64,000 nucleotides of DNA from Glutinoglossum americanum (lineage: Eukaryota > Ascomycota > Geoglossomycetes > Geoglossales > Geoglossaceae), in contig JAGHQL010000034.1 in assembly GCA_020080175.1 (NCBI GenBank), forward strand, positions 102,068 through 166,067. The letters run 5' to 3'. The notes under the pieces are model-generated. The model was not told the origin of the DNA and did no database searches. It saw only the letters and a program-made list of their open reading frames with translations. The translations under genes and the position numbers were made by a program. This document shows, in pieces, positions 1 through 64,000 of this stretch. The stretch's first letter is position 1; each line of letters begins with the position of its first letter.

Positions 1-1
1 C

Positions 2-424
2 CTTCTCTCTATACCGATTCTCCTTGTTTGCTCTATTGTGGTTGAAAACTGGTCCTCGGAGAATATCAGCAGAAACTTCCCTGCCGATGCTAGAAATAAC
101 CTCGTCACTGCTATGGTTTTCTCTGGTCTCTCCTCCGTGTTTATTTCATACACATCCGCATGGTGCGTTCGTGTCACCTCCTCGACGACATATTCGATGG
201 TTGGTGCCTTGAATAAACTCCCTATTGCTTTAAGCGGCCTTATCTTCTTCGATGCACCTCGGACGTTTGCGAGTATTTCGGCTATTGCAGTTGGTTTCAT
301 CAGCGGTCTTGTTTATGCTTTAGCGAAGGTGAGGCAGCAGGCAAAGAAAACCGCTGGATTGCCTATCTCGAACCCGACTATGAGTGCAAGCAGTCAGAGC
401 ATGAGGGACGGTCTGAAATCATAG
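2..424 (+). CDS. VRG4: GDP-mannose transporter, C-terminal part (5' end outside window)
   Basis: The last 140 residues of a Golgi nucleotide-sugar transporter that imports GDP-mannose into the lumen for protein and lipid mannosylation. The frame is open from base 2, so the gene begins outside the window. Family hallmarks are visible: [14 protein letters not shown] in a lumenal loop, then [17 protein letters not shown], which carries the GALNK motif that contacts GDP-mannose in Vrg4, then a last membrane helix ([14 protein letters not shown]) and a short cytosolic tail ending at TAG 422-424. Family membership is clear. The paralogous transporter HVG1/GMT2 cannot be excluded from this fragment alone. 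Confidence 0.9.
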
Positions 425-1430
425 ACCTACTACGTCCTTTTTGCCTGGGACCTGCATGCTCGCCAGATTTCATGACACGATTCATAGCCAGTACCTAGCA
501 TTTCTTTTAATGGCAATACGGGGAATGCTAGCCTTGGATAAAGGCGATCCAGATGTTGATTTGTTGAGCTGGTATCCTGTGGCTCGAGTCACGGAGTCAC
601 CCGCAATGTTTTATACAATTCTTGTCTACATTTCCAGTATCTCCTATCTCCAGCTTGGACTGTACGAGAACATTCTCCATTTTGCAAACTTTTCTCCCGC
701 CGCCAACCTTGTTCATGGAGCCAAGTGCTTCGACACTTCGATATTTTCATGTGTATTAAATTTCCCTTTGTTAGTCTAGAGGTACTAGTTTTCCGTTATC
801 CCCCTTGGTTATTGCTCTACTGGTTATCTCAACCAGCAAGGGCAATGTCGGCGCAGGATCTTTGCATGTGGCGCAATTGATCAAGCTGGGACCGAGATGG
901 TCTCTCAAATAGAATAGCTAATAGTTGTGACATATTGTACCGTAACATGTTCAAGTGACAATAGTTCGCTCAACCCAAACCTTACTACTGTGCGAAAACG
1001 AAACAGTTTGAAAGAATATTTATTTATTGACAAAACTTCTGGAATACCAGTTTCAATTTTTGCCCGACTAAGTGTATTTCTTTTACCGTCTCATATTTTC
1101 TGCTAGCGTAGCTATAATTGTAAGACTCCCCATAATACAATACAACAATACAACAATGGCCTACAGGAACCTCTCTTAAACAAATGATGCATTGGCATTT
1201 CTCAGAGGGATGCTTGCAACTATGGGTCCCACCCAGCATACATAACCGACAAACACCTTGATGTCTTGTACGTTGACTTTTATGGAATTCTAGTAAGCTT
1301 TTTGTGGTATCCGAGAAAAAATAGTATAAAAGGTTAGGGGTGTTAAAGCAATTGTCCCCGATGTTGCCCGAAGGTGGATATCAACTACATCTCGCCTCGA
1401 CAGTGATGAAGCTTCCACAATATCCCTACC
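425..1430. other. intergenic, VRG4 3' flank and MMM1 promoter
   Basis: No gene seen. An open frame at 441-779 has no recognisable domain or neighbour-like codon use and most likely lies in the VRG4 3' UTR. The remaining 650 bases are AT-rich and should contain the MMM1 promoter. Confidence 0.5.
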
Positions 1431-2786
1431 ATGTCAATGAACCAAGGTTAGCCTTCTCTCAATTTTAGAACGTAATCTTCTGGCTAACCTATGTTAGCTG
1501 GACAACAGCATCAGCCTTCGTAAGTCTGCAAACCAATCGAATCAACACCACAAGCTTCTTATCTGTAGTATAGTCTCTCTTTCACGCAAGGGTTTCTCTT
1601 AGGTCAACTCTCCATAGTAATCCTCATCGGCGCCTTTATCAAGTTCTTCATCTTCGGGGATGTCCCCAACGAAGACGCCAATGCCTCCACCCTATACCAG
1701 AAACGCCGCCAACGCACACTAGCACACAAAAGTTCTCTCTTTGCCCTCGAGCAACGCCAGCGTTCCCTCCGACGAAAGCGCTCTAGCGTCCTCCGTAACC
1801 CCCCACCGTTGACCACAGCGACCATCCTCTCCAAGACCTACTATAACGTGAACTCACATCAACCGGAGAGTCTCGACTGGTTCAACGTGCTGGTCGCGCA
1901 GACAATCGCTCAGTTCCGCTCCGACGCACAGCATGACGACGCGATCCTGAGATCGCTCAACAATGTCCTGAACGGGCCGCAGATACCGGATTTCCTGGAC
2001 GAGATCGAGATCACGGAGATTTCGTTGGGGGAGGATTTTCCAATTTTTAGTAACTGTAGGGTCATCCCCGTGGAGGAGGACGGGATAGGTGGGGGTGCGG
2101 GTGCCGCGATGGGGGAAGGGGGGAGGCTTCAGGCCAGGATGGATGTCGACTTGAGTGACTTTATCACTCTTGCAGTGGAGACGAAGTTGATATTGAACTA
2201 CCCTAAGCCGAGGGTTGCGATCTTGCCTGTGGCCTTGTCGGTCTCTGTTGTGCGGTTCAGCGGCACGGTGAGTTCCAGGCCCCCCATTCTTTTTCCGGTG
2301 GGATATCCACGGAGTAAAGGCTAATGTCCCTTTTCTACCTAGCTCTCAATATCGTTCATCCCCTCCTCACCCCCAACCCCATCTCCCACAACCCTTGCAT
2401 TCTCCTTCCTCGACGATTACCGACTCGACCTCTCGATCCGCTCCCTCGTTGGTTCCCGCTCTCGCCTCCAGGACGTCCCGAAGATCGCCCAGCTTGTCGA
2501 ACAGCGGCTTCACTCCTGGTTTGACGAGCGGTGCGTGGAACCGCGTTTCCAGCAAATTGTGATGCCGAGTTTGTGGCCGAGGAAAAAGAACACGCGTGGT
2601 GGGGACGATGAAGATGTTGGGCACGATAGGAGAGAGTCAAGGGCGGAGACGAGTGAGGATGGCGGGGGTGGGAGGGGAGGAGAGGGGGAGAGAGTACGTA
2701 CGGAAGGAATGAGGAGGAGGGCAGGCGGTGGGGAAGGGGGTGGATTTTCCATGCCAGGCACAATGCCAGATATTGGGATCGCATAA
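1431..2786 (+). CDS. MMM1: ERMES complex subunit Mmm1 (SMP domain)
   Basis: Maintenance of mitochondrial morphology protein 1, the ER-anchored subunit of the ER-mitochondria encounter structure that moves phospholipids between the two organelles. Inferred exons are 1431-1446, 1498-1519, 1574-2267 and 2343-2786; all phases close. The N-terminus is short and lumenal ([16 protein letters not shown]), followed by one membrane helix around residues 24-42 ([19 protein letters not shown]) and a basic linker. The SMP lipid-binding domain starts at [18 protein letters not shown] and includes [15 protein letters not shown] and [20 protein letters not shown]. The end has a Gly/Arg-rich tail after [10 protein letters not shown]. 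The two 5' micro-exons are inferred from branch and acceptor sites and are less certain than the rest. The gene converges with COG1, with 175 bases between the stop codons. Confidence 0.93.
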
Positions 2787-2961
2787 GGACATCAATTTAC
2801 GGAGTTCTACTGCTTTTAAGGGATGCATATCGGCGGCATTTGGGCAACGGCGAAACGTTTTACGTGAGGACGGACTGGAAATAATGCGTTCCCCTCTGAC
2901 TGATGTAGCATCCGGGCATCCCTGGCTTATAGAGGCGCAGGGCTCTTGCCTTTCCCACAAA

Positions 2962-5518
2962 TCACTGTGCCAAGAAGGAAAATAATAGGTATGTCCTTTT
3001 CCAATACTCCTGGGTTGCCTTTCGTAATCTCTCCCTCGACGGTTCAGTGATGCCGGCCTTCTCTTCCAACGTTTGTGCAAGCTCACCTAGACTTCCAATT
3101 GAATTCTCACCGGATTCTGTGGTGGTGGACAGCACAGTCTCGAGGAAGAATACATCGAAGAGGAGTTGAGTCGTCCAGTCCTTGCTAGTGCTTGCTGGAG
3201 GACGGTCTAATCCTTCTTTGCCACTGGCCTCGCTCGTTTCTTCGGAGCCGTGCCCATTGATCAGCTCTCCACTGGGGTTGACAGGTGCTAAGACTGCACT
3301 AAGTACCACGTAAATGCGTTGGCCAACGTGATTCTTCAACTTCCGAATAGCTGTGGAACTCCAGATATCGCTCCCTCGCTCCGCCATGGATGTGGTAAGG
3401 CCATGTAGCAAATTAAACACCCCTAGTGAAGGCTGAATTGGAAGGGGTGGGGTACCTAGGGGACAATTAGAGTAGGGTTCAAAGTGAATAGCATGAATAA
3501 ATGTCACAAGGCTTACCTTCCCAAAGGGCGCGGGTAGGAGCATTACGGCCCCACCCTGTATTTGAGGCAAGGCACTCGAATAACGATAACGAAGCAGAAG
3601 AGGCGGTTTCTACCACTCTATCGTGGAGAACAGGGATAATGGAGAGACCGAAGCCATCTGTGTCGCCTGGGCCGGGGGCCTGTTGGCGTATTTCCCGAAG
3701 GATGCGGAGGAGGAATACAGCCTGTGGCCCTTGCTCCGATTTAGCTGCTATGCCCGAGATGGCATTGTGTAGGTCTTGGAACTCTGTGGTTAGAGTCTTT
3801 CCGAGTTCATCCTCCAAAAGCTTCGGGTCGTCTCCGCTGAGCTGCACAACCCTAGACTCGAGATCTACCTCGTCTTCGACATCGTCAACGTCCCCATCCC
3901 ACTTTTGACCTCTCAGTTCCTTAACGACCACGGAAATTTCTAAAATAGTTTTGAGCCAGGCTTGATAGCCATGCAATACTCCCAGGACAGCATCATTCCT
4001 TCCATGCAATCGATCGAGAACCGTGCTCTTGAATTCGGTAGCTCCATCGCCAATATCCATTGAAGCTGTTGAGGACGACCAGAGATCCTCACGGGCGTCT
4101 AGACAACCTCAGTGACAGTAGAGATTAGACTATTCTCGAGTCTTACCCGTGATACCAGCTTTCCAAGCTTGTAGCGTAGCAGTTACTTGTGCCCCCACAA
4201 GTCTAAGGCAATGCGTTCTCCCCCGAATAAGCCCAAGCAATCGTTCATTTATGACTAACCTGAGCCTCTCAAGGGACTCCGCAGACACAAATCCCGCTAC
4301 TCTATTACTACCATTAAGCCACGCCTCCAATATGTCCGTTCGCAGCTTAACCAAAGTGCGGAAGTCTTCTACAGAAGAGAGGCATCTACGGAGGCCCTCT
4401 ATCAAGGTTGAGAATGCCCGTTTCGACCACTCTCTTAGCAAAACACTTGCCTGCGACTTGTGTAAATCGTCGTGCCTTACCCAAGGCGTGAAAACTCTGA
4501 TGTCGTCAGAAATCCACTTGTCGTGTATATCAAGATTAAGCTCTACAGCCGCCCGAACCTCTGGATCCTTCAGGAGCGGATGCAACTTCAATCGGACTAA
4601 AGACTCCGCTAAACGATCTGGAAGAACTGCTTGCGTATCTAGTAACGTCTGTATATATAATTTTAGTGCCTTTAAGGTGTTAGAGTGCTTGGCCTCGTTC
4701 CGGTCTAGCTGCGTCGCGATAGCTTGGAGCCGTACATGGGTGAAATGTCTCATCACATCTGTTGGAGAAGAACTGGTTGCTAATGAAAATGCACACATCG
4801 CTTCAATCAATATAGAGGCAGAAGCACTGGGGTTGGAAAACTGGCGATCAATGTGGTGTAGCAGGTGGCGTCGCAGAGATGCAAGCTGATTACGGAGTTT
4901 CTCCACCAATGAAAGGGTAGTCGAGCTTTGCGATAAATCCTTATGGAGTAGTCGAGATATCACAAGTATCTTTGCTGCTAGGAGGCTGGAGACCCCTTCG
5001 CGAAGTAGGCGGGATATAACCACGGGACAGGCTTGCAGAACGGCTAGCTGGGATGCGAATGTGTATCGTTTTGAGTCTACAGAGCTCACGATTTAGTCAG
5101 TCTTAGTGCTGAAGACAACTGTACGTGGGTTGTCTATGAAACCTGCCTTGCGCCTTAAAAGTTCCATCAAAAGCAACATAACTCTTAGCAATCCTATCGA
5201 GTGACCGGGAGTTGCACTTCTGAGAGATGACCCCAAGATGTGTTTCCACCTGCTGCATCGTTCCATCCATCTCCACAATTCGCTCTGCTGTACCTAGAAG
5301 ATCCCGGTAGCTTGCCCTAGAGGAATTTGTTAGCAAGGAAATAAGTTAGCATGGCGGTCTCCGTGGCTCACTTACCCAACAAGTGTACGAAGCCTTTCTT
5401 GGTTATTGGCAAGCTCACTGCGGAGCTGTTTCTCAAGTTGACGCACTGCCGGGATGGGATGTTGGAACGCATCATCCCAAGTCTTGAGCAACTTGCTGTC
5501 AGGCGAGTTGACCGCCAT
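2962..5518 (-). CDS. COG1: conserved oligomeric Golgi complex subunit 1
   Basis: Subunit of the COG tethering complex, which directs retrograde vesicle traffic within the Golgi and keeps glycosyltransferases in place. Five exons (5518-5376, 5316-5143, 5084-4147, 4098-3517, 3455-2962) give 776 residues with all phases closing. The start (MAVNSPDSKLLKTWDDAFQ) leads into the Vps51-like coiled-coil typical of Cog1, with SYRDLLGTAERIVEMD and KCNSR. RYTFASQLAVLQACPVVISRL follows at the start of exon 3. The C-terminus, YWKRTYLLFSFLAQ, is the usual fungal Cog1 ending. Introns are 48-61 nt. It lies downstream of GPI13 on the same strand, 246 bases away. Confidence 0.9.
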
Positions 5519-5764
5519 GTATTGGTTTTGATAAGTATATGTAAGCAGGTTTGCTACAGATGATATTGGATTTTGATACTGATATTTCTTGGTCCGTGCA
5601 CTGTGTGCCCGGACCCACCAGTGGGAGCAAGAGAATATAACTTTTCAGTATTTTTACTTATTCCTTACCATAATCGCTAGTAGCTTCTCTGTACATATTC
5701 TATCTATTTTATCTATTCTATCTATCAAAGTACGGCGGAAGACTGTTGCCTTGTACTCGAATCT

Positions 5765-8700
5765 TCAAACAGGATATCCAAACACCTCAGCAATAGACAG
5801 CCAGTTCCACCGGATTCCTCCGATGGCGAGAATAACTACCACGAAATCAACAACTAGTAGCACCGCCGCAGCTGTCATGAAACGCGGCGAGAATATGCGA
5901 TAGAGCATCAGATGTCTTCGCAACCAGTAGGCCCACATAGTCGTACTAATCGATATCACCGAGTGGTACAGGATATGTGTACTAACTGCGACGGCTACAG
6001 CACCCAGTAGGCCCCTCTTTTGTGGGGGCTGCTTCCACAGGGCAACTAGTGGAGTAGCAAGGGCCGCAAGAATTTGCGCCCCGAAGGTGTTACCCACGAT
6101 GAGAAGTGGTGACCAGGGGTATCGGATCGATCTCATTGGGATAAATGCCGATTCCCACTGTATCGCTGAAAGGGTGGCCTGGTGGCCAGTCTTGAAGAAG
6201 TGGAACCCTCCCAGTAAACCAAGAACAACAGGACCGATCGAGCTGTCACTTAGACCGTTGCAATCGATAATCTCAAGAAGACAAAGGATTTGCCAGGCTA
6301 GTATGCCTATCGCACCGCCACCCATGGGTTTCTGCAGTAATATAATAGCGAGCAGGAAATTGACTACGAGCAGGAAATAGCGGGAACCATGTACGTTCGC
6401 ATAACCTAGGATTGTGACCGACTGGTCGGTTTCAGGGTACATGACCTTTGCATCCTCAATTCGTTTCGAATGCGCTGTCTTAGTTGCCACAATGTTCAAG
6501 CACGGCTTCGCCCAAGCAAATGTCGTGCTCCCTGCGGCTAGCGCGATAGAGAGAATAATTTGAGCCACGTAGACCCGGGAAGTCTTTAAGACATCTTTGT
6601 TAATCGGAAGCCAATCTCCATCGTCGGCCGCATCCAGTAACCAGTAAATCGCAGATAGGAGTAAGCCAATTCGAAACGCGAAACCAATCCAGAATACGGA
6701 AGACCCTTCGTAGGACCGTGTTCCTTTGTAGTAGGACTTGATGATTCCGGGGAGTAGGATGGCAACCGTAAATGGTATTAGTAACTGCCAGGGTGCTGAA
6801 GTCGATGAGGTTGCTGATGCATAATATGTTGATCTGCAGAAGGGCATTTGCTCCTCTCTGCAAAGCTGTGAAAAAGACGCCAATCGGGTGAGAAAAATAA
6901 AGATGATGGACTGGTACATCCCTAGCAATTTGTCGGCGAATTCTCGCTGTCGGAGAGATGAAATAATCGCAGTAAACCCAAACGAACTAAGAAAGAATAG
7001 CAAAATCGTATCTTCCCATATGGTGTAAGAGTTTGAAGCGAACCCGGCTGATTGACTAACAGTAAAAACCACAGCTAGCCACCCCCAAAGGTTACTAGGG
7101 AACGGAGAGGCAATTCGTCTTCGTGCTACGAGCGCGGCCGAAGCAAAGCCAAACAGACCCCCAATGGCTGATCCGAGAAGACAGGCATCAAGTAACGTCG
7201 CGTTTACAGGGTATATGGATCTTAAAATGCCACCGCATACCGCCCCAGTAACTGCTCCTGCTAAAGCTCTCCCCAAAAAAAGCGGTGTAAGTTCGATCAC
7301 ATCGCCTCTAAGCCCCCTAGCGTAACAGGTAACGACCACAATGCCACCTAGCAAAACCAAGAGACCTACTACCATACTAACCAGGTCAAAACTAGCCCAG
7401 AGACCTCTGCAGACGTCCAGTGTCTCCTTCTGGTAACTCGAGAACTTCTCAAACGAGTTTTTCCATCCAGAGGCGGATGGATTATTCGAATACCTAGCGG
7501 CACTGACCCACGCCTCTTTTGCCGCTTCCCAGAGTGCTTGAGGAGTTAATGCGGCTTCTAGAACCAATCCTCGAGCCAAAGCATATTCCTCCTGGTATTT
7601 CTTGATCTGGGCTCCAGTGAGGTGGCTTGCTTGTGCAAGGTTCTGCCAATTATCTCCGCTTGTACCGATAAAAGCTTCTTCTATTGGTGCCCCTAGGTTG
7701 TTGAACGGGATCGGGATCCCCAGCAGTAGGGCCAATGTCGGGACAAGGTCAATCTGTCTAACCGGCCTCTCGCTCGCAGTCTGCGGTGGCAACTGGCTGG
7801 CTTGAGAGGTCCTTCCGAAAATCCCCTTCTTTGAAAACATCCACAATGCCGCTTGGATCTCATCGTCTGACTCCCCACCGTGATCACCTTTCGCATCCAT
7901 ACCATGATCGCCCAGAACAACGACAACAGTCGATTCATCCACAGATTCTACAAGCCGCCGAACTACACCGTCCATTTGCTGTAGCTTCGCCGCCATGGCT
8001 GGGTGATCAGGCCCATAACGATGCCCTGCATGATCAACGCCTAGATAATGTCCAATAATCACATCCCACTTCGAAGAATTGGACGAATGTAGAAGTGGGA
8101 AAAGGTGCTCAGTCACACCGTTATCAACCGTGTGTAGATCCCAAACGTTGAATGATTCATAAGGCCTTGTTAGGTTCGGGTCAAAATACCCGGGAAACAA
8201 AGATGTCCAAGTATCGTCTCCAAGTTGAACAATATTCTTCCCTGCATCCCGCAATTGAGCAACAAGGTTATCTTCCTCTATGGCTGTTCCGGCAAAATTG
8301 GAGCCTAGATCGATGAATGTTGGGAGTGTGCCAGTCGTCAATCCCTTCAATCTCTGCAAAGTCGCTGTTGGGGGATCGGCGATGAACGGCAAAAGAAACG
8401 CGTTACTCGGTCGCTGCGAGGCAGACTCATAAAGCACAGACATAGCATTATGGAACTGATGGGGCGCTTTCGAATTGCTCCCGCGGAATGGCACTGTAAA
8501 GTCGTACCTAAGAGCGTCGATGATTATGATAACGGCCTTGTCAAAGGTCTTCGGGTGCCAACAGCCGTGTGAAGGCGAACCAAAATCATGTCCATTAGGA
8601 AGCTCTACTGGGGGTGCACTGCACTGCGACTTATGATCCAAGACCAATCTAGTAAGCAGAAACCCCCGGGTGAAAAAGTAGATTCCAGAGGCGTGGAGTA

Positions 8701-8945
8701 AGCTACCAGGAAGTGCAGGTTAGCCAGAAGAATCCTGATGGCTTCGCAAAAGAAACGAACCAAATCCATAACAAGAAAGCAACCAAGATCCCATGTGATG
8801 TTTTGAACTGCAGCTCCTTTTTGTGTTGGACTTGTTTGGCCAGCTCTAAACTGACGCCAGACGTATGTTCTTGCTCCTTCAAGGCTTTGGCCTTCGCAAA
8901 TTGTGCAGTTAGCTCCTTGTGGCTCCATTTTAGGTCAATATCCAT
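5765..8945 (-). CDS. GPI13: GPI ethanolamine phosphate transferase 3 (PIG-O/Gpi13)
   Basis: ER membrane enzyme that adds phosphoethanolamine to the third mannose of the GPI precursor, the group later linked to protein. Two exons (8945-8761 and 8702-5765, intron 58 nt) give 1040 residues. Exon 1 ends inside the first membrane helix (GILVAFLLWI), which continues into FFTRGFLL in exon 2. The lumenal alkaline-phosphatase-like domain shows IIIIDALRYDF (metal-binding Asp), TTGTLPTFID, GDDTW, GHYLGVDHAGHRYGP and VVVLGDHGMDAKGDHGG. The C-terminal half has about a dozen hydrophobic segments. The CWHPKTFDKA and FNVWDLHTVDNGVTEHLFPL segments fit Gpi13 rather than its paralogues Mcd4 or Las21. Confidence 0.92.
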
Positions 8946-9600
8946 CTGCGCTGCATTTACTACAACTTATAAATTAAAGATATTAAGAACATAGAGAAAG
9001 AAGTTGAAGTTCATCTGTAGCGGGTTCACATCTCTCCAGATCCAGAGATTGGCAAGGCGAGTTTCATTTCACGAGACGTAGCGAATCAGATTTTACTACT
9101 ACTGCCGACTTAGAAAGTTGATGCCATGACTTATTTCAAGCCTAGATCAAAATTCCAAACAGGTTCTTCGTTCCATGATAGGGCAATTAAATTACATACA
9201 TTAAGAACTATGCAGAGGTAGCGTGCTTCTCAGGGTCCTTTAGAATGGTCCAAGTAAAGTTCCTGAGGAACGCTTTCTTCCCAGCGCTGACGATATAAAG
9301 GGATGCCTCCTTCGAATTTAAATAGAGTAGGCTGCCAGGCAATAGAGAGTGGCCTAAACAGAACGAAGTGGTGCCCATAATGCCTGGATATTCACCCTTT
9401 ACAGCCCTCTGTTAAAGAAAATACCCCAGGTGAATGTAATGAATAATGTCGTAAGGGACGTAACGTTGACTGCTCAAGACACTGCATCATGACGTTTCTA
9501 GTAACGAAACTTGTCAAGATGTGAGCGACTGAATAGCCAATTCTATCATCTCCATTTGTGAACCGAGAATCCCCAGATCCGACCTCAAGACCAGTTGATC
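8946..9600. other. intergenic, GPI13 promoter and 3' flank of next gene
   Basis: No gene, RNA or repeat recognised. Both flanking genes are on the minus strand, so this should hold the GPI13 promoter and the 3' UTR of the membrane-protein gene. Confidence 0.5.
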
Positions 9601-10146
9601 TCAAATCTTTTCCTTCAAACCCCCAACCCGCTCCAGATCTACAGAGTGAAATCGATCCGAATCGCTCCTCTGATATGGAGGAAGATTGTCCTCCACCGGC
9701 TCCAGGCCGACCCCAGTCTCCCCCACGCGAACGACCACCACCCGACCTGACTTCCTTCGGCCGGACTCGTCTTCCTCCTCAGGGAAGGTGATGCGAATCT
9801 CAGGAATAGAATCCGGGGTTAATGGCGGTGTGAGAGAACCTTGGATAAGTTGTTGCTTCTCACTATAGACGTGAAACGATTCGGGACGACCGCCATAGGG
9901 CGTAGCAGTGATGGTGAGGCGACGATGATTCGGTGAGTTAGCCGGCTTTTCGCTGTACACTGGGAGGCCTTCATTCGACTTCTGCTTTCGGCGATGATCT
10001 CGGATGAAAAAGAGCACGGCGACCAGAAGAAGGCCGCAGAGAACAAGAACCAGAAGAACGATTAATAGGTTCACCATGGTGCGGCTAAGTCCAGTTCCCC
10101 CTTCCTCTGATATGTCCCGAGCGACAAGACTGTGTATTGCCTCCAT
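9601..10146 (-). CDS. conserved fungal single-pass membrane protein, function unknown
   Basis: Intronless frame of 181 residues. A short N-terminus precedes one strong membrane helix at about residues 24-47 (MVNLLIVLLVLVLCGLLLVA), followed by a basic stop-transfer stretch (RDHRRKQK). The rest is a hydrophilic tail. It has blocks I recall from uncharacterised Pezizomycotina proteins: NHRRLTITATPYGG, EIRITFPEEEDESGRR, SGRVVVVRVGE and the terminal GGLKEKI. The helix and charge pattern suggest a type III/Nexo membrane protein with a cytosolic tail. No catalytic motif is visible. Conservation of the tail blocks suggests a real, probably regulatory, role, but no function can be assigned. Confidence 0.75.
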   Translation of the reverse strand: MEAIHSLVARDISEEGGTGLSRTMVNLLIVLLVLVLCGLLLVAVLFFIRDHRRKQKSNEGLPVYSEKPANSPNHRRLTITATPYGGRPESFHVYSEKQQLIQGSLTPPLTPDSIPEIRITFPEEEDESGRRKSGRVVVVRVGETGVGLEPVEDNLPPYQRSDSDRFHSVDLERVGGLKEKI

Positions 10147-13100
10147 TGTACTGTGTGATTCGTGATATGTTAATCGTGTTGAAAATTTCCGATTAAGCGA
10201 TTATCGGTGCAAAAGGCTATAAATCGAGATTTATCACTGGCATGTGCTACAATACAGATGAAGTCAGCCCCTTCCATCAATTGAGCCAACAGAGGACGAG
10301 AGCTAGTTATTCGCGTACCTAAGCGCGGAATGTCCCGATGATTGGAAAATGCGCAGTCCTCAGGATGCGACGATAGAGATAATGACAGGAAACGTGAAGG
10401 TTCTGCTAAGAGAATGGACAGCACGGCTACAGCTGAAAGAGTGAAGCTGGTACCTGCTAAAACCGTAAGGAAGGATAATGGGAATAACGCGAGGAGAAGG
10501 TGTGCAAGGAGAAGAGGTTGAAGTGAGGAGTTTGTGCTAAAAGAGATTACATGAAACCAGGGCCACAAAACGTTTGGGAACTCAGCGAATCAAGGCCGAG
10601 CTGCGATATCGGGAGCGATACCAAATATGGCAGAGCTAGCCGCGTTCAATTTTGGACGTTCGCCCCTGAAGAGTCTTGCGCGTTCCCATTGGATGTTAGT
10701 ATCTCGGTTTTTAGACAAGAAATTCAGAGAATTATTCTCGAGTTGTAAGAAATAGCCTCAAAACAGCAGATTATGCCATTCAGCCTGTTTGCGTCAAAGT
10801 CGCACCAACCTATGACTTTGCCAGGTTAGGCAAGATGGCAAACCCCAGTCGACCGGCAAGCTTCAAATAGGTCGCAAAATTGGTGAAGCCTATCACTTAT
10901 CACATAGCAGCTTGTTTTTTTCGGGCGGATCTAGGACAGCCGCTAGAAACTCGGGACGCAAACATGTTATTCAACAAGGCATGGTCGTCTCCGAAAGGCG
11001 GTCGATTAATGCGGTTCGAAGATGAGCCTAGTCATCGAAGGGCTGGGAAAACAGCCCCAGCAAATCATCAAGATAAAATTAGCTCCAATTCCACAGACTC
11101 AGCATCTCCAAAACGCGAAGCACAAACATCGACCAACACAGCTTTGGGTCTTCAGTAGCCGAGAGCTCTTCATGGAGCAGATGCTACTCTCAGGAACCGT
11201 CCAAAGATCACATCGACAATGCGAAAATTCCAACGGGAAGAACCTTTCAAAGAACATCTATCCTCTTTAGTTCGTTCGTGCAGCCTGACGTCTCGACGGT
11301 CGTATGCAGCTCGCATGAAGCCGGTCTGGGCTCCTTTCAGTGTGGCATATGACATGTGTGTGATGTTACCTTCCGTCTCGTGCTCCTCGACAAGAGCAAC
11401 TTCACTCGTGCACATGTACAGCTAAGCAGTAGGCAGAGCATGGTGTTTGCGAGGGATGGGAAGCCAACCGATTCTGGACTTTTGCCTGGTCCAATTGCTT
11501 GGAAAATGACGATGAGATACGGACAAATTGTAGGGCGCTGCTTCGTCTGAAATATCTGTCAATTTCATGCCTTGGTGGACAAGAAAATGGCGGTGTAGAT
11601 CTCTCGCGCGCCCTATCAATATGCATGATGGTCGATCATGAACGATAACGTTTTGCTCCGTATCAAGCTTTGGAGGCTGCGGCAAGTCACGCAGAAGTCG
11701 ACAGGATCTGGTGTGTCAAGATCTTGAGAGGGCTGAGATTTGAGAGAGACGCACATATCTGATGGATGAATGGCTATCTCCATGATGAGGTTTATTTTAA
11801 GTTCTCGAAGCCCCGTGAAATGCATTGGATATAAAGTTCGGGGAAGACGGCTTGGCGTGGCTCCAGTTGAGTGAATATCCCGAGAGTTTGGACAGCCGAC
11901 GCCCTTTGCAGACTCCTTACGCAAAAGCAAGTCATACGCGATATGTAGCCTGTTCTAGCCAGCGACATATGTACAGACGCGGAAAACAACGAACATGTTG
12001 AGGAGCGGAGAGATCGGTCGATCCTGGCGCCACAACCATCTTAGAGCCAATAGGAGTATTTCCTCACTCATGTGAGATCCGGGCGCTTCGTTTTGCCAAA
12101 AAAAATCGGGAGTTCATACTCTTCACATATTTCCAAAAGGCAAGAGGGAATAAAATGAAGAAGTTGTGGTTCACAAGTCCAGATTAGTGATGGGACTGCA
12201 TTTCATGCTTGTCTGCTGCAGATAGCTGCACTACTAGACTCGCAAGCCCTACCCTGAGGGCTTCACTCAACCCGGGCGACAAGGACGTCTTGCCCAGACG
12301 GCGCAGTGTCAGTGAAATGCTACCTCAGTTCGAGTATTAAGGATATGACACCTGATGCATGAAGAGGAATTTGACTACAGCACTCAGGCAGCTTGCTGGA
12401 GGTTGCATTCATGTCACAGGCAGAAGAAGGCAGAAGGCTGCGGTTGAGGCTGTGAAGGATACCACACGTACAAATCAGAGTCCGCAAATGCACAGTAGAT
12501 ATCGATTTAGTCAAGCCCATATATGAATCACTTCATTTCCTTTACCTTTTATAACATTTAGGGAGACCCTCCAGCGAACAAGAAGTTTGTCCCTTGATTC
12601 TGTGGGTTCGAATTGGCTCTATCTCGTCGTACCAGTCTTGTGGCTTCTTATTGTTTGGGGTCGCCCGCTTAGTTACGGAGCCGGTGTCGTGGCTCCATTA
12701 TCTAGAACCGGAGTACCAGCAGCGCGTCGAGACCTATTTAGCAAGCCGACCCCCTTGAGATCTATCGCTCCGTAACTCCCAAAAGTTCACTTTCGCCCTC
12801 ATTGGAGCGATAGCGATTGCGATTGCGATCGCTTCGTCCGTGACCGCCCAGCGACAAGGTTGAGTGCGTGTGAGTAATAAGAGAGTACGTACGAGAGGAG
12901 TAGGCATCCCTCCAGGGCTGGCTGAGTCAAGCGTCAAGCACCACCATTCAATATTCACTGATTCATCCCACGCATAACATCTCATCACATCAAATTAAAC
13001 CACCGGTGCGTCTTGTCTTGTTCGTAGCGTCGCGTACGCTCGTCTGTTCCTGTCCCCGATCGACAGTCAGCAGCTAGATACCCCCGACACGCTCCACAGA
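10147..13100. other. gene-poor region upstream of PUF3
   Basis: Nearly 3 kb with only short open frames, none with a recognisable domain and none linked by convincing splice sites. Composition is ordinary, without the dense simple repeats of the 21-31 kb island. A small (GCGATT)-type repeat lies at 12806-12833. It may contain the promoter of the minus-strand membrane protein, distal PUF3 promoter sequence, or a decayed element; the sequence alone does not decide. Confidence 0.4.
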
Positions 13101-14069
13101 CGCCAGAATCGCTCGCCTACAACCGATTCCGTGGGGCTTCTCGATTTAGCGCTGGAAGTCTGTTTCACTGAAGGAGTCCAAACACCCCCAACCTGGCCCC
13201 ACCCACTAGGATATAGTTAGATCTGTTGTTTAGGGCCCTCGCCTCAAAAAAGTTGTGGACGGGTTCCAACACGCAGATCTCCTACCTATCCAGACCAACG
13301 ACCACCACAAAAGTAGCCAACCAAGCCATCCCTCTGTCCTCCACCTCTCTGAGACCCAGACCTGCATAACGAACGCCTTTCCACCCTACTATCTACCTCC
13401 TGGACGGGTCAAACTCCGGCCCCCAGTTATCTCCATTCTTCGTATTCCGCATTCGACACCTCAGCCTCCCCTTGCATCCTCTTCGAGATCACCTCTACGT
13501 CTCCAGCCCGCATGAGCTCAACGACGGGCAGAGTTGCTTGAAGCCTACGCGCGGAGAGCACCAAAGCCCGCCGGATTCTCGTACGGCTGCCTACTCACAT
13601 TACACCACCCCCAATACGACGCATATCTCCCCCGACAAACGAAGGGGTCGCGCGAAAGCTCCTTAACTTTCAGCTTTCCCATCCTTTCTTCCTTGGTCCT
13701 CCATCTTCAACTCGGTACTGAATTTTCACCTCCGAAGAGGGGTGGCTGTATATTCGCACGCTTCGTGACGAGACCTACGATTACGACCTTAGAACAGGTA
13801 AGTCAATCCAAAGCTGTCTGGTGTGCCGATGCGGCCTAATTTTTTCACGTCTTACACGTTGGGGAGTCATAATACGAAATGCTGCTGATGACTGGGGTCT
13901 TTCAGCTAAATAGTTTTTCGCCAGCATTTCAGCCCTATTACATTACAGCATCTCAAAAGGATTGAAAAAAGCAAAGCATTTGAACAGTCTTTGACTTGTC
14001 TTACCAATCTCACCTGATACCTGAGTTCCCCGACCCGTCGCAAACCCGGCTTCGAATTCTCGAGTTGCT
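13100..14069 (+). promoter_or_regulatory. probable long 5' leader of PUF3 with a leader intron
   Basis: Pyrimidine- and CA-rich sequence without a plausible protein. A consensus donor (CAG|GTAAGT) at 13798 can pair with a TTTCAG acceptor ending at 13906, preceded by a branch-like GCTGATGAC, suggesting a spliced 5' UTR. The boundaries are inferred. Long leaders are common for fungal regulatory genes. Confidence 0.4.
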
Positions 14070-17000
14070 ATGGCAGAACGTTCTGGGGTCTCCAACAGAA
14101 ACGCCGCTTCTACGGCGAACAATGTAAACTCGACCATTTTCCGATTCTGCCCCAAGTACCCTTTTTTTGCTAATTAAGCTGACAAAATTTGTGTCTCAGG
14201 CACGACCTGTGCGTCTCGGCGAGTTCAACACGATTTCGTCCGGTAGAGCCAACGGTGAGGAATCTCGGTCTTCACAAGGCTCAGGCTTGGGCCAGACACT
14301 AGGGAATGGGGGCTCGAACTGGAACGGCGGGATCTGGGCGACTCCTTCTCTGGGAAATGCGTTTGGAAGCGCGAACAATGAAATTCCTCGACCACGCGGT
14401 GAGCACATATACAAGCTCTGGAAACTTCATGGTCGTGCTGACGGTTTTACGACAGAAGATAACTCTTATCTTTCTGGAGGTTCTGGGTCTTTTGAAGGCA
14501 AGATAGGTTCGGGCTCACTTGTAGCATCCTCCGACGTGGACACCTGGGGAAGTACTCGACAAGGGATACCTTGGAATGGAAACGAAACAACTTCACCTGC
14601 CATGTCCAGTGTCCCCATGACTGAAGCTGGGGGGTCTCCCGTTCGGCACCGCAACAGCAACCCCAACGCACCGCCGCTATCTTTATCCGATAATCCTCGT
14701 AGCCCGTCTCCATTCTTTTCTGTGGCCCGTCAGTCTGCCATTGGTCACCATAGCTCGCCGAGCAAGCCTTTCCTAGACCCTACCACTGGAAGCTTTGTGG
14801 CACCTCGCACCGCTGATGAGAGATCAAGCAATTTCGGAACTCCTGGAGACGGAAGAGGTCTAAGCAGATTCAGCACAGATGAGGAGAATCGGAGACATAT
14901 CAATTCTATTGTTGGTGGTGCATTGGATAGCGATGAAGCAAAGCGTCCTGGCAGGAACAACCGCCGACCCGTTCAATCGTCAGACTTACTCGGGTCGAAG
15001 AATGGGGCAGCGGCAAGGAGCGAGAGTCTTCCTCCTAACAGGGAAAGTACATCGCCTTCGATAGGTGCCCAGCATAACTCTCACATTGATAATACTGCTC
15101 CATATACCCAGTTTCCCCAAGTGGCAACACCTTTCAATCGACCAACTCACCATGGGCATACTTCCTCATTCTCTTCAGCCCAAGGCAGTTTACGGAAATT
15201 TGACGATTTGAATCGCGACTCTCAGGACGCTGAGGTGCTTGCGAGATTTGGGAGGTTCAGCCTAGACGGAAACGGGGATACAAATTCTTATACCCAACAG
15301 CCTAGCACTGGGGCCCCACAACCGTATTCGTCCCAGCCGCCGTACGATTTTGGCTATCACCGTCAGATGCATCCAAACATGCCACCGAATCTCTGGGGTT
15401 TGGATGATGGCACTTACGAACGCGGCCAGGAGTCCTTCACCCCAGACGGCTTCCCTGACAACGCATTTGGTGACCAATTCAGCGGGTTCAGGGTTCCTCG
15501 AATGAACAATGATCGGGGTACAATCTCTCCAGGCGGAAGCGACTACCGCCGAAATATCCACAGCCCGTCATATTATTCTACCGGTGGGACACCGCCCGCG
15601 AGTACCGATCCTTTCCGTGCACCATCTCGAGGAGCTAACCAGCCTGGCCGTGCACCACTGAACGGACATGTCCTAGACAAAAAGCTTCGGGGCCTCCAGC
15701 AGCAGCAGACCTACAATTCTCCCCAGCCCAATGCAATGATGATGCGTAATGAGCCTTATCGAGGGGCATTCTCACCTCACCCTTACGACTATCTTCGAGT
15801 CAGCCCACTTGCACCTTCGCTCACGCCATTCTTTTCCGGAATTCCAATGGCCGCAATTCCTGGCGGACCGATCGCTCCTCGAGGACCCGCACGCGACCAA
15901 CAAGATATAGGCCACAATCTCCGAAGTCTCCTACTGGAAGAGTTCCGTTCCAACACCAAGACTAGCAAGCGCTACGAGTTGAAGGTAGATTTACGATGCC
16001 AGAACAAACAGAACTCAGCTTACAATTTACAGGATATTTACAACCATATAGTTGAATTTAGTGGCGATCAACACGGTTCGCGGTTCATTCAGCAAAAGCT
16101 AGAGACTGCCAACAGCGATGAAAAGGACCAGGTTTTTCGCGAGATTCGGCCGAATTCCCTGCAACTGATGACCGATGTTTTTGGCAATTATGTGATCCAG
16201 AAGTTTTTCGAACATGGGAACCAAGTTCAAAAGACAATTTTGGCCGAGCAGATGAAGGGTCACATCTTGACTCTATCCATGCAAATGTATGGCTGCCGCG
16301 TAGTCCAGAAAGTTTGTTCCCCATTCCCCCATATCTTAGCCCACTCCACCGTTTACTGACCGCCACAGGCCTTGGAGCATATCCTGACCGATCAACAAGC
16401 TGCGCTCGTGAGAGAACTTGATGGCCACGTCCTCAAGTGCGTGAAAGACCAGAACGGGAACCATGTCATTCAGAAGGCCATCGAAAGAGTGCCCGCTGAA
16501 CACATTCAGTTCATCATCAAGGCCTTTACTGGGCAGGTTCACAGTCTCGCTACCCACCCGTATGGATGTCGCGTCATACAGAGGATGTTAGAACACTGCG
16601 AAGAAAAGGCACAGACGTCAATCCTACAGGAGCTCCACTCTTGTACTTGGTCGTTGGTTCAGGATCAATACGGAAATTATGTCACCCAACACGTAATTGA
16701 GCACGGAAAAGAGGAAGACAAAGCCAAGATCATCGCCCTTGTTACTGGACAGATACTCCTCTTCTCAAAACACAAGTTTGCATCGAATGTCGTCGAGAAG
16801 AGTATTGAGTTCGGGTCGGATGACCAACGTCGAGATATTCTGGCTGCCCTGACCGCCGCCCGCCCAGATGGCACTTCACCACTACAGACCTTGATGAGAG
16901 ACCAATATGGAAACTATGTGATCCGTAAGTTCCTTTCGCACATCCAACCACTCGCTTGCTGATAGTATTACACAGAGAAACTTTTGGGACAACTCAAAGG

Positions 17001-17373
17001 AGCAGACCACGAGAGGCTTGTCGAACAAATAAGGCCGCAGCTCCAGGCATTGAAGAAATTTACATATGGGAAACAGATCACTGCTGTAAGCTAAGACCTA
17101 TCTGAAGCAGAATTCCCAGTAGCCTCTGACAATACTTCCCAGATTGAAAAACTCATTTCTACCTCCACCTCCCCTTCCCAGTCCACGACCCCCCCACCTG
17201 GATCATCCGCTGCCCCTACACCCCCCATGACATCCGAAGCGCAGTCTCCACAAAGCAGTTCTCTCCCTAGCACAAACACCAGCACAATTGATGGCCCTTT
17301 CGATACCGAGGCAACCGATAAGAAACAAAATAGCGGCGAATCGGGGCCCCAGGTCAGCATTGTTTCCGCTTGA
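14070..17373 (+). CDS. PUF3: Pumilio-family RNA-binding protein, Puf3 type
   Basis: RNA-binding regulator expected to bind UGUA-containing 3' UTR motifs; yeast Puf3 controls mRNAs for mitochondrial biogenesis. Exons from 14200 are clear (14200-16311, 16369-16924, 16976-17085, 17143-17373). The first exon, 14070-14123, is my choice because its phase fits; a more obvious donor at 14156 would break the frame. The model gives 1020 residues. About 620 N-terminal residues are low-complexity, rich in Ser, Gly, Asn and Pro. The Pumilio domain follows with eight repeats, showing [80 protein letters not shown] and YGNYVIQKLL. These three-residue signatures match those of Puf3 orthologues. A Ser/Thr/Pro-rich tail ends the protein. 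Confidence 0.9.
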
Positions 17374-18680
17374 GACCTACGTGTACGTTAAAAAGTCACC
17401 TCCGTACGCGAAATCAACATTGAGTGACCTCTGGGAGGTTTGGATTGCAAAGTTCGGCCGGTTCTTTACTCGCGGTCGATCGAATGGCAATCTGCAATTG
17501 CAAGCATGGTTTTCTTCACGGATACAGTTTGGCATAGGTTCTAACTACGTTCTTGTCGCTATTTTCTGCAGTCAGAAACTTGTAATCCCTAGGGATGTTT
17601 GATTCTATCCCTGACCTTCCCCTCTGTTTTCTTTCTCGTGTCAATTTGTCGCCCTGGCTGGCGGGTCCTCTCTAGCATCGGTTGTCGACGTTTTTTATAG
17701 GCTGCTCCCTCCTCGTGTGAGTGACCTTGGGCTTACCTGGCTGTGTACTGGCATCTGGGATAAAACGGATTGGAAAGGAATATGGCATGGAAAAATCTTT
17801 CGAAAAGAAGCAATCTGAGCGTATTTGCTGTCCAGAACAATCTATTCTCTGATGTAAATGCGTTTGGTTCTAGCTCACATTACAAACGCATTCACTTTCT
17901 TTATTGCGCTAGGGGATAATATTTATGAGGTATGCTTTCTCTCGATCCCACATGCGTGGGTGACGATTGTCTATGATTTCTATTCCCACCTAAGTCCGGT
18001 AATCTATATATCATCGAGTGAATAGCCTTGGCTTGGGCTTTCCTTGCGCCGTTTCCATTCCATTCTCGCGCTTCATGATTCCATACTGTTCCGCTTTCTC
18101 ACCGGTGACGCGGGTTCGGTCTCTTTTAATCTTTTGGCTTCTGCGAAATAAAAGGGTTGATACATATCGGGTATGTAGGTAGCAGGCGCCAACGTGAGAC
18201 GAAATACTAGTTCCTTTAAAGCATAAGTGCCAGACCTCATGCGCAGACGTACCGCAGTAGGTCACATAGATTAAGTAATCTATAGGTGGGCAAAACTTCA
18301 CTATCCATGTATAATAACTCTAGTCCTCCATGCAAAATTCCCAAGTTCGCTGTCCACCAAGTTAGCATGCGAGGAACGTTTCCTGATGCGTCGCGACCAC
18401 GTCCACCACACTTTACACTTCACCCAAAGAATCCAGATGATTCAGTCCCACTTCACAACGCCAGTCCTACCTTGCTCGACAAGTAACTTGGCCTTTTGAG
18501 TTGGTGTACCAAACTTGGTTCTTTAATACCGCTTCCATTTTCACTTCCGTCCTTAAGTCATCGATGACAAGTGCGCTAAGGTTTCTACCGCCCACTTATC
18601 ACAAGTAGCTATCCTTATTTGGCTCAGTTTTCTGAATCCCTGTGCTTTTGTAAGCTCAGAAACCTTCAGGTTACTAGAGG
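17374..18680. other. intergenic, PUF3 3' flank and RQC1 promoter
   Basis: No gene recognised in 1.3 kb. It carries a 10-bp perfect inverted repeat (AATGCGTTTG at 17857-17866 and its complement at 17883-17892, 16-base loop), which may be a 3' UTR or end-formation structure of the PUF3 transcript. The part nearest 18680 should contain the RQC1 promoter. Confidence 0.4.
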
Positions 18681-20793
18681 ATGTCTTCAAGGGCTCTACG
18701 TAAGGCGCAACGCCAACGTGAAGAGGAATTAGGTTCACTCAATCGGGATGACCACTCGGAACTGGATGTGACCTTTGATCGGGATGAACTCGACACCATC
18801 GCTGCACAGGCCAAACCGAACCCCTTTGCCATGTTAGGGGTTGAAGATGGAGAGGAAGAAGAAGCACCAGAAGATGAACAAGTCCCGGAAAGTACAGATA
18901 TCGTGAAGAAATCTATTTCCAAGCCAAAAAATAAGAAAAGAAAAAAGAAGGGCAAGAATAAAGCGCCTTCTGGAATGGCAGACGAACAGCTCGACGAAAT
19001 TGATGTAGCTCTACAATCCCTTGCTCTGAAAAACACCGCAACAAACAGACCTTCCGGTCAAGGCTTGACTGAAGCACAAGCGGCGGAGAATACTGAGTGC
19101 TTTTGCGAATTGCTGGCCATCGACACGCAGGGCCTTAATGCGACAAACGAGATGCGCCGTCTGTTTGGGCGAGTTGCTCTGGAGACAGATAGTGGGAACA
19201 ACCGCGCAGCTACCGGTGGTGGGAGGAGACGGGGAAGAGGGGAAGGCCTTGCTGGGGCGGTTGCAGGACAAGTGCCGGGGATGAGAGGAACGAGTTTGGG
19301 GCTTCGTAGGAATGTCTTTATCCAGGGGAAGGATACCTGGCCCCAAGCAACGGCAGGAGGGCTGGGAATGGAGGTTGTGGAGAAGAGGGAGGACGGCACG
19401 GTGGAATATAGGTTCGTGCACAACACAGCATACCAAGACGTGCAGAGGCAGTTTTTCATGTGTGTGGAGTCGTTTGACCCGGAGAGGATGATACAGCTTT
19501 TGGTTCACAACCGTAAGTATCACACGCAGCCTTACATTTACTCTCCTTTCTCACGTCTCTTTTTTTTCTCCTCCACTCTCCCGATCTAACAAGCACACAA
19601 CAAAAGCATATCATATTTCAACGCTCCTACAAGTTCATGAAATCGCTTTAGCGGAGAGAGACCATTCCACCGCTGGCGATCTCCTGGAGCGGGCTCTCTT
19701 CTCCCTTGGCCGCTCTTGTCACTCGACATTCGCAGCCAATCTTGCACAAGGCAAGGCGAGACTCAATTTTCGCAGGGCAGAAAATCGAGAGCTATGGCTC
19801 GCAACATGGAGATACATCAAGAACCTTGGAAGGCGAGGGACATGGCGGACAACATTTGAGTGGGCAAAACTCTTGCTGAGTCTCAGTCCCGGTGAAGACC
19901 CCTATTGCGTTGGTCTGATCATCGACCAGCTCGCGTTGAGGGCCAAGCTTGGGAAAGAACTGCTCGATCTCGCAGGTAGCCCAGTATTTGCCTCACAATG
20001 GGTCGACTACCCCAACATAGCATTCTCCGTGGCTCTAGCGCATGACCAACTCAAACAGCCAGAGAGAGCCAGATCAGCTTTGGCAGCGGCCATCCAAAAA
20101 TTCCCGTGGATCGTCTCGAGGATGTTAAAGGAACTCAACGTTGAGCGAGTTCCACCAACACTCTGGGGCTTGGAACCTCTAACCGTACCCGATCGGCTAC
20201 TATCTGAGTTGTACGTCGTCCGGTCAAAGGATATTTGGAATACGCCGGAAGCGACATCTCTTCTCGTCAAGGCTGCTGAAAAGGTCACCGAAATTGGCAG
20301 TCCATCACCCCGCTGGGACTCTCCCATAACGATCAGCCAAGCCCGCCACGTCCTTCTTAACGATATCCCTGCCCTTATTTCCCTCCTACCACAACACCTC
20401 CTCGATCCGGCAACATCGCCTCTAGATCCTTTTCCTCCAGTCGATGACGTGTCGCCATATACGACGCCAGCCAGCCCAACGGCTCACCAAGACACTGAAA
20501 TTGTACGTGAGTTGCGAAATATCGAAGCTTTCTTTCTCAGTCTTTGTCCGCCGACCGAGACGGCACCCGATACCGTCCCCTGGCAGGAGTTGCACACCTA
20601 CGTTGGGGAGGTGGCTCAAAACAACAATGCTAACGAGTCAACCATTGCAGATCGCGCGAGACGCCTGACCCAACTGCTCGAGGCGCTGGAGGCACGCCTA
20701 TCTCGGCATTCACCGCCTAGCACAGAACAAACGCAAACAGCTGGCGGAGTCCAGACGCGAGCACCCCCTCGCGATACGCCAGCTGACTCTTGA
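18681..20793 (+). CDS. RQC1: Rqc1/TCF25-like ribosome quality control protein
   Basis: Member of the TCF25/Nulp1/Rqc1 family. Yeast Rqc1 works in the ribosome quality control complex with Ltn1, which ubiquitinates stalled nascent chains on 60S subunits. Two exons (18681-19512 and 19607-20793, 94-nt intron) give 672 residues. The N-terminus is acidic and then strongly basic (SKPKNKKRKKKGKNKA). A glycine/arginine-rich stretch follows, then the conserved TCF25 core, with YQDVQRQFFMCVESFDPE and, across the splice, YHISTLLQVHEIALAERDHS and AGDLLERALFSLGRS. This core is predicted to be alpha-helical repeats. The C-terminus is variable. Older annotations call this family a transcription factor. Confidence 0.88.
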
Positions 20794-21081
20794 AAATAGC
20801 TAAAAGCTGCCGAAATTAGAGTTGAGGGATTCCACAGCTTCCAAAGTAGGCAAACGAGAGGGAGTACGGTGAGAATCAGCCTACAGGGACCCTCTTTTGT
20901 GTGGGGGAAGCGAGAAAAGAGTGGGGGTTTGAGGAGGAACGAAGTGCCCGAAGCGGATGGGGATCGTCATCTACGACGGCAAAAGAGAAACCCCGGGGGG
21001 TTGTTGTCGTTGTCGTTGTTGCTCTTGCTTGCTCTTGCCGTTGCTGTTGCTGTTGCTGTAGATACATTATCACATCGACGT

Positions 21082-21111
21082 ACATGGCGTGCATGGCGTG
21101 CATGGCGTGCA
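21082..21111. repeat. 9-bp minisatellite (CATGGCGTG unit)
   Basis: Three tandem copies of a 9-base unit ending in GCGTG, in noncoding sequence. Confidence 0.85.
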
Positions 21112-21724
21112 CAGGCCTCGACGTGAACCAAGCAAGAGAAGAAAAAAATAACACGGAGAAAAAAGCCCGACTATAAACGAAGCACCAAGACAATGCGTTG
21201 GACGCACGCCCTGACAAGCAACGGAGCGACGAAAACCAGAGCCAGAGCAAAAATAAGCCCGCATGAACCGATAGATGGGTGGTTTTCCTTTTCTTTTTTC
21301 TTTTTTTTCCCTCTTCTTTCCTGGGGCGACCCACCGGCTCGAAGCATCGACAAGCCCAAGCAAATAAGAATTTGCCTGCCCCGTTGGCTCGTATGAATAA
21401 AACAAAACGATCAAAGGTTGGGAGCGCATGAGCGGCGAAAGCCACCCCCTGCGACTGCTCAGCTCTCTGCCCTTTACTTTTTTCTTTTTCCCTTTTCTTC
21501 TACCCCACTCGGGATCCAGCATCGCGCGAGTCAGCCTCCAGCCGGACACGCACACCCGTTCGTAAAAATACACACGTCCACATGCGTATGCGTATATATA
21601 AATATAAACATAAACACAAATACGGGCGATACGCGTATGCGGAATGGGAAAATGTGACGAGAGAGGCATTGTCCGGTCCCTCTCTCCGCCTCGGGGGGAG
21701 ACTTGCAAGCTCAGCTCCCCTTCC

Positions 21725-21753
21725 GTCTGTCTGTCTGTCTGTCTGTCTGTCTG
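21725..21753. repeat. (GTCT)n microsatellite
   Basis: Seven uninterrupted tetranucleotide copies. Confidence 0.95.
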
Positions 21754-22097
21754 CCTTGCCCTGCGCTTCCCTGCAGAGCCAAGACGAAAGCAGGGTGAGG
21801 TGAGGTGAGGTGGGAAGCTGCAAGGCGGTGGGGCAAAGACGAGGCGAGGTAAGGTAAGCGGCAAGCCCCTCAGGCGCCGAAGCGGAGAGCACGAGAAGAG
21901 GAGGAAAAGGAAAAAGAAAAGAAAAGAAAAAAAATAAATTAAAAAGTTTAAAAAATAAAAAATAAAAAATAAAAAAAAATAAATTGATATGGAATTGTTT
22001 ACATGGCCATCGGAGGTGATGTCCCTTTCCGTCCCTTTCCTCCGCACGGATCTTTTTCTTTTTTCTTTTCCTCACCTCCGCCCCCAAAAAAGCCGCT

Positions 22098-22128
22098 TAT
22101 TATCATTATTATTATTATTATTACTATT
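22098..22128. repeat. (ATT)n microsatellite
   Basis: Run of ATT units with slight interruptions at both ends. Confidence 0.85.
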
Positions 22129-22274
22129 GATCCCCCCTCCCCTTCCCTCAATTTATTTTTTCTTCTTCTTCTTCTTTCTTCATCTGGATTCTCTTTCCGT
22201 GTTTTGGTTTGGTTTTCTCGTTTGTTTGGATCGTTGCGTGCGTGAGATAACCCGAAACGGTCCAGGGTCTGAAG

Positions 22275-22296
22275 AAAAAAAAAAAAAAAAAAAAAA
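22275..22296. repeat. poly-A tract, 22 bases
   Basis: Uninterrupted A run in noncoding sequence. Confidence 0.95.
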
Positions 22297-23031
22297 GAAG
22301 TAATTTCCGCAGGGCTGGGGGTTTTTTTCGGGGTTCGTATTTCCCCGCACCAGCAGCGGAAAATCGGCAGGGGGACGGGGAAAATCGGTGGGCGCCGTGA
22401 CCCGGAAATGCTTGTTGTTGCTATGTTTTCTTTTGCGATTTGCGTGAGGGTTGAGACGTTAAGGGAGGTGGCACGGATCGGGCGTCGGTGTTGACATTGA
22501 GTCTTTTCAAAGCCGTGAATCGTGAATACGGTATATACATTATAATCTCTACAGTAGTTAATGTACATACGCAGTGAGGCCGTAAGTTCTGTGCCTTCCG
22601 TCCTGTTTTTGTAATCCCCAAATGAAAATCCCATGGCGGTGATGGTGGAACCCAAGGAAAAAAGCATGATAATGCGCAAACTTCAAATCTCCTGCGCATC
22701 TCCCCTCTAGAGATGCGCAGGGAGGGGGGAATAAAAAAGGCCGTTTCAATGCAGTGCCAAACACAGCTAGGTATAAAGTACAAGAGTCAAGCTCCACTCC
22801 ATGGTGGCAAGAGTAAGTAAAACATGTCGTTACGGGGGTATAGCCAAACCGCGCCTAGGGGACACACCCAGTGTACCCTTCTTTCCCGAATCCGCGCCTA
22901 GAGCTCTGCATTGAGCCCGCAGAGGCGCGCCTTATGCTGGGGCGCTGGTGGCCCAACCACCAAAGGGTGAGAGGAACACGGAAAGAAGCAAGAATTATAA
23001 ATGTCTAGAATGAAAACTCGCCATGTGCTGA

Positions 23032-23401
23032 TTATATGAATCCGTCGACCGCACGTACGGGGATAGGGCGTGCCGCGAGCATGATTGGCCCAACCGCACC
23101 AACCTCATCAGCAAGGTCGTGCTTGGTGCTGGAGAGTGAACTCTGCCGGGAATGCGAGGAGTGCGTCAAGAACATGAAAGATGCTGAGCCAGTCGAGATG
23201 CGTCGGGAGGCGAAGTCCGTGAATGTTAGGCATTTGCGGTTGCCGCTATTCATAGGATTCGTCAGTGTGACGTTGCCATTGCTGCGTGAGACAATGTCCT
23301 CATCATCGTCATCGTAGAAGGAAACGCTTGAACGGCGTCGGCTGTGGGCCTTATAGTCCTCGTCGTCGCCCTCGCAATCGTCCCCGCCGTCGTAATCACT
23401 A

Positions 23402-23451
<50 letters not shown>

Positions 23452-24886
23452 AAAGCCGGGACTCTGCTGAGGGGTACTCGAGCCGGAAGAAATGAATTCC
23501 AACGCTCTCTTCGTGGGTGTCGGAATGCGCTTCGGGGGTTCAAATGGGGATGATAGGCAAGCGGATGTAGGCGTAGCGGTGGAGCTGCCTTCACCGTTCC
23601 TGCTCCTGACGCCGGGCTGCCGCGGCTTCCGTACCTCCCTCGCCTCCAAACTTTTCATCAGCGCCTCGAATCGCTCGACTGAGTTTTGCTCCGGGCTCGT
23701 GGCGAGCTCTGCTACACCGGGTATACAATTCGTCATGAATACGCGGTCGAGAATTGTCTCCCTCCTTGGCGAGGAGGGACTCATCAGTCCAGAGTGCTCC
23801 TCCGCATACGTCGATGATGGCGAGCCGGAGTCGATATGAACCACTGCGTGGCCCTCAGCTACCGGAGTCAAGGGCGTCTCGTATACGGGTGATGACAGCT
23901 CAGATGTCCCTCTGCTGTAGAACGACTTCCTGTCCGATTCGCTGCTGGACAGTTCGCTGCGCATCGAGCGCACAGAAGAGGAGGGGCTAAGGAGTGTCGT
24001 ACTTGGCTGGCCGCTTGCGGCAAAATTAGAGGAACTGTAATGTTTTTGAGTGTTTAACTTCAGCGTTCTTGAAGAATTGCTGAATCCCCACCCGGGGTCA
24101 AACACGCTGCCCGGCTCGAATCTTGGTTTCAAATGGCCTTGTATCACTTGATACCAATCCTGGATGTTGTGAGCGTCTTGCGGCACCGTGCGAAAGTGAA
24201 GAGTATTTGGCCGTGACCTTATGGGTACGGCGCCCCCAGACTGGCTAGACCGGCGTTTGCTGCTGGGGGGACCCTGATCGAGCGTCACAACGAGCGTTGG
24301 TAGCACTGGGCCTGGCTTCCTGTATGCCATGTCTTCAATGCAGATAGACTTGATCGAGTCCAACGGATATCGCACGATGCATTCCGTGTCACCCTGCAGA
24401 GACAAGAACGTGACATCTGGTCAGACGTTGCACCGTACGAAGAATATCTCTTTTCTTTCTTCAGAGGAGACATACCTGCTGCTTGTGTATTGATAGCCAA
24501 ATGGCCTCCGGAGCCTGGGTTTGAAGGTCAACACCGGTGGTTGACATATTCTGCGAAGCAAACTTGAGATGTTTCCGTGGCGACGGAAACGCTCCCGCTG
24601 AGATGCGCCTGGGAACCGCCGGCCGTTGCGGCGGCAATTGATCTGAACGATCCGGTCCTAGACAAACATATCGTGTCTACGGCTCACCAAATCGTCGTCA
24701 GCGGGACATTGTCTAAAAGAATACAGCAAAACACCAATTCTCCACCGAGACCGCTACCGGATCGTTTTGTGGGAGGAGCATCTCCCTTACCTTCCATATG
24801 GCCCTGCCAATGATGATATTCCGCTCTGGGGGGACCAGCAAGAAGCCCTCCATGATCCGAAAGAAGTGGTGGATGAATCTTGAAGC
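23032..24886 (-). CDS. PH-like domain protein with poly-Asp tract (5' end unresolved)
   Basis: Resolved exons, running leftwards: 24886-24791 (MEGFLLVPPERNIIIGRAIWK), 24676-24476 (TRYVCLGPDRSDQLPPQRP onward) and 24393-23032; phases close. The pattern 'GRAIWKTRYVCLG ... ILVVTLDQ ... FRTVPQDAHNIQDWYQVIQGHL' looks like a pleckstrin-homology fold, with a Trp in the final helix, so membrane or protein binding is plausible. About 300 residues of low-complexity Ser-rich sequence follow. A conserved-looking block (ERFEALMKSLEAREVRKP) and about 17 consecutive Asp residues near 23400-23452 come next. I recall similar uncharacterised PH proteins in Pezizomycotina. One or more upstream exons probably lie in 24886-25140, where a good donor sits at about 25071, but I could not join them with confidence. 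Confidence 0.65.
23400..23452 (-). repeat. GAY triplet repeat coding poly-aspartate
   Basis: Near-perfect GTC/ATC run on the plus strand, read as GAC/GAT on the coding strand. It encodes about 17 Asp in a row inside the PH-like protein. The mix of both codons suggests some selection for Asp rather than pure slippage. Confidence 0.85.
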
Positions 24887-25451
24887 CTGCAAGCGAACAA
24901 AGCCGGAGGGGCGACGTTGGTATCGATAACAAACACCGTCGCCAAAACCCTGGAATATCTCGATCAGTCAACCAATTCAGAACGCTAGAGGGTGCTGCCA
25001 AAGTTCGATGCAGAAACAGTCTTCGCGGGGAGGAAGAATGCGAGAGGACGAGATACTTACGGTAATGACAGAAAACGGAAAAAGCGGTTCCAGGGAGTAG
25101 AGTCGTGAGGTAGGGAGAAAAAGCAGAAAAAATTCGTTACTTGAACCTACATGCCCGGGTTTGGCGCTTGCTTTAAACTTCCGGCGTCTGGATATCAAAT
25201 ATGAGGAAGGGGGAAGGGCCGGCCGACGGAAACAGCGAACCGGGGCCCTCCTGGGCGCAACGTCAATGTCACAGAGATCACAGCGATAGAGGAGGGCGAG
25301 AGAGGCGAGAGAGACCCGAAAGAGAACGGAGGGCAGGGAAACCCCAGATGTCAAATTTAAACGGGCTTGGGGGCGAATCCCGAGAGGGAAGGAATCGGTT
25401 TTCCTTGTGGAAGAAGAGGGGCACCAAGGGCCGGGATGGCGATTGGATAAA

Positions 25452-25547
25452 GATGGGGGGAGGATGGGGAGGCGGATGGGGAGGTGGATGGGGTGGATGG
25501 GATGGATGGGATGGATGGGATGGATGGGATGGATAGGATGGATGGGG
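25452..25547. repeat. (GGATG)/(GGATGG) tandem array
   Basis: About 95 bases of degenerate GGATG-type units becoming regular toward the right end. G-rich strand is plus. Confidence 0.9.
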
Positions 25548-25702
25548 CAGAGAAGGACGGGGGGGTCTTTGCGTTGCATGACGAGCATCATGCGCGCTCG
25601 GCGCAACGGACTAGCCAAATCAGATCAGGCTATCGGATTATCCCAGGATAGACCACGCGCCCATCGCCCATTGCATCTGCATAAACCAAATGACGAGTTT
25701 CG

Positions 25703-25731
25703 GGGGTCCTTGGGTCCTTGGGTCCTTGGGC
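25703..25731. repeat. 8-bp minisatellite (GGGTCCTT unit)
   Basis: Three perfect copies. Confidence 0.9.
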
Positions 25732-26152
25732 CTTTGCCGGGGACCGAAAGAGACGACGTCGGAGGAGGAGGGGTGGGGGAAGGAAGCAGAGTTGGCCGGC
25801 CGGGCTAGTTGGTTACATAGATAGCATCACAGCTAAACTCTACAGACATAACAAACGCATAGCGGCATACATCTGATGCACATACATGTATGTAACAGCC
25901 GGGATAACATGGCGTTTCTGCACCTGCTCCGTCCATCTCCGCTGAACCCGACAGGCCTTTCCTTGCCCTGCCAAAACAAACCCTGGAACCCTGACACTCC
26001 GCAAGCCCCGGCAGTGGCGGGGAAGGACAAAGTACTACGTCGGTACGTGGGAGGGATGCACGAGATGCGCGAGAGGTGCGAGGAGCGCGAGATGCGGGAG
26101 AATTGGCTACAAGGAAAGAAGGTTTTTTCCCTTCTTCTCGAAGAGGACACTT

Positions 26153-26203
26153 ACAGGCTCACGGGCTCACGGGCTCACGGGCTCGCGGGCTCGCGGGCTC
26201 ACA
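26153..26203. repeat. 8-bp minisatellite (GGGCTCAC/GGGCTCGC units)
   Basis: Six copies; two variants alternate in blocks (CAC, CAC, CGC, CGC, CAC). Confidence 0.9.
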
Positions 26204-27125
26204 GGATCTGCGAGACATACATCGGCCGTGCGTCGTTAGCCTCTCTCCCCTTCCTCCTCCTCCTCCTCTCTCAAAAACCCCAAGAGAATCCAAGAGACCG
26301 CAGCTCCAGTCTGATTGGCTACCGATCAAAACCTCTCTCGCCCGTTTGCTACCTTGGCCCGTACCTGTCTGTGGCTTATGCCCTTCCTCAACGCATCACA
26401 TCCTCCACCACCCAACGATAGGCTCACAGCGATGCAGCCTGGCCACGGACGCAGCCGCCTCTGAACACGAACAAACACGAACCGCCAAAACGCCGAAAGA
26501 AGGGGGAGAGAGAAGGGAAAGGGGAAAAAGAAAAGACAAAACAAAGCAAATACCAAGAGAAAAAAAAAGAAAATACTCTCCCAGGACGCATGCCATTCCC
26601 ACGCGAGCTCTGTTTTTTCCTTTCTTTTTCTCTCTCTCAGTCTCAGTTCCGTTGTCGCACATATTCGTTTATACCTGTGCATACACGTACGAAGGCTATG
26701 CCATGTACCATACATACATTATTATTACTACTCCACGGGACCCTCCGACGATAAAAAAGCAAAGGAATAGGGAGATAGGGAGGGGAATCACGGCGCAAAA
26801 AGGAAAAAAGCCCTCGGCGGCTCAATCAGAAGAAAGAAGAAGAAAAACTCTAAAGCGTAACAAAAGGCGTTTTAGGCGCCCTACGGAGAACACGATGGCT
26901 TGCATGCGTGTGGGGCGAGGGAGAGGGAGAGAAGAGAAGAGAAGAGGAGAGGAGGAGACAAGGCTACACTGTACGTACCTACCGACTTGCACACCGACCG
27001 AGCAAGTATATCAAGTATATACGCACGTCTACACGCGCACACGCGCAACACAAAGATGAGAAGGACGAGACGTCTCGAGCAAACAGGCAAAGAAAACCTA
27101 CGTGATCGCACCCGAAAAGAAACCC

Positions 27126-27146
27126 AAAAAAAAAAAAAAAAAAAAA
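27126..27146. repeat. poly-A tract
   Basis: About 21 A in a row. Poly-T runs of similar length lie at 27381-27401 and 27828-27847. Confidence 0.9.
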
Positions 27147-27600
27147 GGAACAAGACCGCCACCACGGCCACCGGACTTTGCCACTACCACCAGGCAACAA
27201 AAATCAAGCGGCCACCGAGAAAGAAAAAAACAGGCGTGCGAAGATGCGCAGATCGTTGGAACCCCAAAGGCAAAGCAAGCAACCAGGCAAACACCACAAA
27301 CGCAGAAGGTGGGTAACTCTACCACCACCACCACGTTTTACCCAAGCGAAGAAGGCAAGCGGCACAGGCAGGATTTATCGTTTTTTTTTTTTTTTTTTTT
27401 TAAATACTGAAAAGAAAAGACACGCGCGATAGAGAGGAGGAGGAAGAAGAAGAAGAAAAAAAAAAGTATATAGAGTAAAAAAAAAAAAAAGAAAAAAAAG
27501 AAAAAAGAGAATACTCGCGTAGATCGCCGCTGGCTTTTTGTTTGCTGTTGTTGTGGTTGTGGTTGTTATTGTCGTTGTTCTCGGGTTCGAGTGAGTAATT

Positions 27601-27636
27601 TTCTATTCTATTTTATTTTATTTTATTTTACTTTTT
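27601..27636. repeat. (TTTTA)n microsatellite
   Basis: Pentanucleotide run with slight interruptions, beside a GTT/GTG-rich stretch. Confidence 0.85.
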
Positions 27637-28058
27637 GAAAGTGTGTGCATGTGCGTTACCGTGGTAAATGGAGGGCACAAGACACGGCTCTTCCGAGGAC
27701 GTACGTAACATCGTCGAGCGAGAGTGTTTATTGCGCTGTCCGGCCCCACCATCGCCCTTCCTGTAATCTATATATATAGATGGCCTGGCTGGGACGAGGG
27801 TTCTTTGCATTTAATCATCCAGGTATCTTTTTTTTTTTTTTTTTTTTCCTCTCTCTTCTAATTTTCGACAGGCTTCACGATTAGCGTCGCCGCGGTAGAT
27901 GTGCAGAGAGTTGTCGTTGTTTTTTTTTTATTTAATGGAACCTGCGTTTCTGGCAGGGTGGGAGAGTATAATACATGCACACACGCATATACGTCGCGGG
28001 GCACAGGTACAGGTACAAGCGCTGTTGTCGCTGCGCGTATATACATGTATATATACCT

Positions 28059-28085
28059 GTGTGGGTGTGGGTGTGGGTGTGGGCG
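28059..28085. repeat. (TGTGGG)n repeat
   Basis: Four hexamer copies, flanked by alternating TA/GTAC sequence. Confidence 0.85.
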
Positions 28086-28220
28086 TGTATGTACGCACGT
28101 ACGTACATACACGGCGGAGCTGGTTGTGCGTGTAGCAGATAGATAGATGGGGTTTGAAGTTGTTGGGGTTGGGGTTGATCCTTCCAACGGGGGCGATCAG
28201 ACACACAGACACACACACCA

Positions 28221-28275
28221 GGGGATGGGGATGGGGATGGGGACGGGGACAGGAACAGGAACAGGAACAGGAACC
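28221..28275. repeat. compound (GGGGAT)n-(AGGAAC)n repeat
   Basis: Two hexamer arrays placed end to end, both purine-rich on the plus strand. GGGGAY units come first (28221-28249), then AGGAAC units (28249-28275). Confidence 0.9.
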
Positions 28276-28633
28276 GTCTCCAAGACTCGAGAAAACCAAA
28301 AAACTAAATCCACCCCCCTGTGGCGACGCGGGCTCGGAAGAGATCAAAACCCTCACGTCACGAACGGGCGCTCTTCCCTCCTCCTCCTCCTTGGTGTTTT
28401 TCCTTTTTTTTGGGGGCTTTTTTTTTTACTTGGAAACACTAGTTAACCCTCGGGGCGTTTTTGGCCCTAGGGCTGTTATGGTGCGTGCCTGGTCACTTTC
28501 TATCCCCCCCCTCGGCATCGCCGTATCGAATTGGTTCCGGGCTGCTGACTGTCACTTTCCCCGCACGCGTTCCCCCCACCCATCCGTCCGCGCAACCTTA
28601 CTTTCTTACTCTTACTCAGGTTACACCATAAAA

Positions 28634-28661
28634 CACCTACCACCTACCACCTACCACCTAC
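28634..28661. repeat. 7-bp minisatellite (CTACCAC unit)
   Basis: About four copies. Confidence 0.85.
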
Positions 28662-29344
28662 CCGTAGTGTGTGTTGTTTTAGGCAGCCTCGCGTAGTTCG
28701 CGCAAGGGATCATTTTCCCGGTTGTTGGTGTGGTGGCTGTGGTCGTTGTCTGGAATTTGGATTTGAAATGGCCGGACCCAGTCACCCTGCCCTAAGATGG
28801 AGTAGGCAGGTCGGCCTTCCATCCCTCCGTACCACGTCTCACGAAAAAGAGTAATCAAGTTGAACGCTCGAGCCGCGCTGTTCCACGCTGTGGCACTTTC
28901 TTGTTTCCTCGAAAAGTGGCTGATTAAAAAACTTTACTTCTCTCACCGCCTCTCTTCCGTCGCCGGCCTCGCCGTCGGTCGTTCGGAATGGAAGGCCGAA
29001 GACCGGAATTGTTTCGCGAGCTGTGTTTTGGTTTGATTGAGTGATGCCTGTGGGTGGAGCGAGTGGAAGGTCTGTGAGAAAAGAAAAAGGAAGATAGAGC
29101 GATGCGCGCAGAAGCGGGGAAGGAGAAGAGAGGGGGGAAGATTGAGGGAATTGTCAGCAAGGCAACCGAAGTTAAGCCTTCATGGCGGTGATGAGGATTC
29201 TCAGGCTGATTTCTGCCGTGGAGAGGGCACCTTGGTGGTTAGCCTATCCTATTCGTCCGGATTAGAGTAGAGTGGGTGCCTAAGCAGAAATCGAATCGAT
29301 CGATAGGGATAAATCAGCAGTGGCTCGAAAGGGAAAGTCAAAGC

Positions 29345-29405
29345 CACGCAAGCAGCGCAAACACAAGCACCGCAAGCACAAGCACCGCAAGCACCGCAAG
29401 CACCA
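29345..29405. repeat. degenerate (GCAAGCACC)n minisatellite
   Basis: About seven imperfect copies of a 9-base unit with GCAAGCAC core. Confidence 0.8.
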
Positions 29406-29899
29406 CTTCGCATCCCGTTCATGCCATATGCCCACATTATCATCCGGAACGGGACCCAGCAGCATATCAAATCAACCGTCCCACCACACGTCTCTTCGGC
29501 AAACCCTAAAACCCAGCCCGAGCCAAACCTACCAGCCCACCAAACCAACCTCCGCTCCGAGCCCGCGTCCCACCAGCAGAGCAACACAGTAACACAGTAT
29601 CATCAAAAACAAAGCCATCAATCACACGACGAATACCCACGGGTAAACCAATATAGTCACCCAAAGCCCCCAAAAACAAAAACCCCAAAAAAGCTGTCTC
29701 TCCTTCACGTTGAGAAAAAAGAAAGGAAGAGCGCGACCAATGAGGACGAACCGGCCAAGCCGTAACAGCTTCTTCCCGAACGATCAGACACAGGTCCTGA
29801 CGAGAACAAAGCACAACCAAAAACGCAGACGCAACGCGCACCCGCCACGTGAGCGAACGCACGTACGTACGTACAAAAGAAGTTTTACCCTGGACTCCC

Positions 29900-29971
29900 C
29901 ACTCCCACTCTCACTCCCACTCCCACTCTCACTCCCACTCCCACTCCCACTCCCACTCCCACTCCCACTCT
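29900..29971. repeat. (CACTCC) minisatellite
   Basis: About 12 copies of a hexamer, pyrimidine-rich on the plus strand; CTCTCA variants recur at intervals. Confidence 0.9.
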
Positions 29972-30115
29972 CTTCTCCCTCCCTTCCTTCCTCCCCTTTC
30001 CGTCCCAAACCAGCCCCGACCGAGACCAAAAGGAAAACGCCCAGACACGTTCTAGAGTCCATCTCGAAGGATTCCCTCTCCCCCCACTTACTTGCTTACA
30101 TGCCGACCCGCTCAC

Positions 30116-30116
<1 letters not shown>

Positions 30117-30153
<37 letters not shown>
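30117..30153. repeat. (TGCT)n microsatellite
   Basis: Nine tetranucleotide copies followed by a short TGTC run. Confidence 0.95.
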
Positions 30154-30155
<2 letters not shown>

Positions 30156-30764
30156 CTGTCTGCATGATGGGGCAGCGCGTGCCGTACGCGCACAGCCTGT
30201 AGATAGCTGGACGCTCGTTGGGGTATGGCGGGTGCCGAGGGGGCGAGTCGAGGAAAAAATCGTATGGGTCGCGGGTGCCGTGGTAGGGCGGGCGGAGAGA
30301 GCCCGGTGTCCTGGATCCGACGGGCCATGCAGAAGAGGTCTGAGTCTGACCTGCGTGTTGATGTTGATGTTCTGTATCCGTACTGATATCACGTATATAC
30401 ATATATTTATTTTTTCCCCACCCTTTTTCCCAGGTTCCGGCGTTGCGGGATGGTTGGGCGATATAACAACTAACTCTACTATCGCCACTACCTACCAAAA
30501 CAAAGCCAGCTTTTAGCCCGGTTTCGACGCCGCGCCTAAGATAAGGAGTCGAGTTTTATTTGTATTTCTTTCAACTATTATCATCTGTCATTACCCATCC
30601 ACGGCAGAGATATTAAAAAAAAATTAAAAGAATCCTCCCGGGAATCCTTTCGGGTTGTTGCGAATAAGAACGTAACTTTCCTCCTTTTTTCTTTTGGCAG
30701 TTTGGCAGGCTGGTTGGGTTGGGCTGAGCTGTTTTGACGTCGCTTTCGTTTAGTGTCGGAGCCT

Positions 30765-30790
30765 CAACGCCATCCCTCGGGATGGCGTTG
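30765..30790. other. perfect 12-bp inverted repeat (hairpin)
   Basis: CAACGCCATCCC, a 2-base spacer (TC), then the exact complement. It lies in the intergenic space right of the repeat island. Possible RNA hairpin or cruciform; no known element assigned. Confidence 0.7.
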
Positions 30791-31236
30791 GCGCCGGCTC
30801 TCATGACCCTTGATATACCGAGAGCTGTGTTCCCACACTCAGGTCGGGATGCTTTTTTGTGTTTTGAAATTTCTTTGGTTTCTCTACTTTTAGCCTTTAA
30901 AATCTACCTATTTTGCTATTTCTTGGTTTTATCTGGGGAGGTTTGTTGATGTGGTCCTTCGTCTGCTCTCGAGGGTTTGAGAATAGCTTTGACGGGGGGA
31001 TGCCCGGCGAATTTCGCCTGTCAAATCGGCCTTCGTGGCCGTGGATATGTTCCATCGCGTCGTCGCACAGGCAAAGCAACTGACACATATTCTTGGGCCG
31101 TGACATCCATGGTCCTGATTAGTGGTGGATCACAACAGACGTGCTTCGCGGTACCAAATCGGAGTCTTGAAACAGTCGTGTAATTTCCCCAGCCTCTGAG
31201 CCGAACATGCTGCATGATTCCCCCGGTAGACCGGGT

Positions 31237-34200
31237 TTACGCGGATCGTTCATCTCTCGCGTTCTGACACCACCGTATCTGAGACGCATCCGTGCGATCC
31301 ACCATCTGTTCCACAACCCATGCACCGCCAATTCCCTTGACCCTCCGCTGCGTCACTTTCTTCGCCGGCAATGGCCAACCCAGGCTAGCCTTTCCGATAG
31401 CGCCTCCCAAAGTCGGAATGACCCAGCACTCCCTTTTCTCTTCCCCCTTCCTGCCCCCCACGTCCTTCGGCATGATTTCCTTAATTGGCTTGCCGTAGGT
31501 GATCAAGGGTGTTCCATGACCTAGTGCAGCAAGCTGCACGCCAGTGACCGGAGTTAAGGGCTTCATGCGAATTCTGGAGGTGGCAGCAGCGGAGCGCTGG
31601 ATGTGACTGTAGATAATATAGGAAGGGAGCAGGTGAGGTGATACGGTTGCAAGCACGGAGGAGGGGTGGATGTAGACCGCAGGATCTGTGCCCTGACCGT
31701 CGCCATCACTGCCCCCGGGGTGGTGTTCAATGTGCGGAGCTGAAGGGAATAGAGTGAGGTAAGGGGTATCAATCGTTCTTGTGGATTTTCGAGCGATGAG
31801 TAACGGTGGGGGATTAGGGGCGAGATCAGCTCGGATGGCGACTTGGTCGACGAATCCTGCTGCGATAATCTGCTTGATGACTTTAACCTGTGGCATTGGG
31901 ATCGTCGTCAACGTCGATACTCTCTACAGCCAACTCAGCAATTCGATTTAATTTCATTCGACGTACCTGCAATGCTGAGGGAGGGCCCAACTTGGGCTCG
32001 AAAGGGCTAGTCACTCCGGGACAGTTGGAACGAACAATATCTGTTATCTGTCGCCGGAGCTTGTTGGTCTCCCTAAGAACCTTGAGGCGGAGGAAGTTGG
32101 TCTCACAGAATGACACCTGGTCTGTCTCATGCTCGTACGCGCAGATAGCAGAGAGAAGCTTCAATACATCGCAGGTGTTGTCAAGTCTGGAGAAGAGGTT
32201 GTGTGCCTTGAAATATCCTTTGCGGCGAGCTTTCCTCCTGTCCTCTTCCAGGCGCTCCGCGTTGTCGAATACCGGCTTGCCATCGCCAGCCTCAGACTCT
32301 TTTGGGCCGAGCCCAAGGTCCAGTTGATGTTCGGGAATGAAAACATCGCCAACAGAGAGAGCAGCAACAATCGTGATGATGTAGGGCAAACACCCGTGTT
32401 GATGGCCGATGATAAGGATCTTTGCAAAGCGAGGCGATAGTGGGAATACACTCATTGTGCTTCCCAGCTCGGTGAGTTGTGAAGTAGGGTCAAGGGCTCC
32501 AATATAGCTCAGAAGCTTTATTCAACGTGGACCCTTTAGCACTAATCTGTTGATTGAGACGTTTTAGACGCACCTTTTCAGCCTTGGCCAAGCTCTGCCT
32601 ATCTGGCGGGGTGGGAAAGGGGAAATTGATAACGTGCTTCAGGTTCATGCTCTTGAGCTGAAGCACAACTCCTCCAGCGGGGGATTGCGATTAGCAAGGC
32701 TTCGTTGATTTCTTTGGGACTTTCGCTTACCTTCGATTGGCATCCGCAGTATCTCCGGTTGAGCATACTCCTCGAAGTCGCGCTCATAAACAGCAGAGGA
32801 ATACATTCTATAACAATGCCCAGGGCCCACACGCCCAGCGCGGCCGGCTCGCTGGCTTGCACTCGCTTTGCTGATCCAAGATACCTCAAAGCTCTGGACT
32901 CCAGTCGTTCTATCGTATTTGCGTTCCTTTACCCGGCCGCAGTCGAACACGTAGCGGATTCCGGGAATTGTAAGACTCGTCTCAGCTACGTTAGTTGCAA
33001 GAACTACGAGGCGGGAACCCTCTGGTGGGGCCTCAAAGACCTTGAGCTGCTCATCGGTCGGAAGGAGAGAATATAGGGGTAGAATGTGCATCGGTGAAGT
33101 CGAGGCCATGGACTCTCCGAGCTCAAAATCGTCGTCATCCTGGTGGTCATCCAGACCAACGATCTCTGTCTCGCTGTCCGAGTCTGAGATCTCCGGTTCG
33201 ACATCGCCGAAATCGCCAAATTCCACATCTTCGGCTTCGACAGCAGCTGCCATGTCGTGTTAGTGATCAAATTTTTACCATGAAGGGGGGGCCATATAGT
33301 CCTACCTTCGCTGCCTAAAATCCGTACTGGTAGGGCTTTGCTAATTTCTGCTACTCGCTTTGAAGCAAACGTTTGCTTCAGTCTTTTCGAGAGATCGGTA
33401 ATTTCACTTTGCCCTGTGAGAAACACGAGCATGCCTCCCTGTGGGAGCTTGCGGTGGCCTTTGCTTATCTTCTGGTAGAGTTCACCCACATAATCGTGGT
33501 TTGTTCGTCGGGCGAAATGGATTGTTACCTGTCCCATAGATGTTTCAGCTTGTTAGGTCTTCAACTAGTTTCCAGCGAGGCGTACTGGATGTTGGCGGCC
33601 CTCCGCTTTTAATGTTGGTGGAGGTACGGAAAATAAAGATTTATTGTCTGTAAAGTCCGAAACTCTTAGTGTTGCTGACATGATGACTAATTTTAGGGGC
33701 TTTCCTTCATCAGCTTAGATTTTTTTTTAGCCTCTTAACAATGACAAGAAATACCTGGATATTTGAGTCTTCTGCGCTTAATTCCTGCCGGAGTTTGACT
33801 ACTCTGCTCATCAAACCAATCAGGATGTCGGTGTTGATGCTCCTTTCGTGTGCTTCATCAATAATGATTGCAGAGTACTTGCGTAAGGCGATATCCGCAG
33901 CAACCTCACGGAGAAGCACACCATCCGTCATAAATTTGATTGCAGTGCCGTCGTTCACGGTACCCTCAAACCGGATCTATTGTTGCATGAGCTTGAGACT
34001 CCATAAAAGATTGCCGTTGCCCACGAACCTGATATGAGACTTTCCTCCAGTCTTTACCTAACTCATCGCCAACCCTCTTTGCCATGCTCACAGCCGCCAC
34101 CCGTCGGGGCTGTGTAACACCGATTAAACCAGGGGTCGAGCTGTCCGGGCTTCCGTATCCAGCTTCATACAAGAACTGAGGAACTTGGGTTGTCTTTCCG

Positions 34201-35410
34201 CTGCCAGTCGCGCCCCAGATAACTACAACAGGGCTGTTATGAATAGCTTCCATTATTTTTTGTTCTTCAGCGACCACAGGCAGTGTGAGCCGCGAGGCTG
34301 TGATTTCAGGAGTGCGTTGCACTTGGACGCTAAACACCGTTCGGATTGCATCTGTAGTCATTTTGGTCTCCAGTTCTGGAGGGAGGGGATCTTGCTCTGG
34401 TCCCCTCGGCTTGAAACTAGGGTTGGCGGTTAGTTTCGCTGTCTGAATTATGGCCGGTGGTTGCCCGGCTGGTTGGAATCCAAGGGCCTCATTTCGTTGC
34501 TGCATTGCCCATGCTTTGAATGCTGACGATCTCTGCTTCTTCAGATCTATTGTGTTCCCCTCATCTCCGACCTCACTCTCTTCCTCTGACGATGTCTCAA
34601 TGGTAGATCCTTCGTCGGAGAGGTCGCCCTCTGAACCTGTATCCAAGCCGCCATGAGGCGAAATGCTCTTATTTTCAATTTCAGACTCACTTTCGGAGGT
34701 AAATCCCGTCCACGGCGGCTCCACAGCCTCTATGGGTTTTGTGAGCACGGCAGGCCGCTTGGGTATCTTCTTTCTCTTCTTGATGACAGGGTTCCCAGCA
34801 TCATCGATCTCCAGCGGTCGCTTTAGACCACTGCCAAGAGTAGCTAGAGCACCTCCTTCTAGAGTTGGCTTCACTTGATCTCCAGAAACTTTTTGGTCGT
34901 TATCTGAGCCTCTGTCGCTTGAGGATTCTTCTGATTGATTCTCTCTTATCCTTCGCTCCTGGTATAGAATGTTGCTGTTTTCTTCAACATCTATTCCGGC
35001 TTGCTTTTCTCTCAACGCTCTGGACAGTGCCTCTCGTTTAGATTCTCTGTTCGTTCCTAAACTTTTGGAACTTCGTAGCAGAGTGGTATCAATCTTTGTT
35101 GAGGCTAATTTCTTGATAAGTTCCAAGTTCTCCTCCTTTTTGAGTTTATTTTCCTAGAGGAACCCTCGTTAATCACAGTACATGAGCTACAGAATCGTCC
35201 TTCACATACAATGTACTTGTTCAACCTCTTTTGCTTCTTACTTGAGATTTTGGGTTGCTGCGCACGCAATTGTTCTCTTAGCTTTTGGCGATTTTCCTCC
35301 TTCTCGGCCTCTAGGAGCGGCAAAACTACTGAGACATTCGTGTCATCTTGGTTCTTGTTTTCCCTTTGCCGAGTTTTGTGTTTGCGTACTCGAGGGACGA
35401 ATTTTGGCAT
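31237..35410 (-). CDS. ECM16: DEAH-box RNA helicase Ecm16/Dhr1 (DHX37)
   Basis: Nucleolar RNA helicase that removes U3 snoRNA from pre-18S rRNA during small-subunit assembly. Nine exons (35410-35210, 35153-34029, 33976-33755, 33699-33586, 33528-33306, 33246-32731, 32671-32574, 32515-31967, 31887-31237) give 1232 residues and every phase closes. Introns are 52-79 nt. The N-terminus is basic ([20 protein letters not shown]), followed by acidic/Ser-rich low complexity. Helicase motifs follow: [10 protein letters not shown] (I), TQPRRVAA (Ia), DEAH in [10 protein letters not shown] (II), MSATLRV (III), [17 protein letters not shown] (V) and [12 protein letters not shown] (VI). The winged-helix/ratchet region ([17 protein letters not shown]) and the C-terminal OB-like region are present. 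An acidic insert lies between motifs III and V, as in Dhr1. Its start is 151 bases from the divergent PAC3-like gene. Confidence 0.93.
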
Positions 35411-35561
35411 TCTTATAGCGGTGAATTTTAAAATGGGTTTGGTGTTGCCCTAACGAGTTTGTGCAGCAGGCTTTTTTCAGCCCCATGTTTCACTCCTCGG
35501 AAGATTCCGAAAGAGCCCCAACTAACCCTGTTCGTCGTTCATAGAGGCTTTAAACGCCGCA
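35411..35561. promoter_or_regulatory. bidirectional promoter ECM16 / PAC3-like
   Basis: Only 151 bases separate the two divergent start codons, so both genes must share regulatory sequence. No specific element was recognised. Confidence 0.6.
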
Positions 35562-36087
35562 ATGTCTGATTCGAAAGCAGAAAGAATCATCGACCCCAAC
35601 ACTGTTGTTACCACGCCTTTCCCAGCGAAGACCAAGCAAGCGGCAAGCGTAATAAATGGCATCCGCACAGAGGTACTGTCTTTGTTCTTTTCGGACAAGA
35701 TCATGGTCACAATAATCCAGGACGGACGATTGGCTCACTGGGTGCATATATTGACTCTTAGGTTTCATCTTCATTCACTACTGACTACACAAACAGGTCC
35801 ATGTTCCGCTAGAATCTGCTTACTCGACTTTTGCCAGCCAAGCGCTGCCGAGTGACGACAGTCTGCTCCCTATGACCCACCTCACAGCCACAACAGTGCT
35901 TGGTGGTACAGGCTCATCGGAGCGGGAGATTCTGGGACAGCTCTATGCAACACAGATTGCTTCTGCGATCGCTCTGCGCAACCCTGAAGAGACAAGGATG
36001 TTGGTATTGGGCTTGGGGTTACAGAAGGTGGACATCGAGCGTGAGACATTCTTTGATATGATGGACCTCGTGGGGAAGTGCTTGTAG
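35562..36087 (+). CDS. proteasome assembly chaperone 3-like protein
   Basis: Two exons (35562-35741 and 35797-36087, 55-nt intron) give 156 residues. The protein fits the small PAC3/Poc3 (PSMG3) fold: a strand pair holding KQAASVINGIRTEVLSLFFSDKIMVTIIQDGRLAHW, a mid-region with VPLES, then GQLYATQIASAIALRNPEETRMLVLGLGL. PAC3 pairs with PAC4 to guide assembly of the 20S proteasome alpha ring. Identification rests on length, fold-like pattern and recall of fungal homologues; sequence conservation in this family is weak. A roadblock-type small protein is the main alternative. Confidence 0.65.
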
Positions 36088-36223
36088 CCTGCCCAGATTA
36101 GCATTAAATTGTCGTAGGGCATTAAAACGTGAATTCCTGCTTGGCGTTCAGTTTCCCATGATATTCGTATCTGAAATTCGAAGGCGAGTTAGTTCGGGCA
36201 ATGTTCAAGGCTGAGCGGGGAAA

Positions 36224-36894
36224 CTAGGAGGGGCTAGGTGAAGCCCCCTCAGGCCCGTGTATATCGCTATAATTCACATCCCCTCTACCATCACCTTCCA
36301 ATATACCTTCTCCTATCTCTCCTTGCAGTTCTCTAAGCTCGTCGTCGATTTCGTCACCGTCATCATCTTTGTCGGTACCCACGGCGCCCTTCTCCCTATC
36401 CTGTTTCCGATACTTCCTCTTTGCCTTTTTGGTTTTACTTGCTTTCCTCTTCTTCGCTACCTCCGCCTTCATGCCCCTCCTGCTTTCTGACCCCTTCTGT
36501 ACTTCCTCTAGCTTCTCCGCTAGCAAATTCCGCGCAATCTTTCTATTCTGCGTCCGAGAGCGCGTGGCTTGAGACTTGACTACCAGACCCGTTGGGATGT
36601 GTTTCAGCTGGACGGCGGAAGATGTTTTGTTCTATGATATAAGGATTCAATGGATGAGCTAGCGGGACCTTGTAGATATTCCTGGGAATTATGATAACGG
36701 GTACATACAATCTTTTGGCCACCGGGGCCACTGCCTTTAAGAAATGATTCCTCAATACTCTCTTCGCTGACAGCCGGACGGGGTGGCATCTGCTTTCTTG
36801 CTAGGGCTGCTGGAGTGCCAAAGTGTTTGATTGATTGTTTGATTGGACACCTTCCCAAGTCTCCAAAGGGCCGAGAAACCGAACGTAAAATCAT
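36224..36894 (-). CDS. mitochondrial RF-1 domain ribosome-rescue factor (Rso55/MTRFR type)
   Basis: Two exons (36894-36709 and 36631-36224, 77-nt intron) give 197 residues. The first 45 residues are basic and contain few acidic residues ([20 protein letters not shown]), consistent with a mitochondrial presequence. The RF-1 domain carries the catalytic GGQ motif ([19 protein letters not shown]) that triggers peptidyl-tRNA hydrolysis. It is followed by [20 protein letters not shown] and a long basic tail ([17 protein letters not shown]) typical of codon-independent rescue factors, which dock in the empty mRNA channel. The end is acidic. The codon-recognition domains of true release factors are absent. 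Related to yeast RSO55 (YLR281C) and human MTRFR. An in-frame TTG lies upstream, but ATG at 36894 is the likely start. Confidence 0.85.
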
Positions 36895-37177
36895 TTTCAA
36901 GGCATGCTCTAGTGTATTGATGATAACGGTAGTGGAATTCTACTTCAAGTGACCTTGTTGGGGCGAACGCTTGGTGAGATATCGGTGGTGGTATTTCACT
37001 GGCGTGACATTGCGGAAGTAGGTACTAAGAGTCGTTCGTTAGTTCTCGGGGGTCTGGCCGGGGTCCGCCCCCCTTGCCTGCAATTTGCATCAACAACTTT
37101 CTTTTAGTTCCATATTCCTTGCGTTTCCTCGGCGGATCACCCAAACCAATTCCACAGCCAATCCGGTACCTACGAGC

Positions 37178-37485
37178 ATGTTTACTTCGGCTCTACTCCG
37201 CTGGCTCCAGCGCAAACGCTATCAATACGAAGTGACCTTCTCGCTCTACATGCTGACGCCTACCGAGAAGTTCATCTTCAGTAAGTTTTCACTATAGCCA
37301 ACTTACTCCCTTGGAAAGACTTGACTAATCTCCATAAAGATTCCTTCCTTTTCATCTTCCTCTCTATGATTATCATAGCTGCCTCGCTGTATTTGCCACA
37401 ACACATCCACGATATCGCCTTACGCGCCTGGTTTTACTACGCTGGCGACGATGCAATCGCTGTTGGAGGACGGCCTAGAGGGTAG
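37178..37485 (+). CDS. small subunit of serine palmitoyltransferase
   Basis: Two exons (37178-37280 and 37340-37485, 59-nt intron) encode 82 residues, too short and split to stand out as an open frame. The ssSPT signature is clear: WLQRKRYQYEVTFSLYMLTP followed by TEKFIFNSFLFIFLSMIIIA, a single membrane helix, then YLPQHIHDIALRAWFYYAG. The subunit activates the Lcb1/Lcb2 enzyme that condenses serine and palmitoyl-CoA, the first step of sphingolipid synthesis, in the ER. It is divergent from the RF-1 gene, 283 bases away. SUR1/CSH1 in the same window acts late in the same pathway, but they are 24 kb apart. Confidence 0.9.
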
Positions 37486-38032
37486 TGGTAGTGCTAACGC
37501 TGACTGCGGAGGGTGCGAAATAGAGTGCTACCGGGTTGCCACTGTCGCGCCTGCTTCACAAGCGGTGCTAATTCTGAAACGTTTTACTCCTAGGCCGAGG
37601 GTCGAATCCGTGTCGGAAGGAGATTCTGGTACTGGAGAGATTAGTATGGACCATGGGCTGCTTTGCCTTATTGCTGGAATTAGAACGCGTCTTTTTGGGG
37701 ATCATCCACGGGAGTCGAGAGCATGATGGTTTTGCGGATGTGTTGTTAAATTAGGCGTTTAGACTACTTAATGCTGAGGCAAGCATAGGTGTTGTGGCTA
37801 CACAAACACCTCTAATTCTGATATTGGCCTGTATTCATTCCTTGGTAAGGCACGGCTGATGGAAGGAGCCTCCGAAAAGTTGAATCGGAAGCAGATCAAT
37901 GGGAATTATATTCGTAATACAAAGTGAGGGCTTTAAGCCGGGATGCAACAATACTGCTCTCTACCAAGCACACCCGACACAACACCCTTACATTGACTTT
38001 CCTAGAGGCAAGTTTAACTTAACCTTCTCCTT
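37486..38032. other. intergenic, convergent 3' flanks
   Basis: No gene seen. It holds the 3' ends of the SPT small subunit gene and of the Mis6 gene. A frame at 37451-37726 overlaps the SPT stop and is not supported. Confidence 0.5.
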
Positions 38033-40627
38033 TCAGGCCGTAGCCGCAGCTGCCCCGGCTCCCGACCCCTTGGCGAGCATCAATTGCTTTAGAGTATTAT
38101 ACATGAGCTCTCCGACCCCTACGAGCCCCTTCTCCTCTAGCCATTTCAGCACTTCTAATCGGTAATCGCCCCAACTGATCTTCAGCCCGCCGTCGTTGCC
38201 CAGTAGTGTCAGCGACCGCTGAGTCACGGGACCCGCATGTCTGACTCTGATTGCTGTATTTCCTTCCGCAGCACGGTCTTCCAGCTCCCGGAAGCAGGCG
38301 ATGGAAAGAGCACAAAGGGCCTCGGAATAGCTGAGTGAGAAAAGCGTTGGCAGGCTGTACCCACGTGCGGTTGCTGCCTTACGGAGAGCTGGTAAGACAG
38401 AGTCTGGGAGCAGGCATCCCAGGGCATTAGTATCTTCCTTGTTGAATGCACGGTTACGCCACAGGCAATTGCAGATGTCCATCAAAAATCCATTGAAGTG
38501 ATTAACGTAGTCTCTAGGGTAGCCCTCGCCGGGTGCAGCTGTGGCCATGCTGGCTTCGAAAGCACGCTTGTACTTGGCGAGGATGGCGCAGAGGCGGGAG
38601 AGAGACATGGCGTCGCCATTGAAAGACAGAAGGTAGACGATGGCGTCCCCAGGGACGGAGATACGGAGTAGCTTCGGGTTGGAGACCTGCATGATGGCAT
38701 CCGCGACACATTCATAGAAGGCTAGTACAGCAGAGACAGAAGGGATGGAAGAACTGGATGCCACAATGGTAGTAAGGGAAAGAAGATCAACATGAGCTGT
38801 GAGGCGCTGCATGGTGACTGACGGGGACTCAGATGTGTGTTGTTGTGTTGAGACTGCAAGGAGCTGCACAGTCCAGTGGCGAAAGAGAGAAGTGTAAAAT
38901 CCTAGAAGTGCAATCCTTGAAGAGTCGCTGTTGTCGAGGATGGCTTCTTCGACGGGTCGGAAGAAGGCATCGTAATATTCTTAAGACCTCAGTAACTATC
39001 TCAGCGTGGGTGGGTTGAGGGTACACATACCATCCCACGGACGTATCGGAAGGCAAGCTACAAGTTCAAGGATAACCTCTTGGTTCCAGGCCCCATCCCA
39101 GCTAGCTATGTACGTCCTTAAAAAGTCTATGCAGCAAGGCAACAGATTCTAAAACGCTAACTTGAGCTCTTGATATACTGCAAGGAGGTATTGTCAAACC
39201 TTTGTATAGTGGGTGTAATTTAAAATGCTCTGCAGCATACTGGAAAGTCTGCTGCTTGGATGCTGACCGCGTTTGGCCAATTGGAGTTCATCATCAAAGA
39301 AAGCGGACAGCCAGCTTTCAATTCGCCTAGTGTCTGAGGATCTGAGGGATAGGAATTTTTGGAGGAGGGGATCCCCAAGGACAGAGACAAGTTGATTTGG
39401 TAGCTCCAGTCTATCAAGTTTTTCGATAAAGTCGTTGACATTTTCAACCTCCTCGAGCGTGACTGACGACTGTAGTGAGTTGGTTAGTCACACCCTCCCC
39501 ATAGAGTAATAGGGCCTGGAATCACCAACCTCATTCGCCCGCGAAGTATGCACCTCCGGCACGGCAGACACTTTGCTCCTTTTAGCCCCATTCCTGACAA
39601 CTTTGAATGCGGACTGATGCTGCCGGCTTTCGCTTCGAGCTTGGGCGCTCTCCTCCTGGATAACGAGAAGTCTTTTACACCATTCAGGGCTAGGGTGCTA
39701 GAGTAGTGAGCGGTTTTTCTAATAACCCGCGGGAAATAGCAAGAGCGGCTGTAAGGGGTGGCCTACTGAAAAGAAGGATGCGCGGCCGGATCCAGCAGAT
39801 CCAATTATAACATCTGGATAATAGTCCTTGTACATCCGGATTAATCCGACGAGAGCTGGTTCATTGCCGATGTTGCGAGCAAGCTCTAGTCTAGCCAGTA
39901 GTTGTTAACATCCCGCTAGCCCTCATAGGATAGAGCAAGCACACACAGCATCTGGATCCTAAAGGGTCTTACGTGCTTCCTCCTTGTAATGAGGGACAGA
40001 AGATGGCACAATGAGGAGCTGGGATGGGTCAGCCACCTAGCCTTAACGTTTGGGTATGCGTCTACTTACCGCAAACTAATCATATCAAGCATGTTAAACA
40101 GAACTCCATAAAGGTTCGATAGCATACGGTGGCTCTCCAGCACCCCATGCACCATGATCAGCCATCTTAACAATCCGGCCTGGGTCGACGACGGGGGTTT
40201 GCTCTGGCCTTGACCAAGGCATCCAACAATTTTGAGAACAACATCTTCAGATACCTTGGTGGACGGATACAAGCTATTGACAATAGATGCAACTGTATTT
40301 TGGTCTAATTCATTCGGTTGCGTAATTATGTCAACGATGATATCCAGAGAGTCCCCTGAGAGACCATGGTCAAATGCAATTTCACATATTATGGCCACTG
40401 GTTCCGCAACTCTTGTCTTTCTTTGCTTTGCTGGTGTTACTGAAGCTGCAGAGACAATGTAGTGTCAGCTGATTTATTTAGTTGCTCATTGTATGGCCAC
40501 AGACCATTTTTGAGATCGGTCAACGCATCTTCGAGAGCTGTACAAAATCTCCATCAGCATCCTATTCTACTAAGGAGGGTAGGACACTTATGGGTTGATA
40601 ATTTCTACCTTGGTTTGTGGGAGCCAT
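38033..40627 (-). CDS. mis6: kinetochore protein CENP-I/Mis6 (Ctf3)
   Basis: Inner-kinetochore (CCAN) subunit that helps connect CENP-A chromatin to the outer kinetochore. Nine exons could be placed (40627-40609, 40537-40505, 40445-40070, 40018-39947, 39890-39767, 39697-39530, 39469-39200, 39148-39031, 38979-38033); all phases close to 708 residues. Visible family blocks include TPAKQRKTRVAEPVAIICEIAF, GLLRWLIMVHGVLE, LYGVLFNMLDMIS, SLITRRKHVRPFRIQMLLEL, GLIRMYKDYYPDVIIGSAGS and DEYYDAFFRPVEEAI. The protein is all-helical with HEAT-like repeats. Introns are 51-71 nt. The third-exon donor (GTCTGT) is weak, so the N-terminal 18 residues are least certain. Confidence 0.9.
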
Positions 40628-41937
40628 TATCATTGAAGTTGTTTGGTGTTGTTTTGTGTAAAATGGATCAGGTCGCGTACAAGTCAAATACATAAAACGC
40701 GGGTTGCGGCGCACAAAATTCGCGTCGCGTGCAACACGACAGCACAGAGTACAGTAGATACCTCTGCTACCTTTACTACTAATTGAACTCCGTCAATATC
40801 AATTCTTTGCTGGGTAACGCTCGTCCCAGCACAATATCTTCAAGGCTGTCGGTATGGCTCGTGGATTCACTGTCTTTCCACATACACAACCGTACAACAA
40901 TAAGTACTCTACCTGAAATTTGATTCTGACGAATGCTGCGTCACCTAATCGAAGACCGTTCCACAAAGATTGCGGCTCTCGTTTCAACTTACGCTGGCTC
41001 TGATCGGCTTACACTTCTCTATTACCGCTATTTGCCTTGCTGAAAGGATGACCGGTTAAGTATAGGTTCAACTACAATTCGAGATCTACAATACGAACGG
41101 AATTTCCCTACATACATGAGCCTGATGATAGCTTCGTATTGCGTTGGTTACACAGCAGGGTATCAGCAGGGGATACAGATTATCCCGGTGCTGGTTAAGC
41201 AAACGTCCATATCCAGTCGGATGGTCAGACAAACATGAGGTTGGATTTGCTTATGTTGGCAAATTCTATTCGTTGTGGCGACCGGAAACCCAAAGAGCCA
41301 CACCATTTGTGCGACCTTTGCCGTGCTGGTAGTACAAAGTGGTCCCGGTACGGCACATTGCATTAACGATCTTGGCAACTGGTACAGTCTTTGGATTATG
41401 GATTGGAGCCTTGGATATTTTCATCGACATTCTGACATACTTCGGCCCCTTCCTGCATAACCATTAAATCACCTGCTCTTCTCCCTGTTCTTCCTTTTTT
41501 TTTTGGCCCTCTACCTGGGGAATTATCGCCTTACTTTAGAAGACTGCAAGATGATTTTGCAGCTCTGCTGATTCGTTTGAATGTCTATTCTCTTAATCAG
41601 CCTTGTCCCTGCTCTGTGTTACTCTATCACCTTTTAATATCTCCCGCTTTCCTTGCAGTTTGCTATCGAAACCACCAGTAGCACTCCCCGCAGGATATCC
41701 AACGGTGTTCGTAAACTGCCGGGTTCCGGCTTCCCTGCAAACTCTTTCAGGCGTGCTGGAGTTGGTCCTCCGGCTGCTTTGGAAAAAATATTGCTATAAG
41801 CCACACTACCTGCATATTTCTGTCTCCGAGTCAGTTATTGCAGATGAAGGAAATCCAGACTTCTTCAGCCTTGTTGCGATCTCTGTCGATTGACTCTCTA
41901 CCCGCGACCCTTGGAGGGTTCGCTTACACAAACCACA
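40628..41937. other. intergenic, divergent promoters of Mis6 and GH3-GNAT genes
   Basis: 1.3 kb with only short, unsupported open frames. A CT-rich stretch with poly-T lies near 41480-41510. No RNA gene or repeat recognised. Confidence 0.45.
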
Positions 41938-44900
41938 ATGGCGGTGGTACGTATTGCCTCTCTAAAACATTTTGATGAACCATGGATGGCTGACCCAGTT
42001 ATCAGGCCTTACCTGCAACTCCACCAAACTCTTGGGAGTGTTGCCAAGTCGTAGATGAAAAACTCAAGAGGTATTATCGCTGGATGAAGGACGTGAGCAC
42101 ACTTTAAAACCTTGCAGACAGATTGGCCAAATGGTCGTTGTTGGTTTCGAAGGTCTTATCGTATCCGATGCAATCAAAACAATGATCGAGAAATACCATG
42201 TCGGTAGCGTTTTCCTAACGCGCAAAAATATGAAGGGCAAGTTTGCATGTTCGGTGGTTGTAGATGAACCGTTCTAAGGGAAACACTGCAGATGGACCAC
42301 AAATCGCCAGCTTAACGAAGGAATTACAGAGCTTTGCAAAATCTGCGGGCCAAGAACACCCGCTTCTAATAGGGACAGATCAGGAAAATGGAATGGTGAG
42401 AGCATTCATTCGGCGATTACCAGATTCGTCTTCAAAGGCCTTGGAGTATTGCACCGCCACCAAGTAGTGCATGACGACTTATAGGACGGTGCTCTACGCC
42501 GCCTTAGAAATCCTATTGCTTTTCAAGTCTTTCAATATATCATGTCATCGCCTGGAATGGTGTCAAGAGACCGAGGGTTTCGCGGGGGCCAAGACTCACG
42601 ATTGATGTTCAATTGACCGAAAAACCGTAATCGGTCGGTTTTGGCCGTTGCAATATAGATTTAAGTCAAGGGGTTTCATCAGCAGAGTTCGCCTATCTGT
42701 TTCCCACCGGCTGGTCTTCAGAGGCCTTGCCCAATGTGAAACCGCGTTTTTCTTTGACGGTGGTGCAATACTCCAAGGTGGACCTTGACGACCGCACACG
42801 GCATCTTCCACTGACATTCGTTTACCCACTAGGTTACTAGGCTGGGCGATGGGAAGCGGTCGACGCAGTTCCCCGGCTCCATGGCCCTCGGAGCGACACG
42901 ATCACCATCCTTAGCATACGATATTGCTAAGGCTACGGCAAGAGAGCTTAGGGCAGTTGGGATCAACTGGAATTTTGCCCCAGTTTTGGATGTACTAACT
43001 GAATCCAAGGAGCCCGCGGTCACTGTTAGGTGCTTTAGCGATGACCCTCAGATCGTCGGGAAGTTTGGTGGAGCTTTTGTGCAAGGGCTCCGAGTCGGTG
43101 GAATAGCGTCATGCGTGAAGCACTTTCCTGGCACAGCCTCTCTGGGAAACGAGAACAGGTATCCCTGCAGCTCCGAATCTGAAAAGGCGAAATCTGATCT
43201 TGAGGATCATGAACTTGTGCCCTTCAGACGAGGAGTGGCGCACGATGGTCTTGACAGCATTATGCTAACACATTCGGTTCTGCATTCCGGCGAGAAGGCG
43301 GCTATGGTTCGCAATGCGAAGCACGTGGTCCACGACTTGCTTCGTCGGCAGCTTGGGTTTCGAGGCATAGTCGTCAGCGATTGCTCTGACCTTTCAGAAA
43401 ATACAAGGTGTTCGGCGCAATTTCCGATTATCGCCATCGAGACTGGTTCTGATATGATCATCATGAACGACCAACTATCGGCGCTAACATCGACTGTAGA
43501 AGGGATATATAAGGCGTTCATTAACGGAAATCTGCGGGCGGAGATGATGGAAAGAGCATCCGAAAGGATTGCCACCCTCAAGAAGCACTATCTCAACTGG
43601 GAAGTCGCCCTAGGAGACTTGGGGGAATGCGCAATATCATCACTAATGCTAGAACACCAAGTACTGGCGCGTAAGGCATATGAAGCCTCGATAACGGCCG
43701 TCCGTGCTGACAAGTCAACGATGTCTGTTTTTAGCCGGTTGCAAGAAACAGACATTGTTCTACTGCTGACACCAGTTGTGCGACCGATATATTCGCCTGA
43801 TGATACATTCGGTCCGATAGACCCCTTTGAGTGTTTTGGCCGAGCGCTTGCGTCTAGGCATAAGAGGATACGGCACGTCCCTTATACACTCGAAAACGGA
43901 ATTACTTCGGTCCACGTGGCTTTCATCAAAAGAGCCACAGCTGTTGTTCTAGTGACCTGTAATTCAATCCGCCCACACCAAAGTCCGCAGATCAGGAATG
44001 CTAAGGTTGTCCGAGCTGCGTGCGGGAGTAAGCCATTAGTAGCTTTGGCAGCTTGTGATCCTTGCGACCTCCTGGATGATAAGTCTTTTCCAACATACAT
44101 ATGCACTTACGAGTATACAAAGCCAGCACTTGAGACAGCAGCAAGCATCATATTTGGTGAACGCCATGCACCGGGTGTCCTTCCACTATCAACTCCAGGC
44201 TCGCAAGTCAAGCGCCCACAGCACATTTGGAAGGTTGACATCTGGGAAAAGAGAAGAGATGCCTTTAGTACTGCGGATTTGTGGAAGCAAGTGCTTGGAC
44301 GACGGTGGCCCATGGACGCGGCTACGCTCAGCGCGCTCCTCGATCGGCCGGGGTTTTCAAAGCATTATATTGTACGGAGTCCAGCGTCGAAGGAGCTCCT
44401 TGGTTTGTGCGCCACCTACCTCACACCGCGCGGTCAGGGCGAGGTCATTGGGTCTCTGGCTCTTCTGCTTGTGCGCTCATCGCACCTAAATCAGGGCATT
44501 GGCCTGGCACTTCACAACGTTGCAGTCAGAGAACTTAGCAATAATGCTGGCGTCGTGTCTATGCAGCTGGGAAGTGTCTTCCCCCGGTTTTTCCCCGGTC
44601 TGCCGGTTGACCTTACTGCCAAAGATCTTGACTGGTTCTCACACCGAGGCTGGAAGCTGGGAGATGACAAATTCGTCTCCGACCTGTTCTTGGACATGGA
44701 AAAGGACAGACAGCGATGGCAAGCGCCTTTAGATGACACCTCTGTAACAAAAGAAAGCGACAGTCTGCCCATCTCTTTCAGTGTCTGCCAGCCCGGCCAG
44801 TTCCCCGCATTAATAAAATTCGAGGAGCGGTTCTTCCCTCCACGTAGTTACCCCGGCTGGTTGGAAAAATACCAGAGCCTTAAAATTACGGATGACATCG

Positions 44901-45407
44901 CAGACATCATCCTCGCCACCGTCACCACAAGGAGCCCCCCAAGTCAGTCCTATGATACCGCTATCATTGGTGCAGCACTAGTCTACTCGCCCGTCGGCAG
45001 CAGCCAAGTTGCGAAAGACATCCCTTGGCCCAAGACAATGGGTGAGAAAGTCGGCGGTATCGCGTGTTTGAGCGTCCATCGTACGTCCATATCATAAGCC
45101 CTTTTAGCATTTAATGGTTTACAACTTGAGCTAACTGAGCTCACTCCCAGCGGACTACCGGACTGAAACGACTACCAAAGGTCTCCTCCGCGCTTCAATT
45201 GCGGAGCTTAGCACTCGTGGTATTACCGGATGCTTTGTTGAGTGGGTCGTTACGGACCTTGAGTGGTATAATAGCCTAGGTTAGTGTGCCAAACATTTAC
45301 AGAGCAGGGCTGCTTTTCCTGCCTTTCGGAAGTATCGTTTACTAAATGTCTGGGAAATAGGGTTTTCGCAATGGGGTAAGTATCGTGAGATCTGGCGGAG
45401 TATATAG
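41938..45407 (+). CDS. GH3 (NagZ-like) glycosidase domain fused to GNAT acetyltransferase domain
   Basis: Inferred exons: 41938-41946, 42006-42070, 42118-42235, 42279-42395, 42833-45080, 45151-45279 and 45361-45407 (about 910 residues). The N-terminal half is glycoside hydrolase family 3, close to beta-N-acetylglucosaminidases, with IGQMVVVGFEGL, YHVGSVFLTRKN, LLIGTDQENGMV, FPGSMALGA, INWNFAPVLDV and KHFPG (about residue 199). Its likely nucleophile Asp is in GIVVSD (about residue 286). The C-terminal 320 residues look like a GNAT acetyltransferase (LLLVRSSHLNQGIGLALHNVA resembles the acetyl-CoA loop). I recall this fusion in other filamentous fungi. Oddities: the junction 42236-42278 has a GC-type donor (GCAAGT) and fits the frame only if one base is ignored; intron 42396-42832 is 437 nt; and the usual GHGDT..DSH loop is replaced. 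It may be a diverged or decaying gene. Confidence 0.75.
42396..42832 (+). other. unusually long intron in the GH3-GNAT gene
   Basis: Donor GTGAGA follows ENGM and acceptor CACTAG precedes VTRLGDGK, matching the family sequence on both sides. At 437 nt it is several times longer than any other intron in the window, which suggests inserted sequence. An imperfect inverted repeat (CCGAAAAACCG / CGGTCGGTTTTGG) lies near 42617-42642. Confidence 0.65.
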
Positions 45408-46061
45408 GTTATACATTCTCTTTATTTAGTGATGTGATCAGATTAATGTGGTATGCATGATTGGGTGCGAACATAAGCTAGAGGTCATTGCTGGCGTTCA
45501 GCGGCATTGTCTTGATAGTATTTTTTTTCTTTAGCTCCCCCATGAGACCAAAGATTTGTAAAAGACGTGTATAATAGCATCCCAAAACGCAGCTCACACA
45601 TCAGCAAGATAATCAGGTATTGACCTTTGGGGACAACTACAACGCAACTGAGCGTTGCCAGCACGTCAGAGAATCGCATTAAGGGAGGCCTCTTTATTGC
45701 AATCATGCGAGTGTAAAAACATATTTGACGTTTAGGCTTAGAAAGAGGCCAAATAAAACGGGTCGATCAAGAAAAGACAAGGAGCTAACGGGGAAGAACA
45801 GCCACAAAGCCCCCATCACTATCACTTGGGCAGTCAAGGTCTTCAAACAAAACCGCCCAAAGCGCTATCACAACTTTTCAGTAACGTCACATCATTTGAC
45901 CTCTAGCCGCAGCTGAGCAAGGGAAATGAATTTTGACCATGACCTCTGCTCTCCGACTATAGAGGAGGATACTTGTCAAAGAAGTCGATAATGCTGTGCG
46001 ACACGCTAAGGGCGAAGTCAGTGGTCACTATTAATTGTATGAGTTAGGTTTCAACTATACC
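45408..46061. other. intergenic, convergent 3' flanks of GH3-GNAT and actin
   Basis: No gene seen. Expected to hold the 3' UTRs of both neighbours. Confidence 0.5.
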
Positions 46062-47678
<1,617 letters not shown>

Positions 47679-49014
47679 GGCTATTGATTAAGTCGAGATA
47701 GACGTTGTCTAAAGAACAAAAACTGGATCGAAAGAAGACAAGAAAAGCGCGCTGGGTATATTGCTACTACTAGCAAGCGCAGGAGATGGCCTTTGTTTTG
47801 GAGATCTGGTATCGATGAGGATACAATGAAGGAGGTTGATGTTGGGAAGATGTGAGCGGGTTAAAAGTCCGTAGGGTTGTGGGCGAAATGCGGGAGGTCA
47901 GACTCCTAATTAGCAGCAGTTAGATTGTTGCCTAATTTGGAGCTTTTGATGGAAAGTCGCGGCGCCTGTCCCATGCCAAAGGACGCGTAAAATCTCTTGG
48001 CATATAGAAGAAACCAGAAATCCGTAAATCCATCACTCGCGCTCACCGAGCTGGCGCCGCTTTAAAGGGTGAGCGGGGTGAGCCTGGGTGAGCCTGGGTG
48101 ATGCTCACCCGGAGTTCGCGCACGAGCATACCGCTTCATCCCCCTCGGCACCCCAAACAAAAATGGACCCCGTCCCAGATATAAAGGGCTTTAGGTACCC
48201 TTCTAGTCTGGATATCCTTCTACTGTGGCCTGCACTCCTTCGACTGTGGCATTTTGCTTATCGACGTCGGGGGAAAGCATGAGATGGCATGCGAGCATAC
48301 TTCCCTTTCCCGATAGATGGCCTTGCAGTGGAGGTACAGGGTTTAAGGGTGGGGCACCATTTGATAGTAATTTTCTTTAACCCCCACAAGGCACACCCGT
48401 AGAGTTGAAGGGCTGTGCATAAAGGGGAGAGGGGGAGGGGAATGTACGCATTTCTAAGTGCATCTCTACGGGAAGAGGATGGAGGGCTCTACGTAAAGGA
48501 GGAGACATGTTGTTAAGCACGGCTCTCTTAGTGATCTCCCTTTCCGATTTCCTTGTGCTTTTCTTGTTGTTGCCATGCTAATATGTAACACTTATAGCCT
48601 AGTACAGTATTTATCATACCTCACGTTTTCCTGGTGTTGAAAACGCAACCCTTGAAAGTCACGCCAATATCCAACCTCTGTTATAGGTTAACACCGCGTT
48701 AGGTAACCATCAAGGTTCTCACCATCCTTTATATAGGAGATTCCTCCCGCGTAGCTAGCTAGTTCGTTCAATCAATCAAGCATTCATTCCTCCGTCCAAC
48801 ATCCTCTTGTTTATTCCCTCTTTTTCCTTCCCCGAAACAAAAGTAGCCTGTTTTAAGATCCACCCAGATAGTTGTACAATAACAACACCAGATTTTAACA
48901 TAGCGCGGATTAAGGGAACCTGTTGACAGGCCCAATCCTCATCACAACTCGCCAAATCACACCTTCTATCTTCGGCCACCCTGACTTTTTCTTACAGTAG
49001 TGCATAGTTTCACC
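47679..49014. other. intergenic, actin promoter and leader
   Basis: 1.3 kb between the divergent actin and zinc-finger loci. No gene supported; a 64-codon frame at 48088-48282 has no features. CT-rich stretches near the actin start are typical of strong fungal promoters. Confidence 0.45.
48067..48110. repeat. GGGTGAGCCT tandem repeat with inverted half-copy
   Basis: About three copies of a 10-base GGGTGAGC-type unit followed by GCTCACCC, its inverted form, about 390 bases upstream of the actin start codon. Confidence 0.8.
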
Positions 49015-49626
49015 ATGGCTGGCAGATCGCGGAATGGTAGTAGCAACGGCAGAAACAAGAGCAGGGGTGGCCGCTCTGCCTCCACTTCCAGCAGTGAAAA
49101 ACAACTCCCGATTGAGGCCTTTCTACCTCCTCAAACGGGCCTAGCAACTAAGAGAAGATGTGCAAGTTCCTCAAGAAGGCCAGTTGAGTCCGATAGTCTA
49201 TCTACTCGCAACCTCTTAGCAAGCATGGCCTTTCAACAACGGTCATCAGCTGGTTCGTCTGGCGGGGCGTTGCACCCGGACGACACGTCGGTACCTGGCA
49301 GACCTCCACCATCATCACACACAGTTGGTCAGTCTGTTTCAGAATACTCTTCGCATGACATGCTGTCGCCAAGTATCAACCAGAATTAGTCAACGAGCCA
49401 CGCTCGACCACCAAGCCCCGTTGCTAGCAGAACTCGCTCAAAGTCCTCGACGAAGCCTACACAGATCCAAGGTGTCGTACGTAGCTCAGTCTTACGAGGT
49501 AGATCTCAGCAACAATCCTTCATCGGCGGGCTCTCTAGCACAAACCTGCTCTCGCCCAACACGTCACTACCACAACAACCTAATCAATTAGGGAGGCGAG
49601 TGTTCACTGAAACCCATGGCAGGAAG
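49015..49626 (+). pseudogene. disordered N-terminal segment of the zinc-finger/exonuclease locus
   Basis: Begins with ATG at 49015 (MAGRSRNGSSNGRNKSRGGR). One frame runs to TAA at 49624-49626 but is interrupted by TAG at 49387-49389. On both sides of the TAG the composition is the same Ser/Arg/Gln/Pro-rich type, which continues in the next frame from 49616. This suggests one original coding region. A 40-nt GT-AG segment (starting GTGTTC near 49600 and ending CCTCAG near 49640) would join it in frame to the next segment, but it is short for an intron here, and no splice solution for the TAG was found. It could also be independent noncoding sequence. Confidence 0.4.
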
Positions 49627-51095
49627 TAAACGACCTCAGTCACCGAGAAAGTATAGACAGTCCACGCTAGCTACTGGTAGGTTTCATGGAGGCACTGTGA
49701 ACCAACAGCCATCTACTGTGGCCGGCCATTCGAGCACACCTTTGATCTCAACAAGCATGCTACTCCTACCCGATCTGGAGCAACTGCCAAGAGATGCTCC
49801 ATCGAGTACCGCTTCGAAGAGGACCTTTTCTCAGTTACCAACAAAGTACACACAGTCTAAGCTGACTACTAATAGCTTCTACCAGCAAGCTAACGACGCC
49901 CAGCGGTCACCTTCCATCCCCGGCAATTCCTTCGCCTGGCCTTCTAACCGAAGTTCTACTTCGAACGGTTTGCCACCTTCGACTCCCTCAAGTCAGCTAA
50001 TAAATCGAGGGCATTCTATGCAACCTATTATGAACGGGACTCGATCTCAGTTGAATGTACCCCAAATAGGCCGCCCCAAGGTTATGGGCTTCACCACTAA
50101 ATTACCGCGTCAACTATCCCCCAAAGTCGCCTCTCCCACTGTTCCTGGTGTTGAACAGGACCAAAGCTCGACGGAGGAACTCAGCGAGGGTAGCAACCCG
50201 AGTAAAGTCTCATTAGAGCTAACCGCTACACCAGCAACCGATAATCACGCCAGGCCTTGGACGTTCGTCAGGAGAACAACAACAGAGGGACGACTCCAAT
50301 TGCCGCCCGCGGAGAAACTTGAGGCCACAAGAGCCCTATCGGAGAACCAGCCGAGATGTCGTTATTGTCTCATGTACTTTGTGACGGACGATGCTCTGGA
50401 AAAGCACATCAACAAAAAGCACCCCAACGGGCCCACTGCTGAATGTAACTGGAACAACTCCGGTTGTGATAAGAGGATTCGAGATCCGCAACAACTGAAA
50501 GAGCACATTAGATACGAGCATGAGCACGCACCTCCGCGACACGGAAACTGGGCAGGGCCTCGGATCGGAGGTAGCGTCCTTCGCCGTTGCGAGAATTGCG
50601 GGGATGACTTTCTTTTGCTGCGCAGGCACAAGCCAAGCTGCGGAAATTACCATCAGTGCCCAGTATGCAATATTCGGTTCAGCAGAACGGAAGGCTTTGG
50701 GCTACACCTCAAGACGCATAAGACTGACCGCGAAAGGTTCCATTGCACTTGGAATGGCTGTTGTGAATCCTATGCCACTAGGCTTGGATTACAACGCCAC
50801 ATTCGAGGCTTTCACAATAACGAGAGTTTCTTACTCCTACTGTGATAAGGAATATACTGTTCACGGTATTTCACACCATTTGGGGAAACATCGCAGACCG
50901 CTTGGGGAGAGAAAATACAAATGCAAACAGGAAGGGTGTTCGGCATCGTACTTGACTCCTCCCGGTCTAAGATCACATACCCTTTGCATGCATCTAAGAA
51001 TTGGAATCGAGTGCGACATCAATGGGTGTGGTGCGAAATTCAATTGCGAAAGTGGCTGGACTCTACACTGCAAATTGAAAACATTCAGAGGCTGA
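49616..51095 (+). CDS. C2H2 zinc-finger array protein, with a frame shift near 50.83 kb
   Basis: A frame of 409 codons (49616-50845) has about 240 residues of disordered Ser/Thr/Pro/Gln-rich sequence, then an array of Cys2-His2-like fingers from 50357. Examples are CRYCLMYFVTDDALEKHINKKH, in a CxxC...HxxxxH pattern, then CNWNNSGCDKRI...HIRYEH, CENCGDDF, CPVCNIRFSRTEGFGLHLKTH and CTWNGCCESYATRLGLQRHIRGFH. The frame ends at 50845, but the array continues in the +1 frame from about 50823 to 51095: YCDKEYTVHGISHHLGKH, CKQEGCSASYLTPPGLRSHTLCMH and CDINGCGAKF. So a one-base shift lies inside 50823-50845. I saw no intron that would repair it without deleting a finger. Expected role: sequence-specific binding of DNA or RNA. 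Confidence 0.6.
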
Positions 51096-52446
51096 AGTTG
51101 CGCAACGTGCTCGCGCGAGATTAGCAGCGGGCTGTCTGCGATCCAGGTTGGCCAGGAGGGCCAAGGCGGTAAAGGGCTTATGTACAGTATTCATGGGCTG
51201 CCAAAACAAAGCTGTCATCGATACGATGGGGTTTCTTCCATCGTGCGAAGAACATCGCAAACGCTACTATGAGCTCACGGCGAGGCGATTATACCACAAC
51301 GTATTCAACACTAAGAGGGCGGGCTGGGGAGTCGATGTAAACACTCCGGATGAAATGGCTGCTTGCCTGGCAACAGTCCCTATCCCGCCAACTATTGTGC
51401 AACTATGCCGTCACATCGAACACCAGAATGCAGTTGAGCGAGTGTTCTGCATTGATACAGAATTCGTGAGATTCACGCCAAAGGATAGGGAAGGGGAAAT
51501 AACAATCCCAGTCGAAATTGCAGTATACGACCTCAATGGAGAAGTAGTCATTGACACTCTCATCAAATACGACCAGCCGGTCGAGGAACTTTTGGCTGGT
51601 GCTCCTCATACCCCCTCAGAAGCGAAGTTCAGTTGGGGTGTTGCACAGAGGATCTATGGCTCGAGGTCCCAAACTTCTGGCACAACCATTGACGATATTC
51701 GAGATACACTACTCAATGCAGGCATGAATTCGAATTCTAGTCTGATTGAATGGTCACTTTCCAGAACCGATCGACGAAGGCTGGAAACGATCATGGGAGA
51801 GCACACTCCAAAGACTTCGATCTTACTTCCAGTACATTGGAGGAAGGTTCTCCGGGGATTCCTGAGCATGTCTTTATCTTACTTCCATCAGTTCCTCTAT
51901 CCGGACTCGAGGCTTCACAAACGAGCCCATCGAGCTGGCCCAGACACGCTTATGCTAATTGATACAATCAGAGCTCTCATCGACCTCAGTCACCGAGATA
52001 AAGAATTGGTCCAGAGCACTCTTGACAACTTGATACAGACTAACGAGGAGATACTGCATCCTCAGAAGCAACTACGAAGGGAGCTCAGCGTTAATGACAA
52101 CCATAGTGAGGATGACGACATTAGTAGCGATAACGACGAGCCCGACATAGAGTCTGCGGCGAAGCAGGTAGTGAAGGAGATAACAGACGACGACAGAGAA
52201 CTTCTTGCTCTGTTCGAGGAATATTGTCAAACCCAACGGTTGGCGCACGAGGCTACCAATATGATCGGCTTTCACAGCGCTTCAACAGAGGATCAGATGG
52301 TAGGCGAGGGTGACCCAGAGACCCTTAAGTACTTACAGGCATTTGCGAGTGTCCAAGAAGAACAAGCGATATTAGGAAGTGACAATGAAGAATTTGAGGG
52401 ATTGGCTGGCAATAACGCCGAAGACGAGGCAGATGGAGGTGGATGA
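51079..52446 (+). CDS. DEDD-type 3'-5' exonuclease-like protein (continuation of zinc-finger locus)
   Basis: Open from 51079 to TGA near 52446, about 455 codons. The first ATG is at 51193, but the sequence upstream (AEVAQRARARLAAGCLRSRL) looks coding and probably continues the zinc-finger protein. That join needs either another shift or a 58-nt GT-AG intron ending at 51088. A Cys/His block (CTVFMGC...PSCEEHRKRYYEL) comes first. The exonuclease core follows, with motif I CIDTEFVRF (Asp at 51454, Glu at 51460) and a candidate motif III HRAGPD at 51928-51945, matching HxAxxD of DEDDh nucleases. A clear motif II Asp is not obvious. The C-terminus is acidic. The family may act in RNA or DNA trimming; no characterised homologue was recognised. 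Confidence 0.6.
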   Translation, partial: KHSEAEVAQRARARLAAGCLRSRLARRAKAVKGLCTVFMGCQNKAVIDTMGFLPSCEEHRKRYYELTARRLYHNVFNTKRAGWGVDVNTPDEMAACLATVPIPPTIVQLCRHIEHQNAVERVFCIDTEFVRFTPKDREGEITIPVEIAVYDLNGEVVIDTLIKYDQPVEELLAGAPHTPSEAKFSWGVAQRIYGSRSQTSGTTIDDIRDTLLNAGMNSNSSLIEWSLSRTDRRRLETIMGEHTPKTSILLPVHWRKVLRGFLSMSLSYFHQFLYPDSRLHKRAHRAGPDTLMLIDTIRALIDLSHRDKELVQSTLDNLIQTNEEILHPQKQLRRELSVNDNHSEDDDISSDNDEPDIESAAKQVVKEITDDDRELLALFEEYCQTQRLAHEATNMIGFHSASTEDQMVGEGDPETLKYLQAFASVQEEQAILGSDNEEFEGLAGNNAEDEADGGG

Positions 52447-53276
52447 CCAACAAGCTAAGTAGATTCTTTCAGGAGGAAGGCCCGTGAGCTGCTATTAAAT
52501 TGTGGTAATGCCTGGACTGCCTTGGCTAGAGGCCTCAACATCTCAATCGCCCAACGTGAGCCCTGAAGGCCCCCAACGGTTTACTGCTCATATGCTATAT
52601 AGCGCCTGTTTTCCATGTACCTTAGAATAAAAACATAGCAACCACAATCAAGAAAATCACTTTTATGCTATATGCATCGCAATCAAGCCCCTGATCGAAG
52701 CCTAACCTACTCTCCAAAGTGTGTTTCAAGAACCTTCCGGATTCAAAGTGGAAAAACATAAACGTTCCTTATCTCAGCAATAATTTCCCGTTAATCACAT
52801 ATCCCACCTTGCTCAAAGCCCCCACAAGCTAATGTTTTTCTACAGCCATGATACTTCAATTCAACTCTTGTCTAGAATCACGCAATTAACACCCTATTCT
52901 CCCTCTAATAGCCGTATCTATTTCGCCACGGTTATAGGGTGAGCAGCAATTATACAAGCCTTTTTTGAGCTCAGGGTTGATATCCTATGCACGAATAAGA
53001 ATAAGAGGCTGTCTTAGAGCACCGCATCCCATTCCGCGGCCAAACTGCATTCGGCTGTGGCTCTTAGTAGCCCATATAAATTTGTAGTTAGAAGTATGTA
53101 TTAGAAAATAATAGACCGTTGATATATTGATACCCACTACATGGGTGCTAGTTAACATCCGCGACTGACTGAGGTGGTCTTTAAAGCGGCACTAACTGTG
53201 TCAGCGCGAGCGAAGGATTATGTGTCTTTAAATTCAATATCTACAGCGCAGTCAGGAAAGAAGGCGTAGAGAGAAT
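52447..53276. other. intergenic
   Basis: AT-rich 830 bases with no gene recognised. Holds the 3' flank of the exonuclease frame and the PPCDC promoter. Confidence 0.5.
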
Positions 53277-54056
53277 ATGGCACAGGAGAGCATGTCAAAT
53301 AGCACAGTGTTTAACCCAGGAGTCGCTTTACCTGCTCATCACCCCGCCAGCATCTCTACCCCGCTCGTCGCTGAGGAGTACTTGAATGACGGAAAACGCC
53401 ATCTCCTTCTATGCGCCAGTGGCTCTGTAGCATCGATCAAGCTGCCTCACATTATCCAAGCGCTCTCTCACCACCGAAATCTCTCCATCAGAATAATCCT
53501 CACTAAGTCTGCCGAGAAATTCCTCAATGGTCAAAGCCGAGAACAACCTCTTGCCAAATCCTTAAACTTATTGACAAATGTTGATGGCGTCTACTACGAC
53601 GAAGACGAATGGAACCGCCCTTGGACTAGAGGTGGTGGAATCCTTCATATTGAATTGAGGCGCTGGAATGAATTGATGGTCATCGCGCCACTGTCTGCGA
53701 ATTCAATGGCGAAGATAGTGGGTGGCTTCGCTGATAATCTCCTCACAACAGTAATTCGGGCGTGGGACACCACTGGGGAGATGCAACGGGACCAGATCCC
53801 AAAGCGGATCGTGGTTGCGCCGGCTATGAACACGGGGATGTGGCGGCACCCTGTTACAAGGAAGCACATTAAGGTTCTTGAGGATGAATGGGGAATTGAT
53901 GGGCATGGAACTGGCTGGATCGAGGTCCTGAGGCCTACTGAGAAAGAACTGGCGTGTGGCGATGTTGGGGACGGCGCCATGCGAGAATGGGGAGACATTG
54001 TCAAGCTGATCGAACTAAGATTGGGCTTGAATGAAGACTATGGCTGCGATAACTAG
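53277..54056 (+). CDS. phosphopantothenoylcysteine decarboxylase (Hal3/CoaC flavoprotein)
   Basis: FMN-dependent enzyme of coenzyme A synthesis that decarboxylates 4'-phosphopantothenoylcysteine to 4'-phosphopantetheine. Intronless, 259 residues. Visible motifs: FMN-binding LLLCASGSVASIKLPHI, the catalytic His in ILHIELRRW, APLSANSMAKIVGGFADNLLT, the PXMNXXMW substrate loop in VAPAMNTGMWRHP, and the flexible flap with its catalytic Cys in LACGDVGDGAM. All residues needed for activity appear present, so this should be the active decarboxylase rather than an inactive Hal3-type moonlighting subunit. The acidic tail typical of yeast Sis2/Vhs3 is missing. Confidence 0.92.
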   Translation: MAQESMSNSTVFNPGVALPAHHPASISTPLVAEEYLNDGKRHLLLCASGSVASIKLPHIIQALSHHRNLSIRIILTKSAEKFLNGQSREQPLAKSLNLLTNVDGVYYDEDEWNRPWTRGGGILHIELRRWNELMVIAPLSANSMAKIVGGFADNLLTTVIRAWDTTGEMQRDQIPKRIVVAPAMNTGMWRHPVTRKHIKVLEDEWGIDGHGTGWIEVLRPTEKELACGDVGDGAMREWGDIVKLIELRLGLNEDYGCDN

Positions 54057-55577
54057 AAGACTATTTATGGGTTCTCTAAGTCTTATGTCGCGGACATTTA
54101 GGAAACTCCCTCACAAACATCCTATCGACTTCCTCGACGGTCGAGGGCACTCCTCCCTAACAAAACGAAACAAAATCTTCCCAGATTCTAAAAAAACCCA
54201 AAAGCCGAGACGGTCAATTGCTACTATTTTGCTTACGAATTGCGAGTACTAGGTGTGGTGTTTCTTATTTATTGGAGGGTGGGTGGCGGCAGGCGTAGGA
54301 CAACTTCCCGGATATAGATAAGCCTAAATCACCTATTGTCTAAAGGCACTTTTGAATACTCGGAAACATTTTTCACCTGGGGCACCTTTAGCCACCAGAA
54401 GCACTTCTAACTACTCCGTACTTGGGAAAACCCCCGCGACTTTCCTTCCCACCCGCGCCCTCCTGCTCACCCATCGGCAGGGGTCCCGTCCCATCGTCCA
54501 GTAGCTAGATGACTATACCGTTTTATTTACCTTACTCTCTCTTAATCCTCACGTTGTTTCCAATAGTCCGGACCGGTCCAGTCCAAGGCTGGGACTGGAC
54601 TGCTCGGACTGTAAGTCTGTCAGTCTGAATCATGAGAAGTAAATTAGAAAGTGGGTCATGTGACTGAGGCATGACCCTAGTTGTGACTCGATAACAACAA
54701 ACAAATAGGTGATGTGGGTAAACCCTAGTTATGGCAGTCACAAGTGAAGTAAGCAAGTGACTGTGTTCTTAATAAAAATTTGAATGTTGCTGACTTTATA
54801 GGTATATAAATTTTTTCGCATGGACTGTTGACACATGCGGACTGGATTGGACCCAAGGTCGATAGGTTGATAGCTCGTATTGAGGAACGGCAAGTACAAG
54901 ACGGTGTCTGCTATGGTCCCCTAACCTCACCCTAGTCATCTCTGGCAACTCTCCCCCGCGCTATCACCCTAGTTTGCGCACTAGCTCACCCAGTCGCGCG
55001 AGCACAAAGCGGCATTGTTCACCCAACTTCTACCAATTATCCTAACAATATTTTATATCTGCGTCATTCGCCTTCTCTTGCCACAGGCAACAGTGAATGC
55101 ACCGGAAAGGCAATAAAAGAGATGGAGTACGCGCGGCACTGTCGCCGCAATCGTTTCATGTTCCTATTTCCTTTAAGCTAGGTAGGGAATAGTCCACATA
55201 CGTGAATGCGAGGCAAGACTCTACGCATTTTGACTCCTGGGAAAATATATAAGGTCGAGGGGCCGGACTTCGGAGGCTATGTTGTGTGTGGATGCCCCCT
55301 GACCTAACAACATGGCCTACCCTATATTAGGTGGGTACCCTGCGTATCGGTTTATACAGTAGATGCAAATGTTAGTTACATATTTATCGTATGTACCCAG
55401 ATCCACTTTACAGTGGAAGGGGGTTCGTACAGCTTCGCGAAGTCCTTAGACAGCGATCACAGCGACAACAACAACAACAACAACAACCATAACTACTACT
55501 AAATTAAGCAGCTAAATTTTGAAAGGTTTGACGTACAACTCGAAAGAGACTTCGTAGCTTTCCTTTCATCGGTGATC
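54057..55577. other. intergenic, 1.5 kb
   Basis: No gene supported. It contains an inverted-repeat segment at 54572-54854 and a CAA triplet run at about 55466-55488, just upstream of FES1. Several short palindromes and CACCC-like stretches occur, but no recognised transposon coding sequence. Confidence 0.45.
54572..54854. repeat. candidate small inverted-repeat element
   Basis: The left end has GTCCAGTCC (54576-54584), a 7-base spacer and its exact complement GGACTGGAC (54592-54600). The right end has GGACTGGATTGGACCC (54839-54854), whose complement matches the left-end motif apart from two extra bases. This resembles terminal and subterminal repeats of a MITE of about 280 bp, but no target duplication was established. 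Confidence 0.3.
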
Positions 55578-56356
55578 ATGGATCCAGGCATGAATCAACT
55601 CCTCAAGTGGGGCATCGAGAACTCGAATGCTACTACTGACAATCCTCCGGCAGAACCAGCCTCTGCAAATAGACTGGTGTGTACTTCGCGGGATTCTCCT
55701 AGAGACCCATATTTACTAATACAGTACAGAATCCTGAAGCCCTTGCTGCCCTTCTTGGAGGCCCCTCAGATGCTGAGGTCATGGTCGCCTCCATGAATGT
55801 CATTAATTCTACTGGTTCCGCACTTGACGATAAGCTCGTCGCCTTCGACAACTTGGAGCAGCTTGTCGAAACGATAGACAATGCGAACAACCTTGAGGCC
55901 TTAGGATTGTGGATGCCGCTCGTACAAACATTGAAGAATGAGGAGCCAGAACTAAGGAGAATGGCTGCTTGGTGTATTGGAACGGCCGTTCAAAATAACC
56001 CGAGAGCTCAGGAGAGGGTAAATTACGGCCAACCGCAACGAGGATGCTGATATCGAACTGACAGCGCGAATATGTAGCTCCTCACCTTGGAGGCCATCCC
56101 TGCGCTAGCGAATCTCGCCCTCTCCGACCCCGCTCCTAATGTTAGACAAAAAGCGGTCTACGCTCTCTCCTCGGGAATTCGCAACTACACACCGGCACTA
56201 AATGTGGTACTACAGATACTACCAGAACAGATAGTTGGCAGACCTCCTGCAAATGTCGACGCTGGAGATATGGAAGCCATTGATCAGATCATGACAAATT
56301 TGAGGGAGAGGTCAAAAGCGATGAGCGCTCCCGGTACAGATCTGGGCCTAGGCTAG
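55578..56356 (+). CDS. FES1: Hsp70 nucleotide exchange factor Fes1
   Basis: Cytosolic (HspBP1-type) exchange factor that releases ADP from Hsp70 and directs misfolded proteins to degradation. Three exons (55578-55676, 55730-56017, 56078-56356; introns 53 and 60 nt) give 221 residues. The N-terminus [17 protein letters not shown] is the usual Fes1 start and carries the substrate-release region. Armadillo-like repeats follow: [59 protein letters not shown] and [20 protein letters not shown]. Shorter than many Fes1 proteins, which have a fourth repeat or longer tail, but the end is natural. Confidence 0.93.
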
Positions 56357-56924
56357 GCAGCAATATATCAAGAGTTAAACGCTCACCCTGCCAGTCTACT
56401 TCGACTTGGGCGGTGCAATGTCATGGATGCAAAAAAGGGAGGGTAGAGTGGTTTCGGCGATTAGTCTCAGGCCTCGGGAAATAGGTGTTTTATTTGAATG
56501 GTCATTTTCAGGCAAAACCTTCAGTATTGCCCAAAAACGCAATTCATTAGGAATCAGGTTCCCTAGGAACACCAAATTGCTATAACATCCAAAGGGCTGA
56601 TCGCCACTGTAGTTTTCTATGGCTCCCCCCAACCTCTGAAGGCCTCATTTCCATACTGTGTCATTTTGATTTTGATCACGTCTAGGGAAAACTGATGTGA
56701 AGGCTTAAGCTAGTGAAAGGATTATGGAAAAACTTGCATTGAACATTATAACCAAGATGCTTCTTGCGCCATCGACGAGTATCGCTCTTCCTTCGCCAGT
56801 AGGAAAGCGAATAGGAAGAGGACCTAAAACTTATTTTGCGTTGTATCCCCCGGATTTCGTTTGGCGACCGCCATTTAACCCAACATTCGCTGAAAAGATA
56901 TACGATATGGCATGTTTGTTCGCA
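56357..56924. other. intergenic, convergent 3' flanks of FES1 and VPS68
   Basis: No gene seen; open frames on both strands here have no support. Confidence 0.5.
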
Positions 56925-57757
56925 TTACAATGCCAAATTGTAGGTATACTCGTCTTCTATGCTCTGCGATACCCAGAGAGCAATCGAACTGGAAAGTGGC
57001 CACTGTAAGAGGGTAAAAGGTAGGGGGAACATGAGACTAACCTTAGCATAATCAGGCTATTGGTAATAACGTTCGCGACTCCGAGATAGAGGGTAGGCCA
57101 TGGGTATTCTGGTACGAGATATTTCATGACCAAGACCGTCTAGACGATAGGACAAGCTTAGCTATCGGCGCTAAAGAATACTCGATGCGTTTCTTAAATT
57201 AAAGGTATCCCGGGAGCACTCCAAATACTCTCGTCCATAAGAGCTGGCAGGCCTTCGGTGGAGACAAAACGTGTAAAAACCTACCACTGAACCAGCCAGT
57301 CCCCCTGCCATAAGTGCAAAACCCATAAACAGTACCAGCTTCGCCCTCCAAGTGTTACCCTCACTAGAATAGCTGAATTCCGGCGATAGATGAGTCTTAT
57401 TGACCGAGTTGATAACGAGCATGCCCAGTGCCGAGCAGATACCAGGCACCCAGTCGACGAATTTGATGTGTACATCTGAGCCATTCTTCCAAGAGCGAGA
57501 GAACACGGATGCATCGATGAAAAAGAAGAACCCCAAGGAGAACTAAATGGAATGTAAAGGCCCTGGGTTAGCTACCTATTTATTTACTGTAGAGCGGTAG
57601 GCTCTCTTGCTTTCGCTCGAAAGTCTTGTAGTATTCGCGGGAAGGAGAGAAGAGGGGGAGCTCTTACGAGTGCGCCGGCAAGGTATACACCTGCTGTCCG
57701 AGTGTTTTGGCTGTTCAGCCATTCAGGCTTTGGGAATCGGAATAATCGCGCCGACAT
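56925..57757 (-). CDS. VPS68: TMEM50/UPF0220 family membrane protein, Vps68-like
   Basis: Four exons (57757-57668, 57542-57285, 57139-57042, 56988-56925; introns 125, 145 and 53 nt) give 169 residues, close to the usual length. The start MSARLFRFPKPEWLNSQNTR matches the family. Four membrane helices follow: AGVYLAGALFSLGFFFFIDA, VPGICSALGMLVINSV, VLFMGFALMAGGLAGSV and LYLGVANVITNSLIML. The C-terminus is SSIALWVSQSIEDE. In yeast Vps68 acts with Vps55 at the late endosome in transport to the vacuole. The frame stays open upstream of the chosen ATG, but the family starts here. It is divergent from the Derlin gene, 398 bases away. Confidence 0.88.
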
Positions 57758-58155
57758 TTTTGCGTTGTAGACAATCTGTTTTAGAACTTTCCGGATATTG
57801 ATACTTGTAGAACCTTGATCACCGTCTGTGAGTTCGGGCATTTGGATGGGCGAGGTTGACGAGGTTGGTGATGCGGCAACGGGAAGCGCCGCGTTTATCC
57901 AGCAAATAGTGGCGTATGTCGTGCAACTATAGGCGATCGGATATTTGACCTTGATGCCAGTTTCACACCTTCTGCAGAACACCTTCGTTATATGCCCAGT
58001 TATAGAGGCAAAAGGCACAGGATAGCACAGCCCTTAGCCAGGCAGTGGTTAGCATTCACGTATCGCATCTTTAAACTCTAAATATCTACAACCCCTACCC
58101 GCCGCTTTGTATTCACTTGGATTCACCCACCAAAATAAACAAAATCAAACGAGTC
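57758..58155. promoter_or_regulatory. divergent promoter region VPS68 / Derlin
   Basis: Separates two divergent start codons by 398 bases. No specific site recognised. Confidence 0.5.
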
Positions 58156-59037
58156 ATGGCTGCAATGCTGGGAGGCGGCGGCGATGGAGGAAACCGACAG
58201 AACCCGTTGGAGACTTGGTTCTGGGAGATGCCAATATGCACTCGGACTTGGACCACTGCAACGGTGGCGACAAGCATACTTGTGCAGTGTCATATCATCA
58301 CACCGTTTCAATTGTTCTACAGTTTTCGTGCCGTATTTGTGAAAAACCAGGTTCGTTTTCGCCTTGCAAGAAACCACTGACTAGAGCCGATCTCTTACAT
58401 TGCAATTACAATAGTACTGGCGTCTCCTCTCCACCTTCATCTATTTCGGTCCGCTCTCTCTAGACCTCCTCTTCCATGTTTTCTTCCTGCAACGCTACTC
58501 CCGACTACTCGAAGAATCTGGCCGATCTCCGGCGCACTTCTCGTGGTTACTCCTCTACGCTATATGCACGCTACTACTCCTCTCTCCGCTAGTTTCGATG
58601 CCTTTCTTGGGATCGCCGCTTAGCTCCACCCTCGTGTATATTTGGAGTCGGCGGAACCCGGAGACGCGCCTGAGTTTTCTGGGGTTATTGGTGTTTACCG
58701 CACCGTATTTGCCGTGGGTGCTGATGGGGTTCAGCCTTGTGTTACATGGGTCGATACCAAAGGACGAGCTTATAGGTGTCGCTGTGGGTCATGGTGCGTT
58801 ATCTTGTCGACGAGTAAATTGTGCGCAGACAGACTCGATCTAATGGAAACTCTAGTTTACTATTTCTTTTCTGACGTCTACCCCTCTCTCAGTAACGGAA
58901 TCCGACCCTTCGACCCACCTATGTGGTGGCGACGTCTCTTTGAGGGTCCACCGCGCCAACATGGCACGGATATGGATGCCGCCGTCATAAACCATGACCT
59001 TGCAGCCCCCGCCCCAGTGGACGTGAATCCGCGGTGA
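58156..59037 (+). CDS. Derlin (Der1/Dfm1 family ERAD protein)
   Basis: Rhomboid-like pseudoprotease of the ER membrane that takes part in retrotranslocation of misfolded proteins to Cdc48. Three exons (58156-58350, 58415-58793, 58856-59037; introns 64 and 62 nt) give 251 residues. Features are NPLETWFWEMPICTRTWTTA at the start, FQLFYSFRAVFVKNQYWRLL (the WR motif of Derlins), FIYFGPLSLDLLFHVFFLQRY, a central hydrophobic set, GLLVFTAPYLPWVLMGFSLV with GIAVGH-like GVAVGH, then VYYFFSDVYP and a hydrophilic tail. No catalytic Ser/His pair, as expected. Whether it is the Der1 or the Dfm1 orthologue cannot be settled by eye; a clear SHP box for Cdc48 was not seen. Confidence 0.9.
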
Positions 59038-59370
59038 CCTTGGTATATACGCTTAAGATTAGGAAATTTATGCATTGTTAGGGTTCTGGGAAAAGCCGGG
59101 GTGTTCTCACAGAAGTTCATCGTACATGGCCTCCTATTCTTTGGTTATAGATAATTATTTGGGGTACCATAGATAGGCGTTATGGATAGGAGATCACAAT
59201 AGCTGGGATGGCTAACTCCCAAGCTTAGCTGCGGCCGACAGCACCGTGAGCAATAAACAATATGAACGAATCTGAAAATGATTCTTAATCCCACCCGGAC
59301 GAGACGCAATAAATTAGATATCTTTTCCGAAATGTGGATTTCACTGCTGTCTACGAAAAAATCATATATT
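59038..59370. other. intergenic, convergent 3' flanks
   Basis: No gene recognised between the Derlin stop and the 3' end of the minus-strand small gene. Confidence 0.5.
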
Positions 59371-59898
59371 TTAACCTCTGGCCTTCTTTTCTGCATCCAA
59401 CTCAGAGGATCGATCAACGCTTTCCGACTCCACAACTCTCCTCGCAATTCTTCTCTCCCGCCTCACCCGAGCCTCATGTTCACGCATTCGACGATCCGCC
59501 TCAATCCACCCACCTAAGGTCATCACCGACATCTGCAAATACCTAAATGTGCAATATTGCCACCAATTGTCAATACTACCAGGCCACGTGCTCCCGGTAT
59601 CCCGGGGTAAAGAACTATATCACGTCGACTGACTAGACGAAAAACGTACACTTTAAACTGAATGGTGAGACCGCGATAGATGGGTGAGAAAGCAAAACCC
59701 GCAGCGCCGAGCAGCGCTGCATAGACGCCCCACTTAGGGTCCTTTCCGTTAGAGAGCTCTTTTCAAACATGTGGGAAATAGTGGTATGGAAAGTCGGGGT
59801 GTAATTACCCGCGCAGCGCCGTTCACAGCACCCTTAGCAGCTTCTTGGGCAGCAGCATTGGCTTCTTTGTTATTGTCTATGTTGCCATGAAGGCGCAT
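59371..59898 (-). CDS. small conserved fungal protein, function unknown
   Basis: Three exons (59898-59809, 59756-59650, 59542-59371; introns 52 and 107 nt) give 122 residues, missed by simple open-frame search. The start is MRLHGNIDNNKEANAAAQEA, followed by an Ala/Gly-rich region. Next come KWGVYAALLGAAGFAFSPIY (likely membrane helix) and RGLTIQFKVYLQMSVMTLGG (second hydrophobic segment). The sequence then becomes highly charged (EADRRMREHEARVRRERRIA). I recall similar short proteins across filamentous ascomycetes. Two hydrophobic segments with an Arg-rich helix loosely recall HIG1-type mitochondrial inner-membrane proteins, but the assignment is speculative. The HIS3 start is 173 bases away on the other strand. 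Confidence 0.65.
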
Positions 59899-60071
59899 AC
59901 TTTCGACTTTCGACTTTTTTTGAGAGTAGATGACAGACCTTAAAAGATAAACCTCGGCAACCTATAATTATTTCTGCTTTTGGCCTGGCTTGATCCGGCC
60001 ATACGTTTCCCCGATCCGCTGCTTCAACCTCCAGTTCACCCCAACCACCTACGAGAGCATCCTGAGGTCTG
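59899..60071. promoter_or_regulatory. bidirectional promoter, small protein gene / HIS3
   Basis: 173 bases between divergent start codons. No perfect TGACTCA (Gcn4/CpcA site) was seen, although HIS3 genes are usually under general amino acid control. Confidence 0.5.
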
Positions 60072-60813
60072 ATGGATGCACCCAGAGCACGCACAGCCAC
60101 TGTCTCTCGCGTAACCAATGAAACCACAGTGAATATCCTACTTAACCTAGACGGCGGTGTGTTACCAGAGGGAAAGGATAGCATTGAGACTTTAACAGAT
60201 GGAAAAAAGGATCCCCAACATGCCACACAGGCGTCAAAGTCTCAGACCATAATCGTGGACTCTGGTATCGGCTTCTTAGATCACATGATTCACGCGCTTG
60301 CAAAGCACGCTGGGTGGAGTCTGCGCCTGCATTGCCGCGGGGATCTCCACAGTACGATAACCCATACCTAACGCAGCTATCCCTACTTACCAAAAAATAT
60401 CAACAGTCGACGACCACCACACCGCCGAAGATACATTCCTCGCCCTCGGCAGCGCTTTCAAACAGGCCTTAGGTCCAATTACAGGTCTCCGTCGCTTTGG
60501 TCACGCCTACGCGCCCCTCGACGAGGCCCTCTCCCGCGCCGTGATCGACCTCTCGAACCGCCCGTACAGCATCATCGACCTAGGACTCACCCGCGAGAAG
60601 ATTGGAGACCTGAGCACTGAGATGCTACCGCACGTGTTGAGGAGTTGGGCACAGGAGGCGGGAGTTACGTTGCATGTAGATTGTCTGAGGGGAGCGAATG
60701 ATCACCATCGGGCAGAAAGCGCATTTAAGGCGCTAGCGGTCGCAGTGAGAGAGGCAACGACGAGGATGGTAGGGAGGGAGGGCGAGGTACCAAGTACCAA
60801 GGGTGTATTATAA
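60072..60813 (+). CDS. HIS3: imidazoleglycerol-phosphate dehydratase
   Basis: Mn-dependent enzyme of histidine synthesis, converting imidazole glycerol phosphate to imidazole acetol phosphate. Two exons (60072-60351 and 60407-60813, 55-nt intron) give 228 residues. Both internal half-repeats of the fold show their metal-binding motifs: [15 protein letters not shown] and [17 protein letters not shown] in the first, [19 protein letters not shown] in the second. [11 protein letters not shown] and [13 protein letters not shown] are also typical. The intron splits the codon just before the first DDHHTAED. The protein contains all expected catalytic residues. Confidence 0.96.
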
Positions 60814-61701
60814 TGCAAATGACCCGAGCTGAACTACGCTTAAGTAGGGGGGATCTTAGTATACATATCCCCCTGTGACCACACTAGGTAGAAGCTTCCC
60901 CTTTCAGGAAGGCATTTTAATAAATACCCAGCAAGCCGTATACCTAGAGACCGAAAGAGAGAAACGAACGACATGACATATGGAAAGGAAGAGAAAGAAA
61001 GGGATCCGGTATAGTAGCTACTTTGCGTCACTCCGCCAGATAAATTTGGAAGTTCCAACCCGATATCCCACTATCCAAAACCCTTAAATAGACGGCTCGC
61101 AAAAACAGAGGAAAAAAAGCTGGCCCGGTTGCCCTCTAGTATTATAGTATCCGGATTACACTATCGTTGTTGGACACAGGTGATTCCCCTACTTCGCTGT
61201 AGTCGCTACTACTCTCACCGTGCTTTATTGTGCAACCTGAGCAATGGACCGACAGATTGAATTGGAGCACATGCTAATACTCCTTGCATGTCCGCATAAC
61301 TGAAATCGGATGGGGTATTTTCTTCCTTAAATTGAGCGAGCTGTTACCGTTAAGCCGTCATACATTCGATCAACGGCCTCTCATTATATCATGCAAAAGC
61401 CACCAAAACCGAAACCGATGATAGAGCAGAGATCGGACAACGTCTAAGGAAAACAAACCGAATTAAATTTCAAGGTACCTGAACGGAAAAGTAATATGCT
61501 AGACCGTGTATGTCTACCAAGCGGACACGGAAATAAATGGGGAGTAATACCGCTCTAAAACGCTCCAAATAGCGGATCTAGATAATAGGAGGGAAAAACT
61601 ATATTGGTATCCAGTTCCACAAAAAAAGTTCGGCTGTATATGCATGCCTCCCAACAAAACCCACAGGGTCGCTCCCATTGCGAGGGGGTCGTCCGATCCT
61701 T
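60814..61701. other. intergenic, convergent 3' flanks of HIS3 and SUR1
   Basis: AT-rich 890 bases with no gene, repeat or RNA recognised. Confidence 0.5.
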
Positions 61702-63036
61702 CTATACTTCGTGCCGATTCTCTAGCAGCTCATACCTCTCTCTCCTAGGGGTCCTCTGCCAGAACTTAGGAAACCTTCGAGAGGTGGGGCTGCGCAGTGT
61801 GCTCTTTGGAGGTGGCGAATTCCCGTGGAGAAAGACACGGCTGTAAATCCACCAAGATACGAGGCCGACTAAGCCCGAGGCAGCGAAGCCTAGAACGGTG
61901 AGGAATAACCAGTGGCGACCCATCTGTGTTGGCATTAGCGATCTGCCTGTCGCTTGGTTGGCCTGGGAGGGGGGGGATAGCACGTACCCAGAAGATAAGC
62001 TGAGCGTCCTTCCCATGCCAGCTGTTACCTTTGTGAAAGGTAAAAAAACTCCACTCATGGCGACTATACTCATTAGGCATCAAGATCCTCACCCTTCCAT
62101 CCTCATCCGGATTTGTGCGCATATACTCCTTCCAGATGACACTCAGGAATAATGGTCCCGTCGAGTACATGACCGTGATGTACGGTAACAGCCACTTACG
62201 GTTGTATGGCTTCAGCATCTCGATCACGCGCAGAAAGAAAGGGTGTTGTGGCACCGCTCCCATTGCGTCGTTGGAGATACCTGTGGGCACCGTGCGGCGC
62301 ACCCAGGCATGGTAGGAGAGAAGTGGGTCGAGCCGTCGATTGCAGCCCTGTTTTGGTTGGCGACGTTTTGTCAATATGACACTCAGTAAGACTAAAAGTA
62401 AAGGAGAGTGTACGGAAAGGCAGTGGAGCAAGAAGAGTAAATGAAGACCAACATCGTCAAGATCAATGTAGATGCCGCCAAAATGAGCCAGCACGAAGTA
62501 GCGGATAGCGTCCGCGCGTTGGATGGGCTCAGGATAGCCGTCGAAGGTATCGAGGAACCACGAGTATTCAGCGGCGATGAAGCGCCTTGATCCCTCGTCC
62601 GTCCAGAGCTATATAGACGGTTGCATGAGGTCAGCCATTTCCTCAGCATATGAAGTTATTCCACAAGTCCGAAGTTCCCCTTCCGAAGGCCACAATTACC
62701 AGTCTCTCTGCAGCACCAGAAAACCCCAGGAATGCCATCGCCGCTCACCTTATATTCATAGTCTGGATGCATATCCAGACAGCTCTGCTGTGCCTCCCTC
62801 CAACGCTCCGGAATCGACTCATTTTTATATGTCTGATGTATGATCTTAGGTATAAGCTGCGGCCTCTTCCCTATCAACTCCGAGTTTGGCGGAGGTATCT
62901 CAGCCCGCGGTATAGCGTCCCTTAAGCCATCCTCAAAGAGTAGGGTGATCAGCGTGAAGACGCTGCGCACGAGAAAGCCGACGACGACGACGCTGATGAA
63001 GAGGAAGATTACGACTCCACGTCGTATCTTAACCAT
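61702..63036 (-). CDS. SUR1: mannosyl phosphorylinositol ceramide synthase catalytic subunit (Sur1/Csh1)
   Basis: Golgi glycosyltransferase (GT32 type) that adds mannose from GDP-mannose to inositol phosphorylceramide. Four exons (63036-62749, 62608-62453, 62347-61988, 61923-61702; introns 140, 105 and 64 nt) give 341 residues. An N-terminal membrane anchor (VVIFLFISVVVVGFLVRSVF) precedes PKIIHQTYKNESIPERW and LWTDEGSRRFI. QRADAIRYFVLAHFGGIYIDLDD follows, ending in the DXD metal/nucleotide site. GCNRRLDPLLSYHAWVRRTV continues across the splice, then GISNDAMGAVPQHPF. A C-terminal membrane helix (HWLFLTVLGFAASGLVGLVS) ends the fold. The 105-nt intron after DLDD is in frame and could be mistaken for coding, but skipping it restores the family sequence. 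It depends on the GDP-mannose supplied by VRG4-type transport. Confidence 0.92.
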
Positions 63037-63275
63037 TTTCAATATTGAGGACGTAGCAGTGATCTAAGAGTCGCGCCTCGCGAGATACTCCTAGAGACTA
63101 ATTTTCGTGTCGTAGCATGAACAGGAGTCGTTTCCTTCCGGCTGAATCGGAGGGCGATTTGGGGGCGTGCGCATTTCTCGGTTAGAAGTTTTCCCCCCGG
63201 TATGCACTTCCCGCCAGTATGCACGCGTCCGCGCACAAATTAATCTCAACTCCAGAACGCAATAACTCCACCACC
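63037..63275. other. SUR1 promoter and presumed left end of the transposon
   Basis: Contains the SUR1 upstream region and, from about 63180, the likely left terminus of the pogo-type element. The terminal inverted repeat cannot be proved because the right end is outside the window. Confidence 0.4.
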
Positions 63276-64000
63276 ATGGCTCCTATTCGGTCGGAAATTG
63301 TTGCTTTCGAATCCGAGATGCTTCCTCTTTCAGATTCTGACAAAAATACAAACCAATTGCATCGAACAACCCTTTTGCGACGCGCCAAAGGCAAAATCCA
63401 GTCACGACAAGACTACCGCGAACATTGCAGTCTCCTCTCACCAGTGCAAAAAAAACGACTGCTAGAATATATCGATGAGCTTACCCGTCGTGGGCTACCT
63501 CCAACCCACCAGCATGTTCGCACATTTGCCTACAACATCTGTGGTAAATGGCCTGGCAAAAACTGGGCTTCTAGATTCGTTCGCGACAACCAGGATTTCA
63601 TCACCTCTCAGTACCTTGTTGGCTTTGATATTGCCCGCAAAAGGGCAGACAACTGATGGCTAATTGATGACTTCTTTGGCAGACTACAAGAGAAGTGGGA
63701 GAAATATGATTATGCACCTCACAATGTGTATAATGTTGATGAAAAGGGATTCCTAATTGGGATGCTCAAAAAAACATGCAGGATCTTCACAAAGATTTGG
63801 TATGAGCAAGGAAAGCTTCGAGGTGCTGCACAGGATGGCAATCGGACCTGGATTACTCTTATTGCTTGTGTGTGTGCAGACGGAACATCGCTACCACCAG
63901 CTCTCATTTACCCAGCTACCTCAGGAGACATACAGGACACTTGGCTAGATGACTACCAACCTGACGATGAGTGCTACTTTACGAGCTCCCCAAGTGGATG
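63276..64000 (+). mobile_element. pogo/Fot1-type DNA transposon, transposase N-terminal part with in-frame stop
   Basis: Tc1/mariner-superfamily transposase fragment running off the right edge. From ATG 63276 the frame shows an N-terminal helix-turn-helix region and a CENP-B-type domain: LLSPVQKKRLLEYIDELTRRG, LPPTHQHVRTFAYNI, GKNWASRFVRDNQDFITSQY, then FDIARKRADN. TGA at 63654-63656 interrupts it. The same frame then continues as the start of the DDE catalytic core: KYDYAPHNVYNVDEKGFLIG, whose first Asp is in NVDE, then WITLIACVCADGTSLPPALIYPA. A CGA-to-TGA change would explain the stop, as in repeat-induced point mutation. Imperfect repeats (GGTATGCAC at about 63200 and AGTATGCAC at about 63217) may belong to its left end. 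Confidence 0.85.

Follow-up and report, generated by a model that had tools for sequence, protein, structure and literature searches.

A locus of the fungus Glutinoglossum americanum, found at positions 49015-52446 of the window (the whole stretch of 64,000 nucleotides that was analysed, from contig JAGHQL010000034.1), is best read as one locus in which C2H2 zinc fingers are followed by a DEDDh-like nuclease. The account that we prefer, with a probability of about 0.42, is that of a single-copy gene whose intact form would encode one protein with both parts, and that is present in this genome as a pseudogene or a fragment. This intact form is proposed to start with a disordered leader and some eight fingers of the C2H2 type, followed by a Cys/His knuckle, a 3'-5' exonuclease core of DEDDh-like type and an acidic tail. 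DEDDh enzymes remove nucleotides from 3' ends with the participation of two metal ions. In the proposed protein, the fingers would grip a nucleic acid, either RNA or DNA, the two-metal DEDDh-like site would trim the 3' end of the molecule held by the fingers, and the leader and the tail would mediate contacts. With the frame interrupted within the array of fingers, a full-length product is not to be expected, and the locus would yield no more than a truncated finger protein or the product of the nuclease ORF.

Layout of the locus and the finger array

Three-frame translation of 49015-52446 revealed that the segments lie head to tail on the plus strand, as a preliminary description of this DNA had said, and that they follow each other in frames 1, 2, 3 and 1 (Table 1). 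The same description had the frame advancing by +1 at each junction; the net moves are indeed 1 to 2, 2 to 3 and 3 to 1, but the interruptions in the assembly are four, i.e., the in-frame TAG at 49387, the change from frame 1 to 2 before 49616, the change from 2 to 3 near 50815-50845, and the change from 3 to 1 near 51080-51095. Within 49390-49626, frame 2 is open as well as frame 1, until a TAG at 49589. The ORFs of 455 and 417 codons of the locus are longer than any in 200 windows simulated with the first-order base statistics of the real one, where the maximum was 322 codons; the frame-3 ORF of 198 codons is unremarkable, with 0.83 such ORFs per simulated window.

Table 1. Features of the locus and its flanks, in positions of the window.
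Feature	Position	Strand	Remarks
Inverted repeat, left arm	48027-48067	+	41 nt, 80%; inside a dispersed repeat of about 260 nt
Serine/arginine-rich leader, probably disordered	49015-49386	+	Frame 1, from translation; ATG 49015, stop TAG 49387-49389
Leader continuation or intron	49390-49626	+	Three-frame translation; frame 1 open past the TAG until TAA 49627
Low-complexity linker, then five finger-like motifs	49616-50845	+	Frame 2; TGA 50843
Finger-like motifs of frame 2	First Cys 50357, 50444, 50588, 50657, 50744	+	From motif reading; 50588 is C2HC
Frame change 2 to 3	50816-50845	+	Complete finger ending at 50815 on the left, incomplete finger on the right
Three finger-like motifs	50832-51095	+	Frame 3; TGA 51093
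Finger-like motifs of frame 3	Cys 50841, 50922, 51012	+	Only 50922 complete
455-codon frame: Cys/His-rich knuckle, DEDDh-like core, acidic C-terminal tail	51079-52446	+	Frame 1
Cys/His-rich knuckle	about 51181-51255	+	First Cys 51181; the first ATG of the frame (51193) lies inside the knuckle
DEDDh-like core	51394-52089	+	D51454, E51460, D51769, H51928, D51943 in DEDDh order
Inverted repeat, right arm	53179-53219	-	41 nt, 80%

Codon usage is a poor separator of the reading frames at 49015-52446. When scored against nine ORFs from the 64-kb window, some of them unverified as genes, it points to frame 2 at 49616-50820 and to frame 1 at 51100-52443, and frame 1 is also the best for 49015-49386 (0.043 versus -0.063 and -0.151). 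The score is ambiguous for 49390-49605 (0.005 versus -0.009), and at 50832-51085 frame 3 scores below frame 2 (-0.080 versus -0.066). The earlier statement that coding character carries through each junction finds no support in these two stretches, where it is the finger spacing alone that speaks for continuity. The leader at 49015-49386 gave no significant match in Pfam. An identical stretch of 18 nt occurs in the leader/linker (49631-49648) and in the nuclease frame (51981-51998), 2350 bases apart.

Eight finger-like motifs were found in total, five in frame 2 and three in frame 3, which agrees with the seven or eight C2H2-like fingers originally proposed, although two of them are incomplete and one is of the C2HC type. 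The motif at 50841 has no first Cys. That at Cys 51012, with the spacing C-x4-C-x3-F-x5-W-x2-H within one frame, lacks the last His in frame. To be counted as a C2H2 array, a segment had to contain C-x2-4-C-x12-H-x3-5-H motifs and a match to Pfam zf-C2H2 above the cut-off, and both were found here. The frame-2 array matched zf-C2H2_4 with 32.1 and 40.4 bits (cut-off 27) and zf-C2H2 with 28.8 and 30.9 bits (cut-off 25.2); the E value for zf-C2H2_4 was 1.3e-07, and 2.8e-10 when 50336-50830 was searched on its own. The array in this frame contains three strict motifs, a number that was equalled in none of 5000 shuffles. In the frame-3 piece a single strict motif is present, a number reached in 85 of 5000 shuffles, and the Pfam matches of this piece were weak (zf-C2H2_aberr, E 0.045; zf-C2H2_4, E 0.11). 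Judged by Pfam, the presence of the fingers is certain. The profile searches suggested for each segment placed the frame-2 fingers above the Pfam cut-offs, and gave no significant match for the leader or for the nuclease piece.

Introns, decay or assembly error

The interruptions could be explained by introns, by decay of the gene or by errors in the assembly. In the leader, candidate GT-AG introns of about 220-370 nt would excise the TAG at 49387 and connect frames 1 and 2; one example, at 49328-49622, has 295 nt (GTCAGT...GCAG). Since one candidate intron could remove them, the breaks in the leader prove nothing. In the array, the change from frame 2 to 3 is confined to the 25 bases between the finger end at 50815 and the Cys at 50841, and no GT-AG intron fits wholly between these two points. 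A candidate intron at 50842-50896 (55 nt, GTGATA...GCAG) would keep every complete finger and remove the incomplete one. For the change from frame 3 to 1 there is a candidate at 51031-51088 (58 nt, GTGCGA...TCAG), which would cut the motif at Cys 51012; no GT was found between the His of this motif and the TGA at 51093. Both frame changes of the array fall in incomplete fingers.

The TCP-1 controls were drawn from ten contigs with TCP-1/Hsp60 matches, nine of which were listed by frame. In two TCP-1 genes and the PUF gene of the window, which were read base by base, the junctions are GT-AG introns. A frame-joining GT-AG candidate was located by script at 15 of 16 TCP-1 exon junctions, and the remaining one is an intron by eye. 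The best-placed control introns are mostly of 43-87 nt and mostly have a G at intron position 5; the two array candidates are of ordinary length for this genome, and this G is present in GTGCGA and absent in GTGATA. As the control genes are interrupted only at places that suit an intron, a general indel error is not evident; an assembly error at this locus is possible.

The strongest alternative is that the gene is intact and that its breaks are either introns or, besides a leader intron, an assembly indel or two, so that the locus would encode a working finger-tethered exonuclease. This explanation is doubtful, albeit one that carries real weight: the 455-codon nuclease frame has no internal stop, which is unusual for an old pseudogene, and retains all five of the expected residues; a GT-AG candidate of ordinary length is available at every break, and the 5' site of the candidate at 51031-51088 resembles those of the control genes. 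Nevertheless, with the two array introns an incomplete finger would be lost entirely and a second one would lose its core, the 5' site GTGATA departs from most of the best-placed control introns, and the control genes do not point to an indel problem. Decay is favoured over splicing because the array introns would delete finger-like coding, which we weigh as real, and the gene is more likely broken than intact in this genome. The preliminary description had envisaged a nucleic-acid-guided trimming enzyme. A locus of fingers followed by a nuclease is the best reading, but a working enzyme is unsupported here, because the frame of the array is broken twice unless short introns that delete fingers are invoked.

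Two other processes were considered. Every net frame move is +1, and for this reason programmed +1 frameshifting was taken into account; it was judged unlikely. RIP was set aside as the cause of decay; the first half of the locus is slightly high in TpA/ApT: this ratio is 0.99 for 49015-50845 and 0.62 for 50846-52446, versus 0.64-0.90 in 4-kb blocks of the window, and the second RIP index is 1.11 and 1.29, respectively, versus 1.09-1.32 in the blocks.

The nuclease piece

The residues named in the preliminary description, D51454, E51460 and HRAGPD at 51928, are present at these positions, and for the Asp of the second motif, which that description had asked for, there is a candidate at 51769 that was chosen by eye. 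In all, D51454, E51460, D51769, H51928 and D51943 follow the DEDDh order (DxE, D, H-x4-D). It is probable, from the motif order and a profile comparison, that the piece is DEDDh-like. When the 417-residue piece was shuffled 20000 times, a strict pattern of this order, written after the sequence had been seen, arose in 41 shuffles, and in 10 when its first 300 residues were shuffled as often; with a loose pattern these counts were 1544 and 401, respectively. Applied to 42 long ORFs from the window and the loci, both patterns picked three strings: two overlapping copies of the frame studied here, and a third that begins with the open frame of L008, an RNase_T match.

A small DEDDh profile was built from 14 domains, 11 bacterial and three from the same genome. 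The core scored 6.9 bits against it with hmmsearch, a value reached by five of 10000 shuffles, the best of which had 10.8 bits; among 69 control frames, mostly arbitrary, the best other open frame scored 1.4 bits. Alignment with hhalign to 13 DEDDh domains gave a weak match that covers motif I only (probability 1.5%, P 0.034). Searches of Pfam, NCBIfam and the PDB sequences returned nothing credible for the piece up to E 10. Membership of PF00929 was to be decided by a match above the cut-off; as no match was listed up to E 10, the piece was not assigned to this family. Viral contigs were searched for relatives; six stretches fitted a pattern, and none was confirmed.

These results also allow another interpretation, namely that the nuclease piece is an unrelated domain with look-alike motifs and no DEDDh enzyme. 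The empty database searches, the weak hhalign result, the ease with which the loose pattern arises in shuffles and the post hoc nature of the strict one speak for this. We regard this interpretation as unlikely, since the strict motif order is rare in shuffles, the small-profile result favours DEDDh, and among the 42 long ORFs the patterns chose only this locus and a string tied to an RNase_T match.

Still less probable is the presence of two genes, i.e., a finger protein that ends near 50845 and a separate nuclease that starts at the ATG at 51193. The stops at 50843 and 51093, and the position of this in-frame ATG ahead of the core, are compatible with such an arrangement. However, the frame-3 fingers continue between the two supposed genes, one of them complete at 50922, just 97 bases separate the frame-3 stop from the ATG, and a protein starting there would lose the first Cys of the knuckle. 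We infer, rather, that the two parts derive from one ancestral protein, whose exonuclease activity would reside in the DEDDh-like core.

Copy number, flanks and known systems

The genome searched, which we take to be that of a filamentous fungus, comprises 25.77 Mb in 317 contigs, and its introns are short and of the GT-AG type. Searches with the nuclease piece, with the finger piece and with the DNA detected the locus as the sole full match, and the other finger matches resemble ordinary C2H2 genes. A decayed second copy was considered at contig C46 (L007, L051; E 0.087), but with two stops in the match it was treated as chance, and no other well-scoring piece of the gene was found nearby. 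The best finger matches outside the locus are the C2H2 genes L003-L006; in about 3 kb around each of them, the nuclease piece gave no match better than E 0.5.

An inverted repeat encloses the gene (Table 1), and its score was reached by none of 100 Markov controls. Its left arm lies inside a dispersed repeat (window 47985-48245; L055-L061) for which the genome has 25 matches, some being two pieces of one copy. The commonest core of this repeat is found around GCTCACC...GCCGCTTTAAAG...GGTGAGC, and a 35-nt core has seven occurrences at three or fewer mismatches, compared with none for a control pattern. At one of the five other loci with a close match, a further copy stands in direct orientation. 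A DxE in motif I is typical of exonucleases and not of DDE enzymes. A 5.2-kb DNA transposon bounded by terminal inverted repeats of 41 nt, with the locus as its interior and the ORF as a transposase or a passenger, is very improbable in spite of the score of the repeat, given the dispersed nature of the left arm, the lack at the five other close-match loci of an inverted partner (24/40 identities) within about 9.5 kb inward, the lack of a target-site duplication of at least 5 bases at matching offsets, the single copy detected and the DxE motif. The two arms are thus taken, with some doubt, as copies of the dispersed repeat rather than as transposon ends.

Within the same genome, the motifs of the nuclease piece are like those of three DEDDh enzymes: L010 and L009, which are labelled ISG20-like and oligoribonuclease-like from their PDB matches, and L008, which we take to be PAN2-like. 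All three exceed the curated RNase_T cut-off; the locus is absent from these three genome matches. In QIP of Neurospora we know of no finger array. QIP is comparable as a fungal DEDDh exonuclease of RNA silencing, according to the available text of PMC4778953.

The nearest known layout, by description, is that of Znf3 (CNAG_02700) of Cryptococcus, a large fungal protein for which the available part of PMC4778953 reports three zinc fingers, a coiled coil and a 'putative ribonuclease conserved domain'. The same source indicates that Znf3 is essential for RNAi, that it is needed for mitotic and sex-induced silencing, that it is located in P-bodies, and that its gene was lost in C. deuterogattii. 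Excerpts of other reports describe three C2H2 fingers in a protein termed unique to Cryptococcus (PMC3744442) and three independent losses of the gene within this genus (PMC11185503); in the S15 legend of the latter, Znf3 is shown with fingers and coiled coils only. The differences are that Znf3 is from a basidiomycete, has about 1515-1561 residues, three or four fingers and coiled coils, and that the class of its ribonuclease domain is unnamed in the available part of PMC4778953. Of the Znf3-like layout, the locus has the fingers and probably the nuclease, and a single open frame is absent from this assembly unless introns are invoked. The previous claim that no characterised protein has this layout was, in view of Znf3, too strong. 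In the part of the open-licence literature that was surveyed, no fungal C2H2-DEDDh protein was found besides this lead; zinc fingers are listed among the commonest companions of RNase H-like domains in the portion of PMC3985635 available.

From profile matches, the genome appears to carry a rich RNA-silencing set of Argonaute, RNA-dependent polymerase and RNase III genes: Piwi matches above curated cut-offs are on four contigs (C45, C131, C241 and C62), RdRP matches above the cut-off on five (C190, C81, C306, C133 and C285), and Ribonuclease_3 matches above curated cut-offs on three. A silencing role for the locus is therefore possible, though not favoured. A more speculative proposal, which we consider improbable, is that DEDDh exonucleases guided by fingers form an unrecognised family in related fungi, where they would act in RNA silencing or in the control of transposons as the ascomycete counterpart of Znf3. 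The family would be prone to repeated loss, and this locus would be a freshly dead or oddly spliced member of it. Provided that the nuclease is genuine and that intact relatives occur, the finger array of such a protein would select what a 3'-5' exonuclease acts on, and the protein would offer a lead to the role of the ribonuclease part described for RNAi factors of the Znf3 type. Should the gene be dead in this genome alone, its losses across species could be compared with transposon load and RNAi status.

The loci that adjoin this one are a glycoside hydrolase family 3 gene (42881-45097), an actin-like gene on the minus strand (46320-47147) and a flavoprotein (PF02441) gene (53277-54056). 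Elsewhere in the window there are a Pumilio-family (PUF) RNA-binding gene with GT-AG introns (14167-17090) and a TCF25-like gene with two long open frames (18681-20793).
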